From the NCBI GenBank assembly GCA_016235155.1, contig JACRLW010000026.1, positions 15,771 to 79,770 of the forward strand: 64,000 nucleotides of DNA. Reading direction: 5' to 3'. The notes beneath the pieces are model-generated. The model made no database searches. It was not told the origin of the DNA and saw nothing but the letters and a program-made list of their open reading frames with translations. Shown here piece after piece: positions 1-64,000 of this stretch (position 1 is its first letter; the number at the start of each line of letters is the position of its first letter). Made by a program: the position numbers and the translations under genes. Source of the DNA: Planctomycetota bacterium (GTDB lineage: Bacteria; Planctomycetota; UBA1135; UBA2386).

Positions 1-289
1 GACCGCCGGCGAGGAACTGCGCGCGATCGCCGTTGCAGCAGGCGTTGGCCGTCGAGTTGTCGAGCCAGACGAAGCCGTTCGACGACACGGCGATCGTCGT
101 TACGTTGCCGCCCGCGAAGGGGAAGCTGAAGCCGAGGGACTGGCGCGGCGAGACCGAGTCGTCGGAGAGCAACAGGTCCGTGCCGAGGTTCGGCTCGAAG
201 CAGGGCGACGATTGGGCGACGGCCGGCGCGACGAAGGTGAGGACGAAGGTGAGTGCGAGGACGAGCGATCGAGAGGGGTGGAGTGTCAT
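1..289 (-). CDS. Secreted protein, N-terminal part (runs off the window)
   Basis: The frame starts at ATG 289 on the minus strand and is still open at base 1, so only about 96 N-terminal residues are seen. Residues 1-25 form a signal peptide (basic start, a hydrophobic run of L/V/A/F, then APAVAQ). The mature part contains SFPFAGGNVTTIAVSSNGFVWL, a pattern typical of exported beta-sandwich or nidogen-like surface proteins whose first strands carry SSNGF. It also has a CC pair followed by NGD. A GCTAGCAT promoter-like word lies 12 bases before the ATG. The family cannot be fixed from this fragment; export is well supported, function is not. Confidence 0.75.
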   Translation of the reverse strand, partial: MTLHPSRSLVLALTFVLTFVAPAVAQSSPCFEPNLGTDLLLSDDSVSPRQSLGFSFPFAGGNVTTIAVSSNGFVWLDNSTANACCNGDRAQFLAGG

Positions 290-301
290 GGCGCGCGGCG
301 C

Positions 302-309
302 ATGCTAGC
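302..309 (-). promoter_or_regulatory. Putative -10 element (GCTAGCAT)
   Basis: On the minus strand GCTAGCAT contains a TAnnnT -10 hexamer (TAGCAT) 12 bases before the ATG at 289. The same octamer precedes the GTG at 24554. It overlaps the stop codon of the GAF gene. No clear -35 is visible. The predicted leader would be only a few bases long. Confidence 0.4.
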
Positions 310-799
310 CCGCGCCGGGCGCCGCGAGCGCGCGGCCGATCCGCGCCGCGATCGCGAGCAGCAACGAGGTTTCCGCGGCGTCGAATTCGTGTTCGTCGCG
401 GCGTGCGACGCCGAAGGTGCCGCGCACCGCACCGGAACCATCGAGCATCGGCACGCACAACGCGCCCTTCATCGCGGTGAGCTTCGCGCCGGGACGCACG
501 TCGCCCGAGGAATCGGTCTGCAGGTTGCACGCGCCGACGGGTGCCTTGCGTTCGGCGGCGAGACCCGCCATCCCCTTGCCGACGGGAATGCGTTCGACAG
601 CGGGACGGATCGCCTCGGGGATGCCGCGCTGCACGCGCAGATGGAGCAGGTTCGTCGTCGCGTCGAGCACGTGGATGCTGCCCGTTTCGCAGGCGAGGCG
701 GCGCAGGCCGAGTTCGAGCAGGGCGTCCCAGTCCGGGGCCGGGCCCACGCAGAATCGATCGACCTGGGAGAGCAGTTCGGCGTCGGTCCGTGCACTCAT
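305..799 (-). CDS. GAF domain protein
   Basis: This 164-residue soluble protein is essentially one GAF domain. It shows the LxxxxxxACETGSIHVLD strand, the middle PVGKGMAGLAAERKAPV segment that lines the ligand pocket in many GAF domains, and a C-terminal helix after DEHEFDAAETSLLLAIA. GAF domains bind small ligands or mediate dimerisation; no kinase, cyclase or DNA-binding partner is fused here, so the signal is unknown. The ATG at 799 matches the domain boundary. Longer in-frame readings upstream run antisense through the 5' end of the divergent gene at 863 and were rejected. It ends 16 bases before the secreted protein that follows on the same strand, so the two could be co-transcribed. Confidence 0.8.
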   Translation of the reverse strand: MSARTDAELLSQVDRFCVGPAPDWDALLELGLRRLACETGSIHVLDATTNLLHLRVQRGIPEAIRPAVERIPVGKGMAGLAAERKAPVGACNLQTDSSGDVRPGAKLTAMKGALCVPMLDGSGAVRGTFGVARRDEHEFDAAETSLLLAIAARIGRALAAPGAG

Positions 800-862
800 G
801 CCGGCAATCTCTAACCGAGGAGTCGAAGCCTCGCCTCCCCGCATGCATGATCCGCGCCCTTC

Positions 863-3800
863 ATGACGACGATCCTGTCGATCCGCACCGCCGCGTTCGC
901 CGTCGGCCTCGCGCTGTCCGCGCCGGGCCAGGCTCCGATCCAACTGCCGATCGACGGCGCGCCCGAGCAGTCGTCGTGGCGCGTCGAGGGTGATGCCCGC
1001 GGACCGGTGCCGCTCGGCAACGGCCGCGTCTTCGCGGCGGCGGGCCTCGGCGCACGGGCCTGCGAACTCGCCGCGATCACCGGGCCCTGGTACGGCGCGG
1101 GCGACGTCGAGGCGATCGGTGACGGCGCGTTCGGCGGACTCGTCGTCGAACTGGTCGGCGCCGACGGCAAGGCGTTGCCGATCACGACGCGCCAAGTCGC
1201 GCGCATCAGCGACACCGGCGCAGTCGCAGCCGAGGATCGCTCGGGCTCGATCGCGCTGCGCATGCTCGCGTTCGCGCCGGCGTCGGGCACGACGCTGAGC
1301 GCATTGCTCGCCGTCGACGGCGACGGCTCGCCGGCCGGGCTCGCCCTGCGCGTGCGCACGACTCGCGCCGCGGTCGCGTCAGGTCTCGCGCTCACGCTCG
1401 CCGCGGGCGACCTGCGGTTGCTCGTCGCATTGCGGGGCGAGGACGGCGGCGCGGCGGAGATCCGCGACGGCGCTCTCCTGCTCCCGCTGCCGGGCCCGTT
1501 CCCCTGGCGCGGCACCCTTGCACTCGCGACCGGCGACGACTCTCCGACAGCGGACTTCGCCGCGACGCGCGCCGCCTTCGACGCAAGCGTCGCGCAGTGG
1601 CGGGAGACCCTGAGCCGCACGCCGATCCTCGATTCCGACCATCGCCGCTTCGTCGACCTCGTGCGCGACCAGAAGGTCGCGTTGCTCACGCAGCGCTGCG
1701 CGACGACCGGCGCGATCGTCCCGATGCTCGGCCGGCGCGTCTTCACGCTGCGCACGCAGATCGGCGCCCTGCCCGTCCTGCTGCGTTTCGGCCTGTACGA
1801 CGAAGCCAAGGCGGTGCTCGACTTCGTGTGGGACGCGATCCGCGCCGCCGGTCGGATGACGGACGAACTGCCCTTGTCGATCGACCGCCGCGCCGCGAAC
1901 GCGAGCACGACCGCTGCCGAGTTCTGGCGAAGCGTGCCGATGCCGCCGGCGGAGCTGCCGTCCTACGTCCTGCTCGCCCACTACTGGTACTGGCGCGCAA
2001 CGCGCGACCTGTCGCCGATCGACGCGCACTGGCTTCTGATCGACGCGTGTCTCAAGCGGCCGGTGCGCGGCGAGGACTCGATGATGCCGTTCAGCGGCGG
2101 CGAACCCTGGTTGCCGCCGCAGCTCCTCGCCACCGCGCGCACGCAACTCGGCGACGACCCGCGGCTCTTCGGCGAGGCGCAGGCGCAGGACCGCGCGAGC
2201 TGGTCGTTCGCGAGTGCCGTCCTCTTCATGCTCTCGGTTCAGGCCTACGGCGAACTCTCCGACGCGCGCGACGAACGCGCGCGCCCCGAGGCCTGGCAGA
2301 AGGACAAGCCTGCCGACGCACCGAGCCACGCCTTCCTCAAGCGCGCGATCACGTTGATGCAGGACATCGAGAAGCGCTTCTGGATGGCGGACTTGCTGCG
2401 CTTCGCGCCGGCGGTCTCGCCGGTCGACGGCCGTCCGACGCGCGAACCACTCGCCAACGCCAACCTCCTGCCCTTGTGGGCCGGCTGGACCTTCCCGACC
2501 GGCGAGCGCAGCCGCGACAACCTGCGGAGCACTCTGACTTCGCTGTGGCAGGACGGTGTGCGCGTCGGAACCACGCGCACCGTGCCGATCGCGACCGGCG
2601 ATCTCGGCGGGATGCTCCTCGTCGCGCTGTCCGAACGCGACGACGCGCGGCGCGTCGACGTCGTCGACGAGTTGATGGCGCAGGCCGAGCCCGCCGGTTC
2701 GTGGGCCGACTGGATCGGCGCGGACGGCCGGCCGCTCGATCGCGACGGCGACGGCCCGTCGCGACCCGTCCTGCTCGATCCGGCGACGAGCGGGGTCAAC
2801 CTCGACGCGATCCTCTTCGCGCTCACCGGGATCCGGCACGTGTCCGTGCCGAACTGGGACGACGACGACATCCGGCTCGAACTGCGCCTGCCGCGCGGCG
2901 CGGACTTCATCTCGCTGCGCAACGCGCAGAAGGACGGCCGCGCGCTCGACCTGTTCTGGCGTCGCTCGCGCTCGAAGCTGACCGAGGACGAGCGCAAGGC
3001 GAACGACGAGTTGGCGGCGGATCGGCGTCGCGATCCCGAACTCGAGTACGAACGCATGCGCTTCGTCGTCGAACTCGTCCGCGGCGCGCCGAAGGCCGGC
3101 TACTACCACGCCGACATCGACGCTGCCGGCACGATGTTCGTGCGCTACCTCAAGCCCGATGCGCCGGCGAAGCCCGACGAGCACGACTTCCGCCGCATCG
3201 AGGAGATGGAGTTCAGCAAGGCCGACGAGCTCGCATTCCTCGTCGAACGTCGCGGCGCGGGGCCGGACCCCGCGGCGGCGGCGATCGCCGTCGCGCCGTC
3301 GGCCCGCTCGCTCGTGTTGACCTGGCGCGAGACCTTCGCGAACGCACTGCGCGGCCCGGCCGCGACCGTCGTCGACACCGGCTCGCCGCTCCTCCTCCCC
3401 GAACTCGAGACCCTGCTGCTCGACGGCGACAAGCCGCGCCACGCCTCCCTGCTCCTCGACTGGCGCTTCGACGCGCCGCCGCCCGTGCAGTGGAACGGGA
3501 CGTTGTTCGCGAGCCCGGCGTGGCAGGCACTCCTCGATCGCTACGTGAAGGCCGGCGGAGTGCTCGCCGATCCGGGCTTCTTGCGCGTCGCCACGCTCGA
3601 CGGCAAGGAGTTGGTCGCTCGCGAGGACGGCGCGCTCGTCGTCCCACCGGGCGACACCCCGGTGACCTTGCTCGTCCCCGTCGAGGTCTCCGCGGATCGC
3701 GAGACGGCGCTGCGCGCGGGGTCGTCGATCGGCTTCGCCGTGCGCGCCGACGGCGCCGTCGTGTGCTCGGGTCGTGGCCGTGCGCCCGCGGCCCCGGACC

Positions 3801-3928
3801 GCGAGGCCGCGCTGTTCCGGATCCGCGGCGCCGAGCGCCGTCTCGAGGTCGAACTCGCCGCGTCACCCCAACTCGAGCGCATCGTCTTCCTCCGCCTCGC
3901 CCGACCCGACGGACTGCCGTTGCGTTGA
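863..3928 (+). CDS. Large exported protein with glycosidase-like alpha-helical middle
   Basis: The product has 1021 residues and a signal peptide at about 1-23. The N-terminal third is beta-rich (LGNGRVFAAAGLGARACELAAITGPWYG). The middle, about residues 260-560, is helical and reads like a six-hairpin glycosidase (for example FTLRTQIGALPVLLRFGLYDEAKAVLDFVW and WYWRATRDLSPIDAHW). The last 350 residues are again beta-rich. In six-hairpin glycosidases such an order fits a periplasmic or surface carbohydrate-processing enzyme, but no family signature or confirmed catalytic acid pair was recognised. It stands alone, divergent from the GAF gene and convergent with the anti-sigma gene, which ends only 6 bases away. 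The enzyme assignment is inference; export is well supported. Confidence 0.7.
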   Translation: MTTILSIRTAAFAVGLALSAPGQAPIQLPIDGAPEQSSWRVEGDARGPVPLGNGRVFAAAGLGARACELAAITGPWYGAGDVEAIGDGAFGGLVVELVGADGKALPITTRQVARISDTGAVAAEDRSGSIALRMLAFAPASGTTLSALLAVDGDGSPAGLALRVRTTRAAVASGLALTLAAGDLRLLVALRGEDGGAAEIRDGALLLPLPGPFPWRGTLALATGDDSPTADFAATRAAFDASVAQWRETLSRTPILDSDHRRFVDLVRDQKVALLTQRCATTGAIVPMLGRRVFTLRTQIGALPVLLRFGLYDEAKAVLDFVWDAIRAAGRMTDELPLSIDRRAANASTTAAEFWRSVPMPPAELPSYVLLAHYWYWRATRDLSPIDAHWLLIDACLKRPVRGEDSMMPFSGGEPWLPPQLLATARTQLGDDPRLFGEAQAQDRASWSFASAVLFMLSVQAYGELSDARDERARPEAWQKDKPADAPSHAFLKRAITLMQDIEKRFWMADLLRFAPAVSPVDGRPTREPLANANLLPLWAGWTFPTGERSRDNLRSTLTSLWQDGVRVGTTRTVPIATGDLGGMLLVALSERDDARRVDVVDELMAQAEPAGSWADWIGADGRPLDRDGDGPSRPVLLDPATSGVNLDAILFALTGIRHVSVPNWDDDDIRLELRLPRGADFISLRNAQKDGRALDLFWRRSRSKLTEDERKANDELAADRRRDPELEYERMRFVVELVRGAPKAGYYHADIDAAGTMFVRYLKPDAPAKPDEHDFRRIEEMEFSKADELAFLVERRGAGPDPAAAAIAVAPSARSLVLTWRETFANALRGPAATVVDTGSPLLLPELETLLLDGDKPRHASLLLDWRFDAPPPVQWNGTLFASPAWQALLDRYVKAGGVLADPGFLRVATLDGKELVAREDGALVVPPGDTPVTLLVPVEVSADRETALRAGSSIGFAVRADGAVVCSGRGRAPAAPDREAALFRIRGAERRLEVELAASPQLERIVFLRLARPDGLPLR

Positions 3929-3934
3929 GCGGCG

Positions 3935-5320
3935 CTACCTGCGCTTGTCGCTCGCGTCGGAGATCGTGCGCAGCACGATCCAGGTCGTCGGCAGTTGTGG
4001 CGCCGCGGGAATCTTTCGGGTGAACGAATCGAGTTGGATCGCGGGCAGGTCGACGCGCGTCAGTGGAATCGGTTCGACGGCCCGCTGCACGGCGATCGAA
4101 CCCTGCGCCTGTCGCACGGGCGTCGCCAGCAGGCGGAGGTACTGCTGTACCTGCGACTCGTCGCCTTCGAGTTCGAAGGCGACGTCGCCGGCCTGGAAGC
4201 GGTAGGCGCCCGGGTTCGCGGGAGTCTGGTCCTCGTTCGCTCCGCCCACCGGCGCGGCTTGCAGTGGACGGAACTGCGGCAGCATCACGTTCGAAGCCCA
4301 GTCGCGCTGTTGGGTGAGCGGCCACTTCGCGAGTTCCTCCACGGCGAGCGCTTCGACCCGGAGCTTCGCGACGACTTCCCCCTGAGCAGGGACTTCGGCC
4401 GGCGGCGCGCCGGACGCCGGTGCGCCTGGTGCCGCGGGACGCGTGCCGGCGCCGCGGAGCGTCGAGTCCCGGCGACGCCCTTCGCGCGCGGCTTCGTCTT
4501 TCCGATCGGCGGCCTTCGATTCGTCGGGCTTCGCCGTGTCCTCGACCGTCGCAACGCCGTCGAGCTTCAGCGTGAGCAGCGCCGCAGCGGGAACCTCCAC
4601 GAGGTAGACGAGCTGCCCCGGGTCGACGAAAGCGGCGGCGGGTTCCTGCTCGCGCATCACGAAGCCGACCTGCTCCTCGACCTTCGCTCCGCCTTCGCCC
4701 GCGCCACCGCCGCCGGTGAGATCCTGCTCCACGCCGAGTCGTCGCTCCTGGCCGGCCACCGCCGCGAAGCTCCTCTTGGGCTCGAGTCGATCGCGTGCGC
4801 CCCGTTCGGCTTCCGCCAGGTCCTTCCCGGTATCGCCGAAGTGCGTGCCTGGCTCCGCGACGCGGGGAGCGTCTTCGTCGTCGCGGCTCGCCGGTGCTGC
4901 GTCCGCGGGTGCATGAGCGACCGCAGTCTCCGACGCCGGCGCGGCTTCGCGCGTGCGCGGCAACGCGAACCACAGCGCGACGAGAAGGACGGCCGCGGCG
5001 GCGCTGCCGGCCCAGGGGAACCAGCGCCGCGGGGGACCATCGCGCCGCTCGTCGTCGATCGCGCGCATCACGCGGACCGCGAAGCCCGGATCCACTCGTT
5101 CACCGGCGCGCAACGCCTCGCGGATCGATCGGACCGTGCTGCGGTACTCCTCGGCGGCCGCGCGCAACTCCGGATTGACCCGCATCTCGGCCTCGAAGCG
5201 CTGCAACTGCACCTCGTCGAGCCGGCCGTCGATCCAGTCAGCGAGTCGCTCGTCGGCGAAACGCTTGTCATCGAGACGCCGGTCGTTGGATCGCTGCTCG
5301 TCGCGCTCGTGCCTGGTCAT
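3935..5320 (-). CDS. Transmembrane anti-sigma factor with long C-terminal domain
   Basis: This 461-residue protein begins with a cytoplasmic anti-sigma-like segment (DWIDGRLDEVQLQRFEAEM, residues about 29-47, the usual 'small helix bundle' pattern of ECF anti-sigma factors). A membrane helix follows at about 101-121. Then come a low-complexity Ala/Glu/Asp linker and an extracytoplasmic domain of about 150 residues ending in a Gln/Pro-rich part. The zinc ligands HxxxCxxC of ZAS-type anti-sigmas are absent. Its ATG overlaps the stop of the sigma-factor gene (ATGA), so the two are translationally coupled, and it most likely holds that sigma factor inactive. The C-terminal domain is the probable sensor; its ligand is unknown. 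Confidence 0.8.
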   Translation of the reverse strand: MTRHERDEQRSNDRRLDDKRFADERLADWIDGRLDEVQLQRFEAEMRVNPELRAAAEEYRSTVRSIREALRAGERVDPGFAVRVMRAIDDERRDGPPRRWFPWAGSAAAAVLLVALWFALPRTREAAPASETAVAHAPADAAPASRDDEDAPRVAEPGTHFGDTGKDLAEAERGARDRLEPKRSFAAVAGQERRLGVEQDLTGGGGAGEGGAKVEEQVGFVMREQEPAAAFVDPGQLVYLVEVPAAALLTLKLDGVATVEDTAKPDESKAADRKDEAAREGRRRDSTLRGAGTRPAAPGAPASGAPPAEVPAQGEVVAKLRVEALAVEELAKWPLTQQRDWASNVMLPQFRPLQAAPVGGANEDQTPANPGAYRFQAGDVAFELEGDESQVQQYLRLLATPVRQAQGSIAVQRAVEPIPLTRVDLPAIQLDSFTRKIPAAPQLPTTWIVLRTISDASDKRR

Positions 5321-5988
5321 GACCGGAACCCCTTCAAGAGTCCTTGCAGGATCAATCGACCGCGGTGGATGCGGGACCGGACCGTCCCCGGCGGCACGTC
5401 GAGCAACTCGGCGATCTCCTCGTAGGCGAGCCCCTGCATGTCGCGCAGGACGACCGCCTCGCGGAACTCGTCGGGGAGCTGCGTGACCGCGTCGCGGACC
5501 GCTGCGCCGAACTCCTTCTGGTCGGCACTGTCGCTCGGGTCGAGTTCGCGGGAGGGCGGCTGGATGTAGAGGTCGTCGGTGCCGGCGATCGGCGCGTCGA
5601 TCGAGAGCGCGCGATGGCGACCGCGCTTGATCGTGCGCCGGGCGCGGTACTCGGTGATGACGGTGTTCAACGCGATCGTGTGCAACCAGACCGGGAAGCG
5701 CACTCCGCCGTCGAAGCGGGGCAGCCCGCGGAACGCGCGCATGAAGACCTCCTGGCAGAGGTCCTGTGCGGTGTCCCGGTCGCATCTCAATACGCGCATC
5801 GCCAGACGGAAGACGTGGTCCTGATAGCGCTCGACGAGCGTGCGGAAGGCGTCGCCGTCGCCCGCTCGGGCGGCGTCGACGATCATCGTCTCGGCGGGAT
5901 CGTGCTCGTTCGAGGAGGCGACCTCGTGCACTTCGTCGGGCGTGGTGCGCAACGGACGAAGGCGTCGCGGGTCGGTTCCCGCGGTCAT
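5317..5988 (-). CDS. ECF RNA polymerase sigma factor
   Basis: The 223-residue product has sigma region 2 at about 45-115 (DTAQDLCQEVFMRAFRGLPRF, then FPVWLHTIALN) and region 4 at about 160-215 (LPDEFREAVVLRDMQGLAYEE, then VPPGTVRSRIHRGR, the helix-turn-helix that reads the -35). Region 1.1 and region 3 are missing, as in group 4 (ECF) factors. It redirects RNA polymerase to a small regulon, normally including its own promoter. The stop TGA overlaps the ATG of the anti-sigma gene. The ATG at 5988 was chosen; a TTG eight codons upstream is possible. A TATCCT word about 105 bases upstream could be its promoter. Confidence 0.93.
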   Translation of the reverse strand: MTAGTDPRRLRPLRTTPDEVHEVASSNEHDPAETMIVDAARAGDGDAFRTLVERYQDHVFRLAMRVLRCDRDTAQDLCQEVFMRAFRGLPRFDGGVRFPVWLHTIALNTVITEYRARRTIKRGRHRALSIDAPIAGTDDLYIQPPSRELDPSDSADQKEFGAAVRDAVTQLPDEFREAVVLRDMQGLAYEEIAELLDVPPGTVRSRIHRGRLILQGLLKGFRS

Positions 5989-6092
5989 CTGCTCGCTCTC
6001 GTCGAGGGCCAAGGGATCGGCGGCGTCGGGCGTTGGGTTCGGGCCGGCATCGCGATCGCGCGACCGTCGGGGTCTGCGCGAGGCGCGGGCCG

Positions 6093-6102
6093 AGGATAAC
6101 GT
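6093..6102. promoter_or_regulatory. Putative divergent -10 pair between sigma gene and 93-residue gene
   Basis: The word AGGATAACGT reads as TATCCT on the minus strand (6098 to 6093) and as TAACGT on the plus strand (6097-6102). Both match TAnnnT. It sits in the 204-base gap between the ECF sigma gene and the divergent small gene at 6193. Leaders of roughly 90-100 bases would result. No convincing -35 hexamer was found on either side. Confidence 0.3.
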
Positions 6103-6192
6103 CTCGCGACTCGACGGCGCAGGCGCGCACGAAACTCCACACCCCGTCCCGGCCCGGTCCGCCCGACCTTCTCCCGCCGACCCTTCCCAGCC

Positions 6193-6474
6193 ATGACGCG
6201 ACACGTGATCACCGTCCCTTGCCCCTGCTGCGGACGTTTCCTCGAGATCGACACGCGCACCGGAAAGGTCCGCGCCCAACCGGGGAAGGACAGCGGCCTC
6301 GACGCCTTGCTCCAGAAGCAGAAGCAGGAGAGCGACCGCCTGACGGACCTCTTCGATGGCGCGCGGGGAGCCGAACGCGAGCGTGACAGCGAGCTCGACG
6401 ACCTGTTCAAGCAGGCCAAGGAGAAGAGCAAGGACGACCGCGACAAGCCGCGGAGTCCCTTCGACTTGGAGTAG
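6193..6474 (+). CDS. Small protein with CPCCG zinc-ribbon-like start
   Basis: The 93-residue product opens with VITVPCPCCGRFLEID, a knuckle with three cysteines of the kind found at the start of small zinc-ribbon proteins. A highly charged Lys/Glu/Asp helix follows (about 35-80) and it ends in RSPFDLE. Only one cysteine knuckle is present, so metal binding would need a dimer or a partner. No membrane segment or signal is seen. It is divergent from the ECF sigma/anti-sigma pair. The function is unknown; it is called real because of its length, its sharp motif and its position in an otherwise empty gap. Confidence 0.72.
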   Translation: MTRHVITVPCPCCGRFLEIDTRTGKVRAQPGKDSGLDALLQKQKQESDRLTDLFDGARGAERERDSELDDLFKQAKEKSKDDRDKPRSPFDLE

Positions 6475-6607
6475 CTGCACCCGACGGCCGGGGTCGCACC
6501 GTACGGAGCGCCGAAGTCCCGGTTCGATCTGGGACCCGATCGACACCGATTGACGCCTCGCAACCGGCGCAAGAGACTCGCCGCGCTCTTGCGAGCACGC
6601 GCGGCCC

Positions 6608-9439
6608 ATGGATTTCCGTCCACTCGACACGGATCACGCTCCAGCCACCGATCACCAACTCGGTGACTCGACCAGTTCAAACGGCGACCGCAACGCCGAG
6701 CACCGCGAGATCGACGCGAGCTTCCACCGCTATCGCCGCACGCACGCCGTCGAGGACGCCGCGCGCTTCCATCGCCTCACGTTCCGCCGGGTGCGGCTTC
6801 TCGCTGCCGGACTGATCCGCGATCCGAACGACGTCGACGAGGTCGTGCAGGAGACCTACCTCGCGGCATTCCAGGACACCGACGGTTGGGACGGCGCGCG
6901 CCCCGTGTTGCCCTGGCTCTACGGCATCGCGCGACACCGCGCTCTGAACCTCAGGCGATCGAGGGGACGGCGCCGCGTGCGCGAGGCGTCGGTGTTCGCC
7001 GAGCATGGCTCTGCGGTCGACGCTGCCGTGGAAGCCGGCGCCGCGGAAGTCGTGCGCGTCGTCGAACACACCATCGCAGGACTGCCGCGGCTCTACCGCG
7101 AGGTCGTCGCCCGCAACGTGCTCTCGGGCGACAGCTCCGCTGAAATCGCGCGCGGGCTCGGTCGCGCGGAGAGCACGGTGCGCGTCCAGCTCAGTCGCGG
7201 CTTGCGCATGCTGCGACGCTCGCTGCCGGCAGGGATCAGCGCGGCGTTGGCGGCCGCGTTGTTGCCCGATCGCGGCTTCGCCGCCGCGTGGCCGTCGCCG
7301 GCGGGCGATGTGGCGCGCGAGGCGGCGCGCGACGCCGCGATCCGACGCGCCACGCTACGCAGCGCACGGCGCATGACGGTGCTCGCCGCGACAGCCGCGA
7401 TGCCGTTGCTCGCGATCCTCGTCGGATTCGGTCCTGGACAGGAAGTGCCGGAGACCAAGACGACGGCATCGGCCGGCTTGCGCGATGCGATACGCGACGC
7501 AACCGTTGCGTTGCCCCTCGATCCGGTCGTCGTGCGCGAACCGGCGCCGGCTCCCGTGACCACCGAACTCGTCGTCGAACTCGTGCACGAGGGCAAGCCG
7601 GTCGCCGGCGTGCCGATCGGGATCGAACTCGTGAAGCCGGGGGTCTTCGTCACCGCCGTCCGCGATCGTTTCGGCAGCCGAGAGATCTTCGAACTGCCCG
7701 AGTTCCGCGCCACGCGCCCGGCGATCCACACGACCGACGAGCAAGGTGCCGTCCGCTGCACGGTCCGCCCCGGCCATCACGTCCTGACGGTGCCGGGACA
7801 GAGCTTCGGCATCGTCACGTACGCCGACACGCCGGGATTCGTGCGTCACGACCTCACGGACCGCGCGGCGCTCGTCACCGGCGTCGTCGTCGACGCTGAT
7901 GGCCAGCCCCATGCAGCCGAGTTGTGGTGCAGCTCCGACGCCGAGTCGCCGGTGATCGAACGGCGACTCGTCACTCCCGACGGCCGCTTCGCGATGCTCG
8001 TCGCGCGCGGTGCCACGGTCGTCGCGCGGAGCGGCGTGACCTGCTCCACGCCGCGACGTGCGGACGCATCCGGCGACTTCCCGATCGTGCTCGTGCCGTC
8101 CGGCGAAGTCAGCGGCGTCCTCGTGACCGACACCGGGCGACCGGTGGCTCACGGCGTTGTCGACGTCACGTCCGCGGGCTCGACCGCGCGGGTGAAGGCG
8201 GCTGCCGACGGCACCTGGCGCCTCGCCGGAGTCACCGCGGGAGCGTGCGTCGTCTCGGGTCGATCCACGACGAGCGGCATGACCCGCCTGGACTGCGAAG
8301 TGCGCGTCGGCGAAGCGACGCACGTCGAACTCGTCCTTCGCACCGGAGCGAACGTTTCGGGTCGCGTGACCGACGCCTACGGGCGCGGCGTCGGCAGGAC
8401 CCGCGTCGCCGCCGGATGGTCGTTCACCGAACTCGGTTGGTGCGCGACGGCGACCGACGAGAACGGCTTCTTCCGGCTCGACGGCATCGGCCCGGGCGCC
8501 GTGCGTCTGACCGCGGGTCTCGGACCGGACGGCTTGACGCGCGCGAGCTTCACCGTCGAGCCCGATGAGTCGCTGGTGTGGAACCCGGTGATCTCGCACG
8601 AGGACGTCCGCGTGCGCGGACGTGTCGTCGCGCCGCATGACGCCGGCGAACTCGTGGTCGCGATCGACTCCGTCGACCACTTCGCTCCGCAGACCCAGAC
8701 CCTGACGGACGGGCGCTTCGTCTTCGACATCCCGGAACCGGCGACGACGCGCTCGTTCACGCTGCGCATCTACCCCGCCGCCGCGTTCGCGGAGCTCGGC
8801 GTGCGCCGCTGCCTGCCGATCGCGACCTTCACCGGCCTGCGGCCCGGACTCGACGAGCGGGTGTTCGTGGTCGACGCCAACCCGTCGCCGCGCGGCGTAC
8901 TGACCGCTCGCCTCGATGCGTCGGTCGCCGACCAGCTTGGCCGCGTGCGTCTCCTCCACGAGGGCTTCGACCACTGGATCGTCGTCGGTTCGCTCACGGC
9001 AGAACGCCGCGTGCTCGACCTGCGGCTCGACCGCCTGCCCGCCGGCGACTATGCGCTGCTGCTCGATGGCAACGCCGGACGCCACGAGTTCACGCTCGCC
9101 GACGGCGCATCGCTCGACCTCGGCACGGTGCGCTTCGCGACCGGCGCCAGCCCGACCGCGTCGTGCGAGATCACGCTGGTCTTCGAACACCCCAATGACG
9201 TGACGCCGATGGGCCGCTTGCAATGCGAGGTCCTCGGCGACGACGGCACGTGCCTCTCGCGCTTCGGCATTCCCGGCAGCCTCGGTGCGTGGCGGCACAC
9301 TCTCCGCCTGCCGTCGGGCAACGCGCGCGTGATCGCGCGCACGAGCGACGGCCTCGCCGCGGACCAGGCGCTCGCGATCGGCGCCGAGCCGGCGCTCTGC
9401 GCGCGCATCCCGCTGCGCGCGCCCGTCGCACAGCGCTGA
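6608..9439 (+). CDS. ECF-like sigma factor fused to membrane helix and exported regulatory domains
   Basis: This 943-residue protein begins as an ECF sigma factor. Region 2 lies at about 60-125 (DPNDVDEVVQETYLAAF, then LPWLYGIARHRALNLRR), and region 4 at about 155-208 (GLPRLYREVVARNVLSGDSS, then GRAESTVRVQLSRGLRML). A hydrophobic helix follows at about 256-276. The remaining 660 residues are beta-rich modules resembling carboxypeptidase regulatory-like or Ig-like repeats (GVVVDADGQPHAAELW, GRVTDAYGRGVGRTRV, GRVVAPHDAGELVVAI). With the sigma part in the cytosol, the C-terminal part should lie outside the membrane, giving a tethered factor that could sense the envelope directly. No separate anti-sigma gene adjoins it. 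The frame is continuous with no sign of a misjoined start. Whether the sigma part is released by proteolysis is unknown. Confidence 0.85.
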   Translation: MDFRPLDTDHAPATDHQLGDSTSSNGDRNAEHREIDASFHRYRRTHAVEDAARFHRLTFRRVRLLAAGLIRDPNDVDEVVQETYLAAFQDTDGWDGARPVLPWLYGIARHRALNLRRSRGRRRVREASVFAEHGSAVDAAVEAGAAEVVRVVEHTIAGLPRLYREVVARNVLSGDSSAEIARGLGRAESTVRVQLSRGLRMLRRSLPAGISAALAAALLPDRGFAAAWPSPAGDVAREAARDAAIRRATLRSARRMTVLAATAAMPLLAILVGFGPGQEVPETKTTASAGLRDAIRDATVALPLDPVVVREPAPAPVTTELVVELVHEGKPVAGVPIGIELVKPGVFVTAVRDRFGSREIFELPEFRATRPAIHTTDEQGAVRCTVRPGHHVLTVPGQSFGIVTYADTPGFVRHDLTDRAALVTGVVVDADGQPHAAELWCSSDAESPVIERRLVTPDGRFAMLVARGATVVARSGVTCSTPRRADASGDFPIVLVPSGEVSGVLVTDTGRPVAHGVVDVTSAGSTARVKAAADGTWRLAGVTAGACVVSGRSTTSGMTRLDCEVRVGEATHVELVLRTGANVSGRVTDAYGRGVGRTRVAAGWSFTELGWCATATDENGFFRLDGIGPGAVRLTAGLGPDGLTRASFTVEPDESLVWNPVISHEDVRVRGRVVAPHDAGELVVAIDSVDHFAPQTQTLTDGRFVFDIPEPATTRSFTLRIYPAAAFAELGVRRCLPIATFTGLRPGLDERVFVVDANPSPRGVLTARLDASVADQLGRVRLLHEGFDHWIVVGSLTAERRVLDLRLDRLPAGDYALLLDGNAGRHEFTLADGASLDLGTVRFATGASPTASCEITLVFEHPNDVTPMGRLQCEVLGDDGTCLSRFGIPGSLGAWRHTLRLPSGNARVIARTSDGLAADQALAIGAEPALCARIPLRAPVAQR

Positions 9440-9443
9440 TCGC

Positions 9444-10814
9444 TCAGCGCCGGCGCTCGATCACGCGGCGCCCCTCGTCGTTCCACTCCGGCTTCGCGTC
9501 GCGGTTCGCGAACGCCTCGATGACTGCCGCGATGCCGCGCACCACGGACGTCATGTGCGCGTACGCAATGCGCGACGGCTCGTCGCCGGGCTGGTGGTAG
9601 TCGCGGTGCAACGTGCCCGCGCTGATCGAGTGCGCGACGACGCCCTTCTGCGCAAACGGCAGGTTGTCGCTCGCGCCGAACAGTTGTGTCGCCATCTCGA
9701 AGGGCTCGAGGACCACGCCGCGCGACGCGAGCGCCGGCTCCGCGATCGCCGCGAAGTCGGAGTACTCCGCGCCGGTGATCCAGGCGAAGGGCGGCGCCTC
9801 GCGCTCGGGACGGCCGAGCATCTCGAGGTTCACCACCGCGGCGACCGACGCGAGCGGCACGGTCGGGTCGTCGGCGAAAGCACGGCTGCCGCGCAGACCC
9901 TTCTCCTCGGCGCTCCAGCACGCGAACAGCAGCGAGCGTCGCAACGGCTTCGCCGCGCCGTGCTCTTGGTCGCGCGCGAAGTGCTCGGCGAGCACGAGCA
10001 CCGCGGTGGTGCCCGTCGCGTCGTCGTCGGCGCCGTTGTTGATGCCGTCCGCGGCACCGGCACGCGGCGCGATGCCGATGTGGTCGTAGTGCGCGCACAC
10101 GACGACGAACTCGCCGGCGAGGTCGCTGCCGGGCAGCACCGCGACGACGTTCTTCAGCGGGACGTCGATCGCCTCGGGAGCCGGCAGCGTGACGTCGAGC
10201 GTCTCGCCCTCGCCGCTCGCGACGCCTTCGCGCAGGAGGATCACCGGTGCACCGCCCTGCGCGCGACGCGAGAGCACGCGCCGCGTCCCCGCCGCCGCGA
10301 GCCACACCGGGGAATCGGCGGCGACGGCGAACACGCGCAGGTTGCGTCCCGCCATCGCGCGGCGCGCGGCTCTCGGGTCGGCGTCGGGAGCGGCGAGGAC
10401 GAGCGGTTCGTCGGTCGCGGTGAAGACGCGCCCGTTGTCCCAGAGCCGCCAGTCTTCGCCCGCGGCGAGTTCGCGCCGGGAGTCGCCCCTGCCGAGTGCG
10501 ACGCGCGCGCCCTTGGTCACGAGCTCGAGGCCCGGCAGCGCGTAGTCGTGGAAGAACGACGGCTCCGTCTCGCCCGGCTTCGCGCTGCCCTTGGGTCGGA
10601 GTCCCGCCTTCGCGAAGCCGTCGGCGAGGAAGTGCGCCGCACGCTCCTGGCCGGGACTCGGCGAATCGCGTCCGCCGAGCTCGTCGCTCGCGAGGAAGCC
10701 GAGCACTTCGCGGATGCGGGCCTCGGTGATGTCGGAGGCCGCTTCGGATTGCGCGACGGCGGGAGCGAGGAGGAGCGCGGCGAACGCGCCGGCACGGAAC
10801 GGATTGCGGTTCAT
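9444..10814 (-). CDS. Secreted M28-family zinc metallopeptidase
   Basis: The product has 456 residues with a signal peptide (about 1-22, ending PAVAQ). The M28 fold shows its metal ligands in order: AHYDH, GADDDATGT, SAEEKGLRGS, NLEMLG and a final SISAGTLHRDYHQPGDE. Such enzymes are di-zinc amino- or carboxypeptidases, here acting in the periplasm or outside. A protease-associated-like insert lies around residues 90-210. Its ATG overlaps the stop of the LarE-like gene (ATGA). It is the last gene of the amidohydrolase-larE-peptidase operon and ends 4 bases from the convergent sigma-fusion gene. Confidence 0.9.
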   Translation of the reverse strand: MNRNPFRAGAFAALLLAPAVAQSEAASDITEARIREVLGFLASDELGGRDSPSPGQERAAHFLADGFAKAGLRPKGSAKPGETEPSFFHDYALPGLELVTKGARVALGRGDSRRELAAGEDWRLWDNGRVFTATDEPLVLAAPDADPRAARRAMAGRNLRVFAVAADSPVWLAAAGTRRVLSRRAQGGAPVILLREGVASGEGETLDVTLPAPEAIDVPLKNVVAVLPGSDLAGEFVVVCAHYDHIGIAPRAGAADGINNGADDDATGTTAVLVLAEHFARDQEHGAAKPLRRSLLFACWSAEEKGLRGSRAFADDPTVPLASVAAVVNLEMLGRPEREAPPFAWITGAEYSDFAAIAEPALASRGVVLEPFEMATQLFGASDNLPFAQKGVVAHSISAGTLHRDYHQPGDEPSRIAYAHMTSVVRGIAAVIEAFANRDAKPEWNDEGRRVIERRR

Positions 10815-11623
10815 CGGGAGAGCACGTCGTTCAGAGAGCCGCTGCGAAGGCCACGCAGGTCGGCGCTGATCCAGCGCCAGCCGAGCGCGCGCAGCGCCGG
10901 CTCGATGCGGTCGCTCAGCGCGACGAGGCGCGGGAGTTCGGCTGCCGGCACTTCGATCCGCGCCACGTCGCCGTGGTGACGCAAGCGGCAGTCGACGAAG
11001 CCGAGCCCGTGCAGCAGTTCCTCGCCGCGCTCGATGCGGGCGAGCAGCGGCGCGTCGACTTCGAGCCCGTACGCGACGCGCGAACTCAAGCACGGCATCG
11101 ACGGTTTCTCCGCGACGCTCAACGCGTGACGCCGCGCGTACGCGCGCACCGCGGTCTTGTCGAAACCGGCATCGGCGAGCGGAGCGAGCACGCCCCGCTC
11201 ACGCGCGGCGCGCGCGCCGGGCCGATGGTCGGCGAGATCGTCGGTGATCGCGCCGAACGCGAGGGCGAAGCCGCGCTCGCGCACGTGCTCGCCGAGTGCT
11301 TCGAGCACGGCGTCGAAGAGCTCCTGCTTGCAGTGGTAGCAGCGGTCCCGGTCGTTGCGGCGGTACTCCGGCCGCTCGAGCTCGCGCGTGTCGAGCACGC
11401 GATGGTCGACGCGGAGGGATCGTCCGAAGGCGAGCGCCGCGTCGAGTTCGGGCGCGGCGAGCGACGGCGAACGCGCGGTCACCGCGACGACGCGGTCGCC
11501 GGGCAACGCGCGCGTCGCGGCGTGCAACAACACCGCCGAGTCGACGCCACCCGAGAACGCGACGATCACGCCGGGCAGTCCGCCGAGCCGTTCGAGCAGT
11601 GCAGCTTCGCGCGGATCGCTCAC
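10811..11623 (-). CDS. larE: LarE-like ATP-dependent sulfur transferase (PP-loop)
   Basis: This 270-residue PP-loop pyrophosphatase has the signature SGGVDS near residue 22, RDRCYHCKQELFD in the middle and PCLSSRVAYG, the segment that holds the sacrificial cysteine in LarE of lactobacilli. LarE adenylates and sulfurates the nicotinic-acid-derived precursor of the nickel pincer cofactor used by lactate racemase and related enzymes. No larB, larC or larA is in the window, so the target here is uncertain; other members of this family serve unknown thiolations. It starts at GTG 11623, overlapping the amidohydrolase stop (GTGA), and its stop overlaps the peptidase ATG. Confidence 0.85.
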   Translation of the reverse strand: MSDPREAALLERLGGLPGVIVAFSGGVDSAVLLHAATRALPGDRVVAVTARSPSLAAPELDAALAFGRSLRVDHRVLDTRELERPEYRRNDRDRCYHCKQELFDAVLEALGEHVRERGFALAFGAITDDLADHRPGARAARERGVLAPLADAGFDKTAVRAYARRHALSVAEKPSMPCLSSRVAYGLEVDAPLLARIERGEELLHGLGFVDCRLRHHGDVARIEVPAAELPRLVALSDRIEPALRALGWRWISADLRGLRSGSLNDVLSR

Positions 11624-13251
11624 TTCGTCTCCGCGCGGTACGCGAAGCGCCCGCCGATCACCGTCGCGAGGACCTTCGCGTCGAGGATGCGCTCGGGCTC
11701 GCAGGTCAAGAGGTCGCGATCGAGGATCGTCAGGTCCCCGCGCTTGCCGATCTCGATCGTGCCGAGCTCGCGCTCGGCGAACGACGCGTACGCGGCGTCC
11801 ATCGTGAAGCCGCGCAACGCGGTGGCGCGATCGAGCGCACCACTCGGCCGGAAGCCGTCGGCCGGGCCGCTGCCGTCCGGCGCCTTGGTCGTGACCGCGG
11901 CATAGAGACCGCTCCGCGGATCGACCGACTCGACCGGGAAGTCGGAGCCGAGCGGCAGCGGCAGGCCGAGGCCGAGGAAGCGCGTCCACGCGTACGCGCC
12001 CTCGACGCGTTCGGGCCCGAGTCGCGCCGGCGCCCAAGGCATGTCGCTGGTGAGGTGCGTCGGCTGCATCGAGGGGATCACGCGCTGCGCCGCGAAACGC
12101 GCGAAGTCGTCGGGATGGACGACCTGCGCGTGCTCGACGCGGAAGCGCACGCGTTCGCGCTCGCTCGCCGGTACCGCGGCGGCGTAGGCGTCGAGAACCG
12201 CGCGGTTCGCGGCGTCGCCGATCGCGTGCGTGCAGAGCTGGAAGCCGCGCTCGACGCAGAGCCGGGCGAGCTTCTCGAGCTGGGCCTTGGGCGTGATGAG
12301 GAGGCCGCGCGTGCCGGGTTCGTCGGAGTACGGCGCAAGCAGCGCGGCGCCGCGCGAACCGAGCGCACCGTCGGCGTAGCCCTTCACCGCGCGGACGACC
12401 AACGTGCCGTCGGGCGTCTGCCACGGTCCTTGCTCGATCGCCTGGGTCGCTCCGGCCGGCAGCATCGCGTAGACGCGCAGCTTCCAGCGCCCGGCGACGT
12501 GCAGCGCGCGGACGACCGCGAGTTCGTCGGGGTCCATGCCCGCGTCGTGCACGCAGGTCAGCCCGTGACGCACGCAGGCGTCGTGCGACGCGAGCAGCGC
12601 CTGTTCGATCTGCGCGCGCGAGGCGTCGGGGATCTGCGAACCGACGAGCGCCATCGCGCGGTCGACGAACACGCCACTCGGTGCACCGGACGCATCGCGC
12701 CGGATCTCGCCGCCGCTCGGGGCCACCGTCTCCTTCGTCACTCCCGCGAGTTCGAGCGCGCGCGCATTCGCGAGCGCCGCGTGTCCGTCGACGCGCACGA
12801 GCCACACCGGGTTCTCCGGCGTCGCGCGCGAGAGCGCCTCGTGCACGGGAAACGCCGTCGCGGTCCAGTCGTTCTGGTCCCAGCCGCGGCCGAGCAGCCA
12901 CTCGCCGCTGGGCGTGATCTTCGCGCGCGCGACCACACGCTCGATCACCTGCTCGTAACTCGTCGTGCCGACGAGGTCGATCGTGCGCAGCGAGTCGCCG
13001 AGCCCGCGCAGGTGCGCGTGCGCGTCATGCAGCCCCGGGACGACGAACGCCCCGCGCATCTCGACGATCGCCGCCCCCTCCGGCGCGACGGCATCCGGCG
13101 CCAGGATGCGCCCGTCCTCGATCACGATCTGGTCGTCGGGCCAGAGCTCGCCGGTCCCGGTCCAGACATGCACTCCGCGCAGGACGAGATCCTGCGCGGC
13201 GCACCAGGGCGCAAGTGCGAGGAGGACGAGGCAAGCGCGGGCGACGAGCAT
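11620..13251 (-). CDS. Exported amidohydrolase (YtcJ-like)
   Basis: A 543-residue metal-dependent amidohydrolase of the YtcJ/NfdA type. Its metal-site motifs are HDAHAHLRGLGDS, VKGYADGALGSRGA (the lysine position), HAIGDAANRAVLDA, VEHAQVVHPDD and LGSDFPVE. N-terminal residues MLVARACLVLLALAPWCAAQ form a signal peptide, so it acts outside the cytoplasm. Substrates of this group are N-substituted amides; the specific one is unknown. An in-frame ATG at 13278 would also fit. The ATG at 13251 is preferred because it gives a clean signal peptide and lies 8 bases after a TATGGT -10 word. It is the first gene of a three-gene overlapping operon. Confidence 0.9.
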   Translation of the reverse strand: MLVARACLVLLALAPWCAAQDLVLRGVHVWTGTGELWPDDQIVIEDGRILAPDAVAPEGAAIVEMRGAFVVPGLHDAHAHLRGLGDSLRTIDLVGTTSYEQVIERVVARAKITPSGEWLLGRGWDQNDWTATAFPVHEALSRATPENPVWLVRVDGHAALANARALELAGVTKETVAPSGGEIRRDASGAPSGVFVDRAMALVGSQIPDASRAQIEQALLASHDACVRHGLTCVHDAGMDPDELAVVRALHVAGRWKLRVYAMLPAGATQAIEQGPWQTPDGTLVVRAVKGYADGALGSRGAALLAPYSDEPGTRGLLITPKAQLEKLARLCVERGFQLCTHAIGDAANRAVLDAYAAAVPASERERVRFRVEHAQVVHPDDFARFAAQRVIPSMQPTHLTSDMPWAPARLGPERVEGAYAWTRFLGLGLPLPLGSDFPVESVDPRSGLYAAVTTKAPDGSGPADGFRPSGALDRATALRGFTMDAAYASFAERELGTIEIGKRGDLTILDRDLLTCEPERILDAKVLATVIGGRFAYRAETK

Positions 13252-13259
13252 TGGCGCGA

Positions 13260-13265
13260 ACCATA
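13260..13265 (-). promoter_or_regulatory. Putative -10 element (TATGGT) of the amidohydrolase operon
   Basis: TATGGT on the minus strand ends 8 bases before the ATG at 13251, the same spacing seen before several other genes here. A transcript from it would be almost leaderless. It helps decide between the two possible starts of the amidohydrolase. Confidence 0.4.
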
Positions 13266-13289
13266 CGCCGGGCGACATGATCGCTCGCC

Positions 13290-14579
13290 ATGTTCCTCCG
13301 CAGCGCGCACCTGAAGAACATCCGATCACTTCGCGACGTTTCGCTGCCGTTCGTCCGCAATGGCGACGCGGCACGCCGATGGACGCTCGTGCTCGGCGAG
13401 AACGGTTCGGGGAAGAGCACGATCCTCCGTGCGATCGCCCTCGCCCTCGCCGGCAGCGAGGCTCTCCCGGAACTGCTGGGCGACGTCGACGGCTGGATCG
13501 CCAACGGCGAGAAGAAGGCGTCCATCGAACTCGGCATCGCGACGGCGGAGGGGGAGCCGCGCTCGATCCGTCTCGTGCTGGAGCGCGGACTCGGCAGGAC
13601 CGCCGTCGTCAAACGCAACCACGCCAACCTGGACGCCCTCGATCGAGCGTTGTCCTACACGCAGCGCAGCTACCTCGTCGCCGGCTATGGCGTCTCGAGG
13701 CGGCTCCGGTCGGGAACGAGCCCGAGCCCCCAGGAGGCGCCCGGCAGTCCGCGCACCCGGGCCGTCGCGAGCCTGTTCCATGCCGAAGCGGAACTGCAGT
13801 CGCTCGAGACCTGGGCGATGGACCTCGAGTACCGCCGGGGCGAGAAGGGGCTCGCCCTCGTGCGCGACGCGGTCGGCGGGATCCTTCCGGGCATCGAGTT
13901 CGCGAAGGTCGATCGCGAGAAGCGCCAGCTCCTGTTCTCGACGCGCGACGGCATGGTCCCGCTCGCCCGCCTCAGCGACGGCTATCAGCACGTTGCGGCG
14001 TGGATGGGCGACCTGCTGTTCCGGATCACCGAGACCTTCGACGACTACAAGAACCCGCTCGCCGCGCGCGGACTCCTGCTCATCGACGAACTCGAACTGC
14101 ATCTCCACCCGCTCGCGCAACGCCGGCTGCGCGCCTTCCTCGACCTCAAGCTGCCGAACCTGCAGATCGTCGCCACCACGCACTCCGCGCTGACCGCGCA
14201 GCAGGCCGGCGAAGGCGATCTGTTCTACCTGAGGCGGGACGGCCGCCGTGAGGAGCCGGTCCTGCACGCGTTCCGCGGCGATCCGCAGAAGCTGTTCGCG
14301 CACCAACTCCTGCTCAGCGACGCGTTCGGAGTCACGACGCTGCACTCACCCGCGGTGCAGGAACAACGCGATCGCTACCTCGCCCTGCGCGACAAGGCTC
14401 GCCGATCGCCTGCCGAAGTGCGCGAGTTCGCGGCCCTGACCGACGCACTCCGCGCCCTTCCCGACTGGTCCGCCGGCGCTTCCACAGCGCGAGTCCCTGT
14501 GGACGTCGCGCAGCCTGCGCCACGCGCCGCCACGAGGAAGGCGCGCACCGCGAAGACCGAGAAGCGGAGGCGTACGTGA
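13290..14579 (+). CDS. ptuA: AAA ATPase, PtuA-like (Septu-type defence)
   Basis: The 429-residue ATPase has an SMC/OLD-like head. Walker A is GENGSGKST at residues 36-44, a signature-like LARLSDGYQ lies near 228-236, Walker B is LLLIDELELHLHP with D266 and E267, and the His switch region is VATTHS. The N terminus MFLRSAHLKNIRSLRDVSL is the usual opening of RecF/OLD-type ATPases. The C terminus is Ala/Arg/Lys rich. It overlaps the following HNH gene (GTGA). An ATPase of this type immediately followed by a TIGR02646-like HNH protein is the Septu (PtuA-PtuB) architecture, in which the pair cleaves nucleic acid on phage infection. The assignment rests on motif and gene order only. Confidence 0.82.
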   Translation: MFLRSAHLKNIRSLRDVSLPFVRNGDAARRWTLVLGENGSGKSTILRAIALALAGSEALPELLGDVDGWIANGEKKASIELGIATAEGEPRSIRLVLERGLGRTAVVKRNHANLDALDRALSYTQRSYLVAGYGVSRRLRSGTSPSPQEAPGSPRTRAVASLFHAEAELQSLETWAMDLEYRRGEKGLALVRDAVGGILPGIEFAKVDREKRQLLFSTRDGMVPLARLSDGYQHVAAWMGDLLFRITETFDDYKNPLAARGLLLIDELELHLHPLAQRRLRAFLDLKLPNLQIVATTHSALTAQQAGEGDLFYLRRDGRREEPVLHAFRGDPQKLFAHQLLLSDAFGVTTLHSPAVQEQRDRYLALRDKARRSPAEVREFAALTDALRALPDWSAGASTARVPVDVAQPAPRAATRKARTAKTEKRRRT

Positions 14580-15364
14580 TCCGGCTCGCTCGCGACCGGA
14601 CGGCCGTGCCGCCGGCATTCACGGGCAAGGGTCGCGTCGCCAACGAGAAGAAGCTCTGCGACCAGCTCCCGACCAGCGAGTTCACGTTCGACGACGGTGT
14701 CTGGAAGAAGGCCAAGGCGCAACTGAGCGCGGAGAGCCGCGACAAGTGCGCCTACTGCGAGTCGCCGACGAAGGTCGTCGCGCACGGCGACGTCGAACAC
14801 TTCCGCCCGAAGAGCAAGTACTGGTGGCTCGCGTACTGCTTGGACAACTACTCGTACTCCTGTCAGGTCTGCAATCAGGTCCACAAGAGCGACGAGTTCC
14901 CGGTCGGGAAGAAGAAGCTGGCCGCTCCGAAGCAACCCGTCGCCGGCTCGCTCGCTCCGGATCCCGTCGACGCCACCGCCGTCGCAGACTTCGCGACGCG
15001 TTGTGCGGCAGAGAAGCCGAAGTTCCTCGACCCGTACGCGGAGGAGGTCGAGTCGTACTTCGCATGGCGCGCCGACGACGTCCTGAAGGAGGTCGAGATG
15101 CTCCCGCGCGCCAAGTCCGGAGCGAAGCGGACTCGCGCACTCGCGACGATCGACGGCCTCGGCCTCAATCGCGAGGAACTCCGCAAGGTCCGCTACGAGA
15201 CGTTTGCGCCGGTCGCCCTGCTCGCCTCGCTCCACGGCAAGCTCGGCGCCGCCGACCAGGCGACTCTCCTCGACGCCCTCGCCGACCTCCTGGACGACGC
15301 AATGCCGTACGCGGCGATGAAGCGCTGGTTCGTGCGCGAACAGTGGAAGCTGCCCGTGCCCTGA
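14576..15364 (+). CDS. ptuB: HNH endonuclease, PtuB-like (Septu-type defence)
   Basis: The 262-residue protein carries an HNH nuclease core. CAYC (C58, C61) and QVCN (C96, C99) are the zinc pair. DVEHFRPKSKYWWLAYC provides the catalytic His75 and the aromatic block, and VCNQVHKSDEFPV closes the metal finger. This is the pattern of the TIGR02646/PtuB family. The remaining 150 residues are helical with no named domain. The start is GTG 14576, overlapping the ATPase stop, so the two subunits should be made in a fixed ratio. No reverse transcriptase or msr/msd is nearby, so this is the two-gene form rather than the retron-associated one. Lys, Ser and Tyr content is higher than in neighbours, a weak hint of transfer. 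Confidence 0.85.
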   Translation: MIRLARDRTAVPPAFTGKGRVANEKKLCDQLPTSEFTFDDGVWKKAKAQLSAESRDKCAYCESPTKVVAHGDVEHFRPKSKYWWLAYCLDNYSYSCQVCNQVHKSDEFPVGKKKLAAPKQPVAGSLAPDPVDATAVADFATRCAAEKPKFLDPYAEEVESYFAWRADDVLKEVEMLPRAKSGAKRTRALATIDGLGLNREELRKVRYETFAPVALLASLHGKLGAADQATLLDALADLLDDAMPYAAMKRWFVREQWKLPVP

Positions 15365-15379
15365 CGGCGCACGCTCACC

Positions 15380-16339
15380 TCACGGCTGCGCCGCCTCGTT
15401 GTCGAAGATCTCGGTCTCCTTCGTGATGATCGCGCGCGTGAGGTCGCCCTCGTGTTTGACGCGCACGCCGGGGAACACCAGCACCTCGCGCATCTTGATC
15501 GGCTTCTCGATCACCGCGCCGTCCAGCACGAGGCAGCGCTCGAGCGAGGCGCCTTCGGCGATCTGGACGCTGCGGCCGATCAGGTTGCGCGCGCCGTGGA
15601 CGTCGAGCCAGCGCAGGTTCAGCGCCAGCAGGTCCATCGGGTAGGAGAGGTTGAGGTCGGCCTTGATGACCTCGGCGGCTTCGACGCGGTAGCCGTCGTC
15701 GATGTAGATCTGGATCGCGTCGGTGATCTCGTACTCGTCGCGCATCGCGGTGCGCGGCGTGCGGCGGACGGCGTCGAAGAAGGACTGGTCGAAGAGGTAG
15801 ATGCCGCAGCCCTTCAAGTCGGTGCGTGCGAAGCGCGGCTTCTCGACGCCCCGGTGCACGCGGCCGTTGGCGTCGGTCAACACGACGAAGTTGCGCCGGA
15901 TCTTCTCGGCGTCGGGCTCGCGCATCACCGCGAGCACGCCGTCGGCGCCGCCCGGGCCCATCATGCGCTCCGGCATCGAGGCGAGGTTCTCGGTCTCGAA
16001 GTAGATGTCGCCGAGGAACAGGAAGAAGGGCCGGTCGACGTGCTTCTCGAGCTTGTAGACCGCGTGCGCGATGCCGAGCGTCTCGCCCTGCTCGACGTAT
16101 CGGATGTTCAGGCCGAAGCGCTCGCCGTCGCCGAGCTCGCGCACGACCTGGTGCCCGAGGTGACCGATGACGATGACGACGTCCTCGACGCCGACCGCCT
16201 TCATCATCTCGAGCTGGTGCGCGATCAACGGCTTGCCGCCGAGCGGCAGGATCGGCTTGGGCCAGTGTTCGGAGAAGGGGCGCATGCGCGTGCCCTTGCC
16301 GGCGGCAAGGATCACGCCCATCAGCGACGGCATGCCCAT
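15380..16339 (-). CDS. Sugar-phosphate nucleotidyltransferase
   Basis: A 319-residue NDP-sugar pyrophosphorylase. MGVILAAGKGTRMRPFSEHW and PKPILPLGGKPLIAHQL are the nucleotide-binding signature and the catalytic lysine region. LFLGDIYFE holds the metal Asp, and VEKPRFARTDLKGCGIYLFD contains the sugar-binding EKP motif. A short left-handed beta-helix-like tail follows (ARNLIGRSVQIAEGASLERC). It makes an activated sugar (glucose-1-P thymidylyl/uridylyl- or mannose-1-P guanylyl-transferase type) for polysaccharide synthesis. The base specificity cannot be read from the sequence. It stands alone between the Septu-like unit and the VCBS lipoprotein; ATGs at codons 1, 3 and 7 are all usable. Confidence 0.9.
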   Translation of the reverse strand: MGMPSLMGVILAAGKGTRMRPFSEHWPKPILPLGGKPLIAHQLEMMKAVGVEDVVIVIGHLGHQVVRELGDGERFGLNIRYVEQGETLGIAHAVYKLEKHVDRPFFLFLGDIYFETENLASMPERMMGPGGADGVLAVMREPDAEKIRRNFVVLTDANGRVHRGVEKPRFARTDLKGCGIYLFDQSFFDAVRRTPRTAMRDEYEITDAIQIYIDDGYRVEAAEVIKADLNLSYPMDLLALNLRWLDVHGARNLIGRSVQIAEGASLERCLVLDGAVIEKPIKMREVLVFPGVRVKHEGDLTRAIITKETEIFDNEAAQP

Positions 16340-16389
16340 CGATCAGGATCCTGGGTGGAAGCGGCGGGACGGAAAGCGGAGCGTCCGAT

Positions 16390-18621
16390 TCAATCGCGGC
16401 GGCTGCGGTTGATGAAGGTCGCAATCGCGCGCGTCTCGAAGCTGCCGACGAGCAGGTCGTCGAGACCGTCGCCGTCGAGGTCGGCGAGCGCGGCGGCGAC
16501 CGCTTGATGGAGGGCCGGGAACACGATCGGCGCCGCGAAGCCGCCGCGCCCGTCGCCGAGCACGATGCGGCACTCGCTGCTGCCCTGCGCCGCGACCATC
16601 ACGTCGTCGAAACCGTCGCGGTTCAGGTCGGCGGCGAGCAGCGCGGTGGGACCCGAGCCGGCGGGGATCACGACCGAGCGGAACGAGCCGCCGCGCAGCG
16701 ACATCAGCACCGTGATCGTGTCGCTGCCGCCGCCGCTGACGACGAGGTCGGTCGCGCCGTCGGCGTCGAAGTCGCCGGCGCGGAGGAAGTTCGGTCCCGG
16801 CCCGACCGGGATGTCGATCGACGGCACGAGACCCGCGGCGGTCGGCTCGAGGATCGTCACGGTCGCCTGTTCGAGACGGCTCGTCGCGATCTCGAACAGC
16901 CCGTCGCCGTCGAAGTCTCCCAGCGCGAGGCCGAAGCTACGGCCGGGGACGGCGGCGTCCAGCGGCGACGCGAAGGTGAACGGCGCGGAACGGCCGCGCA
17001 ACAGGGTCAGCTTCGAATCGACGTGGTAGGCGATGACGAGATCGCGCAGGTGATCGCCGTCGACGTCGCCGACGACGACCTCGAAGGGTCCCGCGCCGGG
17101 CGCGAGCACGTCGTCGGCGCGCGCGGGGATCGTCTCGAAGGCCGTGACGAGTCCGGTCGAGCGGTTGGCGAGGATCTTCACGCCGCCCTCGACCGGGATC
17201 ACGAGGTCCATCCTGCCGTCGCGATCGACGTCGGCGGCGTGCACGTTCTGCACGAGGCGCCCGAGATCGATCGTCGCAAGCGGCACGAGTTGCAGGTCCT
17301 CGCCGACCTTGCGGCCGATCGAGAGCACGACCAGCGTGTCGGTGAAGCCCGCTGTGACGACGTCGTCGCGGCCGTCGCCGTCGAAGTCGCCGGCGTCGAC
17401 GGTCACCGGGCTCGCGATTCCGGGCACCTGATGGAAGCGCCCGCCGGCGAGTCCGCCGCTCGAGCGACCGCGGAAGAGGTTCACGACCGGCGCGTTGTGG
17501 GCGGGGACGATCAGATCGCGCGCTCCGTCGCCGTCGAGGTCGGTCGCGAGCGGCGTGGTCGCGGACCCGCTGACGGGAAGTTCGGTCGGCTGCAGCGCGA
17601 AGGCGCCGCCGAGCCCGCGGAAGACCGCGAGCGCATGGCGGTCGAGGAGGACCGCAGCGAGGTCGGGGATCGCATCGCCGTCGAGATCGGCGAGGCGAAG
17701 GCCGTACGGCGCGCCGATCGGCGTGAGTTCCTGCACGACGCCGAGCGTCCCCGGCCCGACTCGTCCGATCACCGCGATCTTCTTCGTCGCGAGCGACGAC
17801 GCGATCAACTCCACGCGGCCGTCGCCGTCGAGATCGCCCGACGCGAGGCCGAAGCACTGCGCGCCGACCGCGATGCTGGCGTCGCGCGCCGGCAATCCCG
17901 ACGAGTCGCCGAGCAGGACGATCACCTGGCCGAGTTCGAAGTCCGCCATGGCCAGGTCCTTCCTGCCGTCGCCGTCGAAGTCGCCGATCTGCGGGAAGCC
18001 GGCGGTCGCGCCGCGCGCGGTGGGAACCAAGCCGATGTTGCCGACGAAGGTCGCGTCGCCGACGCCGAGCCAGAGCGTGAAGTCGGAACGACCGGTCTGA
18101 CTCACGACCAGATCGGGCACGGCGTCGCCGTCGAGGTCGCCGAGCTTCGCGTCGAGCACGCCGGGACCGACCGAGAAGGGCGAGCCGAACCGCGCGAAAC
18201 CGCCTCGCCCGTCACCCTTCAGGACGATCGCGGTGCCGTCGACCAGGACCGCGACGAGATCGAGGTCGCCGTCGGCGTCGAGGTCTGCGGCGTCGAGCGA
18301 AGCCGGCTGTGCGCCGAGCGGAATCGTCTGACCGACGGCGAGCGTTCCGCCGCCCTGCCCGAGCGCGACGACGATCGCCCCTTCGAGTCCGGCCGTCACC
18401 AGGTCCTGGCGGCCGTCGCGGTCGGCGTCGAGCGCGACGACGCACGCGGTGCCGACGGCTCCGGTCGCGACGAGCGTACGCGATTCGAAGGCGATGCTGG
18501 CGAGAGGGGTGAGCTGTCCCAGGCGGCCGCGACCGTGGTTGGCGCACGCGCCGAGCGCGAGCAACGACACGATCGAGCCGAGGAAGGAGGAACGAACGAG
18601 GCGAGAGCGATGAGCGCGCAT
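16390..18621 (-). CDS. VCBS/FG-GAP repeat lipoprotein
   Basis: The 743-residue protein starts with a lipoprotein signal (LLALGAC, lipidated Cys26). It is then made almost entirely of FG-GAP/VCBS repeats of about 45-60 residues, each with a calcium-binding-like loop such as DADRDGRQDLV, DLDADGDLDLV, DFDGDGRKDLA or DVDGDHLRDLV. At least twelve such DxDxDGxxD loops can be counted. This fold is an integrin-alpha-like beta-propeller that binds Ca2+ and mediates adhesion or surface display. Membrane anchoring through the lipid is inferred. A GCTAGACT word 31 bases upstream may be its promoter. Confidence 0.9.
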   Translation of the reverse strand: MRAHRSRLVRSSFLGSIVSLLALGACANHGRGRLGQLTPLASIAFESRTLVATGAVGTACVVALDADRDGRQDLVTAGLEGAIVVALGQGGGTLAVGQTIPLGAQPASLDAADLDADGDLDLVAVLVDGTAIVLKGDGRGGFARFGSPFSVGPGVLDAKLGDLDGDAVPDLVVSQTGRSDFTLWLGVGDATFVGNIGLVPTARGATAGFPQIGDFDGDGRKDLAMADFELGQVIVLLGDSSGLPARDASIAVGAQCFGLASGDLDGDGRVELIASSLATKKIAVIGRVGPGTLGVVQELTPIGAPYGLRLADLDGDAIPDLAAVLLDRHALAVFRGLGGAFALQPTELPVSGSATTPLATDLDGDGARDLIVPAHNAPVVNLFRGRSSGGLAGGRFHQVPGIASPVTVDAGDFDGDGRDDVVTAGFTDTLVVLSIGRKVGEDLQLVPLATIDLGRLVQNVHAADVDRDGRMDLVIPVEGGVKILANRSTGLVTAFETIPARADDVLAPGAGPFEVVVGDVDGDHLRDLVIAYHVDSKLTLLRGRSAPFTFASPLDAAVPGRSFGLALGDFDGDGLFEIATSRLEQATVTILEPTAAGLVPSIDIPVGPGPNFLRAGDFDADGATDLVVSGGGSDTITVLMSLRGGSFRSVVIPAGSGPTALLAADLNRDGFDDVMVAAQGSSECRIVLGDGRGGFAAPIVFPALHQAVAAALADLDGDGLDDLLVGSFETRAIATFINRSRRD

Positions 18622-18775
18622 GGGGGCAACCGCGTCGGACCTGCGGCGCGGAAGTCTAGCACGTGCGATACCGTCGGCCGTGGATCGCTCACGCGTGGGC
18701 GCAAGACGATCCGCACATCGCATGCAACGCGCGATGCCATCGCGACGCAGGTGCGTGCGACGCGCCGCGCATCGA

Positions 18776-19300
18776 TCACGGCGCGAGGTACGAGAGCGCG
18801 CGTTGCACGTAGTGCCGCGCTCGCCAGCGCATCGCCTCGCGTTCGACTTCGGTGACCATCCGGCGGATGCGGCCCGGCACCCCGAGCACCACCGATCCCT
18901 CGGGGACGACCATGCCTTCCTGCACGACGGCGCCCGCACCGATGATCGACCAGGCGCCGATGCGCACACCGCCGAGCACCGTCGCGTTCATCCCGATCAG
19001 CGTCCAGTCGCCGACCTCGACGCCGTGCAGGACGACGCCGTGGCCGATGGTCACGCCGCGCCCGGTCCGCTGCGGCGCGCCGGCGTCGACGTGCACGCAG
19101 GTGTTGTCCTGCACGTTGGTCTCGTCGCCGATCTCGATCCGCGCATCGTCGCCGCGAATCGTCACGCCGAACCACACCGAGACGTCGCGGCCGAGGAGCA
19201 CGTCCCCCATCACGGCGGCGTTGTCGGCGATCAAGGCGTCGCCGACGCGCCGCACGCGGCCGACCATGTCCGGCCAGACCCTGAACTCACGGTCGTTCAT
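18776..19300 (-). CDS. Gamma-class carbonic anhydrase family protein
   Basis: A 174-residue left-handed parallel beta-helix protein. The metal-site histidines appear in the standard order: NVQDNTCVHVD, VTIGHGVVLHG. Hexapeptide repeats such as IGDETNVQD, VGDWTLIGM and IGAWSIIGA are clear. Members (YrdA/PaaY/CamH-like) are trimeric zinc or iron enzymes or acyltransferase relatives, and true carbonic anhydrase activity is often unproven. It is the last gene of the long minus-strand operon; its ATG overlaps the CPBP protease stop (ATGA). Confidence 0.92.
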   Translation of the reverse strand: MNDREFRVWPDMVGRVRRVGDALIADNAAVMGDVLLGRDVSVWFGVTIRGDDARIEIGDETNVQDNTCVHVDAGAPQRTGRGVTIGHGVVLHGVEVGDWTLIGMNATVLGGVRIGAWSIIGAGAVVQEGMVVPEGSVVLGVPGRIRRMVTEVEREAMRWRARHYVQRALSYLAP

Positions 19301-20022
19301 CCGCGGGAGATCCAATCGACGAGGGACGGTGAGACCACGACGAGCGCCACGGTCGCGCCGTTGTGAAGCATGTGCGTCGCGATCGGCGCGAACAGCCCGC
19401 CGCTGCGTTCGCGCAGCCAGCCGAAGAGGGCGCCGAGCAGGGCCGTCGGCACGAACAGGACGCCGCCGTCGCCGACGTGCATCGCGCCGAACAGCACCGC
19501 GACGACCGTGATCGTCGCGCGCGGGCCGAGGCGCGCGCGGAGACCGTCGTGGAGGAAGCCGCGGAAGACGACCTCCTCCAGGATCGGACCGAGCACGACG
19601 ACGGCGAGCGCGGCCGAGGCGAACCAGGGCGTCGCGGAGGGCGTCGCGAAGTACGTGAGGTGCGGCTGCGCCTCCATCGGCCAGCCGAAGGCACGCCACA
19701 CGGCGGTCAGGCCGAACACCAGGAGCGGCACCCATGCGCAGAGGAAGACCAGCCAACTGCACAGGCAGAACCGCAGCACGCGCCAACCGCGGACGGTGAA
19801 CCACGGCGCCTGCGGAGCGGGCAGAAGCGGAGCGTGCGGCGACGCGAAGGGCCGGCGGCGCCAGACCACCGCGAGCGCGAGCGCGATCACGACGCCGATC
19901 GACTGGCCGGCCAGCGCGAGTTCGATCTTGTGGCTGCCCTCGGCCTCGCCGGCGCCGAGCAGTTCCATCGCGAGCGACGCCGTCGCGACGAACGCGAAGA
20001 ACACGAAGATCGCGCCGCTCAT
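19297..20022 (-). CDS. CPBP-family intramembrane metalloprotease
   Basis: The 241-residue integral membrane protein has about six hydrophobic segments. The CPBP (Abi/Rce1-like) motifs are all present: [13 protein letters not shown] (EExxxR), [12 protein letters not shown] (FxxxH) and [10 protein letters not shown] (HxxxN). These residues form the glutamate-activated metal site of the family, which cleaves prenylated or small membrane-associated peptides; the substrate here is unknown. It sits between thiG and the carbonic anhydrase gene with ATGA overlaps on both sides, so it is co-translated with both. Confidence 0.9.
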
Positions 20023-20837
20023 TCGCCCGCGACCCCGATGCGTCCTTGCATCGGCGACGACGCGCTCGCGAAGCGACGCGTGCCCATCCGCCCCGCGAGC
20101 CAGGCGAGACGACCGGCTTCGCAGGCGAGCTTCATCGCGGACGCCATGCGGACCGGGTCCTTCGCCAGCGCGATGCCGGTGTTGAGCAGCACGCCGTCCG
20201 CGCCGAGCTCCATCGCGACCGCGACGTCCGACGCGGTGCCGACGCCCGCGTCGACGAGGATCGGCACGCGCGCGCGTTCGATGACGATCGACAGGTTGTT
20301 CTGGTTGAGGATCCCGAGCCCCGAACCGATCGGGGCGCCGGCCGGCATCACCGCCGCGCAGCCGGCGTCCTCGAGCCGCTTCGCCAGCACCGGGTCGTCG
20401 CTCGTGTAGCACAGCACCGTGAAGCCCTCCTTCACGAGCACCTTGGCCGCTTCGAGCGTGCCGACCGGATCGGGCAGCAGCGTGTCGGGATCGCCGAGCA
20501 CCTCGAGCTTCACGAGGTCCGACATACCGGCCTCGCGCCCGAGCCGCGCGGTGCGGATCGCGGAGTCCGCGTCGAAGCAACCCGCGGTGTTCGGCAGCAG
20601 CCGATAGCGCTTCGTGTCGAGGTAGTCGAGGAGCGTCTTGCCCTGCGGAACACCCAGGGAGAGCCGGCGCACCGCGACGGTCACGCAGTCCGTGCCGGAC
20701 GCGAGGAGCGCGTCGCGCATCGTCTGGAGGTCGTCGTACTTGCCGGTGCCGACGAAGAGCCGCGACGAGAACGAGTACGGACCGACGACCAGCGGCTTGT
20801 CGTCGCGCTTGGGCTGGGCGGGGCTGATCCAGGTCAC
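20019..20837 (-). CDS. thiG: Thiazole synthase ThiG
   Basis: This 272-residue TIM-barrel enzyme condenses 1-deoxyxylulose-5-phosphate, dehydroglycine and the sulfur carried on ThiS thiocarboxylate to form the thiamin thiazole. Family segments are [12 protein letters not shown] near the start, [16 protein letters not shown] with the Schiff-base lysine, [30 protein letters not shown] and [25 protein letters not shown] at the phosphate site. Length is normal with a short tail. It follows thiS by 25 bases and overlaps the CPBP gene. Confidence 0.97.
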
Positions 20838-20862
20838 GGCAGAGCTCCGATCCGCAGGGGTC

Positions 20863-21087
20863 TCACCCGCCGCCGACGAGCGTGACGATCTCGAGCTCGT
20901 CGCCGGAGACGAGCGGTGTCGTCGCGAAAGCCGAGCGCGGGACGATCGTGCGGTTGCGTTCGACGGCGGAGTGCCGCCGGTCGACGCGCAAGCGCTCGAG
21001 CAGTTCGGCGACGCTCGTGCCGGCCGGCACGTCGTGCCGTTCGCCGTTGATCGTCACGGTCAGGGTCGGGTCGGGTTGGTGGGCCAA
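20863..21087 (-). CDS. thiS: Sulfur carrier protein ThiS
   Basis: A 74-residue ubiquitin-like carrier. It opens with [20 protein letters not shown] and ends [14 protein letters not shown], with the C-terminal Gly-Gly that is adenylated by ThiF and turned into the thiocarboxylate used by ThiG. The start is TTG at 21087. A TATCGT word (21112 to 21107) upstream could be a local promoter, but the gene also lies only 27 bases after the RlmI-like gene and may be part of the same transcript. thiF, thiO or thiH are not in the window. Confidence 0.93.
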
Positions 21088-21114
21088 CGTCGTTCGCGGG
21101 GCAGGGACGATAGC

Positions 21115-22314
21115 TCAACCCGCGCGCTCGACGACCAGCACCTTCAGGTACTCGGACTCGGGCGCGGTCAGCGACACGGGATGGTCGGGACCCGCCCCGA
21201 GCCGGGCGCGCAGGAAGATCCGGAACGGGAGATCGGCAGCTGCCTGCCGCAGGACCTCCTCGAACTTCTCGAGCGTGACGTGATGGCTGCACGAGCACGT
21301 CACGAGGAGGCCGCCGGGCGCGAGCAGGCGGAGCGCGAGGCGATCGAGGTCGCGGTAGCCGCGCAGTCCGCCTTCGAGTTCGCGCCGGCTCTTCGCGAAA
21401 GCCGGCGGATCGACGACCGCGAGCTCGAAGCGCCGTTCCGCGCGGCGGAGGTCGCGCAACACCTGGAACGCGTTGCCGGCGAGCGTCTCGAGACCGGCGA
21501 GTCCGTTCGCGGTCGCGGTGTCGCGTGCGCGCAGGAGCGCAGGCTCGGACTCGTCGATCGCAAGCGCGTCGCGCGCGCCTCCCGCGAGTGCGGCGAGCGC
21601 GAAGCCGCCCTGGTAGGCGAAGGCGTCGAGCATGCTCCGCCCGCGCGCGTGGGCGCGGACGTAGCCGCGCGCCGGAGCCTGGTCGAGGTAGAAGCCGGTC
21701 TTGTGGCCGTCGAAGGGACGCACCGGATGGCGCAGGCCGTCTTCGACGATCGTGAGTTCCTCGACGCGATGTCCGGACAAGAGGCGCACCGTCGCGTCGA
21801 GTCCCTCGAGCTTGCGCACGCCGATGTCGTTGCGCGCGAGGATCATCCGCGGCGAGCAGAGGGCCTCGAGCGCTTCGACGAGTTCCGCACGCATCGCTTC
21901 GAGCGGCGCGGTCCCGACCTGCACGACGAGGCAGTCCACGTAGCGATCGACGACGAGGCCGGGGATCTCATCGGCCTCGCCGTGGATCAGGCGCACGCCG
22001 CCGTCGCGGGCCGCGAACGCCGCGCGCGACGCGATCGCCGCGCCGAGGCGCGCACGCAGGAACTCACCCGGCGCCGGAACGCCGTCGCCGGGCCATGGCC
22101 CGCAGCGGCGCAGAGCGAGCCTGCTCCTCGGCGAACACAGAGCGAGGCCGAGGTCGCGGCCGTCGGGATCGCGCAGGCGCACGAGACCGGGTTGCCGCGC
22201 GGCGTCGAGGCCGGGCGTCGCGTCGTCGGCGTAGAACCAGAGCTGCCCCTTGCGCGCGAGGGTCGTCGCGCGCGCGGTGAGTTGGATGACGGTCGCTCCC
22301 GCGAGTCCGTTCAC
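21115..22314 (-). CDS. RlmI-like class I SAM-dependent rRNA methyltransferase
   Basis: The 399-residue product matches the RlmI/RlmK layout. An N-terminal PUA-like part (LTARATTLARKGQLWFYADD) comes first. A middle EEHD-like domain (GLVVDRYVDCLVVQVGTAPL) follows, with FDGHKTGFYLDQAPARGYV linking to the Rossmann SAM domain: LDAFAYQGGFALAALAGGAR, DDP-like VVDPPAFAKSRRELEG, and LVTCSCSHHVTLEKF with the cysteine typical of m5C enzymes. RlmI makes m5C in 23S rRNA; the exact site here is not proven. It starts at GTG 22314, overlapping the PIG-L stop. Confidence 0.9.
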   Translation of the reverse strand: MNGLAGATVIQLTARATTLARKGQLWFYADDATPGLDAARQPGLVRLRDPDGRDLGLALCSPRSRLALRRCGPWPGDGVPAPGEFLRARLGAAIASRAAFAARDGGVRLIHGEADEIPGLVVDRYVDCLVVQVGTAPLEAMRAELVEALEALCSPRMILARNDIGVRKLEGLDATVRLLSGHRVEELTIVEDGLRHPVRPFDGHKTGFYLDQAPARGYVRAHARGRSMLDAFAYQGGFALAALAGGARDALAIDESEPALLRARDTATANGLAGLETLAGNAFQVLRDLRRAERRFELAVVDPPAFAKSRRELEGGLRGYRDLDRLALRLLAPGGLLVTCSCSHHVTLEKFEEVLRQAAADLPFRIFLRARLGAGPDHPVSLTAPESEYLKVLVVERAG

Positions 22315-23021
22315 GAGAGCCTCAGGTCGCAGAACGCCTCGGCGTGGCCCTTGCCGCCGCCGCAATGCAGTGAGCGATAGGCATTGAGGCCGAGGATGAC
22401 GTGCGCGTAGTCGACGTAGCGCAGTTGCGTCGTGTAGCACGCGAGCGCCTTGCGCTTCGCATCGACGACGTCCTCGATGTCGACGACGAGGTCCGGCTCG
22501 AGCGGCGACCAGACCTCGTAGCCGAACGCCCGGCCGCGGAAGCCGGTCCTGCGCAGGGCCCGCATCACGCCGTCGTGGCCCGCGCGGTGATCGCTGTTGT
22601 GCTCGCCGGACCAGGGCAGATAGACGATCTCGGCGCGCCACGCGGCGAGTTCGGCCGCGGCGCGCTCCGCGATGCCGAGCAGGTCGGCTTCGGTGAGCAC
22701 GCACGCGTCGGGATAACCCCAGAACGACGACTCGCGCACGCCGAGCTCGAGCAGTCCTGCGCGCGACTCGGCGCGCCGCCGTTCGCCGTAGCCGTCGCGC
22801 GGAAAGCAGGCATCGGGATCACCGGAGCCGCCGTCGGTCGCCACCACCACGCGCACCGGATCGCCCTGCCGCGCATGCCGCGCGAGCGTTCCTCCCGGCC
22901 CGATCGCCTCGTCGTCGGGATGCGGCGCGAAGCACAGCACGCGGCCTCGCGGCGGCGTCGCGAGCAAGCGCGGCGCGGCGCGTGGCGCGGGCGCGGTGTT
23001 CGATCGGACGGGGTCGGTCAT
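22311..23021 (-). CDS. PIG-L family N-deacetylase
   Basis: A 236-residue zinc deacetylase of the PIG-L/LmbE/BshB family. The zinc motif HPDDEA follows FAP near residue 33, VATDGGSGD is the second loop, and EHNSDHRAGHDGV supplies the third zinc ligand. Family members remove acetyl from N-acetylglucosaminyl conjugates (bacillithiol, mycothiol, GPI-like or antibiotic sugars). The two adjoining GNAT genes suggest a small sugar-modification set, but no bshA or bshC is here to prove a thiol pathway. It lies 22 bases after the larger GNAT gene and overlaps the next gene by GTGA. Confidence 0.9.
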   Translation of the reverse strand: MTDPVRSNTAPAPRAAPRLLATPPRGRVLCFAPHPDDEAIGPGGTLARHARQGDPVRVVVATDGGSGDPDACFPRDGYGERRRAESRAGLLELGVRESSFWGYPDACVLTEADLLGIAERAAAELAAWRAEIVYLPWSGEHNSDHRAGHDGVMRALRRTGFRGRAFGYEVWSPLEPDLVVDIEDVVDAKRKALACYTTQLRYVDYAHVILGLNAYRSLHCGGGKGHAEAFCDLRLS

Positions 23022-23043
23022 CGGCGGGTCACGGCGCGCGGAC

Positions 23044-24075
23044 TCAGATCAGATCCGACTCCCCCATCGTGAAGTGCCAGTGCTCGCGGAGCAGCATCGG
23101 GTCGAGCGTGAACGCGGCGACGACGACGAAGTACTCGCTGTTCCACGTGTCGTAGCCGAGCCGCTGGAGGATGCGACACCGCGGATCGGCGGGGTTGACG
23201 ACCGTCGCGATCGCGCCGGTCGCGTCGTCGTGTGCGCGCCGTTCCGCCGCAGCGACGATCGCGCGCAGTGCTTCGTCGTCGTCGGCGGGGACGAGCCAGT
23301 CGACGAGGAACGAGGTGTGAGGGCGGCGCAGGTCGGCGACGCAGTCGACGGCGATCGCGCGCAGGGCGCCGTGCGAACGGACCTCGAGCAGGCGGAAGCG
23401 CCTGCCGGGGTGCTCGGCGTAGCGCCAGTTCAGCCAGGCGGAGTCCTTGCGGAGGCAGAAGCGCGTCTCCTGCGCGATGCGCGCCGCGAGGGCGTCGGCA
23501 TCGGCGGAGACGCGGACCACTTCCGTCACGTCGAGTCCGGCGGGCGACGCGACCAACGCCTCGCGCCCAACAGGGATGTCGCGGGCGAGGAAGTTCCAGT
23601 CGCGGACGTTCTCGTAGCGGAGGTAACGCTGGCCGATGCGCCAGGCCGGGATCGGCCAGCCGTAGTTGAAGGCCTGCTTGTCGGGCCCGCAGTAGAGCCC
23701 GTAGTAGAGGTTCCCCATCTGGACGAAGAGCCCGGGCCGCTCGCCGACGCGCCGCCACTCGTGGCGCACCATCAGGTCGGTGATCTGCGCGGTGCGGCAC
23801 GGGGCACCGTCGAAGGTCGCCCGCAAGGGCTGCGACGGATAGGCCCCGACGACCCCGACCTCGGGATGGGTCGCGACGATCATCTCCCGGCCCAGGCCGC
23901 CGGGCGCCGCGTACTTCCAGCGCCAGGTCGCCAGGTCCATCGGCTGCACGCCGGGATGGTCGACCGGGAAGATCGAGTTGAAGCAGTCGACGAGGGCCGG
24001 GTCGTCCTCTGGGCCCGCGACGCGGATCTCGAGCGGCCGGCCGCGGACCAGCAGGCTCGCGAGCACCTCGCTCAT
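23044..24075 (-). CDS. GNAT-fold N-acetyltransferase (343 residues)
   Basis: The 343-residue protein looks like a double-GNAT of the Eis/MSHD-like size. The first half carries EIRVAGPEDDPALVDCFNSI and ITDLMVRHEWRRVGERPG, the acetyl-CoA-like strand-loop region with a degenerate RxxGxG pyrophosphate loop. The second half carries DSAWLNWRYAEHPGRRFRLLEVR and CRILQRLGYDTWN. The acceptor is unknown. Its ATG overlaps the stop of the preceding GNAT gene (ATGA), so the two acetyltransferases are coupled, and PIG-L follows 22 bases later. Confidence 0.82.
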   Translation of the reverse strand: MSEVLASLLVRGRPLEIRVAGPEDDPALVDCFNSIFPVDHPGVQPMDLATWRWKYAAPGGLGREMIVATHPEVGVVGAYPSQPLRATFDGAPCRTAQITDLMVRHEWRRVGERPGLFVQMGNLYYGLYCGPDKQAFNYGWPIPAWRIGQRYLRYENVRDWNFLARDIPVGREALVASPAGLDVTEVVRVSADADALAARIAQETRFCLRKDSAWLNWRYAEHPGRRFRLLEVRSHGALRAIAVDCVADLRRPHTSFLVDWLVPADDDEALRAIVAAAERRAHDDATGAIATVVNPADPRCRILQRLGYDTWNSEYFVVVAAFTLDPMLLREHWHFTMGESDLI

Positions 24076-24554
24076 GGGCTGATTTCGAGCGGACGCTCCA
24101 GGTCGGCGCGGTGCACGACGCGGGCGAGGTGCAGGAAACCGATCATCCGGACGGCGCTCGGCTCGAAGCCGTGGTTCGCGAACAGGCGCATGGCCGCGTC
24201 GTTCTCCGGCCGCACCATCGCGACGAGGCGCCGCAGCCCGATCCGGCGCGCCTCGGCGATCGCGCGCTCGACGAGTTGCGCGCCGACACCGCGGCGGCGA
24301 TGCCGCGGATCGACGATCAGCGTGAGTTCCGCCGAGCGGTCCGGCGCGAGGTCGAGGCGCAGGAAGGCGACTGCAGTCCGCGCCGCGAGCGCGGCGAGTG
24401 CCTTGATCCGCGGGTCGCCGCCCGCCATCCGGTCGGCCCAGACGTCGCGGGAAACGCGGTCCGGAAGCGGCATCCCGGCGGCGGTCAACCATCGCTCGAG
24501 GCGCGGAGCGTCGGCGACGCGAAACGCGCGGAAGCTGATCGGGACGGTCGTCAC
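24072..24554 (-). CDS. GNAT-family N-acetyltransferase (160 residues)
   Basis: A 160-residue single-domain GNAT. The acetyl-CoA site is ELTLIVDPRHRRRGVGAQLV (R-R-x-G-x-G/A) at about 82-101, and the C-terminal NDAAMRLFANHGFEPSAVRM has the usual asparagine and G-F pair. Start GTG 24554, first gene of the eight-gene minus-strand operon, with a GCTAGCAT promoter-like word 9 bases upstream. Substrate not predictable. Confidence 0.88.
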   Translation of the reverse strand: MTTVPISFRAFRVADAPRLERWLTAAGMPLPDRVSRDVWADRMAGGDPRIKALAALAARTAVAFLRLDLAPDRSAELTLIVDPRHRRRGVGAQLVERAIAEARRIGLRRLVAMVRPENDAAMRLFANHGFEPSAVRMIGFLHLARVVHRADLERPLEISP

Positions 24555-24563
24555 GGGCGGGGC

Positions 24564-24571
24564 ATGCTAGC
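24564..24571 (-). promoter_or_regulatory. Putative -10 element (GCTAGCAT) of the eight-gene operon
   Basis: GCTAGCAT on the minus strand, the same octamer as at 302-309, ends 9 bases before the GTG at 24554. A weak TGGTCC sits 16 bases further upstream as a possible -35. The transcript would be nearly leaderless. Confidence 0.42.
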
Positions 24572-24601
24572 GCCAAGAACCGAGCGGACCACCTCGTTCG
24601 C

Positions 24602-24629
24602 TTGACGATGCCACGCGCGTCGTTACCAT
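24602..24629 (+). promoter_or_regulatory. Putative promoter of the nusA-infB-rbfA operon
   Basis: TTGACG (24602-24607), a 16-base spacer and TACCAT (24624-24629) match a vegetative sigma-70 promoter well. A start near 24636 would give a leader of about 210 bases that contains the hairpin at 24658-24690 before the nusA ATG at 24847. Confidence 0.55.
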
Positions 24630-24657
24630 CGCCGCCCTGGTTTCACAGCGCTTTGCG

Positions 24658-24690
24658 ACGGCAGCGAGCGGGGTTCCCGCTCGCTGCCGT
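24658..24690 (+). promoter_or_regulatory. Strong leader hairpin upstream of nusA
   Basis: ACGGCAGCGAGCG (24658-24670) is followed by GGGTTCC and then by its exact complement CGCTCGCTGCCGT (24678-24690), a perfect 13-bp stem that can extend by two pairs. Only a TTT follows, so it is a weak intrinsic terminator at best. Its position between promoter and nusA suggests an attenuator or processing site that could let NusA tune its own operon; this is inference. Confidence 0.6.
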
Positions 24691-24846
24691 TTCGGGGGCG
24701 TGCGGAGAGCCGTCTTCGCCCCCGGGAGCCTGTGACGCCCCCTCATCCCCGGACCGGCAGGCTTGGCGGCCTCCGCGGCCGTAGGACCGCGTCGGTCCTC
24801 GTCCGCGAAGCGTCAGGTCGGCCCGGTTCCATCCCGTGTTCCGACC

Positions 24847-26109
24847 ATGGCCTCTTCCGACATCCTTCGCTACGTCGAGTCGATCGCAAAGGACAAGGAG
24901 ATCGACGCCGAGCAGCTCATCGCCGCGATCGAGCAGTCCGTGGCCCAAGCCGTGGCCCGCAAGTACGGGATCGACGACCTCGGGATGCGCCTGGATCGCC
25001 AGTCCGGAGCCTGGGTCACCAACTACGAGATCGACCTCGAACGTGAAGGGCGCATCCTCGCCCAGGCCGTCAAGCAGGCGATCATCGGCCGCGTCCGCGA
25101 GGCGGAGCGCGACGTCCTGTTCGCGGAGTTCGAGTCGAAGATCGGCGAGATCGTCTCGGGGACGATCCAGCGCTTCGAAGGCGACACGACGATCGTGAAC
25201 CTCGGTCGCAACATGGAGGGCATCCTGCCGCGCGCCGAGAAAGTGCGCGGCGAGACCTACAACGTCGGCGACCGGATCCGGGCGCTCGTGCTCGAGGTCA
25301 AGAAGGCCGGGAGCCGGGTGAAGGTGATCCTGTCCCGCGGCCACCGCGACCTCGTGCGCGCGCTCTTCGAGCTCGAGGTGCCCGAGATCGCCGAAGGCGT
25401 GATCGCGATCCGTCGCATCGAACGCGAACCCGGCTACCGCACGAAACTTGCGGTCGACAGCGGCGACGAACGCGTCGACTGCGTCGGCGCCTGCGTCGGC
25501 GTCCGCGGCACGCGCATCAAGTCGATCATCGACGAGCTCAACGGCGAGCGCATCGACATCATCCGTTGGACCGAGAGCGCGGAGCAGCTGATCCGCAACG
25601 CCCTCAAGCCGGCGGAGATCTCCCACATCGAACTCGACGACGAGCGCAAGAAGGCGCTCGTGCTCGTCGACGAGGACCAACTGTCGCTGGCGATCGGCCG
25701 GCGCGGCCAGAACGTCCGGCTCGCGAGCCGCATGACGCACTGGGAGATCGACATCATGACTCGCGCCGAGCTCGAGAAGTCGTTCGCGGACGAGGACGGC
25801 GCCTCGAAGGCCGCAGCTCTCGCCGCGGCACGCGCGGCGGGCGAGACCACGGAGGGCGACGCAGTGGACGGTGACGCAGTGGACGGCGAACCCGCCGTTT
25901 CACGGGACGTCACTGCCGAGACCGCCGCGGGCGAGACCGCGACGGGCGAGACCGCGCACGCCGGTCCAACTGCGGACGACGGCAATCCCGCCGGCGCCGC
26001 CACGGGTGACGCGTCCGGCGACGGCGACGACACCGCGAGTGCGAACACGGGGACGTCGACGTCGTCCGCCGACACGAAACCCGAGAGTTCGAACCAGGAG
26101 CAGGCTTGA
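24847..26109 (+). CDS. nusA: Transcription termination/antitermination factor NusA
   Basis: 420 residues. The N-terminal RNA-polymerase-binding domain lies at about 1-98. The S1 domain is at about 99-170 (IVSGTIQRFEGDTTIVNLGR, then GILPRAE). KH1 follows (VDCVGACVGVRGTRIKSI) and KH2 (LSLAIGRRGQNVRLASRMT) ends near 315. The last 100 residues are a low-complexity Ala/Thr/Asp/Glu tail with no AR repeats. NusA binds RNA polymerase and controls pausing, termination and rRNA antitermination. ATG 24847 was chosen because the conserved domain starts there (ASSDILRYVESIAKDK); an in-frame earlier start adds only an Arg/Ser-rich leader. The stop overlaps the infB TTG. rimP, the usual gene before nusA, is absent. 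Confidence 0.96.
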   Translation: MASSDILRYVESIAKDKEIDAEQLIAAIEQSVAQAVARKYGIDDLGMRLDRQSGAWVTNYEIDLEREGRILAQAVKQAIIGRVREAERDVLFAEFESKIGEIVSGTIQRFEGDTTIVNLGRNMEGILPRAEKVRGETYNVGDRIRALVLEVKKAGSRVKVILSRGHRDLVRALFELEVPEIAEGVIAIRRIEREPGYRTKLAVDSGDERVDCVGACVGVRGTRIKSIIDELNGERIDIIRWTESAEQLIRNALKPAEISHIELDDERKKALVLVDEDQLSLAIGRRGQNVRLASRMTHWEIDIMTRAELEKSFADEDGASKAAALAAARAAGETTEGDAVDGDAVDGEPAVSRDVTAETAAGETATGETAHAGPTADDGNPAGAATGDASGDGDDTASANTGTSTSSADTKPESSNQEQA

Positions 26110-27314
26110 CCAAGGTCCGCGTCTACGAGCTGGCAAAAGAGTACGGGCTGAAGGGCCCCGAACTCGCGAAGGAGCTCAAGGAGCTCGGCTTCGCGGCCAT
26201 CAAGTCCCACATGGCCGTGCTGGACGACGCGCAGCAGCTCCAGGTCCGCGCCGTCATCGAGACCCAGTTGCTCACGCAGCGCTCCGCGGCCGCGACTCCG
26301 GTCGTCGAAGCGGAGCCGGCGCGCACCGAAGCGCCCGGCCTCAAGCGCAAGGCGCTGCCCGGCTCCGCTCCGACGCCGACCGGGACGGGCGAGGCGGTGG
26401 CCGCCGAGCCGTCGCGCAAGCCGCTCCCGGACAAACTCGAGCGCAAGCGCCTGCCCGAGCCGCTCCGCAAGGAAGCGCCCAAGCCGGCCCCGCAGAAGCG
26501 CCGCGGGGACGAGCAGCCGGAGGCAACTCCGACTCGCGAAGCGACGCCCGCTCCCCGCGAGATCGCCGAGGAGTCCCACGAGGCGAGCGTCGCGACGCCC
26601 ACGCCGACGCCGCAGGAGACGACCGCCGCACGGGAAACCCCGTCGATGCGCGAACTGCCGCCGCGTGAGCACGGCCCGCGCGAAGTTCCGCAACCCAAAG
26701 AGCCGCGCGTCGAGACCGTCGCGATGCCGCCGGCCGCGAGTGCGGTCGTCGACGCCCCGCGAGAGACCACGTCGCCGGAACCGGAAGCCGCCGAGGCTGT
26801 CGTCGGCGAAGACGTCGGAGTCCGACCGATCGAGAGCGAGGAAACCCTGGCCGCGAGCGCACAGGTGAGCGAGACGACCGCCGTGCGCCATCCGGCGCGC
26901 AAGCACGAAGCGTCACCCGACGCCGCACCGATCCCGACCGAACCGACCGTGCCCATCGGGCCGACGGTGAAACGCCTGCTCGTCCCCGAGGCGAAGGCCA
27001 AGGTGCTCGGACGCATCGAACTGCCGCCCGAGGCGATCCGCGACGCGCAGCGTCGCTCGGCGCCGGCGCAGGCGCGCAACCCGGGCAACGTCGATCGGAA
27101 CCTGCGACAGGCCGCGCTGCGGAGCACGCAGAGCCGCTCCGCCGCACCGCGCGGTCGGCCGGCGCCGGGTGCACAGAGCGGCGCACGCCGCGGACCCGCG
27201 CCGACCTCCGGTCCGAGCGGCCGGCCGCGACCGGGTGGCCGCGGCGGCAAGCGAGGCGGCGGCGGACTGTCGTCGACCTCACGGTCAAGGCGCTCTCCGA
27301 GGCGCTCGGCGTGA
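26106..27314 (+). CDS. infB: Translation initiation factor IF-2, N-terminal part (frame broken near 27260)
   Basis: This 402-residue frame holds the first IF2_N module ([20 protein letters not shown], residues about 4-55). A long Pro/Glu/Arg linker with RKALPG/RKPLPD-type repeats follows, then an Arg/Gly-rich stretch. It starts at TTG overlapping the nusA stop (TTGA). Past about 27265 the frame turns into nonsense ([14 protein letters not shown]) while the frame one base back continues as conserved IF2 sequence. The linker and the C-terminal half therefore belong to one gene interrupted by a one-base loss or a real -1 shift. As read, this fragment lacks the GTPase and would not be functional alone. 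Confidence 0.85.
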
Positions 27315-29023
27315 AGGTCAACGACCTGATCGCGACGCTCACGTTCAAGCTCGGCGTCATCGGCAAGAACATCAACTCGTTCCTGACCAACGACGAGGTC
27401 GAACTGATCGGCCTCGAGGTCAACCGGAACATCAAGATCGTCGAGCGCCAGGAAGCCGAGGCGGAGTTGCTCTCCGACCTGCAGGCGGCGCACGCCGACG
27501 TCGACACCGAGCCGCGCGCGCCGGTGGTGACGTTCATGGGCCACGTCGACCACGGCAAGACCTCGCTGCTCGACGCGCTGCGCAAGAGCGACGTCGCCGA
27601 GGGCGAAGCGGGCGGCATCACCCAGCACATCGGCGCCTACAAGGTCACCTGGCACGACGGCAGCGAGTTCGTCGTGCTCGACACGCCGGGCCACGAGGCG
27701 TTCACGTCGATGCGCGCCCGCGGCGCGAAGCTGACGGACATCGTCGTGCTCGTCGTCGCGGCGGACGACGGCGTCATGCCGCAGACCGAGGAGGCGATCG
27801 CGCACGCGACCGACGCGGGGACGAAGATCGTCGTCGCGATCAACAAGTGCGACAAACCCGAGGCTCGGCCGATGCAGGTCAAGCAACAGCTCGCCGTGAA
27901 GGGCCTGCAACCCGAGGAGTGGGGCGGCGAAGTCGCGATGGTCGAGGTGTCCGCGACGACCAGGCTGGGCCTCGATGCGCTCGTCGAGCGCATCATGCTC
28001 GAGGCCGAGATCATGCAGCTCTCCGCGAAGTCCGACGCCCCCGGCGAAGCGGTCGTCGTGGAGTCGCGCCAGAGCCCCGAGCAGGGCGTCGTCGTCAACG
28101 TGCTCGTCACGAACGGCACGCTCCGGGTCAAGGACACCGTTCTGTGCGGCGGGAGTCTCGCGCGCGTCCGCGGGCTGGTCGACGACCACGGCCGCCAGAT
28201 CAAGGACGCCGGGCCGTCCACCCCGATCGCGTTGATGGGTCTCGACGCCCTGCCGATGCCGGGCGACCGCCTCTACGTCATCACCGACGTGAAGAAGGCC
28301 AAGGAGGTCGCCGAGGACCGCCAGCGCACCGCGCGGACCCTGTCGCTCGCCGAGCGCTCGAAGATGACCGCCGAGACGCTGCGCGCGCAGCTCGAGCAGC
28401 GCACCGTCGAGGAGATCAAGATCATCCTCAAGGCCGACGTGATGGGTTCGCTCGAGCCGATCCGCCAGAGCCTCGCGAAGCTCAACACCGAAGAGGTGAA
28501 GGTCAACGTGATCCACTCCGCGCTCGGCGGCATCACGGAGACCGACGTGTCGCTCGCCCAGGCGTCGGGCGCGATGGTCATCGGGTTCAACTCGGTCGCC
28601 GACCAGTCGGCGCGCCAGGCCGCGGAACGCGCGGGCGTCACGATCCGCTTCTACGACGTGATCTACAACCTCATCGACGACGCCAAGCTCGCGATGGAGG
28701 GCAAGCTCAAGCCGGAAGAGGTCGAGGAAGTGCTCGGCCACGCCGAGATCCGCGCGATCTTCCGCTCGAGCAAGTTCGGCAACATCGCCGGCTGCTTCGT
28801 CGTCGACGGCCTCGTGCGCCGCGCCGCGAGCGTGCGCCTGTCGCGCGATGGACGCGTCGTCTACACCGGCGCGCTCGCCTCGCTGCGCCGCGAGAAGGAC
28901 GACGTCCGCGAGGTCAAGGGCGGCTTCGAGTGCGGAATGGTCCTCAAGGACTTCAACGACATCAAGGAAGGCGACCAGCTCGAGTTCTTCACCGTGAAGC
29001 TGGTCAAGCGGACGCTCGATTGA
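27311..29023 (+). CDS. infB: Translation initiation factor IF-2, GTPase and C-terminal part
   Basis: The second part of IF-2. The G-domain motifs are [15 protein letters not shown] (G1), [10 protein letters not shown] (G2), [11 protein letters not shown] (G3), NKCDKPEA (G4) and SATTRLGLD (G5). Domains II, III and IV follow ([20 protein letters not shown]). It delivers initiator tRNA to the ribosome with GTP. The given start is GTG 27311, but the same frame is clearly coding from about 27263: [20 protein letters not shown] is the second IF2_N helix set. Either a sequencing deletion joined to the upstream frame, or expression from an internal start, must be considered. DUF503 and rbfA follow on the same transcript. 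Confidence 0.93.
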
Positions 29024-29065
29024 TCGCGGACCGCATCGACGCGGCCGCGACGCGGAGCGTTCTCC

Positions 29066-29356
29066 ATGTTCATCGGCGTCCTCCAGTTCACGATGGCGAT
29101 CCCGCACTCGGAATCGCTGAAGGACAAGCGCTCGGTCGTGCGCGCGCTGAAAGACCGGGCACGGCGTGAGTTCAACGTCGCGATCGCGGAGACCGAGGAC
29201 CTCGACGACTGCGCGATCGCCACGTTCGGCGCCGCGATGGTGAGCAACGACGTCGCCTACCTCAACGGCGCCCTCGACAAGCTCATCGACTGGCTCGAAG
29301 ACTTCCGCGACGCGCGACTCGAGGAGCACGAACTCGAGATCCTGAGGCCGAGATGA
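29066..29356 (+). CDS. DUF503 (YlxP-like) protein
   Basis: The 96-residue protein matches the DUF503/YlxP family (MFIGVLQFTMAIPHSESLKD, then KRSVVRALKDR and a C-terminal DWLEDFRDARLEEHELEIL). These small ferredoxin-fold proteins are found beside infB and rbfA in many bacteria and are thought to act in ribosome or RNA-related steps, without proven chemistry. Its ATGA overlap with rbfA supports the operon reading. Confidence 0.95.
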   Translation: MFIGVLQFTMAIPHSESLKDKRSVVRALKDRARREFNVAIAETEDLDDCAIATFGAAMVSNDVAYLNGALDKLIDWLEDFRDARLEEHELEILRPR

Positions 29357-29814
29357 ACGAACGCCGCCAACGCCGCATCGAGTCGCTGATCAAGGAGCGC
29401 GTCGCGGAGATCGTCGATCGCGACCTCGCCGATCCGCGCCGCGGACTCGTGACGATCACCCGCGTGAAGGTCGACAAGGACCTGCAGGTCTGCCTGGTGT
29501 TCTGGTCGGCGCTCGGCGGCGCGGCCGAGCAGGCACGGAACGCCCAGGTGCTCGCGGGAGCCTCGCGCTACGTGCAGAACCAGGTCGCACCGATGTTGCG
29601 CACGCGCACGATGCCGCGGCTGAAGTTCGTCCACGACGACGGCATCGAGGGCGCGCTGCGCATCGACGGCATCCTCGGCGAACTGCGCACGGAGCGCGCG
29701 ACCCGTGAGCCCGCGGCCGACCCGGTGCCGGACGGCGATCCGGGCGCCGGGGATCCGGCAGGCGAGGACGGACCACCGGACCGTGCACCCGGCACTCCTC
29801 CCGCGGACGCGTGA
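29353..29814 (+). CDS. rbfA: Ribosome-binding factor A
   Basis: 153 residues. Residues 1-115 are the KH-like RbfA fold (RRQRRIESLIKERVAEIVDR, RGLVTITRVKVDKDLQVCLVF, ASRYVQNQVAPMLRTRTMPR, LKFVHDDGIEG). They bind the 30S subunit during 16S maturation. The last 40 residues are an Asp/Pro/Gly-rich acidic tail not needed for the fold. It is the last gene of the nusA operon seen here; truB and rpsO do not follow. Confidence 0.95.
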   Translation: MNERRQRRIESLIKERVAEIVDRDLADPRRGLVTITRVKVDKDLQVCLVFWSALGGAAEQARNAQVLAGASRYVQNQVAPMLRTRTMPRLKFVHDDGIEGALRIDGILGELRTERATREPAADPVPDGDPGAGDPAGEDGPPDRAPGTPPADA

Positions 29815-29884
29815 CGGAAGCTCGCCCGACGCGGAGGATTCGCGGCGCTGGTTCGTCCCGCGCCGTTCCCCAGGAGATCCCGTC

Positions 29885-30832
29885 ATGCTTCTGACCCGTC
29901 CCGCGCTGTCTTGCCTCTTCACCGCCTGCGTGTCCGTCGTCCCGCTCATCGCGCAGGAGGACGCCGCCGTCGCACCGCTTGGACTCGCCGAGGTCGCCGC
30001 GCGCATGCGCGCGCTGCCGGGCGTCGCGTTCAAGACCTTCGAGGAGCAGGACCAGGCGATGGTCCGGCGCTTCCGCCGGATGATGCCGCAGGGCGCGCGC
30101 GAGACGGAACTCTCCGGACGGTCGGCGGGCGAGCTGCTCGTGGCGAGCGTGTTCGACGGCGAGCACGAAGTCGTCCTCTCCGGCGCGCGCATGGTCGCCC
30201 GCACCGCCGACGGCGAATGGCGGGCGCGCCGCGGCGTCACGGTCGACGGGCGGCCGCTGCCCTTCCTCTTCGACCCCGCGCTGTTCTTCGAGCGCCTCGC
30301 CGATGCCGTCGAGTCCGCCAAGGACGAGCGCCGCGAGGCCACGACCTGGCGCGAGAAGCCGTGGCAGGTCGTCACCGTGACCTTTGACGAGGAGGCCGCG
30401 CGCGATCTCGTGCTCGGCGGCGCCGTGCCGCGGGTCGGCGGCGGCATGCGGGGCGCGATCATGATCGGCGGCCCGGACCTCGGCGGCGACGACCCGCCGG
30501 AGATCACGATCGACGTCGCGTTGTGGATCGATCCGCAGACCGGCCTCTGCCACCGCATGAAGGCGAGCGCCTACGAGGTCAGCGACGTGCCGGACAACGT
30601 GCACATCCAGATCGAGGGCGACGCGGGCGAAGCCGAGGACGCCGGCGAGAAGGTCAAGGAGCTCGATGCCGACGGCAAGCGGATCTACAAGGGCGGGCTC
30701 CCGGTGCGCGCCGTCGACTCGTCGACCTCCGCGATGCACTTCGAGGTCGAGTTGAGTGCGCACGGAACGACCGAAGCTCCGAAGCTCGACGCCACCGCGC
30801 TCGCCCGTCTGGGCGTCGCCGGCGACAAGTAG
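29885..30832 (+). CDS. Exported protein, LolA/LppX-like fold possible
   Basis: This 315-residue protein has a signal peptide (about 1-23, ending PLIAQ). The body alternates strands as in LolA/LppX- or MucB-type lipoprotein-binding folds, with VTFDEEAARDLVLGG and TIDVALWIDPQTGLCHRMKA, the latter being the classic 'DxxTGL' strand turn of that fold. AGGAGA lies 7 bases before the ATG at 29885, one of the few clear Shine-Dalgarno sites here, which fixes the start. Part of the upstream frame is inside rbfA and was excluded. Function unknown; a periplasmic lipid- or lipoprotein-binding role is inference. Confidence 0.75.
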   Translation: MLLTRPALSCLFTACVSVVPLIAQEDAAVAPLGLAEVAARMRALPGVAFKTFEEQDQAMVRRFRRMMPQGARETELSGRSAGELLVASVFDGEHEVVLSGARMVARTADGEWRARRGVTVDGRPLPFLFDPALFFERLADAVESAKDERREATTWREKPWQVVTVTFDEEAARDLVLGGAVPRVGGGMRGAIMIGGPDLGGDDPPEITIDVALWIDPQTGLCHRMKASAYEVSDVPDNVHIQIEGDAGEAEDAGEKVKELDADGKRIYKGGLPVRAVDSSTSAMHFEVELSAHGTTEAPKLDATALARLGVAGDK

Positions 30833-30842
30833 TGTCCTTCGC

Positions 30843-31901
30843 TCACGCGCGCACGACGACCGCGTGATCGCCGCGCGCGCGGAAGGCGCCGACGACCGCG
30901 GCGGCAAGCGTGCCCGCGTCGTTGAGACGCCGCGTCGCGAGCGTCGCGATGCGCTCGGGCAGCGCCAGCAGCAGTCCGCCCGAGGTCTCGGCGTCGAAGA
31001 TCATCGACGCGAGCGCATCGTCGACGCCGGCGTCGATCGCGACGCGAGCCGATCCCGCGACGCGTGCCTTCTTCCCGCCGCCGGAGACCGCTCCGGTGCG
31101 CGCGAGTTCGAGCGCGCCGGCGAAGACCGGCAGCGCGCCGGAACGGAGTTCGAGCGTGAGCCTGGCGCCGTCGGCCATCTCGCGGCCGTGACCGGCCAAC
31201 CCGAACCCGGTGACGTCGGTCGCGCCGTGCACCTCGAGATCGAGGACAGCACGCGCCGCGGCGCGGTTCAGCGTCGCCATCTGCTGCATCGCACGCAGGA
31301 CGAGTTCGCCGTCCGCGTCGACCAGGCCCTTCTTGATCGCCGTCGACACGGTGCCCATTCCCAGCGGCTTGGTGAGGATCGCGACGTCGCCCTCGCGCGC
31401 ACCCGCGTTCCGCCAGAAGCGGTCGGGATGCACGATGCCCGTCACCGCGAGACCGTACTTCACCTCGTTGTCGCGCACCGAGTGACCGCCCGCGAGGGCA
31501 CCGCCGGCTTCGCGGATCTTCTCGAGCCCACCGGCGAGGACTTCGCCGAGCAACTCGAGGTCGAGCTCGGCGGGCCACCCGACGATGTTGAGCGCGGTCA
31601 GCACCTCGCCCCCCATCGCGAAGACGTCGGACAGGGCGTTCGCCGCGGCGATGCGTCCGAACCAGCGAGCGTCGTCGACGATCGGCGGGAAGAAGTCCGT
31701 CGTGACGACGAGCGCGCGATCGGCGTCGAGACGATAGACCCCCGCGTCCTCGAACCCCTCGGTGCCGGCGAGGAGCGCGGGATGATGGAGCGGCCCCAAC
31801 TTGGCGAGGACCTGACCCAGGCCCTCGGACGGCAGTTTGGCGGCTCAACCCGCGGCGCAGGACCAGTGGGTCAGCCGCTTGTCGTTCGGATCGGGGGTCA
31901 T
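30843..31901 (-). CDS. selD: Selenophosphate synthetase SelD, itself selenocysteine-containing (in-frame UGA)
   Basis: Read through one UGA, this is a 352-residue SelD that makes selenophosphate from selenide and ATP. From ATG 31901 the protein runs through SCAAG, the UGA at 31847-31845 (residue 19), then AAKLPSEGLGQVLAKLG. The UGA falls exactly where E. coli SelD has its active-site Cys17, three residues before the essential lysine (here K22). Downstream are TTDFFPPIVDDARWFGRIAA, NALSDVFAMGG, LAGGHSVRDNEVKYGLAVTG, ATDVTGFGLAGHG and DAETSGGLLLALP, all standard. A SECIS-like hairpin follows the UGA. An alternative start at TTG 31799 would lose the catalytic N terminus and is unlikely. It lies 32 bases after selA in the same operon. 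Confidence 0.93.
31806..31826 (-). promoter_or_regulatory. SECIS-like hairpin in selD mRNA
   Basis: On the minus strand GAGGGCCT, a GGGTC loop and AGGTCCTC form an 8-pair stem with one G-U pair. The stem begins 18 bases and the loop 26 bases after the UGA, inside the 16-37 base window typical for bacterial SECIS elements. The loop contains GGUC, as in the E. coli fdhF SECIS. SelB would bind it to deliver selenocysteyl-tRNA. Confidence 0.7.
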
Positions 31902-31933
31902 CGGGTCGGGAAGGAGTGGCGAAGGGGACGGAG

Positions 31934-33247
31934 TCAGCACGAGAGTGCGGAGCGGATCACGCGCGCGACCTCGTCGAGGTCTTCGTCGGCGAGCGTGCGC
32001 GCATCGAGCCAGACGGCGTCGTCGGCGACGCGGCAGAACACCGCGGGCCGCGCGAACTGACGCAGTCGTTCCGCGACTCTTGCGCCGCCGGGAAGCACGA
32101 CCGCGAACGACGGCAACGCGCGCGCCGGATTCGCGCCGCTGCCCGCGAAGGACTCGCTCACGCGCACGCTCGCGCCGTCGATCGACAGCGCAACGGACAG
32201 GCGCGTGGCGACGTCGCAAAGGGCATCGGGACTGCGCGCGATCGCGCGCAGCGCGGGGACCTCCGCGAGCGGGTCACCGTCGCGATAGATCAGGAGCGTC
32301 GCCTCGAGCGCGGCGAGCGTCAGCTTGTCGCAGCGGACGGCGCGGTAGAGCGGGTGCGCGCGGATGCGTGCGACGAGCGCCGCGTCGCCGAGCACGATCC
32401 CGCACTGCGGTCCGCCGAGCAGCTTGTCGCCCGAGAACGACACGACATTCACGCCCGCCGCGAGGCTGTCGCGGACCCGCGGTTCGTCGCCGAGTCCCTC
32501 CGGCACTTCGGGCGCGAGCAGGCCCGAGCCGAGATCGTCGAACACGCAAACGCCACGGGCGCGGCCGAGGGTCGCGAGTTCGCCGAGCGCGGGCGACGCG
32601 CAGAAGCCGAGCACGCGGAAGTTGCTGGTGTGGACCTTCAGCAGCATCGCGGTCGCGGGACCGATCGCGCGCTCGTAGTCGCGGAGGTGCGTACGGTTCG
32701 TCGTGCCGACCTCGACCATGCGGCAGCCGGACTGAGCCATCACGTCCGGCATGCGGAAGCCGCCGCCGATCTCCACGAGTTCGCCGCGCGACACCACGAC
32801 TTCGCGGCCCTCGGCCAGCGCGCGCAGCACGAGCACGACGGCCGCCGCGTTGTTGTTGACGACAATCGCCGCCGGCGCGCCGGTCAGCTCCGTGAGCAGC
32901 GCCGCGACGGCCTCCTCGCGCTGGTTTCGCTGGCCGGATCTCGGGTCGACCTCCACCACCGCGTAGCCCGCGGCGATCCCCGTCGCGTTGATCACCCGCC
33001 GGTGTCGCTGCGCCAGGCTCGCGTGCACCGCTTCCCGCAGTCGGGCGACCAGCGCGTCGCGCGTCGCATCGGATCGACCCAGCGACCCGTCGCGGACGGC
33101 GTCGCGCACCGCGTCCAACAAGCGTCGTGCTTCACGGACGACGGCGCGCTGCGGCAGATCCGAGAGGCGAGCGTCGCGAGCAATCGCATCCACCGCGGGC
33201 AAGCCGCGCAGGAGGTCGGCGACGTCGCTGCGGTCCGTGGTGTCCAT
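31934..33247 (-). CDS. selA: L-seryl-tRNA(Sec) selenium transferase SelA, with an internal ~20-residue gap
   Basis: A 437-residue PLP enzyme that converts Ser-tRNA(Sec) to Sec-tRNA(Sec). SelA motifs are clear: LLRGLPAVDAIARD at the N terminus, HRRVINATG, IVVNNNAAAVVLVLRAL, VVSRGELVEIGGGFRMPDVM, EVGTTNRTHLRDY, LLKVHTSNF and VSFSGDKLLGGPQCGI with the PLP lysine. Between NATG and GYAVVEVD the family normally has VLHTNLGRA plus about a dozen residues. Here NATG runs straight into IAAGYAVVEVD, so about 20-22 residues including the NLGR arginine are missing without a frame change. The enzyme may be impaired, or the gap may be an assembly error. ATG 33247 is preferred over ATG 33268. selD follows 32 bases later. 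Confidence 0.9.
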   Translation of the reverse strand: MDTTDRSDVADLLRGLPAVDAIARDARLSDLPQRAVVREARRLLDAVRDAVRDGSLGRSDATRDALVARLREAVHASLAQRHRRVINATGIAAGYAVVEVDPRSGQRNQREEAVAALLTELTGAPAAIVVNNNAAAVVLVLRALAEGREVVVSRGELVEIGGGFRMPDVMAQSGCRMVEVGTTNRTHLRDYERAIGPATAMLLKVHTSNFRVLGFCASPALGELATLGRARGVCVFDDLGSGLLAPEVPEGLGDEPRVRDSLAAGVNVVSFSGDKLLGGPQCGIVLGDAALVARIRAHPLYRAVRCDKLTLAALEATLLIYRDGDPLAEVPALRAIARSPDALCDVATRLSVALSIDGASVRVSESFAGSGANPARALPSFAVVLPGGARVAERLRQFARPAVFCRVADDAVWLDARTLADEDLDEVARVIRSALSC

Positions 33248-33262
33248 CGTTCGGAGCGTCGC

Positions 33263-33269
33263 TACCATA
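33263..33269. promoter_or_regulatory. Overlapping divergent -10 elements for recJ and selA
   Basis: The word TACCATA is TACCAT (33263-33268) for recJ on the plus strand, ending 7 bases before its ATG, and TATGGT (33269-33264) for selA on the minus strand, ending 16 bases before its ATG. One seven-base core could thus serve both genes, which would then be transcribed mutually exclusively. Confidence 0.45.
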
Positions 33270-33275
33270 GCCGCG

Positions 33276-35018
33276 ATGCCGCTGGAGCGCCTCCCGAGCC
33301 GCGTGCCGGAACAAGACCCTCGCGAGCGTGCGCTGGCGCGGACCTTGGGGCAGAGCGAACTCCTCGCGCGCGTGTTGCTCGCGCGCGGCTGCGACGATCC
33401 GGCGCGCGCTCGCGTCCTGTTGCGCCCCGACCTTTCCTCGCTCGCGGACCCGTTCTCGTTCGTGCAGATGGAACGTGCCGTCGACCGGATCCGCGCGGCG
33501 ATCCGCGGACGCCAGCGGATCCTGATCCACGGCGATTACGACGTCGACGGCATCAGCGGCGCGGTCCTCCTCCGCCAGTTCCTGTCGTTGCTGGAAGTCG
33601 ACGCCACGGCGTTCGTGCCCGATCGCCGCGACGGCTATTCGTTCTCGGCCGCGTCGTTCGCGGCGGTGGAATCCGGCGGTTACGCGCTCTGCATCTCGGT
33701 CGACAACGGCACGAACGCAACGACCTGGATCGAGCGGATCCAGCAGGCGGGCTGCGACGTGATCGTGACCGACCATCACGGGACATCGGACAACGTCGCT
33801 CCGGCCTATGCGGTCCTGAATCCGCGGCTGCCCGACGCCGGCTATCCCGACCGCGACCTCGCCGGCTGCGGGGTCGCGTTCCGCCTCGCCGCTGCGGTCG
33901 CGCAGTCGTTCACGCGCGGCCGGCGCGAGGGCGACGAGTTCGCGGGCTTCCTCCTCGACGCGATGGCCTACGTGGCGCTCGGCACGATCGCCGACGTCGC
34001 GCCGTTGCGCGGCGAGAACCGCGCGATGGTCTACCACGGGCTACGCGCGCTCGCCGTCAGCAAGAACCCGGGCATCCGCGCCCTGCTCGACTGCGCCGGT
34101 CTCGCCAATCGCACCGCCGAGGCGGAAGACATCGCCTTCCGGATCGCGCCGCTGATCAACGCCGCCGGGCGCATGGGTCACGCGAACGACGCCGTCCGCC
34201 TGCTCACCGCGCGCGGCTATCAGGAGGCGCAGGAGGCGGCGAAAGTCCTCGAGCGCCACAACGAACAGCGGCGGCGCATCGAGCGCGAACTGGTCGAGCG
34301 GGTCCGCATCGCCGCCGAACGCTGCGACGACGCCGTGCTCGTGCTCGCGGGCGACGACTGGCACGCGGGCGTGCTCGGCATCGTCGCGGCGCGACTCGCG
34401 GAGACGACCGGCCGGCCGGCGATCCTCGTGACGTTCCAGGGCGAAGTCGGCCGCGGCTCGGGGCGGTCGTCGGGCGGTCTCGACCTGCGCGAGGCGCTCC
34501 ACGCCTGCGCACCTCTGCTCGTCAGTCACGGCGGCCATGCCGCCGCCGCCGGACTCGAGATCCGCCGCGAGCAGTTCGACGCGTTCCGCGCGGCGATCAA
34601 CGCCCATGCGGCCCACGCCGTGCGCACGCCAAACGACCTGACGCTCGACGGCACGGTGACGTTGGCCGAACTCGATCCGCGCGAGGTGCGAGGACTCGAC
34701 CAGCTCGGACCCTTCGGGGCCGGCAACCCGCGTCCGGCATTCGTCACGCGCGGCGTGCGGATGGCCGGCGTGCCGGCGATCGACGCGCGAAGCGGCGATC
34801 TCCGCTTCCGCGTCACCCAGGACGGCACGCTGCGTCCGGCGCGCATGCGCAGCGGCACGCGTTGGTTCGAACGCGTGCGCGCCCTCGACGGACCGTTCGA
34901 CGTCGTCCATGCGCCGCGCACGCCGCTGCGCGCCGAAGACGGTCCGGTGGAACTCGTCGTCGCCCGCATCCTGCGGCCGGACGGCCCCTCGCTGGCGGCC
35001 CCGCTCGAAGCGGACTGA
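33276..35018 (+). CDS. recJ: Single-stranded-DNA-specific exonuclease RecJ
   Basis: 580 residues, normal length. The DHH core shows HGDYDVDGISGAVLL near residue 86 (metal Asp residues), VDNGTNATTWIE, VTDHHGTSDN at 163-172 (the DHH motif) and LINAAGRMGHAND. The DHHA1 part has RGSGRSSGGLDLREALHA and LLVSHGGHAAAAGLEI, followed by the OB-like C-terminal domain. It degrades ssDNA 5' to 3' in mismatch, base-excision and recombination repair. Longer upstream readings are antisense to selA; ATG 33276 sits 7 bases after a -10-like TACCAT. polA follows 12 bases later, so the two repair genes form an operon. Confidence 0.97.
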   Translation: MPLERLPSRVPEQDPRERALARTLGQSELLARVLLARGCDDPARARVLLRPDLSSLADPFSFVQMERAVDRIRAAIRGRQRILIHGDYDVDGISGAVLLRQFLSLLEVDATAFVPDRRDGYSFSAASFAAVESGGYALCISVDNGTNATTWIERIQQAGCDVIVTDHHGTSDNVAPAYAVLNPRLPDAGYPDRDLAGCGVAFRLAAAVAQSFTRGRREGDEFAGFLLDAMAYVALGTIADVAPLRGENRAMVYHGLRALAVSKNPGIRALLDCAGLANRTAEAEDIAFRIAPLINAAGRMGHANDAVRLLTARGYQEAQEAAKVLERHNEQRRRIERELVERVRIAAERCDDAVLVLAGDDWHAGVLGIVAARLAETTGRPAILVTFQGEVGRGSGRSSGGLDLREALHACAPLLVSHGGHAAAAGLEIRREQFDAFRAAINAHAAHAVRTPNDLTLDGTVTLAELDPREVRGLDQLGPFGAGNPRPAFVTRGVRMAGVPAIDARSGDLRFRVTQDGTLRPARMRSGTRWFERVRALDGPFDVVHAPRTPLRAEDGPVELVVARILRPDGPSLAAPLEAD

Positions 35019-35030
35019 ACGAGCACCACG

Positions 35031-37751
35031 ATGGCCGATCGACGGCGACTCTTCCTGATCGACGGCACCGCGCTCGCCTACCGGTCGTACTTCGCGTTCG
35101 CGGGATCGTCGCGCGGCGGACTCAGCCGCCGCGACGGCCACCCGACCGGCGCGACGTTCGGCTTCGCGATCACGCTTCGCTCGCTGCTGGAGCGCGAGAA
35201 GCCCGACCTCGTCGCCGTCGCCTTCGACGGCTCGCGCGAGGATCTCGAACGGACGCGCATCTACCCGGAGTACAAGTCGACGCGCGAGAAGGCTCCCGAG
35301 GAGATGCTCGCGCAGTTCGGCGACATCGAGCGACTGGTCGAAGCCTGGGGAATCCCGGCGGTCGCGAGTCCCGGACACGAGGCGGACGACGTGATCGGCG
35401 CGCTGGCGGTGCAAGGTCGCGACGCCGGAATGGACGTGTTCATCGTCACCGGCGACAAGGACGTCGCGCAGTTGGTCGACGACCGCATCCGCCTCTGGAA
35501 CCTGCGCAGCAGCACCACGCAACCGGAGATCCTCGACGCGAAGGCGGTCCGCGACCGTTTCGGGGTGCCGCCCGAACGGATGATCGACCTGCTCGCGCTG
35601 ATGGGCGACTCGTCCGACAACGTCCCGGGAGTGCCGCGGGTCGGCGAGAAGACCGCCGGCAAGCTGATCGCCGAGTTCGGGTCGCTCGACGAACTGCTCG
35701 CGCGCACGAACGACGTGAAGCCGCCGGCGATCAAGGCGTCGCTCGAGGCCCATCGCGACCTCGCGTTGCTGTCCCGCACGCTGGTGACGATCCGCACCGA
35801 CGTCCCGTTGTCGAAGTCGCTCGACGAGATCACGCCGCCCCGTCCCGACAAGGCGGCGCTCCGGGCGCTGTTCCGCGAGCTCGAGTTCGAGTCCCTCGCG
35901 CGCGAGGTCGGCGACGACAAGCCGCCGGTCGGCGAGCAGGACTACCGCATCGTCCGCACTGAGGCCGAACTCGACGCGATGCTCGACGAACTGCGCGCCG
36001 CGAAGAGCTTCGCGGTCGACACGGAGACCACGAGCATCGAGCCGATGCACGCGGAACTGGTCGGCGTGTCGTTCGCCTGGCGCGCCGGACTCGCGTACTA
36101 CGTCCCCTTCAACCTCGATCCGCCGGTCCTTCCCGCGGGTCGCCAAGCACTTCTCGACGCGCTGCGATCCGTGCTCGAGGACCCGACGCTCGAGAAGACC
36201 GGACAGAACGCGAAGTACGACCTGCACGTCTTCGCGAACGCCGGCGTCGCGGTGCGCGGACTCGGCTTCGACACGATGCTCGCGTCGTACCTGCTCTCGC
36301 CGGGCATCGGCCAGCACAACCTCGACGCGCTCTCGCTGCGCTACTTCGACTACACCAAGATCAAGACCAAGGAGCTGCTCGGATCGGGGAAGCAGCAGAA
36401 GACCTTCGACCAGGTCGACGTCGACCTTGCCGGCCGCTACGCGGCGGAGGACGCCGACTTCACGTGGCGCCTGCGCGAGCGCATGGCGCCGGAGCTCGCC
36501 GCGGCGAACCTGATGGAGGTGTTCACCGCGATCGAGATGCCGTTGGTTCCCGTGCTCCTCGACATGGAGCGCGAAGGCATCCGCGTCGACGTCGACCACC
36601 TGCGGCGACTCGCGGAGCGGCTGCGCGCGGAGATCGGACTCCTGGAGCAGCGGATCGCGGAGCGCGCGGGGGAACCGCTCAACCTCAACTCGCCGGCGCA
36701 GATCGGCACGGTGCTGTTCGAGAAGCTCCTCGTGCACAAGGCCGCTGGCTACCGGCCCAAGAAGACCAAGACCGGGCAGTGGAAGACCGACGCCGACGTG
36801 CTCGAGGAACTCGCCGAGCACCACGAGTTCCCGCGCCTGATCCTGGACTGGCGCCAGCTCAGCAAGCTTGCGGGGACCTACGTCGAGACTCTGCCGAAGA
36901 TGGTGCACCCGCGGACGGGGCGCATCCACACGTCGTTCAACCAGGCCGTCGCGGCGACGGGCCGCCTGTCGTCCGACAACCCGAACCTGCAGAACATCCC
37001 GGTGCGCACCGAGTGGGGTCGCGAGGTGCGTCGTGCATTCGTCGCGCGGGCCGACGGCTGGCAGTTGCTGTCGGCGGACTACAGCCAGATCGAGTTGCGG
37101 ATCCTCGCGCACGTCGCGGAGGACCCCGGTTTGATCGAGGCGTTCCGCACCGGCGAGGACATCCACACCCGCACTGCGGCAAAGGTGCACGGCCTGCTCC
37201 CCGGCATGGTGACGCCCGAACTGCGCAACCAGGCCAAGGTGATCAACTACGGCCTCGTGTACGGCATGGGCCCGTCGCGTCTCGCCGCCGAGACCGGCAT
37301 GACCGCGGCCGAGGCCAAGCGCTTCATCGACGCCTACTTCGGCGCGTTCCCCGGCGTGAAGCGCTGGCTCGACGCGACGCTCATCCGCGCGCGTGAGGCG
37401 CGCGAGGTCCACACGCTGTTCGGCCGGCGCCGCCCGCTCCCCGACATCGACGCCGACAACGTGCCGTTGCGCGTCGCGGCAGAGAACATGGCGGTCAACA
37501 CGCCGATCCAGGGCACCGCCGCCGACATCGTGAAGCGCGCGATGCTCACCGTGCACGGAGAGATCGCGCGGCGGAAGTTGCGGGCGCGCCTCCTGCTCCA
37601 GGTCCACGACGAACTCGTGCTCGACGTCCCCGAAACCGAGATCCAGGAGGTCGGACTCCTGGTTCGCGAGTGCATGGCCGGTGCTGCGGACCTGCGCGTG
37701 CCGCTCGATGTCGCGATCGGGCACGGCCGCGACTGGCTGGCCGCGCACTGA
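35031..37751 (+). CDS. polA: DNA polymerase I
   Basis: 906 residues with all three domains. The 5' nuclease is at about 1-295 (LFLIDGTALAYRSYFAF, GHEADDVIGALA, VTGDKDVAQLV, GDSSDNVPGVPRVGEKTA). The 3'-5' exonuclease is at about 310-490 with an intact SFAVDTETTSIEPM, NAKYDLHVF and YAAEDADFTWRL, so proofreading is probably active. The polymerase occupies about 500-906 (TGRLSSDNPNLQNIPVRTEWG, LLSADYSQIELRILAHV, RNQAKVINYGLVYGMG, LLQVHDELVLDVP). It fills repair gaps and removes RNA primers. The ATG lies 12 bases after the recJ stop. Confidence 0.98.
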   Translation: MADRRRLFLIDGTALAYRSYFAFAGSSRGGLSRRDGHPTGATFGFAITLRSLLEREKPDLVAVAFDGSREDLERTRIYPEYKSTREKAPEEMLAQFGDIERLVEAWGIPAVASPGHEADDVIGALAVQGRDAGMDVFIVTGDKDVAQLVDDRIRLWNLRSSTTQPEILDAKAVRDRFGVPPERMIDLLALMGDSSDNVPGVPRVGEKTAGKLIAEFGSLDELLARTNDVKPPAIKASLEAHRDLALLSRTLVTIRTDVPLSKSLDEITPPRPDKAALRALFRELEFESLAREVGDDKPPVGEQDYRIVRTEAELDAMLDELRAAKSFAVDTETTSIEPMHAELVGVSFAWRAGLAYYVPFNLDPPVLPAGRQALLDALRSVLEDPTLEKTGQNAKYDLHVFANAGVAVRGLGFDTMLASYLLSPGIGQHNLDALSLRYFDYTKIKTKELLGSGKQQKTFDQVDVDLAGRYAAEDADFTWRLRERMAPELAAANLMEVFTAIEMPLVPVLLDMEREGIRVDVDHLRRLAERLRAEIGLLEQRIAERAGEPLNLNSPAQIGTVLFEKLLVHKAAGYRPKKTKTGQWKTDADVLEELAEHHEFPRLILDWRQLSKLAGTYVETLPKMVHPRTGRIHTSFNQAVAATGRLSSDNPNLQNIPVRTEWGREVRRAFVARADGWQLLSADYSQIELRILAHVAEDPGLIEAFRTGEDIHTRTAAKVHGLLPGMVTPELRNQAKVINYGLVYGMGPSRLAAETGMTAAEAKRFIDAYFGAFPGVKRWLDATLIRAREAREVHTLFGRRRPLPDIDADNVPLRVAAENMAVNTPIQGTAADIVKRAMLTVHGEIARRKLRARLLLQVHDELVLDVPETEIQEVGLLVRECMAGAADLRVPLDVAIGHGRDWLAAH

Positions 37752-37855
37752 GCTCCCGGCGCGGTGGAACCTCCGCTGGCAGCGGCCACTGCGCAGCCCA
37801 CCCGCCTCCTTCGGGCGAGCGTCGTACACTTCCGCACGATTCCCGAGCTCCCCCG

Positions 37856-38443
37856 ATGCTGCTGCGCAACTTCATCCCTGTCCTGCTCTCCCTCGGTCTC
37901 GCGCCGAACCTCCTCGCCGATCGCTTCCATCTCGGCTCACCCGACACGGCGGCGAAGATCACCGACGGCACTCCCGACTTCGTGCAAGGCGTCCTCCTTC
38001 GCGAGGAGAACGGCGCCTACGTGATCCGCGTCGAGGGCGGCGAGATGCAGCTCCAGAAGTCGCTGGTCTGGAAGGTCGAGTCCGACGGACTCACCGTCGA
38101 GCAGGTGCAGAAGCGCGAGACCGAACGGGCCGAGGAACTCGCGCGGGCGAACGCACGCCGCGCGGTGCAACTCGGCGCCGCCGCCGAGGCACGCTTCGAG
38201 CGCCTGCGCGAAGTCCGTGCTGCCGAAGCCGCCGCGAAGCGCGAGGAACAGTCGCGCGCGGTCGAAGCGGTCGCCGGTTCGAGAACCGTCTACGACCCGA
38301 TCCTCCACACGGCGGTCGAGGTCGGCGTCGGCGGCATCGTCGGCGACACCGTGCGTCGCGAACTCGGCGGCGTGCTGCGCAACGCGCTCGAACGCGACCT
38401 GCGCGACGTCCGTCGCGCGGTGCGTGACTCGCTCCGCCGCTGA
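37856..38443 (+). CDS. Small exported protein with coiled-coil region
   Basis: A 195-residue protein with a signal peptide (about 1-21). It then has ITDGTPDFVQGVLLREENGA (a small beta module found in some exported planctomycete-like proteins) and a long Arg/Glu/Ala helix (about 80-140, REEQSRAVEAVAGSRTV) that probably forms a coiled coil. The last 40 residues are amphipathic (VGDTVRRELGGVLRNALER). ATG 37856 gives the signal; TACACT at 37825-37830 may be its -10. No family recognised. Confidence 0.7.
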   Translation: MLLRNFIPVLLSLGLAPNLLADRFHLGSPDTAAKITDGTPDFVQGVLLREENGAYVIRVEGGEMQLQKSLVWKVESDGLTVEQVQKRETERAEELARANARRAVQLGAAAEARFERLREVRAAEAAAKREEQSRAVEAVAGSRTVYDPILHTAVEVGVGGIVGDTVRRELGGVLRNALERDLRDVRRAVRDSLRR

Positions 38444-38455
38444 AGCGGAGCGGAC

Positions 38456-40213
38456 TCAGCCGGTGCGGCGGCGCGAGCCGGTGACGGCTTCGTCGAACAT
38501 GGCGCCGAGCACCGCGAGGAACGTGCTGCCTCCGATCGGGGACGCGAAGCGCAGCACGAATCCGCCGCCGTCGATCCCGACGCCGATCGAGACGTCCCGC
38601 AACGCCGCGTGGAGGTCTTCGGGCGACGGCAGGTCCTCGGGAGTGATCGGGATCCGTTCGTTCGACTCGAGCAGGTTCTCGACCTGCGGCGAGGTCTCCT
38701 CCCAGAGCGCCCCGATGTGCTCGCGGACGCGCAGCCACATCCAGAGCGACGCATGCTCGACACAGCCGTCGCCGGCGGCGGACGGATCGACGTCGAGTCC
38801 CTGTTCCTGGCGGAGGAGTTCCTTCAGGTAGGGCAGATCGCTCGCGACGACCAGCTTGTCGTCGTCGGTCGCGAACGCGATCGAGGCGCGGACCGGAGCT
38901 CCTTCGACAGTGATCCACCGCAGCGTGCGCTCCTCGACCACCTGCTCCTGGACGACCGCGCCGGCGCGGGTCGCGAGGGCCGCGAACTGCTCGGCAGGAT
39001 CGACCCCCTGCGGGGCGCGACCGACGAGCACGAGGCGCGGGAACTGCGGTACGCCGAATTGGAACTTCGGCGTCGTGACGCCCAGGACGAACTCCGGACC
39101 GAGAGCATCGACGAGCGCGAGGACCTCCTCGGGCTCGATGCCGGCGTCGCGAAGCCCGCCGGCGAAGTCGCGGTCGAAGTCCCGCCGCAGTTCCCGGCGT
39201 GCGGCCGCCGGCAACGCCGCGACCAGCGCGTGGATGCCGGCCCGGAGCTTCTCGAGGTCGACGGTCAGTCCGCAGACCAGAGCACTGTCCTCGGGCAACG
39301 AGTTCAGCAGCGCAGGATCGACGCGCGAGCCACCCAGTGCCGCGAGGATCCCGTGCTCGTCGATCTCTCCCGCGACGCGGAAGACATCGACGGACTGACC
39401 ACCGCGCATCGCCGTTCCGAAGGAGAGGCCGTCGAGCGCCCGCACGCCGAGCGCTGCAAGGATCGCGTCGGCCTCGTACGGCGCGTACCAACGCACCAGG
39501 TCGGTGATCGGCCGCAGGTTCACGGCGCCCCAGGCCAGAGCGCCGTCGCCGACGTCCTCGCGGGCGCGGGCGGCGATCGGGGTCGCGAGGATCGACTCGG
39601 TCTCGCCGCGCAGCGTGCCGAGGATGTCGGTGAGGTAGCCGGCGCCGAGCGTCGCGATCGCGTAGCCGTCGACCTTCGCGATGCAGACCTCGCCGCTACG
39701 GCGTTCGTGCGAGAGCACGTTCACTTCGACGCCGCCGATCGTTCGCGTGCGGGTCGTGATGACCTCGCGCTCGTCCATCGCACCGATGAAGCGGTCGATC
39801 GCCGCTCCGAGCGCTTCGGAGTCGTCGCCGAGTTCGAGGACGAGCCCGAACGAGGGCAGCATGCCGTCGTCGAACGCGACCGGACGTCCGACGCCCAGCG
39901 CTGAACGCGACCTCAGGATCGCGCGCAGTTCGCGCGTACCGAGCCCGATCTGCCGCAGCTCGTCGGTCAGGTCGCGGAGAACTTCCGCGGCGAAGAGATC
40001 GGCCGGACGCGCACCCAGGGCGCGTTCGCCGAGTCTCTCGGCCAGCGTCAGGAGCGGAGCCTCGGACGCGGCGCGGACGCAGGCATCGAGACCGGCGAAT
40101 TCGACGAAGGCGATCGTCGAAGCGGGCAGGAGCGCCGCCGGAGAGCGGTCGTGATCCTGCGGAGCAGTGGGGAAGGCCGCGGTCGCGGCGAGGAGCAGGA
40201 GGCTGAGGCTCAT
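38456..40213 (-). CDS. Large exported protein of unknown function (DUF3352-like pattern)
   Basis: This 585-residue protein starts MSLSLLLLAATAAFPTAPQ (signal peptide). It opens its body with LLPASTIAFVEFAGLDACVR, the phrase with which DUF3352-like and related planctomycete secreted proteins begin. Long repeats of beta/alpha segments follow (VDGYAIATLGAGYLTDILGTL; LPYLKELLRQEQGLDVDPS). No enzyme motif was seen. It is the gene after murB on the same strand, 133 bases away, so it marks the end of the dcw cluster where ftsQ, ftsA or ftsZ would be expected. Whether it shares the transcript is open. Confidence 0.72.
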   Translation of the reverse strand: MSLSLLLLAATAAFPTAPQDHDRSPAALLPASTIAFVEFAGLDACVRAASEAPLLTLAERLGERALGARPADLFAAEVLRDLTDELRQIGLGTRELRAILRSRSALGVGRPVAFDDGMLPSFGLVLELGDDSEALGAAIDRFIGAMDEREVITTRTRTIGGVEVNVLSHERRSGEVCIAKVDGYAIATLGAGYLTDILGTLRGETESILATPIAARAREDVGDGALAWGAVNLRPITDLVRWYAPYEADAILAALGVRALDGLSFGTAMRGGQSVDVFRVAGEIDEHGILAALGGSRVDPALLNSLPEDSALVCGLTVDLEKLRAGIHALVAALPAAARRELRRDFDRDFAGGLRDAGIEPEEVLALVDALGPEFVLGVTTPKFQFGVPQFPRLVLVGRAPQGVDPAEQFAALATRAGAVVQEQVVEERTLRWITVEGAPVRASIAFATDDDKLVVASDLPYLKELLRQEQGLDVDPSAAGDGCVEHASLWMWLRVREHIGALWEETSPQVENLLESNERIPITPEDLPSPEDLHAALRDVSIGVGIDGGGFVLRFASPIGGSTFLAVLGAMFDEAVTGSRRRTG

Positions 40214-40346
40214 GAAGACCTTGGGGCTGGGGGCGAAGGGCGTCGATGCGGGCCGACCCCGGAGTATTTCCGCGGACGGGGCCGCGCGGTGCGACGCTCG
40301 AAGCGGGCGATGGTGGCCGGAAGGCAGCCCGGACTTCCGCGCGGGG

Positions 40347-41267
40347 TCAGGCCGAAGGCGGACCTTCGAGCCCGCGAACCTCCCAGGTCCGCACCTCGAG
40401 TTCCAACGCCACGCCGAAGTCGGCCGCAACCCTCGACGCCACGGTGCGGATCAGGCGGACAAAGTCGGCGCAGGTCCCCGAGCCGTCGTTCACGAAGTAG
40501 TTGGCGTGCTTGCCGCTCACGCTGATCCCCCCCTCCCGGAGCAGCTTGCAGCCGGCGCGTTCGATCAGGCGACCGGCGGCGTCGCCCGGCGGATTGCGGA
40601 AGACGCAACCCACGCTCTTCTCGCTCGCCGGCTGGGTCGCGTTGCGATGGCGGATGTAGCCGTCGAACCTCTCGCGGATCGCGCGAGGCTCCTCCAGACG
40701 CAGCGCGAACCGCGCACTGAGGACGATGCGGCCGTCGAGACCGCCGTCGCGATAGCGTGCGTGGAATCCGTCTCGGCCGACTTCCACGATCTCGCCTTCG
40801 CGATCGACGACGACGATCGACTCGAGCAGATCGAAGGTCTCCCCTTCGCGCGTGCCGGCGTTCATCGCCACCGCGCCGCCGACCTGCGCGGGAACGCCGG
40901 CCAGCGTCTCGAGCCCGGCGAGTCCCTGACCGATGGTGAGGGGGATCAGACCCCGCACCGATACTCCCGCGCCGGCGATCAGCCGCGTGTCGTCGCGGAC
41001 CACCCGGTTCAGGCGCTCGAGCGACATCACCACGCCGCGAACGCCTTCGTCGGCGATCAGGACGTTGCTCCCGCCGCCGAGCACGTGCAGCGGGACCTCG
41101 CACTCGCGGCAGGCACGGGCCACGAGGGCGACGTCCTGATCCGTCGCGGCTTCGATGAACCACTCGGCAGGACCGCCGATCCGCAAGTGCGAGACGGGCG
41201 CCAGGGAAACCGACTCGCGCACCGCGCCGCGGAGGTTGGCGAGCGCCGCCCGGAACGGACCGTGCAT
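40347..41267 (-). CDS. murB: UDP-N-acetylenolpyruvoylglucosamine reductase MurB
   Basis: A 306-residue FAD enzyme that reduces UDP-GlcNAc-enolpyruvate to UDP-MurNAc. FAD-binding PCMH-type segments are HLRIGGPAEWFIEAATDQDV and LGGGSNVLIADEGVRGVVM. GLETLAGVPAQVGGAVAMNAG follows, then the type II insert-free C-terminal domain with KSVGCVFRNPPGDAAGRLIE (the catalytic serine region; the canonical GSxFKNP appears as GCVFRNP) and GKHANYFVNDG. Its ATG overlaps the murC stop by one base (TGATG). Last peptidoglycan gene of the cluster. Confidence 0.96.
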   Translation of the reverse strand: MHGPFRAALANLRGAVRESVSLAPVSHLRIGGPAEWFIEAATDQDVALVARACRECEVPLHVLGGGSNVLIADEGVRGVVMSLERLNRVVRDDTRLIAGAGVSVRGLIPLTIGQGLAGLETLAGVPAQVGGAVAMNAGTREGETFDLLESIVVVDREGEIVEVGRDGFHARYRDGGLDGRIVLSARFALRLEEPRAIRERFDGYIRHRNATQPASEKSVGCVFRNPPGDAAGRLIERAGCKLLREGGISVSGKHANYFVNDGSGTCADFVRLIRTVASRVAADFGVALELEVRTWEVRGLEGPPSA

Positions 41268-42643
41268 CAGATCGACTCCAGGACGGCGGGGACGATCGAG
41301 TCGATGTCGCCCGCCCCCAACACGAGGACGACGCTCTGCGGCGTGAAGGCCTCGGCCACCATCGCCGGCATCACGCCGAGCTCGGGCACGACGTCCGCGC
41401 GCGTGCCTCGCGCGCGCACGCCGTCGACCAACTCCGCCGCGTGGACGGTCCGCACGTCGCCGGGCTTCTCGCGGGCCGCATAGACCTCCGCGATCAGGCA
41501 GTGATCCGCGCCGGCCAACACGTCGACGAAGTCGTCGAGCAGGTTGAACGTGCGGCTGTGCTGGTGCGGTTGGAAGGCGAGCACGAGCGGTCGCGCGGGG
41601 AATCGGCTGCGCGCCGCGCGCACGACGGCCCGGACTTCCGCCGGATGGTGCGCGTAGTCGAGCACGAGCTGGCCGCCCCGCCGGCCGGATCGCATCTCGA
41701 AGCGCCGCCGCACGCCGACGAACGAACGGATCCCGGCGCAGGCGCCGTCGAGGTCGCCGGCGGCGGCGTCGACCAGAGCGAGCGCCGCGAGCGCGTTGTT
41801 CACCTGGAACACGCCGGGCTGCGTCATCTGGATCCGCGGGAGCTTGCGGCCGTGGGCGATCGGCACGAACGAACAGCGGCCGAGGTCCTCGGTCAGGTCC
41901 GTCGCGCGGTAGTCCGCGAACAGGCTGGCGCCGACGCTCACCACGCGCGCGTGTTCGGTGCTGTCCGCCACGACGGACATCGGCACGGCCTCGGTCACGA
42001 CGATCGTCCCGCCGGGCCTCACGTTGGTCGCGAAGGAGCGGTACGCCTCGAGCACGTCGTTCTCTCTGGGATAGCAGTCGAAGTGGTCGTGATCGACGTT
42101 GAGGATCGCCGCCGCGAACGGCCGCAGGTTGAGGAACGAGCGGTTGAACTCGCAGGCCTCGACGACGAAGAGGTCGTCGCGCCCGCCGTAGCCGTTGCCG
42201 CCGAGTTCAGGGATCTCGCCGCCGATCAGGTGCGAGGGGTCCAGTCCTGCGCCGCGCGACGCCGCGACGGTCAATGCGGTCGTCGTGGTCTTGCCGTGCG
42301 TGCCCGCGATCGCCAGCGTCCGTCGTCCTTCGGAGAGCCTGCCCACCGCCTCCGCGTACAGGAGGCTCGTGAACCCCCGGCGCACGCATTCGCGCACTTC
42401 CTGGTCGTCCTCCGGCACGGCGGCGGAACGCACGACGTAACCGTTCGAACCCTGGATCAGTTCGGGGCGATGCCCGGTCCAGATGTGGATGCCGTCGGCG
42501 CGCAGTTCCTCGACGACGGCGCCGTTGCTGGCATCGCTACCCGAGAGATCGACGCCGAAGCGGCCGAGCATTCGCGCGAGGCCGGACATGCCGGAACCGC
42601 CGCTGCCGCTCAGATGGAATCGTTCGCTGCCGTTGCGCAACAC
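41267..42643 (-). CDS. murC: UDP-N-acetylmuramate--L-alanine ligase MurC
   Basis: 458 residues, normal for MurC. The N-terminal Rossmann part is HLSGSGGSGMSGLARMLGRF. The ATP loop is AIAGTHGKTTTTALTV. EACEFNRSFLNLRPFAAAIL, NVDHDHFDCY and DYAHHPAEVRAVVRAAR are MurC-specific. The last domain has LVLAFQPHQHSRTFNL and VLVLGAGDIDSI. It adds L-alanine to UDP-MurNAc, the first peptide step. The gene follows murG after 48 bases and overlaps murB. Confidence 0.97.
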   Translation of the reverse strand: MLRNGSERFHLSGSGGSGMSGLARMLGRFGVDLSGSDASNGAVVEELRADGIHIWTGHRPELIQGSNGYVVRSAAVPEDDQEVRECVRRGFTSLLYAEAVGRLSEGRRTLAIAGTHGKTTTTALTVAASRGAGLDPSHLIGGEIPELGGNGYGGRDDLFVVEACEFNRSFLNLRPFAAAILNVDHDHFDCYPRENDVLEAYRSFATNVRPGGTIVVTEAVPMSVVADSTEHARVVSVGASLFADYRATDLTEDLGRCSFVPIAHGRKLPRIQMTQPGVFQVNNALAALALVDAAAGDLDGACAGIRSFVGVRRRFEMRSGRRGGQLVLDYAHHPAEVRAVVRAARSRFPARPLVLAFQPHQHSRTFNLLDDFVDVLAGADHCLIAEVYAAREKPGDVRTVHAAELVDGVRARGTRADVVPELGVMPAMVAEAFTPQSVVLVLGAGDIDSIVPAVLESI

Positions 42644-42691
42644 GGTGTCAGTCGCTCCCGATGCTTCGGATCCTCTCGGTGCTCGCGTGCC

Positions 42692-43756
42692 TCACGACAG
42701 GAGGCTCCGTTGCAGATCGTCCACGATCCGATGGCAGGCGTCGCCGAGATCGAGCGACCGCTCGCACAGCTCCATGAACCGCAGTCGCTCGGGTTCGGCG
42801 AGGAGGTCGCGGAGTTCGGCGACGAGACGGGCCTCGTCGAGGTCGCGCTGCTCGATGACGCGGGCGGCGCCGGCGCGCCCGAGCACGCGGCCGTTGTGGA
42901 GTTGCTGGCGATCGCGGTGGAAGGGATAGGGAACGACGAGCGCGGCCCGGCCGGTCGCGACGAGCTCCGCGATGGTGCATCCGCCGCCGCGACACACGAC
43001 CAGGTCAGCAGCCGCGTACATCGTCGCCATGTCGAAGGACATCGCGCGCACGAAGGCGTCGATGCCGCACTCCAGGCCGACCCGATACCGCGCACGGACC
43101 TCGGCTTCGCGACCGGAGCCGGTCAGGTGGAGGATCTGCAGCGGGCGCTTCAGCGCGAGCAGCGCCTGCGGAACGCACTCGTTCAGGAAGCCGGCGCCCT
43201 GGCTCCCGCCGGTGACGAACACGACCGGGACGTCGTCGCGGAGTTCGAGACGGCGACGCGCCGCAACGCGATCGACGTCGACCATCTCTCTACGAACCGG
43301 AGTTCCCGTGACCATGCCGTGCCGGACGCCGCGCACCGGCGGCAGGCCGAGGTAGACGCGCTCCGCGAAGCGCGCGAGCAGTCGATTGGCGCGCCCGGGC
43401 ACCGCGTTCTGTTCGAGGACGGCGAGCGGCAGTCCGAGCGATCGACCGGCGAGACCCGCTGCGACGGACGTGCTCCCGCCGGTGCACACGACGGCGTCGA
43501 CGTGTTCGCGGCGAAGGAGTCGTCGCGCCGCGAACGTGCCGCGCGCGAGCGCGACGAGCCGCCCGATGCCGCGGCCGCGGACGTCGAGCGACTCGGCGCG
43601 CCGCCCCACGCGCTCGAGGAGCGCGCGCTCGACGTCGCGTCCCGCGGTGACGAAGACGGTGTCATGGCCCTCGGCACGCAAGGCCTCGCCGAGGACGAGC
43701 GCGGGCCACAGGTGGCCGCCCGTCCCGCTGCTGACCAGACAGATGCGTTTCACCAT
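42692..43756 (-). CDS. murG: UDP-GlcNAc:lipid I GlcNAc transferase MurG
   Basis: A 354-residue GT28 glycosyltransferase. N-domain: SSGTGGHLWPALVLGEAL (glycine-rich loop), TGGSTSVAAGLAGRSLGLP and LEQNAVPGRANRLLARFA. C-domain: VFVTGGSQGAGFLNECVP, AAADLVVCRGGGCTIAELVA and VVPYPFHRDRQQLHNGRVL (canonical YPxAxxxHQxxNA region). It converts lipid I to lipid II on the inner face of the membrane. It lies 86 bases after the LysM gene. Confidence 0.97.
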   Translation of the reverse strand: MVKRICLVSSGTGGHLWPALVLGEALRAEGHDTVFVTAGRDVERALLERVGRRAESLDVRGRGIGRLVALARGTFAARRLLRREHVDAVVCTGGSTSVAAGLAGRSLGLPLAVLEQNAVPGRANRLLARFAERVYLGLPPVRGVRHGMVTGTPVRREMVDVDRVAARRRLELRDDVPVVFVTGGSQGAGFLNECVPQALLALKRPLQILHLTGSGREAEVRARYRVGLECGIDAFVRAMSFDMATMYAAADLVVCRGGGCTIAELVATGRAALVVPYPFHRDRQQLHNGRVLGRAGAARVIEQRDLDEARLVAELRDLLAEPERLRFMELCERSLDLGDACHRIVDDLQRSLLS

Positions 43757-43842
43757 CGTGCTGACACCGCTCCCGCCGGTTCGATCGGTCGACCGCGCCC
43801 GGCGTCGCGCGGTTCGACTCGTCTCGTGGCCGAAGTCGCAAA

Positions 43843-44805
43843 TCAGGCCCGGCGCACCACGTCCGGAACGACGATCTCCGCGCCGACCGCGAGGTGCTTG
43901 TCATCGAGACCTGGATTCGCGTCGACGATGCGGCGCCAGTCGCTCTCGCGTCCGTAGTAGCGGCGCGCGATCGACGACAGCGTCTCGCCTTCCACCACGC
44001 GGTGGAGCACGCCACCGGCGGGCGCCGTGCGCGGCGAAGGACGCGCTGACGCCTGACCCGCCGCGGGCGCGGGCACCTCGATCGAGACGTTGGCCCGCAT
44101 CCGATTCGGATCGAGTCCCGGGTTCGCCGCGAGGATGCGCGGCCATTGGCGCTCGTCGCCGTAGTAGCGCGCCGCAATCGAACTGAGCGTCTCGCCGGCC
44201 ACGACCTGATGGCGCCGCGAGGACGCGGCGATCGGCGCGACTTCGTTCGCGAGCACCGGTTCGGGTGCCGCCGCGGCCGCCGGCGGCGGCGGGATCACGA
44301 TCTCCTTGCCCTGCGGCATCCGGCGCGCGTCGAGGCCGGGGTTGGCGTCGAGGATGGACTGGTAGTGGCGTGCCGTCCCGTAGTAGCGCGAGGAGATCGA
44401 CGACGGCGTCTCGCCCGCGACGACCTTGTGCTTGCGGACGATGACCGCGGGCGACGGCGTGAGCGTGTCACCCTTCGGACCGGTCGCGGATCGATCGCCT
44501 TCCGTGCCGACGACCGGCGGGCTCGCGTCGCGCTTGACCGGTTCGGTCGGACCGACGTCGACGAACTCGATCTTCGGGTCCGCCGGCTCGTTCGGAACGG
44601 TGCTGAAGAGCGATCCGAACCGCTCGGTGGACGATCCGCCTGGCGCCGGCGCCGAGATGTCCTGGGTGCCGACGGTCGCCAGTTCCGAACGTGAGGCGAC
44701 GTCTTCGGAGACGGCGTCCGAGGGTGATCCCATCAGCGCGATGCCGAGGATCATGACGATGACGACGACGAGGACATAGAGCCCGTACTTCTCGAGTTGA
44801 CCCAT
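43843..44805 (-). CDS. Membrane-anchored triple LysM protein in the dcw cluster
   Basis: The 320-residue protein has a single membrane helix at about 7-25 and a Pro/Ser/Asp linker. Three LysM domains follow at about 125-172, 198-245 and 267-314, each reading HxVVxGETLSSIxxRYYG, then W/YxxILxANPGLD, then IxVP. LysM binds the glycan backbone of peptidoglycan. A strong AGGGAGGG Shine-Dalgarno lies before the ATG at 44805. The ftsW stop is one base upstream of that ATG. The orientation (short N terminus inside, LysM outside) and its place between ftsW and murG suggest a role at the site of septal or elongation peptidoglycan synthesis. Confidence 0.88.
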   Translation of the reverse strand: MGQLEKYGLYVLVVVIVMILGIALMGSPSDAVSEDVASRSELATVGTQDISAPAPGGSSTERFGSLFSTVPNEPADPKIEFVDVGPTEPVKRDASPPVVGTEGDRSATGPKGDTLTPSPAVIVRKHKVVAGETPSSISSRYYGTARHYQSILDANPGLDARRMPQGKEIVIPPPPAAAAAPEPVLANEVAPIAASSRRHQVVAGETLSSIAARYYGDERQWPRILAANPGLDPNRMRANVSIEVPAPAAGQASARPSPRTAPAGGVLHRVVEGETLSSIARRYYGRESDWRRIVDANPGLDDKHLAVGAEIVVPDVVRRA

Positions 44806-44806
44806 C

Positions 44807-45937
44807 TCAAATCCCTCCCTGGTGCTTGGTGACGAAGCGCTTGGACGCGAGGTCCGAGCGCGCAGCATTGCCGATGAGACCCACCACGCCGAGCGACGTG
44901 ACGAGGTTGGTTCCGCCCGCGCTGACGAACGGCAGGTCGATGCCCTTTGCCGGCGCGAGACCGGTCGTCACCAGCATGTTGATGACGGCCTGGGCGCAGA
45001 CGGCGAAGCCGCAACCGAACACGATCCAGCGATGGAACGGATCGTCCAATCGCCGGGCGAGTCGGTGGCACACGACGCCGATCAACGTGAACGCCGCGAG
45101 CACGGTGACGCAGCCGGCGAAGCCGAGCTCCTCACCGAGGATCGCGAAGACGAAGTCGTTGTGGGGCTCCGGGACGAAGCCCATCTTTCGCCAGCCGTGT
45201 CCGATCCCGGCGCCGGTCAGACCGCCGCTCTGCAGCGCGATCAACCCCTGCGCGACCTGATAGGGCGGGTCCTCGGACAACCAGCGCTGGACGCGTTCGA
45301 GGGCGTAGCCGTGACGGCCGACGATGAGCAGCGCCGCGGGGAGCGCGATCGCCGCGCCCAACCCGAGCCACAAGAAGCGCACGCCGGCGGCCACCGCCAT
45401 CGTGCCCGCGACAGCGAGGGCCAGCAGGGCATTGCCGTTGTCCGGCTGCAGGAACAACCCGGCGGCGAGGACGAGCGCCGGCGCGAGCACGACGCAGAGG
45501 CCCCGGCCGAATTCACGGATGCGTTCGCCGGCATCGGCGATCCACGCGGCCGTGAGCACGATCATGCCGACGCGCGCGAAGTCCACCGGCTGGAAGCTGA
45601 TGCCGCCGATCGACAGCCAGCGGTGCGCGTGATTGCGCTCCGGACCGAACAAGGCCGCGGCCCAGACCAGACCCGTCAGCGCCAGGCAGATCAGCAGGGC
45701 ATGGCGGCGGATGGCTCGAAGGGGCGCGATCGCGCACACGACGAAGAGCACGATGCCGACCACCAGCTTGCTGCCCTGCGCGCGGAGCGCGAGCAGGGTG
45801 TTGCTCCCGCGCTCGAGCGACTGGACGGACACCGCCATGACGAGCCCGATGCAGCACAGACCCGCGACGGCGAGCATCAGCCAATCGAGCTCGCGGATGC
45901 GGCCCGGAGTTGCGGCGATGGACGGCGCTCTCGGCAT
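44807..45937 (-). CDS. ftsW: FtsW/RodA-family lipid II polymerase (SEDS)
   Basis: The 376-residue protein has about ten membrane helices. SEDS landmarks are LSIGGISFQPVDFARVGMIV (the RWISIGPFxFQPSEfaKl-type block), QPDNGNALLALAVAG (Asp in the polymerase site), GRHGYALERVQRWL, GLTGAGIGHGWRKMGFVPEP and LPFVSAGGTNLVTSLGVVGL. It polymerises lipid II into glycan strands with the class B PBP encoded upstream (ftsI). FtsW rather than RodA is assigned from gene order; sequence alone does not separate them. Confidence 0.94.
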   Translation of the reverse strand: MPRAPSIAATPGRIRELDWLMLAVAGLCCIGLVMAVSVQSLERGSNTLLALRAQGSKLVVGIVLFVVCAIAPLRAIRRHALLICLALTGLVWAAALFGPERNHAHRWLSIGGISFQPVDFARVGMIVLTAAWIADAGERIREFGRGLCVVLAPALVLAAGLFLQPDNGNALLALAVAGTMAVAAGVRFLWLGLGAAIALPAALLIVGRHGYALERVQRWLSEDPPYQVAQGLIALQSGGLTGAGIGHGWRKMGFVPEPHNDFVFAILGEELGFAGCVTVLAAFTLIGVVCHRLARRLDDPFHRWIVFGCGFAVCAQAVINMLVTTGLAPAKGIDLPFVSAGGTNLVTSLGVVGLIGNAARSDLASKRFVTKHQGGI

Positions 45938-45948
45938 GGGTGAAGCGT

Positions 45949-47064
45949 TCAGCGGACCTTGAAGAGGGCGAGACTCGTCATCGCGAGCATCGCGCTGACG
46001 AGCCACATCCGGACGACGATCCGCGTCTCGGGCGTCCCGGCGAACTGGAAGTGATGGTGGATCGGCGCGCAGCGGAACACCCTGCGCTTGAAGATGCGGA
46101 ACGATGCGACCTGGACGATCACCGTCAGGGCTTCGAAGACGAACACCCCGCCGACGACGAACAGCAACAGTTCGGTGCGCGACACGAGCGCGGCATAGCC
46201 GAGCGCTCCGCCGAGCGGCAGGCTGCCGACGTCGCCCATGAAGACGTGCGCCGGCGGCGCGTTGAACCAGAGGAAGCCGAGCGAGGCGCCGAGCAGCGCG
46301 CCGAGCATCACGGTGAGTTCGCCGGCGCCGGGCACGTTCTCGACCATCAGGTACTCCGCGAAGTCCGCGCGACCCACGAAGTAGCAGATCCCCGCGAACG
46401 CGAGCGCCGAGGTGATCACGCAGCCGATGGCGAGACCGTCGAGACCGTCCGTGAGGTTCACCGCGTTCGAGGTTCCGGTGAGGACCAGTACCGCGATCAG
46501 GAGGAACACCACGACGCCGAGCGATGCGATCGGTCCGGTGACGAACGGCACGTAGAAGGACGGCCCGGCGGCGCCGCCGAAGCCCGACGCGAGGAGCCAT
46601 CCGCCCGCGACCAGCGCGCCGAGCGTCAACCAGCCCTGCTTGCTGCGCTTGGAGAGACCGTGCCGCCCCTTCACCTTCAGCTTGACCCAGTCGTCGACGA
46701 AGCCGACCGCCGCATACCAGGCGATCAGCACGAGACCGATGATCGTCCAACGATTGGGACCGTCGAAGCGACACCACAACGCGCTCGAGACGAGCATCGC
46801 CCCGATCAAGAACACGCCGCCCATCGTCGGCGTGCCGCGCTTGTCCTTGTGGAGTTCGCGCAGACGATCGGAGTCGGTCTTGTCGGTGTCCTCGCCGAAC
46901 TTGAACCGTCTCAGCAGGGGGATCGCGCGGGCGCCGAGCAGGAGCGCGCAGGCGAACGCGAAGATCGTCGCAGCGATCGTGCGGAACGAGATGAACTTGA
47001 ACAGCCAGATGCCCGGCAGGTCGAAGCCGGGTCGGTCGCCGTTCCAGAACAGCTCGAACAACAC
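45949..47064 (-). CDS. mraY: Phospho-N-acetylmuramoyl-pentapeptide transferase MraY
   Basis: 371 residues, polytopic. MraY motifs: RELHKDKRGTPTMGGVFLIG, GFVDDWVKLKVKGRHGLSKR (DDxxK), SNAVNLTDGLDGLAIGC (NxxNxxDGLDGLA), HVFMGDVGSLPLGGALG and VFRCAPIHHHFQFAGTPETR (the HHH motif). It moves phospho-MurNAc-pentapeptide to undecaprenyl phosphate, making lipid I. Start GTG 47064, one base after the murF stop; further upstream in the same frame the reading is antisense. Confidence 0.96.
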   Translation of the reverse strand: MLFELFWNGDRPGFDLPGIWLFKFISFRTIAATIFAFACALLLGARAIPLLRRFKFGEDTDKTDSDRLRELHKDKRGTPTMGGVFLIGAMLVSSALWCRFDGPNRWTIIGLVLIAWYAAVGFVDDWVKLKVKGRHGLSKRSKQGWLTLGALVAGGWLLASGFGGAAGPSFYVPFVTGPIASLGVVVFLLIAVLVLTGTSNAVNLTDGLDGLAIGCVITSALAFAGICYFVGRADFAEYLMVENVPGAGELTVMLGALLGASLGFLWFNAPPAHVFMGDVGSLPLGGALGYAALVSRTELLLFVVGGVFVFEALTVIVQVASFRIFKRRVFRCAPIHHHFQFAGTPETRIVVRMWLVSAMLAMTSLALFKVR

Positions 47065-47065
47065 T

Positions 47066-48508
47066 TCAGCCGCCGCTCCGGGCCGCGACGGACCCACCGA
47101 GTTCACGCGCGAGACCGTCGACCAGCCGGTCGAGTGCCACCGCGCGCGAGGCCTTGCACAGAACCACGTCGCCCGGGGCGACGATCTGCCGCAGGTACTC
47201 GATCCCCGCTTCCACGTCGGCCACGCGTGCGACGCGCGCATCGGACATGCCCGCCGTCCGCGCCCCCTCGGCGATCGGATCCGCGCCGGGGCCGACCGTC
47301 ACCAGGAGGTCCAGGCCGGCCGCGGCGACGTCGCGGCCGAGGGCTTCGTGGAGTTCGACGCTCCGCGCACCGAGCTCTTTCATCTCGCCGAACACGAGGA
47401 TGCGCCGGTCCGCGCGATCGAAGCACTGCAATGTGTGCAGTGCCGCACGCGCCGACGCAGGGTTCATGTTGTAGCTGTCGTCGACGATCCGGACGCCCGC
47501 GACCTCGCGCGGCTCGAGGCGCCGCGAGCTGTGGGGAAGCGAGGCCAGCGCCTCGATCGCGAGCGCTGGAGTCACGCCGAGTTCCGAGGACGCGGCGATG
47601 CAGGACAGCGCGTTGTAGACGTTGTGCGTGCCGAGGCGCGGCAGCGCGACCGGGCGTTCGCCGTTGAGCCGGAACGTGGTGCCGAGCCCGCAGAAGCCGA
47701 TGTCGGTGGCGAACCAGTCGGCGACCGAATCGACGCGGACGAGGACCGTGCGTACTCCGAGCCGCTCGGCGATGCGCAGGCACGCGCGGTCGTCGCCGTT
47801 GAGGATCGCGAGTCCGTCCGCGCGAAGACTCTCGAAGATGTTCGCCTTCTCGCGAGCGATGCCCTCGAGGTCGCCGAGACCGGCGAGGTGCGCCTCGCGG
47901 ACGCACGTGAGGATCCCGACGTCCGGTTCGGCCGTTCCGGCGAGCGTCCGGATCTCGCCGGGCGCGTTCGTGCCGATCTCGACGACGGCCGCGCGAGTCT
48001 CCTTGCGGATCGCGAGCAACGTCAACGGCACACCGATCTGGTTGTTGAACGACTTCGGCGACGCGACCGTCGCCATCGCGCGCGCGAGGACGTGCCCGAG
48101 CATGTCCTTCGTGCTCGTCTTGCCGCACGAGCCGGTGATGCCGACAACGCGCGCGGAACTGCGCCGGCGGTGCTCCCGCGCGAGGTCGAGCAGGGCGCGT
48201 CCGGTGTCCTCGACGCGCACGAGGAACCCCGTCGCCGCTGCCCGGGCGCGATCGACGTCGCCGAGCACGACGTCCCGATGGACGACCGCGCCGTGGGCGC
48301 CGCCGCGCAGCGCCTGCGCGACGAAGTCGTGCGCGTCGAGTCGCTCTCCCCGCAGGGCGACGAACAAGTCGCCTGGCTGCACGAGGCGGCTGTCCGTCAC
48401 GACGCGCGTCGCCGTCGGCCCCGACCGCACGACCCGGCCACTCGCGGCCTGGGAGACGGCAGCGGGCGTGAGCCAGGACGAATCGGATCCGGAGTTGGTC
48501 GCGACCAT
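47066..48508 (-). CDS. murF: UDP-MurNAc-tripeptide--D-Ala-D-Ala ligase MurF
   Basis: 480 residues. N-terminal TDSRLVQPGDLFVALRGERL, ATP loop GITGSCGKTSTKDML, then SFNNQIGVPLTLLAI, VVEIGTNAPGEIRTL, LGTHNVYNALSCIAASSEL and VDDSYNMNPASARAALHTL (all MurF hallmarks). The C-terminal domain has LVFGEMKELGARSVELHEAL. It adds D-Ala-D-Ala to finish the precursor. ATG 48508 lies two bases after the murE stop. No ddl gene is in the cluster. Confidence 0.97.
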   Translation of the reverse strand: MVATNSGSDSSWLTPAAVSQAASGRVVRSGPTATRVVTDSRLVQPGDLFVALRGERLDAHDFVAQALRGGAHGAVVHRDVVLGDVDRARAAATGFLVRVEDTGRALLDLAREHRRRSSARVVGITGSCGKTSTKDMLGHVLARAMATVASPKSFNNQIGVPLTLLAIRKETRAAVVEIGTNAPGEIRTLAGTAEPDVGILTCVREAHLAGLGDLEGIAREKANIFESLRADGLAILNGDDRACLRIAERLGVRTVLVRVDSVADWFATDIGFCGLGTTFRLNGERPVALPRLGTHNVYNALSCIAASSELGVTPALAIEALASLPHSSRRLEPREVAGVRIVDDSYNMNPASARAALHTLQCFDRADRRILVFGEMKELGARSVELHEALGRDVAAAGLDLLVTVGPGADPIAEGARTAGMSDARVARVADVEAGIEYLRQIVAPGDVVLCKASRAVALDRLVDGLARELGGSVAARSGG

Positions 48509-48510
48509 GG

Positions 48511-50046
48511 TCAGTCCCGCGAAGCGAGCGCTTTCCGCGCCCACTCGCGGTCGTCGAACGGCACGACGGCGTCGGCGAGGATCTGGTAGGTCTCGTGGCC
48601 CTTCCCCGCGATGAGCACCATCTCGTCGGCGCGCGCGCGGCGGACGGCTTCCACGATCGCGTGCGACCGGTCCGTGATGCGCGCGTACTCGCGGATGCGC
48701 AGCGGCTGGTCGGCCGGGATGTCGAGCAAGCCGCGCTCGACCTCGTCGAGGATCGACTCGGGGTCCTCGCTCCGCGGGTTGTCGCTCGTGATGAAGACGC
48801 GCTCGGCCCATTTCGCGGCCGCCCGCGCCATCAGCGGACGCTTGCCGCGATCGCGATCGCCGCCGCATCCGAACACGATGGTCAACGGCCCATCGCCGAG
48901 GTTGCGGAGCGTCGCGCAGGCCTTCTCGATCGCGTCGGGCGTGTGCGCGTAGTCGATGAAGACTCGCGTCGCGCCGCGCACGCCGACCGGCTCCATGCGG
49001 CCGCGCACCGAGGGCGCGGTCTCGAGCGCATGCGCGATCGTGATCTCCGAAACGCCGAGCGAGAGAGCGGTCGCCGCCGCCGCGAGAGCGTTCTCGACGT
49101 TGTGTTCGCCCGGCAGCGGGAGGTTCACCTCGTGTTCGCCGTGGGGCATGCACAACCGCAGCCGCGTGCCGTCGAGCGAACAACGCACATCGGCGGCGCG
49201 GACCGTGGCGCCTTCCATCCGTCCGTAGCCGACCACCCGGACCCCGTGCGGGATCGCCTCGTACATCACCGGCGTCGCCGGCGAGTCGAGGTTGAGGACC
49301 GCGACCCCACCGGGGCGCAGCGACGCAAACAACCCGGACTTCGCCTTCGCGTAGGCCGCCATCGACCCGTGGTAGTCGAGATGGTCCTGCGTGAGATTCG
49401 TGAACACCGCCGCGCGGAAGCGGACGCCACGAACGCGCTGCTGATCGAGCGCGTGACTGGAGACCTCCATCACGCAGGCCTGCACGCGGCGATCGACCAT
49501 GTCGCGGAGGTAGCCCTGCAGACGGACGGCGTCGGGCGTCGTGTTCGATGCCGGGATGCGCCGGCCGCCGAACTCGTAGCTGATCGTGCCCAGTAGTCCG
49601 GTCGGCCGGCCGTCGAGCTCGAGCACGTGCCGGAGCAGGTGCGTCGTCGTCGTCTTGCCGTTCGTCCCGGTGATGCCGATGGTCGCGAGTTGAGCCGAGG
49701 GGTCGTCGTAGAACGCGCATGCCGCGTCGGCGAGTGCCGCGCGGACGTCGCGCACGACGATCACCGGGACCTTCAGCGCCATCGGCCGCTCGCAGACGAT
49801 CGCGAGCACGCCGCGCTCGAGGGCGTCATCCACGTAGCGGGCGCCGTCGTCGCGCGTGCCGGGCACGGCGAAGAAGAGCGTGCCGGGGACGACTTCGCCG
49901 CTGTGGTAGGCGAGGGACGTGACGGGCTCGTCGCCGTACGGCTCGAGCCGATGGACACCGACCGGTTCGAGGACCCGGATCAGGTCCTCGAGCCGCGTGC
50001 CGTTCTGCCTCGGTTGGAGCCCCGAGGGCCAGGCAAGCTCTGTCAT
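48511..50046 (-). CDS. murE: UDP-MurNAc-L-Ala-D-Glu--meso-DAP ligase MurE
   Basis: 511 residues. GTLFFAVPGTRDDGARYVDD, ATP loop GITGTNGKTTTTHLLRH, ACVMEVSSHALDQQRVRGV, FTNLTQDHLDYHGSM and YAHTPDAIEKACATLR are MurE landmarks. The amino-acid specificity loop reads FITSDNPRSEDP; DNPR is the meso-diaminopimelate signature, as opposed to the variants of L-Lys enzymes. The cell wall is therefore predicted to be DAP type. The stop is next to the murF start; its ATG overlaps the ftsI stop (TGATG). Confidence 0.97.
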   Translation of the reverse strand: MTELAWPSGLQPRQNGTRLEDLIRVLEPVGVHRLEPYGDEPVTSLAYHSGEVVPGTLFFAVPGTRDDGARYVDDALERGVLAIVCERPMALKVPVIVVRDVRAALADAACAFYDDPSAQLATIGITGTNGKTTTTHLLRHVLELDGRPTGLLGTISYEFGGRRIPASNTTPDAVRLQGYLRDMVDRRVQACVMEVSSHALDQQRVRGVRFRAAVFTNLTQDHLDYHGSMAAYAKAKSGLFASLRPGGVAVLNLDSPATPVMYEAIPHGVRVVGYGRMEGATVRAADVRCSLDGTRLRLCMPHGEHEVNLPLPGEHNVENALAAAATALSLGVSEITIAHALETAPSVRGRMEPVGVRGATRVFIDYAHTPDAIEKACATLRNLGDGPLTIVFGCGGDRDRGKRPLMARAAAKWAERVFITSDNPRSEDPESILDEVERGLLDIPADQPLRIREYARITDRSHAIVEAVRRARADEMVLIAGKGHETYQILADAVVPFDDREWARKALASRD

Positions 50047-52100
50047 CACCGCCTCTGGGATGGACCGGAACCCCCCGGCTCCGGGCCGACTGCGACGGAA
50101 CCCGACACTGACCTGTCGTGATCCGTCGTGCGCCATGCCGCCGCCGCACGATCGAGTGCGGCGACGAGAAGACGCGCTGCGGCAGGCGCAGCATAGAGTC
50201 CGCCGTAGAACGCTCCAGCACCTGCTTTCTGGAGCACGCAGACCACGAGGAACTGCGGTTCGTCCACCGGGCTGAACCCGGCGAACGTCGACGTTCGGAT
50301 GTCGCCGTGGAACGCCGAGCCGTCCCACCTGGTCGTCTTGCCGACGTACTGCGACGTGCCGGTCTTGCCGGCGATCACGGGCCCGGCCGTGCCGCGCTGC
50401 GCACGCAACTCCCGCAGCCAGCGACCCACCAAGCGCGCCGTTCCGTGGTCGTCCTCGACGACCTGGACGAGTGCGGCGCAGACGTCGGCGCGCGTGGACG
50501 CGTTCAAGAAGCTCGGGCCGTCGGAGGCGTACGCCACCGGGAGGAAGGCGTCGCCCTGCTTCGCGGCATCGATGACGTGCAACTCGCGGGGACGTCCCGA
50601 GACGAACGTGAGGAAGGCCCGCGCGAGTTGGAACGGCGTGACGCCGATCTGGTAGCCGAACAGCACCGAAGGCCCGGCGAAGGCCAACTGCTCCGACGGA
50701 GGCAGCGACGGGATCGGGGCCGGCCGGGTGCCCTTCTGCTCCCCGGGGTAACCGATCGAGGTGGGTTGGCCGAAGCGGTAGATCGACAGGTAGTCCTCGA
50801 TCCCCTCCGCCCCGAGCCGGAGCCCGAGCTTCACCGCGCCGATGTTGCTGCTGCGGATCAGGACCTCGCGTGGGGTGAGGACCGTGTTCGGATGGTCGTC
50901 GCGGATCTCGCGCCGCGGCACCCTCTGACCGGGCGACGCGCGGTCGCTCCCGGCGAGGTAGCCGGCATGGACGTCGATCGGCTCGCTCCAATCGAGCTGG
51001 CCGCGCTCGGCGACCATCGCGACGTGGAGCGGCTTCACGACCGAACCCGGCTCGAACACCCGCTGGGCCGGCGTGAACGCGCTGTTGCGGTCCGGCCGGC
51101 CGTCCTTGCCGGCGACGTACGAAGCCGCCGCGACGACGCCCCCGGTCCGCGCATCGACGAGGACGAGGGCGCCCCACTCCGGAGGGTGACCGTAGTGCGC
51201 GCGCACCGACTCGACGGCCTGGCCGAGCTCGGCGTCGGCGCGGATCTGCAGGGCGGGGTCGAGGGTCGTCCTCAGTTCGGCCGGCGCCTCGGGCTCGCGG
51301 CGGTCGCCTGTCCAGTAGGTGCGCGAGAACGCGTCGGTCCTCAGCAGCGAACGACCGGACTCACCCGGCACGAGCGGCATGAGGCGCTCGAGTCCGGAGA
51401 CGGGGAACCGGTCGTCGACGATCGCGAGCTTGCCGTCGTCGCCCGGCAGCCGCAGCGGACCGGGCTGCACCCGGCCGACGAACGCGGCCAACGGCTCGGC
51501 CGCGGCGTACTCGCGTTCCCAGCGCGGCGCGAAGGTGAGGTAGAGGCGGTACGGCCGCTGCTCGCCGCGCTCTCGCGGCGCGCGACGCACGTCGAGCTCG
51601 CGAAGGGCGGCGACGGCCGCGGAGTCGTCGAGTTCGCGATCGACGAGCACATCGACGCGCGTGCGGCCCTTGGCGAAGGCGTGCTCGACCGCACGTTCGA
51701 CTCGTTCCCGCAGGGTGCGGCGCAGCGAGTCCTGCTGCATGGCGCTGCCGAACCGCTCGCGGTCCCTGGTCAGGGCCCACGCGAAGTCCGCGACGAGTCG
51801 ATCACGGGCCTGCGCGAGCTGCTTGCGATCGGGGACGGCGCCGGACTTCGCCGGCAACCCCGCGAACGACTCGGCCGAGGCTCGAACCTCGTAGACCGGA
51901 CGATCCCAAGCCAGCGGTTCCCCGAACCGATCGAGCAAGGTGCCGCGCGATGCCGGCACGCGCGACTCCGCCAGCGCGATCGCGTCGCGAGCCGATCGAG
52001 CGCGCACGATCTGCAGGTCGACAAGCCGGACGAGCAGCGCGACGGCAGCGCAGCCGAGCATCGCGAACGGGAGGGTGGAGCGGATGGCTTCGGCGCGCAT
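50046..52100 (-). CDS. ftsI: Class B penicillin-binding protein (FtsI/PBP3-like)
   Basis: 684 residues: one membrane helix at about 10-28, a long N-terminal pedestal domain, and a transpeptidase domain. Catalytic motifs are present: FEPGSVVKP with Ser353 and Lys356, SSN at 417-419, and KTG at 579-581. It cross-links peptidoglycan and partners with FtsW. The pedestal (about 30-300) is longer than in E. coli and contains RTRVDVLVDRELDDSAAV. ATG 52100 overlaps the FtsL-like stop (TGATG). FtsI rather than an elongation PBP is assigned from gene order. Confidence 0.95.
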   Translation of the reverse strand: MRAEAIRSTLPFAMLGCAAVALLVRLVDLQIVRARSARDAIALAESRVPASRGTLLDRFGEPLAWDRPVYEVRASAESFAGLPAKSGAVPDRKQLAQARDRLVADFAWALTRDRERFGSAMQQDSLRRTLRERVERAVEHAFAKGRTRVDVLVDRELDDSAAVAALRELDVRRAPRERGEQRPYRLYLTFAPRWEREYAAAEPLAAFVGRVQPGPLRLPGDDGKLAIVDDRFPVSGLERLMPLVPGESGRSLLRTDAFSRTYWTGDRREPEAPAELRTTLDPALQIRADAELGQAVESVRAHYGHPPEWGALVLVDARTGGVVAAASYVAGKDGRPDRNSAFTPAQRVFEPGSVVKPLHVAMVAERGQLDWSEPIDVHAGYLAGSDRASPGQRVPRREIRDDHPNTVLTPREVLIRSSNIGAVKLGLRLGAEGIEDYLSIYRFGQPTSIGYPGEQKGTRPAPIPSLPPSEQLAFAGPSVLFGYQIGVTPFQLARAFLTFVSGRPRELHVIDAAKQGDAFLPVAYASDGPSFLNASTRADVCAALVQVVEDDHGTARLVGRWLRELRAQRGTAGPVIAGKTGTSQYVGKTTRWDGSAFHGDIRTSTFAGFSPVDEPQFLVVCVLQKAGAGAFYGGLYAAPAAARLLVAALDRAAAAWRTTDHDRSVSGSVAVGPEPGGSGPSQRR

Positions 52101-52345
52101 CAGACTTCGGCCCTCTCCGCCATGACGGACTCGAACTTCCGCCACAGATCGACCAGGGGATCCACACGGGCGGCGGTGCGGAACCGGATGCGCTCCGCTT
52201 CGCGCGCGATGCGCGAGGCTTCGGCCCGCTCTGACACCGCGGCGATGCGCGCGCGGCGCTGCACGTTCTCGACCTGGATCGCGGCCGTCGCGATCGAGAG
52301 CCCGACGACGGCGGCAAACGCGACGGCGGCGACGAACCACTTCAT
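52100..52345 (-). CDS. ftsL: Small bitopic membrane protein in the FtsL position
   Basis: The 81-residue protein has a short N terminus (MKW), one membrane helix at about 4-24 and a helical, coiled-coil-prone C-terminal part (VQRRARIAAVSERAEASRIA). Size, topology and place between rsmH and ftsI are those of FtsL, which links FtsB/FtsQ to FtsI/FtsW. Sequence similarity to E. coli FtsL is not evident, as is usual. Both ends overlap neighbours (ATGA with rsmH, TGATG with ftsI). Confidence 0.75.
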   Translation of the reverse strand: MKWFVAAVAFAAVVGLSIATAAIQVENVQRRARIAAVSERAEASRIAREAERIRFRTAARVDPLVDLWRKFESVMAERAEV

Positions 52346-53286
52346 GCGACCCTCTTGCTGCCCCAGCGGAGCTTCGCGCTGCGCGCGCGCGGATTGCGCG
52401 CGCACTCGTCGCCGGCTGCGACGATCGGCTTCTTCACCGAGACCTCGGCGTGCGCCTTGAAGAACCGCTTGAGCACGCGGTCCTCGAGCGAGTGGAACGC
52501 GATCGCGGCGAGTCGCCCGCCGGGCGCGAGCGATCGCCAGAGCTCCGGCAACCCGCGCTCGAGTTCGCCGAGTTCGTCGTTCACGGCGATCCGGATCGCC
52601 TGGAACGTGCGGGTCGCCGCGTGCACGCGACCATGCCGCGCGGACGGCGGGATCGCCCTCATCACGACGTCGACGAGCTCGAGGGTCCTCGTGATCGGAC
52701 GCCGCCCCCGCGCTTCGACGATCGCGCGCGCGATGCGTCCGGCGAATCGCTCCTCGCCGTAGTCGCCGAGCACGCGTTCGAGTTCGACGGTGGACACGCC
52801 ACGGAGCCATGCCGCTGCGTCGCGCGAAGCGCGCGACGCATCCATGCGCATGTCGAGAGGACCGTCCCTCATGAACGAGAACCCGCGGAGAGGCGAATCG
52901 AGCTGGAGTGAACTGACGCCGAGGTCGACGAAGGCCCGGTCGCACGAAGCGATCCCGAGGTCGGAGAGAGCGTGCTCGACGTCGGAGTAGGGCAAGTTGC
53001 GGAGAACGAACCGTGCGCCGCCTTCGGTCCGCGCGACGGTGAGCGCGCGCTCGGCGAACGGCAGGATCTCCGCGTCACGATCGAGACCGACGACGAGACC
53101 GTCCGGACCCAACGCGCGCGCGAACGCTGCCGCGTGTCCACCTGCTCCCACCGTGCCGTCGACGAGCGTCATGCCCGCTCGCAGATCCATCGCGTTCAGG
53201 CACTCGGGCAGCAGCACCGGCTCGTGGACCCTGACCGGTCCATGCGCGTCGTCTGCCCTGGTTGCTCGCGGATCTGCGTCGTTCAC
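52342..53286 (-). CDS. rsmH: 16S rRNA m4C1402 methyltransferase RsmH
   Basis: 314 residues. HEPVLLPECLNAM opens the family. The SAM site is LVDGTVGAGGHAAAFARAL and VGLDRDAEIL. FVDLGVSSLQLDSPLRGFSF, GPLDMRMD and THATRT-like HAATRTFQAIRIAVNDELGE are RsmH signatures, and AIAFHSLEDRVLKRFF closes it. It makes N4-methylcytidine 1402 in 16S rRNA. It lies 74 bases after mraZ. Confidence 0.97.
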   Translation of the reverse strand: MNDADPRATRADDAHGPVRVHEPVLLPECLNAMDLRAGMTLVDGTVGAGGHAAAFARALGPDGLVVGLDRDAEILPFAERALTVARTEGGARFVLRNLPYSDVEHALSDLGIASCDRAFVDLGVSSLQLDSPLRGFSFMRDGPLDMRMDASRASRDAAAWLRGVSTVELERVLGDYGEERFAGRIARAIVEARGRRPITRTLELVDVVMRAIPPSARHGRVHAATRTFQAIRIAVNDELGELERGLPELWRSLAPGGRLAAIAFHSLEDRVLKRFFKAHAEVSVKKPIVAAGDECARNPRARSAKLRWGSKRVA

Positions 53287-53360
53287 GACCCCCTCCTCGC
53301 ATCAACCGCCCGTCGTGCGAGAAGAGGAGCTCGTCGGATGACCGACACGGCGGTAGGTCC

Positions 53361-53819
53361 TCAGCCTGCCGCCGACCCGACCGTGTTGTTCTGGAGAGAG
53401 CGCGGGTCGATCGGTTTCGTCGCGTCGCGCCAAGCCGTGGCCGACCACAGCTCGATCACGTCGCCGTTGCCGACAACGACCACCTCCCGGCTGGTCCCGA
53501 GCTGCAGGAAGTTCCGCAGCACCTCGGGAACCAGGATGCGGCCCGACTTGTCGAGCGCGCAGGATTCGGCGTAGCCGAGGACGAGTCGCCTCTGCCAACG
53601 CCGCCGGGGTGCCTGATCGAGGAGGTCACCTTCGAGCTGGGACGAGAGCGCTTCGAACTTCCGCTTGTCGACGAGCCACAGGCACCCGTCGGGACTCGCG
53701 GTGAGCACGAACTCGGCCTCAGGATCTCCGATCGCATCCAGCAGGCGCTTCGGAACGATCAACCTCGCCTTCTCGTCGAGGCTGTGGACCGAGGCTCCGC
53801 AATACGCTGGACCGGACAT
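53361..53819 (-). CDS. mraZ: Transcriptional regulator MraZ
   Basis: 152 residues with two AbrB-like half-domains. The first has SLDEKARLIVPKRLLDAIG and the second ALDKSGRILVPEVLRNFLQLG; the DxxxR motif of each half (DEKAR, DKSGR) is present. MraZ forms a ring and represses its own dcw promoter through direct repeats. It is the first gene of the cluster; upstream are a TTGACG/TAAGGT promoter and several GTGGG boxes. Confidence 0.97.
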   Translation of the reverse strand: MSGPAYCGASVHSLDEKARLIVPKRLLDAIGDPEAEFVLTASPDGCLWLVDKRKFEALSSQLEGDLLDQAPRRRWQRRLVLGYAESCALDKSGRILVPEVLRNFLQLGTSREVVVVGNGDVIELWSATAWRDATKPIDPRSLQNNTVGSAAG

Positions 53820-53876
53820 GCTGCTGCAGGCTCTCGCCCTGGCTCGGAGCGGTGCGCCTCGCTCAGGACAAAATCC

Positions 53877-53904
53877 ACCTTACTCTCCCGTCTCCCCACG
53901 TCAA
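53877..53904 (-). promoter_or_regulatory. Putative dcw-cluster promoter upstream of mraZ
   Basis: On the minus strand TTGACG (53904-53899), a 16-base spacer and TAAGGT (53882-53877) form a sigma-70-type promoter with a good -35 and a weaker -10. The spacer contains a GTGGGG box. Transcription would start near 53870, giving a 50-base leader before the mraZ ATG. Confidence 0.5.
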
Positions 53905-53936
53905 GCGCGAGAAAAGCGGCGAATCTCGGAGCGAGA

Positions 53937-53980
53937 CCCACTTTCCCCCACGTGGACGACCACCCACACCCACATGTGGG
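53937..53980 (-). promoter_or_regulatory. Cluster of GTGGG boxes, probable MraZ operator
   Basis: Read on the mraZ strand, GTGGG occurs at 53973-53969, 53967-53963, 53951-53947 and 53941-53937, and again at 53899-53895 inside the promoter spacer. Two of them are exactly 10 bases apart. CCCACATGTGGG (53969-53980) is a perfect palindrome. E. coli MraZ binds TGGGN repeats about 10 bases apart just upstream of mraZ, so these boxes are a plausible operator. Confidence 0.5.
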
Positions 53981-54071
53981 GAGTTGCCCGATCGGCCACT
54001 ACGGCTCGTGAGGTGAAAGTCGATCGCTGCAGAGACACCTTGGATCGAGGAAGAAATCCCGGATGGATCGC

Positions 54072-54587
54072 TCAACCATCATGGCTCGCCCCCTCCTGCT
54101 CCGCGAGCGCGGCGAGCAGTTCGTCCTTCAACTTTGCCATCCGATCGCCCGCCAGTTCGGGCGCGACGAGCGCGATCCGCGCCGAGCCCGGCACCTTCGG
54201 ATCGAGGACGACCAGGTCGGCAGATTCCTCGGTCTGATTCGCAGCCGGAACCATGCGCAACACGCGCTTGCGCAGCAGGAGCAGCGCGACGAAGTAGCGC
54301 AGTCCACGCGCTTCGTCGCTGTCGTGCTCGCCGAGCCGGTCGAACAACACGCGGAGCGACGCGAGGTCGATCGTCGGAGCGCGGTGCCCGGGCTCCTGCC
54401 GCCGGGCCTTCCAGAAGATCGGCGACTCGCCGGTCTGACTCACGCGACGGTGGAAGCAGGTCGCGCAGAGGTCATGGCGCTCGCAGCTCGGAAGTTCGAG
54501 GACGGCGAAGAACTCGTCGGCCGTCGGCAGGGGGCAGGCCGGTTCGGGACACCGACCTCGTTCACGATGGATCCGCCAGGCTTCCAA
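54072..54587 (-). CDS. Cysteine-rich small protein upstream of mraZ, function unknown
   Basis: A 171-residue protein with a putative zinc site in its first half: RCPEPACPL and SCERHDLCATCF (C-x4-C and C-x5-C-x2-C). A hydrophobic helix follows at about 90-112 (RYFVALLLLRKRVLRM) and then VVLDPKVPGSARIALVAPEL. It begins at TTG 54587; GGAGGT lies 7 bases before, an unusually good Shine-Dalgarno that supports this rare start. It precedes the dcw promoter on the same strand by about 170 bases. No family recognised. Confidence 0.7.
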   Translation of the reverse strand: MEAWRIHRERGRCPEPACPLPTADEFFAVLELPSCERHDLCATCFHRRVSQTGESPIFWKARRQEPGHRAPTIDLASLRVLFDRLGEHDSDEARGLRYFVALLLLRKRVLRMVPAANQTEESADLVVLDPKVPGSARIALVAPELAGDRMAKLKDELLAALAEQEGASHDG

Positions 54588-54602
54588 GTCGTCGACCTCC
54601 GA

Positions 54603-55586
54603 TCAGCGCGCCGGCAGGCGGGCGACCCAGTGTTGCCACGAGACGAGGCTCCCGGGTTCACGCCGACCCGACAAGCGCATCAAGGACGCGCGAGCAGCCG
54701 CGATGGCGCCGTTGTCACGGGCCTCGAGCGCCGCGGCGAGAGCAGAGACGAGCGCCTCGGCGCTGGCGCGATCGCGCTGGTCGCCCAGACCTTCGAGGAT
54801 CGCGATGCGCAGGAACGGGTCGGTCTCGGCCGCGAGCCGGTCGCGAAGACACGCGCCGCCCGCCTCGCCCTGCCGCCCCAGGCCGCGGAGCGCCTCGGCG
54901 CGCACGCCCGGGTCAGGGTCGGCGAGCGACGACACCAACCCCGCGCGTACGCCGTCGTCAGCCGCCATCAGCGCCAACGCGCGCACGCCGGCGCGCCGGC
55001 CCCGCGCGTCGTCGACGGCGAGTACGCGCCGCCACACGCCGACGGCCGGCGGCCCCATCGCGGCGAGCACGCGCGCCCCGATGTCGCGCCGATCGGCCTG
55101 GGTGGCGCGCAAGAGGTCCAGGACGACGCACGGCGCCGCGGCCGAGCCGACCCCGACCAGCGCATCGAATGGCCGGCGCCACGGGACCTCGATCACGAGC
55201 GCCGCGGTCGAGGCCGGAGCAGTGTCGGTCGCGATGAGCAGGTCGCGCACGAGGAGGCGCGCGAGCCAGAACGAAGTGACGGGGTCGGCGATCGCGCGCG
55301 CGCGCACCACGGCGAATCGCTCGTCGTCCTTGGCCCGCCAGGCCCGCTCGGCTTCGCGCAGGGTGTCGAGTTGGGCCCGCGACGGCGGCACCACGGGAAA
55401 CGCGCCGTCCGGCAACGGCGACCCGCTCGCCCCGGGATCGAGGAGTTCGGGCCACAACCCGACCCAGACACGACCGGCCGCGAGGGCGTCGGGACGCTCC
55501 ATGCTCGGTCGCGCATCGCTCGCACACGACGGAACCGCGGCGAGGAGCGCGGTGAACGTCGCGAAGGATCGGATCGAGGACGGCAC
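54603..55586 (-). CDS. HEAT-repeat lipoprotein
   Basis: This 327-residue protein has a likely lipoprotein signal (LLAAVPSC, Cys21). After a linker containing PGASGSPLPDGAFPVVPP, HEAT-like helical repeats run from about residue 145 (GARVLAAMGPPAVGVWRRVL; RRAGVRALALMAADDGVRAG; VRAEALRGLGRQGEAGGACL; FLRIAILEGLGDQRDRASAE). HEAT scaffolds bind partner proteins. The start is GTG 55586, 8 bases after a TATGGT -10 word. The cysteine-rich protein follows after 15 bases. Confidence 0.8.
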   Translation of the reverse strand: MPSSIRSFATFTALLAAVPSCASDARPSMERPDALAAGRVWVGLWPELLDPGASGSPLPDGAFPVVPPSRAQLDTLREAERAWRAKDDERFAVVRARAIADPVTSFWLARLLVRDLLIATDTAPASTAALVIEVPWRRPFDALVGVGSAAAPCVVLDLLRATQADRRDIGARVLAAMGPPAVGVWRRVLAVDDARGRRAGVRALALMAADDGVRAGLVSSLADPDPGVRAEALRGLGRQGEAGGACLRDRLAAETDPFLRIAILEGLGDQRDRASAEALVSALAAALEARDNGAIAAARASLMRLSGRREPGSLVSWQHWVARLPAR

Positions 55587-55594
55587 GGCGCGGC

Positions 55595-55602
55595 ACCATA
55601 GC
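55595..55602 (-). promoter_or_regulatory. Putative -10 element (GCTATGGT) of the HEAT lipoprotein
   Basis: GCTATGGT on the minus strand ends 8 bases before GTG 55586. Same word and spacing class as at 13260. It is divergent from the next promoter element about 50 bases away. Confidence 0.4.
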
Positions 55603-55652
55603 CGCGCACGGACGACGCTGCCACGCGCACGGCGCGCGCGCTCGACGCGCGA

Positions 55653-55660
55653 GCTATCGT
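55653..55660 (+). promoter_or_regulatory. Putative -10 element (GCTATCGT) of the GNAT-like gene
   Basis: GCTATCGT ends 7 bases before ATG 55668 on the plus strand. A transcript would start at or very near the ATG. No -35 is evident in the GC-rich sequence upstream. Confidence 0.42.
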
Positions 55661-55667
55661 CCGCGCG

Positions 55668-56792
55668 ATGCCCGGAGCGAGCGAGATCCGCATCGAGGAG
55701 TGCACCAGCGCTCGCCGGTTCCTCGCCGCGCAAGCCGACTTCTATCGCGACGACCCCCACTGGGTCCCTCCGCTCCACTGGACCGATCGCAAGAAGGTCG
55801 ACGTCCGCCGTCACCCGTTCTTCGCTCACGGCGAGGGGGCGCTCTGGCTCGCTCACCGCGACGGCGAACTGGTCGGTCGCGCCAGCGCCGCGCGCGATTT
55901 CGAGCACGACCGTTTCCACGGCGAGCGGCAAGGCACGTTCGGACACTTCGAAGCGCGGGACGAAGCCTGCGCGCACGCGCTCCTGCGTCACGCGCGGAGT
56001 TGGCTGGTCGCACGGGGCGCGCACGTCATGCGCGGCCCGATCGACTTTTCGACGAACTACCGCTGCGGACTGCTCGTCGCGGGCGATGAGGGCCCTCCGG
56101 TGGTGATGATGCCGCACAACCCGCTGCGCTACGCCACGTGGCTGGAGACCTTCGGGCTGCGGAAGAGCAAGGACCTCCTCGCCCTCGATCTGGTCGCCGA
56201 ACGGCTCGACATGCGCCGCTACGACCGTCTCGTCGAGCGCGTCCTGGAACGGACGCCGGTGCGTCCGCGACGACTCGACCTGCGCCGCTTCGCGAGCGAG
56301 ATCGACCTGGTGTGGCAGCTCTACAACCGGATCTGGGAGCGCAACTGGGGCTTCGTGCCGATGAGTCGCGAGGAGTTCGTCGCGGAAGCCCGCGAGCTGA
56401 AGTCGGTGCTCGTCCCGGACCTGACCGTCATCCTCGAGCGGACGTCGGACGGCCAGCCCGTGGCGTTCGCGATCGGCGTGCCCGACGTCAACGTCGGGAT
56501 CCGTGCGTGCCGCGGCCGCCTGTTCCCGTTCGGCTGGCTCCGACTCCTGCGCGCGATGCGCGGCGTGCATGCGTTCCGGACCATCACGCTCGGAGTCGTC
56601 CCCGAACTGCGCGGCACCGGGATCGACGCCGTCCTCCTCCGCCAACTCATCGCGCAGGGATTGGCGGCGGGCTACACGCGCTGCGAGGCGAGTTGGATCC
56701 TCGAGGACAACGTCGGGATGCTCCGGCCCCTGCTCGCCGCGGGCGGCCGCGAGTACCGCCGCTATCGGGTCTACGAGTCGACGCTTTGCTGA
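55668..56792 (+). CDS. GNAT-like acyltransferase superfamily protein
   Basis: 374 residues. The C-terminal half is GNAT-like: FRTITLGVVPELRGTGIDAV (acetyl-CoA loop with RGTG) and CEASWILEDNVGMLRPLLAAGG. The N-terminal half reads FYRDDPHWVPPLHWTDRKKV, RHPFFAHGEGALWLAHRDGE and RGPIDFSTNYRCGLLVAGDE, a recurring pattern of YghO-like proteins of about 380 residues. The acyl acceptor is unknown. ATG 55668 follows a TATCGT -10 word by 7 bases, and the gene stands alone. Confidence 0.85.
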   Translation: MPGASEIRIEECTSARRFLAAQADFYRDDPHWVPPLHWTDRKKVDVRRHPFFAHGEGALWLAHRDGELVGRASAARDFEHDRFHGERQGTFGHFEARDEACAHALLRHARSWLVARGAHVMRGPIDFSTNYRCGLLVAGDEGPPVVMMPHNPLRYATWLETFGLRKSKDLLALDLVAERLDMRRYDRLVERVLERTPVRPRRLDLRRFASEIDLVWQLYNRIWERNWGFVPMSREEFVAEARELKSVLVPDLTVILERTSDGQPVAFAIGVPDVNVGIRACRGRLFPFGWLRLLRAMRGVHAFRTITLGVVPELRGTGIDAVLLRQLIAQGLAAGYTRCEASWILEDNVGMLRPLLAAGGREYRRYRVYESTLC

Positions 56793-56843
56793 ACCATGCG
56801 TTCGATCCGCGCTTCTCGTTTCGCGCCGGGAACGCCGGTCGCC

Positions 56844-56873
56844 GCCGCGTCACGCCGCGTCACGCCGGATCAC
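56844..56873 (+). repeat. Three tandem 10-base units
   Basis: GCCGCGTCAC occurs twice in tandem (56844-56863) and is followed by GCCGGATCAC (56864-56873), which differs at two bases. It lies 50 bases after the GNAT-like gene. Too short to classify; possibly a protein-binding or slippage-derived repeat. Confidence 0.6.
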
Positions 56874-56913
56874 TCCCCGATCGCCCCGGCACGCCGCGTG
56901 CGAAGCCCGCGCG

Positions 56914-56985
56914 CGGCCGAGCCCCGCTCAGTGTTTCCAGGGATGGAAACGCGTGAGAGAGGCGACCGGATGCGGGGCTCGGCCG
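56914..56985. repeat. Nested inverted repeat between convergent genes
   Basis: CGGCCGAGCCCCGC (56914-56927) and its exact complement GCGGGGCTCGGCCG (56972-56985) form a 14-bp outer stem. Inside, GTTTCC (56933-56938) pairs with GGAAAC (56945-56950) around AGGGAT, and one G-U pair and one more pair extend it. It sits between the 3' ends of two convergent genes. It may end transcription on both strands or be a small structured RNA; no T-run follows on either strand. Confidence 0.65.
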
Positions 56986-57027
56986 ACCTTTCCCCCGCCC
57001 CGAACCAGAAGATCCAGGCGAGAAGAG

Positions 57028-57489
57028 TCACCTGAGGACGACGGGAAAGCGCCCCAGCCGTTCGATGCGAAGCGATCGGGCGCGCTCATAGAGCGGGCCG
57101 GCCTCGGTCTTCCGCCAGGCGATCTCGGCCTCGACCTGTGTGCGCTTCTCCTGCAGCCGCGCCGCGTCGCCGACGTTTGCCGCGATCGCGCGCCCCAGCT
57201 CGTCGAGGAGATTCTCGAGCAGGAAGATCCGGTCGACGTCCACGTCGATCGCACCCTGATCCTGCGTCGCGGCCGGATCGGCCGGCGCTCCCGACGCCGG
57301 CAACGCGCTCGCGGGGTCGCCTTGCTTCGCCGAGTCCAGCGCCGTGTTCTTGGTCGCGGCGTCCCGCGACGCCGCATCACGGCCGCCGCTGGTCGAGTCG
57401 TAGAGGACGTACTCGCGGTCGTAGTAGCCGCCGAGCGAACAGGCGCCGAGCGCCGCGGCGAAGAAGAGCGCGAGGATGGACTTGGTCAT
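57028..57489 (-). CDS. Small lipoprotein
   Basis: A 153-residue protein with a clear lipoprotein signal (ILALFFAAALGAC, Cys17). A Tyr/Asp-rich stretch (YYDREYVLYDSTSGG), an Ala/Asp/Pro linker and a helical coiled-coil-like tail (VDRIFLLENLLDELGRAIA, then RLQEKRTQVEAEIAWRKTE) follow. ATG 57489 gives the proper signal peptide. The GTG at 57567 that overlaps the upstream stop would add 26 residues before it. Third gene of the HEAT-protein operon. Confidence 0.72.
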   Translation of the reverse strand: MTKSILALFFAAALGACSLGGYYDREYVLYDSTSGGRDAASRDAATKNTALDSAKQGDPASALPASGAPADPAATQDQGAIDVDVDRIFLLENLLDELGRAIAANVGDAARLQEKRTQVEAEIAWRKTEAGPLYERARSLRIERLGRFPVVLR

Positions 57490-57563
57490 GGTCACTGCCG
57501 ACGGGCGCGCCATGCTCGCACGGCGAGGCTCGCTCCGGAAGTCCGCGCCGACGACGGTGTCCG

Positions 57564-57986
57564 TCACCTAGCAGCACGCGACGCGAACCGATCGCGCATC
57601 GCCGCGAAGCGCACTGCGGCGAGTCCCTCCGGCAAGCGGCGGAGGCGCCCGGCCGCCGCCGCCGCGTCACCGTTCGCAGCCGAGAGCAATTCGCCCACGA
57701 GTGCTGCATCGCCCGCGGCGACGGCGACCGCGAGCGGTTCGCCGATCCGCTCCCGATCGGCAACCAGTCGACCGGCCCGGACCGTCAGGTCCTGCTTCGG
57801 AAGCCCGGCGCCGCACAGTTCGCGGAGCGCCATCACCTCGTGCACCGTGAGCCCCGATGCCGCCGCCACCTCGCGAGCGAGGGCCGCGTCGGCCTCGATG
57901 CCGAGGAACGCCGAGCGGCCGCGCTGGATCGCGAAGCCGGCGAACACGAGCGCGGCGAGGACCGCGAGGAGCGGCAGGCCCTTCAC
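57564..57986 (-). CDS. Small membrane-anchored helical protein
   Basis: 140 residues: an N-terminal membrane helix or uncleaved signal (about 4-20, LLAVLAALVFAGFAI) and an Ala/Leu/Arg-rich helical body (GLTVHEVMALRELCGAGLPK). The start is GTG 57986, overlapping the stop of the 995-residue HEAT protein (GTGA), so it is translated with it and may be its partner. No family recognised. Confidence 0.7.
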   Translation of the reverse strand: MKGLPLLAVLAALVFAGFAIQRGRSAFLGIEADAALAREVAAASGLTVHEVMALRELCGAGLPKQDLTVRAGRLVADRERIGEPLAVAVAAGDAALVGELLSAANGDAAAAAGRLRRLPEGLAAVRFAAMRDRFASRAAR

Positions 57987-60970
57987 TTGCCGGCGGCCGC
58001 TCGGGAGGACTCGTGCAGCAAGCGGTAGCGCTCGCAGATCGCGACGCGCTGCGCCTCGGGCATCAGGGGGAGCACGCTCCCGAAGTCCTGGCCGGTGGTG
58101 ACGCGCAGCATGCGGCCGGCGAGCGCGCGAAGATGCGGCTGTCCGAGTTCGGTGACCAGGCGCGTAAGTTCGGGGACGGCCGCCGTGCCGCCGTCAGCGA
58201 CCAGTATCGCTGCGTTCAGCGTGTGGCTGACCCCGGCCCGCGCCAGGGCATCCAGGAACCACGCGGCCTGCGAGCGATCGCGGCTGTCGACCCACCACTG
58301 CCGGAGCGACTCGGCGCGCGCGTTGTCCGCCGTCGTGTCGTGCCCGGTGATCGAAGCGATCGCGGCGACGACCCGCAGGCGACCGCCGTCCACCTCGAGC
58401 ATCGCGAGGAGCTCCTGCAGCGCGGCGGGATCCTGGAAGTCGGCTAGCGCGAGCGCCACGAGTCCTCGCACCAGCGGATCGGGATCCTGCAGGTGCGCGC
58501 GCAGCGCAGGCGATGCGAGGTGGTCCCCCTGCTGGCGCAGCATCTCGAGCGCGATCGAGCCCAGCGTGTCGTCCTTGCGCAGCGAGACGAGTTCGGCGAG
58601 CGCGAACGCCGCCTCCGGCTGACGCAGTGCACCGAGCGCACGCACCAGCGCGACGCGATCCGCGTCGTCCGGCGTCGCCATCGCCTGCCGCAGCGCCGTG
58701 AACACCCCGTCGCCGCCGAGCTGGCCGAGTGCGATCCACGTTGCGCGGCGCAGGGCGGGCGCGAGCGGCGCTTCGTCGATCAATGCGAGCAGCGGACCAC
58801 GAGCATCGGGTGCGCGCATCGCGCCGAGCGCGCGCACCGCGGCTTCGCGCAGTTCGACGGCCTCGCTCGAATCGCGCGCGATCGCGAGCAGCGGCGTCGT
58901 GGCGCGCAGGTCCTTGGCGCGGCCGATCTCCTCCATCGCAGCTCGCCGGACTTCCGGCGGCGACCCGGTCAGGCACGCGATCAGGCGATCCTGGCCCAAC
59001 AGCGCGAAGACCCTGGGCAGCACGGCGTCGGCGTCGCGATCGGCCACGTCGTGGGCACGTGCGGCGTCGACCGCGGCGCGCCAGGTCGCCTCGCCTGGGA
59101 CGAGCAACGCGAGTTCGACGAGCCGGAACGAGATCTCGTCCCAGGGCTGGATCGCCTTCGCGGCGGCAAGCAGCAGTTCGCCGTCGGCTTCGCTCGCCGC
59201 GTCCCGCAGGCCGGCTGTCGCCGTGAGTTCCTCGAAGGCGATCAGGCGACGGAGACCGCGCTCGCGGGCGAGCGCCTCGAGCAGGCGACGCCGATCGCGT
59301 GCCGCGCGTTCCGTCGGATCAGCGTGTTGCGCGCGCCACCGCAACTCGGCGCGCCAGAACGCCGCCGCGTCGGGTTCGTGTGACGGATCGCGCCAGAGTT
59401 GCCAGCGCTGGGAGCGGGCGACGGTCTCGACCTGCGCGCCGATGCGGTCGAGCACGTCGCTCTGGATGCGGGGATCGGTGCGCGAGACGGCGGCGCCGAC
59501 CCGCAACGCGAGGCTCCGCGACTCGCCGAGCCGCACTTCGCCGCGTTCCGTCGATGCCAGGCCGGCACCCTGGACCGCGGCGACGAGTGCCAGGATCTCG
59601 TCGTCGGCCAGGAAGACGTCGAGCACGTCGCCGCTCGCGTCGCCGACCGGGGAGCGCTCGCCGCGCAGAACCAACGTGAACTCGTCCCGCCGCCACGTCA
59701 CCGTCGCGAGCCCGGCGTTCGCGGCGTCGATCGCGATGCTGCGCCGCGCGCCGACCGAGACGACCTTGCCCGCGGTGCCCCACCATTCGCGCCACAGCGC
59801 GGTCGAGGTCCCGAAGTCCTGGCCCGAGAAGCGGGCGAGTGTCGCCAGGGCGAGGCCCTTCAAGCGCGCGAGATGCGGGACGAAAGCGGACGGCGCCGCA
59901 ACGTCGACGAGCGCCCCGATCACGTCGTGATCGCGGTACTTCGCGCCGGTGACGTCGTCCGATCGCGCCGCGAGTTCCGCGAGCGCCAACGCGACCGCCG
60001 TCCTCTGGAAGGGATCGGGCATGTCGAGTTCGGTGAGCAACGGCTCGCGCATGTCCTCGGTGAAGAGCGACTGCGCCGGATTCGCGTCCTGGAGCGTCGC
60101 CATCACGACCGAAGCGTAGCCGAAGCTGCGACCGCGCGCGGGGCGTCCCAGAAGCTCTCTCAGATCGGTCAGGTCCGCCACGCCCTGGGCGATGAGCGCG
60201 TCCATCGCCGCTTCCGCGATCACCGCGTCCTCGCCGAGGCTCTCGAGGAGTCGCGTGCGGACGGCGGGCGCCGGTCCGAGCGCCCCGAGCAGCCGCACCG
60301 CCTTGGCCCGGACGTCGCCCTTGCCGTCGCGCGACAACGCGAGGAGGAGCTCCGCGTCCTCGGCGCGGACACGGGACGCCAGCACTCGCGCCGCGTGATG
60401 TCGCACGGGTGCGAGGCTCGCGACCAGACACGAGAACAGCCGCTCCCGCGCGTCGGCCTGCGCGATCATCGCGAGCGTGTCGATCGCGACGTCGATCGAA
60501 CTGCCGAGCGAACGCGTGAGCAGCAGGTACTCGAGATCCGCGGCGTGCTCGCTCCCGCCGAATCGCTGGAGCAGGAGCAGGGCACCGTAGGCGGTGTCCG
60601 CGTCGACGCTGCGCAAGAGGGTGAGCGCGCGCCCCGGCACGTCCTCGTAGGTCCTCCCGATGAACTCCAGGATCGCGGACTGCTTGCTCTCGGGCAGGTG
60701 GAGCGTGCGGCGCAGCCCCTTGAGTTCCTTGCGCAGTTCCTCGTCGTTCCCGCTCGAGGGCGAGGTCGCCGTGCGCGCGCCATCTTGTTCCGCCGGCGGC
60801 CGGGGGTCGGGGAGCACGAGCCGCCCGCCGCCGCCGTGGACGACACGCGATCGCGGGATGACGCGCGTCTCTCCCACGCGGCCGCTGCCTCGCCCCTGCG
60901 CGGGGTCCTGGCCGGATTGCGGATCTTGGACGGCGAGGACCGCGAGCGCGACGAGCGCGAGGCTTTGCAT
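57983..60970 (-). CDS. Large exported HEAT-repeat protein
   Basis: 995 residues with a signal peptide (about 1-17, LALVALAVLAVQDP). It then has two blocks of HEAT repeats. The first is at about 90-350 (GRALTLLRSVDADTAYGALL, VRHHAARVLASRVRAEDAEL, VRAKAVRLLGALGPAPAV). The second is at about 640-930 (VRRAAMEEIGRAKDLRATTP, LREAAVRALGAMRAPDARGP, ADRVALVRALGALRQPEAAF). They are separated by a mixed region rich in beta strands and Trp (WRDPSHEPDAAAFWRAELRW). Each block forms a superhelical scaffold for protein binding. A small membrane protein and a lipoprotein follow with overlaps, so it probably works in a membrane-linked complex. Confidence 0.85.
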   Translation of the reverse strand: MQSLALVALAVLAVQDPQSGQDPAQGRGSGRVGETRVIPRSRVVHGGGGRLVLPDPRPPAEQDGARTATSPSSGNDEELRKELKGLRRTLHLPESKQSAILEFIGRTYEDVPGRALTLLRSVDADTAYGALLLLQRFGGSEHAADLEYLLLTRSLGSSIDVAIDTLAMIAQADARERLFSCLVASLAPVRHHAARVLASRVRAEDAELLLALSRDGKGDVRAKAVRLLGALGPAPAVRTRLLESLGEDAVIAEAAMDALIAQGVADLTDLRELLGRPARGRSFGYASVVMATLQDANPAQSLFTEDMREPLLTELDMPDPFQRTAVALALAELAARSDDVTGAKYRDHDVIGALVDVAAPSAFVPHLARLKGLALATLARFSGQDFGTSTALWREWWGTAGKVVSVGARRSIAIDAANAGLATVTWRRDEFTLVLRGERSPVGDASGDVLDVFLADDEILALVAAVQGAGLASTERGEVRLGESRSLALRVGAAVSRTDPRIQSDVLDRIGAQVETVARSQRWQLWRDPSHEPDAAAFWRAELRWRAQHADPTERAARDRRRLLEALARERGLRRLIAFEELTATAGLRDAASEADGELLLAAAKAIQPWDEISFRLVELALLVPGEATWRAAVDAARAHDVADRDADAVLPRVFALLGQDRLIACLTGSPPEVRRAAMEEIGRAKDLRATTPLLAIARDSSEAVELREAAVRALGAMRAPDARGPLLALIDEAPLAPALRRATWIALGQLGGDGVFTALRQAMATPDDADRVALVRALGALRQPEAAFALAELVSLRKDDTLGSIALEMLRQQGDHLASPALRAHLQDPDPLVRGLVALALADFQDPAALQELLAMLEVDGGRLRVVAAIASITGHDTTADNARAESLRQWWVDSRDRSQAAWFLDALARAGVSHTLNAAILVADGGTAAVPELTRLVTELGQPHLRALAGRMLRVTTGQDFGSVLPLMPEAQRVAICERYRLLHESSRAAAGK

Positions 60971-61033
60971 CGATGCAGGATTCGGCGGGGCGCGACCACG
61001 CACGGGGCGAGCGGCGGGTCGGAGGGGGCGGGG

Positions 61034-61041
61034 ACTATAAC
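61034..61041. promoter_or_regulatory. Overlapping divergent -10 elements for nfi and the HEAT protein
   Basis: ACTATAAC reads TATAAC (61036-61041) on the plus strand, ending 10 bases before the nfi ATG, and TATAGT (61039-61034) on the minus strand toward the HEAT protein, about 65 bases before its ATG. This is the most AT-rich spot in the gap. Confidence 0.5.
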
Positions 61042-61051
61042 GGATCCCTGC

Positions 61052-61780
61052 ATGACGCCCGCCGCCGTGCGCGCCGCGCTCGCCCACCCCGCCGGGCTGT
61101 CAACCGCCGCGGCGATCGAACTCCAACACGCGGCGCGGCCCCTGGTCGTCGCGACCGGGATCCGCGGCACACCGCGTCTCGTCGCCGGCATCGACGTCTC
61201 GATCGCCTCCGGCGCGGCGCACGCGGCCGTCGCGCTGTTCGATCTCGAGCGGTGGCGCGTCGTCGAGATCGCGCGCGCCGGCGCGGCCGTGACCTTCCCG
61301 TACGTTCCCGGACTGCTCGCCTTTCGCGAGGTGCCCGTCGTACTCGCGGCTTGGCGGCGACTGCGCACGCGACCCGATCTGCTCCTCGTCGACGGCCACG
61401 GCACGATCCACCCCCGCCGTTTCGGGCTGGCGTGCCACCTCGGCGTCGTGCTCGACCTTCCCGCGATCGGCGTCGGCAAGACGCGACTCTGCGGTCAAGC
61501 GCGCCAGCCGGGACCGCGACGCGGCGCCGCGACGCGCGTCCTGCTCGGCGGCGAGGTCGTCGGCCGGCTCCTGCGCACGCGCGACGGTGTTGCGCCGTTG
61601 TGGATCTCGATCGGCCACCGGATCACGTTGGACGACGCCGTGCGCATGACGCTGCGCTGCGGTTCGCGCTTCCGCCTGCCCGATCCGATCCGCGCCGCGC
61701 ACGCCGCGGCGGCGGGCAACGACATCGACATCGCGAGCGTGCGCCGGAAGAATGCCCCGCCTCGAAGCCGCCCGGCATGA
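61052..61780 (+). CDS. nfi: Endonuclease V
   Basis: 242 residues. Endonuclease V cleaves one base 3' of deaminated bases (mainly hypoxanthine). VAGIDVSIASGAAHAAVALF holds the first catalytic Asp, TFPYVPGLLAFREVPVVLAA the PYxP wedge and the next Glu, and LLVDGHGTIHPRRFGLACHL the DGHG and HPRR block. IGVGKTRLCG and ISIGHRITLDDAV complete the fold. ATG 61052 lies 10 bases after a TATAAC -10 word. Its stop overlaps the next gene (ATGA). Confidence 0.95.
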   Translation: MTPAAVRAALAHPAGLSTAAAIELQHAARPLVVATGIRGTPRLVAGIDVSIASGAAHAAVALFDLERWRVVEIARAGAAVTFPYVPGLLAFREVPVVLAAWRRLRTRPDLLLVDGHGTIHPRRFGLACHLGVVLDLPAIGVGKTRLCGQARQPGPRRGAATRVLLGGEVVGRLLRTRDGVAPLWISIGHRITLDDAVRMTLRCGSRFRLPDPIRAAHAAAAGNDIDIASVRRKNAPPRSRPA

Positions 61781-62226
61781 CCGAGAAACGCCCACGCCGC
61801 ATCCTGCGCCGCCTGTCGATCGTCGTCGTCCTGACGGCGGTCGTCATCCAGTTCGTCCCGGTCGACCGCGGCAATCCGCCGATCGACCCGTCGCTGCAGC
61901 TGACGGCGCCGCAGGACGTGCTCGCCGTCCTGAAGCGATCGTGCTGGGACTGTCACTCGCACGAGACCATTTGGCCCTGGTACTCGTACGTCGCACCGAT
62001 CTCTTGGTTCGTCGCGAACCACGTGCACGAGGGACGCGAGAAGCTGAACTTCTCGACGTGGCTCGACGAGTATCCCGACGACGTCGACCAGGAAGACGCG
62101 CGCGACGAATGCTGGGACGAGGTGAAGAAGGGCAAGATGCCGCTGCGCAGCTACCTGATCTCGCATCGCGACGCAGATCTGAGCGACGCCGACAAGGCGC
62201 TCTTGAAGGCCTGGGCCGCTCGCTGA
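61777..62226 (+). CDS. Membrane-anchored haem-binding domain protein
   Basis: This 149-residue protein has an N-terminal membrane helix (about 13-29, LSIVVVLTAVVIQFVPV). A haem-binding domain of the PF14376 type follows: VLKRSCWDCHSHETIWPWY with a single CWDCH c-type haem site at about residues 56-60, SYVAPISWFVANHVHEGREK, and LNFSTWLDEY. Such domains are found in planctomycete and bacteroidete cytochrome-like proteins and sit outside the membrane. It is cotranslated with endonuclease V through an ATGA overlap, a strange partner, so the link may be only operon packing. Confidence 0.9.
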   Translation: MTEKRPRRILRRLSIVVVLTAVVIQFVPVDRGNPPIDPSLQLTAPQDVLAVLKRSCWDCHSHETIWPWYSYVAPISWFVANHVHEGREKLNFSTWLDEYPDDVDQEDARDECWDEVKKGKMPLRSYLISHRDADLSDADKALLKAWAAR

Positions 62227-63896
62227 GGGGGCCCGCGACCGATCAGCGCGGCCCGAGCGCTTCGAACAACGGCGCGAGCCCGGCCTCGTGTCGTCGCCAT
62301 GCCGCCACCGAGGTGCGGAACAGCGGCCGCTTGACCTGAAGCATGCTCGCCGTGCGCACGATCCGATCCGTCTCGTGGGACCGCAGGCAGCCCTCGTGCC
62401 ACTCGAGACCGACGAAATCCAACAAGCGTCGCGGCGAAGGGCTGATCGCCCGCGAAGGTCTGGCGGAAGATCGACCAGCAGTTGTCCCGCGCGTCGCGGA
62501 TGCAGTGCACGATCTTCGCGTTCGGCAGCATTGCCGCGATCGCGCCGAGCTGGAGGAAGTTGCCCGGGCACTTGTCGACGATGCGCTCGCTGTGCGGCGC
62601 GAGCGGGCGCACCGCGGCGAGGTACTCCGCGGCGCCCTCGCGCAGGATCCGTTCATCGAGCGCGAGCGCCGGATCGGCGAGTTCGGGATGACGACGCACG
62701 ATCGTCTCGACCTCGTAGAGCTCTCCGGCTCCGAACACGCGCGGATGCGTCGCGAGGATCTGCTCGGTCATCGACGTGTTCGACCGCGGCATCCCGAGCA
62801 CGAAGATCATCCCGGGATCGGGATCCCCACGTCCGCGCAGGCGCTCCACGGTGGCACGGTCCCAGCGCCGCCGGATCGCGGCGAACTGGGCGCGGGCGTC
62901 GTCGATGCTCCAGCGGATCGTGGCGCGCCGTGCGGCGTTGCCCCGCAGCAGCGCCTGGAACGAACCGCCCGCGTCGCCGAGATCGCCGCGGACCTTCGAC
63001 ACCGCAAACCAGAGTTCGTCCTCCGGCACCCCGGCGTTCTGGGGATCCGCGGCCGCCTGCTCCAGCCAGCGCACGTGGTCGTCTGGTTCGGTGAAGGTCT
63101 TGGTGAGGCACAACGGGATCCGCGCGGAATGGAACCGTGGTTCGATCCGGACCGCTGCCTCGTAGGCGGCGACGGCCTCTTCGCTGCGGCCGGCTTCGCG
63201 CAGCACCTGCCCGAGGTTCAGACGCAGCCCCGCCATGCGCGGCGCGAGCGCGATCGCCTTCTCGTAGCAGTGGATCGCGCGCTGCGAGTCGTTGCGGAGC
63301 CGCGCCAGCGTGCCCGCTCCGTTCCACAGTTCGGGCATGCCGGGCGCGACGGCGAGAGCGGCGTCGAGGAGCCGTTGCGTTTCCTCGATCCGCTTCTCGT
63401 TCATGCGCAGCATCGCGAGGTTGTGCATCGCGCGTGCTGCACGCGGATCGAGTTCGATCGCCTTCTCGTACGCCGCGGCCGACGCCGCCGCGTCGAGCAA
63501 CTTCTCGCAACAGACGCCGAGGTTGAACCATCCGAGGCTGCTCCTCGGGTCGAGCCGGACCATCCGCTCGAAACACGGCCGTGCCGCGCGGAACTTGTTC
63601 TGCGCGAAGAGGAGGTTGCCCTTCGTCGCGTGGTGCGACGGGTTCTTGTCGTCGAGCTTGATCGCCTTGTCGATCGATTCGAGCGCCGCATCGAACCGGC
63701 TCTGCGCGGCCAGCGCGCCGGCGAGGTAGGCGTGCGCGTCCGCGTAAGCCCGGTCGGCCTTGATCGCGGCGCGGAAGATCTGCTCGGCCTGGGGATACTG
63801 CCCCGCGCGTTGCGCGGCGAGTCCCTGCTGCAGGAGGAAGCGGACGTCGCCGCCCGACCTGGGGAACGGTGTGCCTGGAGAACCTGGACGCGTCAT
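62151..63896 (-). CDS. TPR-sulfotransferase, C terminus broken by deletion/frameshift
   Basis: The first 280 residues are TPR repeats (GLAAQRAGQYPQAEQIFRAA; ESIDKAIKLDDKNPSHHATK; AAYEKAIELDPRAARAMHNL). From about residue 360 it is a sulfotransferase: IFVLGMPRSNTSMTEQILAT (the PAPS 5'-phosphosulfate loop, with the usual G/S-T replaced by N-T), HPRVFGAGELYEVE, IVDKCPGNFLQLGAIAAMLP and NAKIVHCIRDARDNCWSIFR (3'-phosphate Arg/Ser region). After FAGDQPFA the frame becomes random sequence to a stop at 62151. The proper ending is in another frame (see 62243-62431). It may sulfate a surface protein or glycan. Start ATG 63896, with a TATCCT word 14 bases upstream. Confidence 0.82.
   Translation of the reverse strand: MTRPGSPGTPFPRSGGDVRFLLQQGLAAQRAGQYPQAEQIFRAAIKADRAYADAHAYLAGALAAQSRFDAALESIDKAIKLDDKNPSHHATKGNLLFAQNKFRAARPCFERMVRLDPRSSLGWFNLGVCCEKLLDAAASAAAYEKAIELDPRAARAMHNLAMLRMNEKRIEETQRLLDAALAVAPGMPELWNGAGTLARLRNDSQRAIHCYEKAIALAPRMAGLRLNLGQVLREAGRSEEAVAAYEAAVRIEPRFHSARIPLCLTKTFTEPDDHVRWLEQAAADPQNAGVPEDELWFAVSKVRGDLGDAGGSFQALLRGNAARRATIRWSIDDARAQFAAIRRRWDRATVERLRGRGDPDPGMIFVLGMPRSNTSMTEQILATHPRVFGAGELYEVETIVRRHPELADPALALDERILREGAAEYLAAVRPLAPHSERIVDKCPGNFLQLGAIAAMLPNAKIVHCIRDARDNCWSIFRQTFAGDQPFAATLVGFRRSRVARGLPAVPRDGSDRAHGEHASGQAAAVPHLGGGMATTRGRARAVVRSARAALIGRGPPQRAAQAFKSALSASLRSASRCEIR
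62243..62431 (-). pseudogene. Out-of-frame C-terminal remnant of the TPR-sulfotransferase
   Basis: This minus-strand frame reads RRLLDFVGLEWHEGC, then HETDRIVRTASMLQVKRPLF, then SVAAWRRHEAGLAPLFEAL, and stops at 62243. These are the standard last motifs of TPR-linked sulfotransferases (the LLxFxGLxWxxxC and RTASxxQVRxPxY blocks). They start where the 5' frame loses sense, near 62432-62441. About 40-45 residues that normally lie between the two parts are missing, so one deletion of about 130 bases that also changes frame explains both. Confidence 0.75.
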
Positions 63897-63910
63897 GTCG
63901 CGGGCGCCGG

Positions 63911-63916
63911 AGGATA
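63911..63916 (-). promoter_or_regulatory. Putative -10 element (TATCCT) of the TPR-sulfotransferase
   Basis: TATCCT on the minus strand ends 14 bases before ATG 63896. Similar TATCCT serves the ECF sigma gene. The predicted leader is under 10 bases. Confidence 0.35.
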
Positions 63917-63965
63917 CCCGTGAAGTTCTTGGGCGGCGGGCTACGTTCGCGACCTCGGTGCGACC

Positions 63966-64000
63966 ATGACCAGCGATCCGACGGACTTCGATCCGACGAA
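63966..64000 (+). CDS. Start of a plus-strand gene (cut by window end)
   Basis: ATG 63966 opens a frame MTSDPTDFDPT that runs off the window. TACGTT at 63942-63947 lies 18 bases upstream as a possible -10. Divergent from the TPR-sulfotransferase. Only 11 codons are visible, so this call depends on position alone and no function can be given. Confidence 0.35.
   Translation, partial: MTSDPTDFDPT

Follow-up and report, generated by a model that had tools for sequence, protein, structure and literature searches.

SelD of a planctomycete is predicted to be a selenoprotein that carries selenocysteine at its catalytic position

Results

The window analysed here, a stretch of 64,000 nucleotides (G000:C70:15771-79770), belongs to a planctomycete draft genome of 5.34 Mb in 152 contigs that is 85.5% complete, and carries adjacent selA and selD genes on its minus strand. 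The selA gene (31934..33268, minus strand) encodes an L-seryl-tRNA(Sec) selenium transferase of 444 aa, as judged by the profiles TIGR00474 (441.9 bits) and PF03841 (380.3 bits). Between the end of its stop codon (31934) and the first base of the selD ATG (31901) lie 32 bases, selA being the upstream gene; an arrangement with selA directly 5' of selD occurs in 29 of 30 loci in the window's family. We infer that both genes are transcribed as an operon. Inspection of the sequence upstream of the selD ATG revealed no obvious Shine-Dalgarno motif. At the other end of selA, its ATG (33268, minus strand) and the ATG of a recJ-like gene on the plus strand (33276) represent apparent starts located only seven bases apart (window 33268-33278); if so, the two genes diverge and their start regions overlap.

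Translation of selD from 31901 to 30843 (minus strand) with TGA taken as a residue yields a protein of 352 aa with a single internal stop, namely the TGA at 31847-31845, which is codon 19 of the gene; selD terminates at its own TGA stop codon at 30845-30843. The read-through N terminus reads MTPDPNDKRLTHWSCAAG-U-AAKLPSEGLGQ..., and the predicted protein is matched by the selD profile TIGR00476 over residues 9-316 (343.7 bits, cut-off 125) and by the AIRS and AIRS_C domains (PF00586, PF02769), both above their cut-offs. Alignment with the E. coli SelD structure (PDB 3u0o, E=3e-60) places residue 19 on the catalytic Cys17 and Lys22 on Lys20, so that the protein has the catalytic Cys/Sec position and the Lys three residues further on that characterize SelD. 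The original prediction, made from the sequence alone, had put the in-frame TGA at the Cys17 position, the essential lysine three residues downstream and selA 32 bases upstream on the same strand, and had stated that reading through the TGA restores a full SelD N terminus; translation, profiles and alignment bore out every coordinate and statement that was checked.

It had also been anticipated that a gene caller would truncate selD and miss the active site. Indeed, the only open reading frame with an ATG, GTG or TTG start listed in the selD frame comprises 318 residues from TTG 31799 and is devoid of the active-site loop. This ORF call could be taken to indicate that selD is a pseudogene, or that a truncated protein lacking the loop is made from a downstream start such as this TTG. 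We give this reading next to no credence. The residues preceding the UGA (RLT......G) and the AAKL following it are kept in relatives while several synonymous sites in the same segment vary, the selD frame contains no further stop, and this is the only selD of a genome that also holds selA, selB and tRNA-Sec.

To describe the distribution of the UGA codon (31845..31847, minus strand), the aligned codon was read directly in 110 loci, some of which are second copies from the same genome. It was TGA in 66, TGC in 31 and TGT in 13 cases, and nothing else was found in this alignment of Sec- and Cys-type SelD genes. The in-frame UGA thus aligns with Cys in homologues, which is the pattern used to recognize a bacterial selenoprotein gene. 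Within the window's family, TGA is present in 29 of 30 loci, the window included, meaning that 28 of the 29 other loci share it at the same codon; the remaining locus (L024) has TGT, that is Cys. Relatives up to the level of the order comprise 101 genomes with a SelD match in 96, and setting aside one weak paralogue and two fragments without N terminus left 93 assessable genes, 91 of which contain exactly one in-frame TGA. In a phylum sample of 392 genomes, 140 of 150 SelD matches among the matches listed have a TGA within them, a count of genes rather than of individually checked positions. The closest named record (L047), again from a Planctomycetota bacterium, has a SelD with 82.5% identity. 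The Gly18 codon that adjoins the UGA on its 5' side (31848..31850, minus strand) is GGT in every family locus, the Cys-type gene included, although elsewhere in SelD only ~15% of the glycines are encoded by GGT.

A TGA lies one base away from TGC and TGT, and in a draft of this fragmentation and completeness it might have arisen by missequencing or misassembly of a Cys-type selD. However, the codon is TGA in 28 other genomes of the family and in many other phyla, and it is followed by a constrained hairpin (see below), which renders this explanation exceedingly improbable. Dozens of independent genomes share this TGA, and a local sequencing error is thereby excluded.

Downstream of the UGA, a putative bSECIS hairpin, CGAGGGCCU-GGGUC-AGGUCCUCG, is predicted at 31805..31827 (minus strand), with the 5' arm at 31827-31819, the loop GGGUC at 31818-31814 and the 3' arm at 31813-31805. 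Counting the U of UGA as position 1, bases 21-29 pair with bases 35-43 and enclose a loop of five bases. The spacing from UGA to loop is 26 nt, the stem measures 9-10 bp and the loop starts with an apical GG. In the published bSECIS model, an apical loop of 3-9 nt with a G in its first two positions sits on a stem of 4-16 bp at a distance of 16-37 nt from the UGA (PMC13188914), and the geometry of the predicted hairpin agrees with this model in every respect. Considered singly, the window hairpin had only a weak advantage over dinucleotide shuffles and synonymous nulls. As the single-sequence fold was not decisive, comparative tests were used instead, and the case for the hairpin as a putative bSECIS element rests on its relatives rather than on the window sequence by itself.

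In 28 distinct sequences of the family, pairing is seen in 97.2% of cells, a value reached by none of 500 shuffles, and pairing dropped to 26-64% when the hairpin partner was slid. Pair counts and RNAalifold revealed two-sided compensatory changes at two pairs (G-C to C-G and A-U to G-C). A synonymous null, obtained by redrawing the codons of each amino acid, predicts about 5-6 pairs, whereas nine of nine form in most family members (P about 0.003 or less). In the genus of the window the effect is less pronounced (P 0.07-0.08), since the amino-acid sequence there is in itself favourable to pairing. Two loci that keep the UGA have a weaker stem in this register (L037, 6/9 pairs; L046, 7/9 pairs). 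Uncorrected synonymous identity along selD is highest at codons 66-78; once amino-acid composition is corrected for, synonymous constraint is strongest at codons 25-32, the segment occupied by the hairpin, which rank first among 337 eight-codon stretches of selD.

The Cys-type SelD of the family (L024, G012:C14) is the only one of its kind therein, and its hairpin region retains 6 of 9 pairs, which is no better than its own pair-count null. Its genome still encodes tRNA-Sec and SelB, and a change from Sec to Cys has probably taken place in this lineage. A hairpin whose role lies in Sec insertion would be expected to decay after the replacement of Sec by Cys, which agrees with this state; as a single case, L024 illustrates rather than tests this idea. 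Two further observations concern other genomes. In a member of the phylum, about 1.6 kb separates two co-oriented SelD genes (G160:C3:82633-86251), one with and one without TGA, which are possibly Sec/Cys duplicates. Another genome (G040, 92% complete) has a strong SelB match without a clear SelD or a strong tRNA-Sec match, which points either to gaps in the sequence or to SelB as a relic.

The genome of the window holds the complete decoding set. In addition to SelA and the single SelD, it encodes a tRNA-Sec (C131:41665-41759; RF01852, 77.7 bits) with anticodon TCA (UCA in RNA) and an encoded CCA end, and a full-length SelB of 649 aa on contig C132 (TIGR00475, 327 bits, cut-off 242). The original prediction had named lack of selB and tRNA-Sec as evidence against Sec in SelD, and both were found. 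Near-cognate read-through of UGA occurs in other systems, and one may therefore ask whether Sec-tRNA is indeed what reads the codon, as opposed to insertion of Cys or Trp or a genome-wide reassignment of UGA. However, selD itself terminates at TGA, implying that UGA serves as a stop as well in this genome, while a dedicated tRNA-Sec and SelB are present and the shape of the hairpin is that of a bSECIS as employed in Sec decoding. We consider decoding by another route extremely unlikely. On the grounds of conservation, frame, machinery and hairpin, sequencing error, pseudogene, downstream start and general reassignment of UGA were all rejected.

A search of the genome for known selenoprotein families with stops read through returned three candidates beyond SelD, so that at least three further genes have an in-frame UGA at a redox-active position. 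The first is a PrxQ-like peroxiredoxin (L266:1381-1947, plus strand; G000:C82) whose in-frame TGA (1621-1623) takes the place of the peroxidatic Cys (TPG-U-TKEVC) and is followed by a hairpin that is predicted to be strong. The second is SelW-like (L269, minus strand; G000:C41:55723-55932), with the motif EYCVV-U (CxxU) and a TIGR02174 match over the cut-off, and the third is thioredoxin-like (L270, minus strand; G000:C130:18733-19068), with W-U-GPC replacing WCGPC. Each of the three is likely to be a selenoprotein, and SelD is probably not the sole user of the Sec machinery; the notion that it is the only selenoprotein of the genome was dropped. A coding-potential scan for in-frame UGA over 2.09 Mb including the window (about 39% of the genome) gave 42 candidates, among which SelD alone was clear; most of the remaining ones looked, by eye, like adjacent genes, and the family-based search was the more productive of the two. 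A Sec-type formate dehydrogenase was not found, an internal TGA being absent from all six molybdopterin oxidoreductase matches of this genome. A molybdopterin oxidoreductase match (L128, G000:C23:8434-10623) contains one in-frame TAG within the part that is matched, and may be a case of frameshift, split gene or read-through. No TIGR03167 match, that is no tRNA 2-selenouridine synthase (ybbB/selU), was detected in the 85.5% complete genome. On present data, selenophosphate would thus serve Sec synthesis only, and this absence is not final because the draft is incomplete.

Discussion

With an intact read-through frame, a conserved UGA, a constrained hairpin and all decoding genes observed, selD of this planctomycete almost certainly encodes a SelD that is itself a selenoprotein, with Sec predicted at UGA codon 19 and insertion directed by the downstream hairpin. 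Covariation and synonymous constraint in the hairpin, the decoding genes and the conserved UGA uphold the original prediction in this respect, as does the literature its remark that Sec-containing SelD is known from other lineages: Sec-SelD is among the commonest bacterial selenoproteins (PMC5029168, PMC13188914). In 2006 Sec-containing SelD already counted as a standard family, FdhA and SelD being described as the most widespread of all bacterial selenoproteins (PMC1794560), a survey of 2015 found Sec, always at the same position, in 19% of the detected prokaryotic SelD genes (PMC4561486), and a survey of 2016 counted 394 Sec-SelD proteins in 383 organisms (PMC5029168). The window's selD is a fresh example of this long-described type. 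It has the same, here predicted, Sec at the catalytic Cys position in the N-terminal selenium-binding loop, a predicted bSECIS directly 3' and selA, selB and selC, and differs from previously described bacterial Sec-SelD (PMC5029168, PMC4561486) in lineage detail only, namely in the selA-selD pair, the hairpin sequence and the near-fixation of Sec in a planctomycete order.

The comparison extends to the structures. E. coli SelD (3u0o) is homologous over nearly the whole length with Cys17/Lys20 aligned to Sec19/Lys22, and its loop reads G-C-GC-K, with Cys, as compared to G-U-AA-K in the window. The loop motif is the same in Aquifex aeolicus SelD (PDB 2yye, 2zod, 2zau): the deposited chain 2yye has GCAAK where SelD of the window has G-U-AAK. 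Selenoproteins together with the full Sec machinery are on record for other planctomycetes (PMC4807772). The Porphyra isolates P1 and P2, members of the same phylum, have a complete Sec-insertion gene set and several selenoproteins, comparable to the gene set and the candidate selenoproteins seen here, and both possess a 2-selenouridine synthase, whereas none was found in the window's genome.

Mechanistically, we propose that a ribosome translating selD would meet the UGA at codon 19, where SelB carrying Sec-tRNA(Sec) would bind the hairpin at 31827-31805, and that in the cell Sec would be inserted at this codon in place of termination. Sec19 would then be the catalytic residue, which together with Lys22 in the flexible N-terminal loop may convert selenide and ATP to selenophosphate. 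SelA, whose gene is apparently part of the same operon, would use selenophosphate to generate Sec-tRNA(Sec), in line with the known pathway leading from selenophosphate via SelA to Sec-tRNA(Sec) (PMC13188914, PMC1794560). The latter would in turn supply SelD itself and the other selenoproteins of the genome. Since production of SelD requires Sec and its gene shares an apparent operon with selA, codon 19 could conceivably act as a selenium sensor: at low levels of Sec-tRNA, translation would stop after 18 residues and the pathway would be turned down. This regulatory loop might perhaps be fixed across the whole planctomycete order, and the invariant GGU might be part of the signal. We regard this extension as rather doubtful and offer it as speculation.

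Misannotation of selenoprotein genes is a known problem (PMC4561486), and standard ORF calling would truncate selD with loss of the active site. The literature consulted says little on this planctomycete order with regard to Sec-type SelD, where it is close to universal. The present analysis adds its near-universal occurrence in one order, its predicted hairpin, the selA-selD pairing and a Cys exception. The latter provides a natural contrast within one family, in which a Cys-type SelD, with hairpin pairing at chance level, is found in a genome that has kept SelB and tRNA-Sec.
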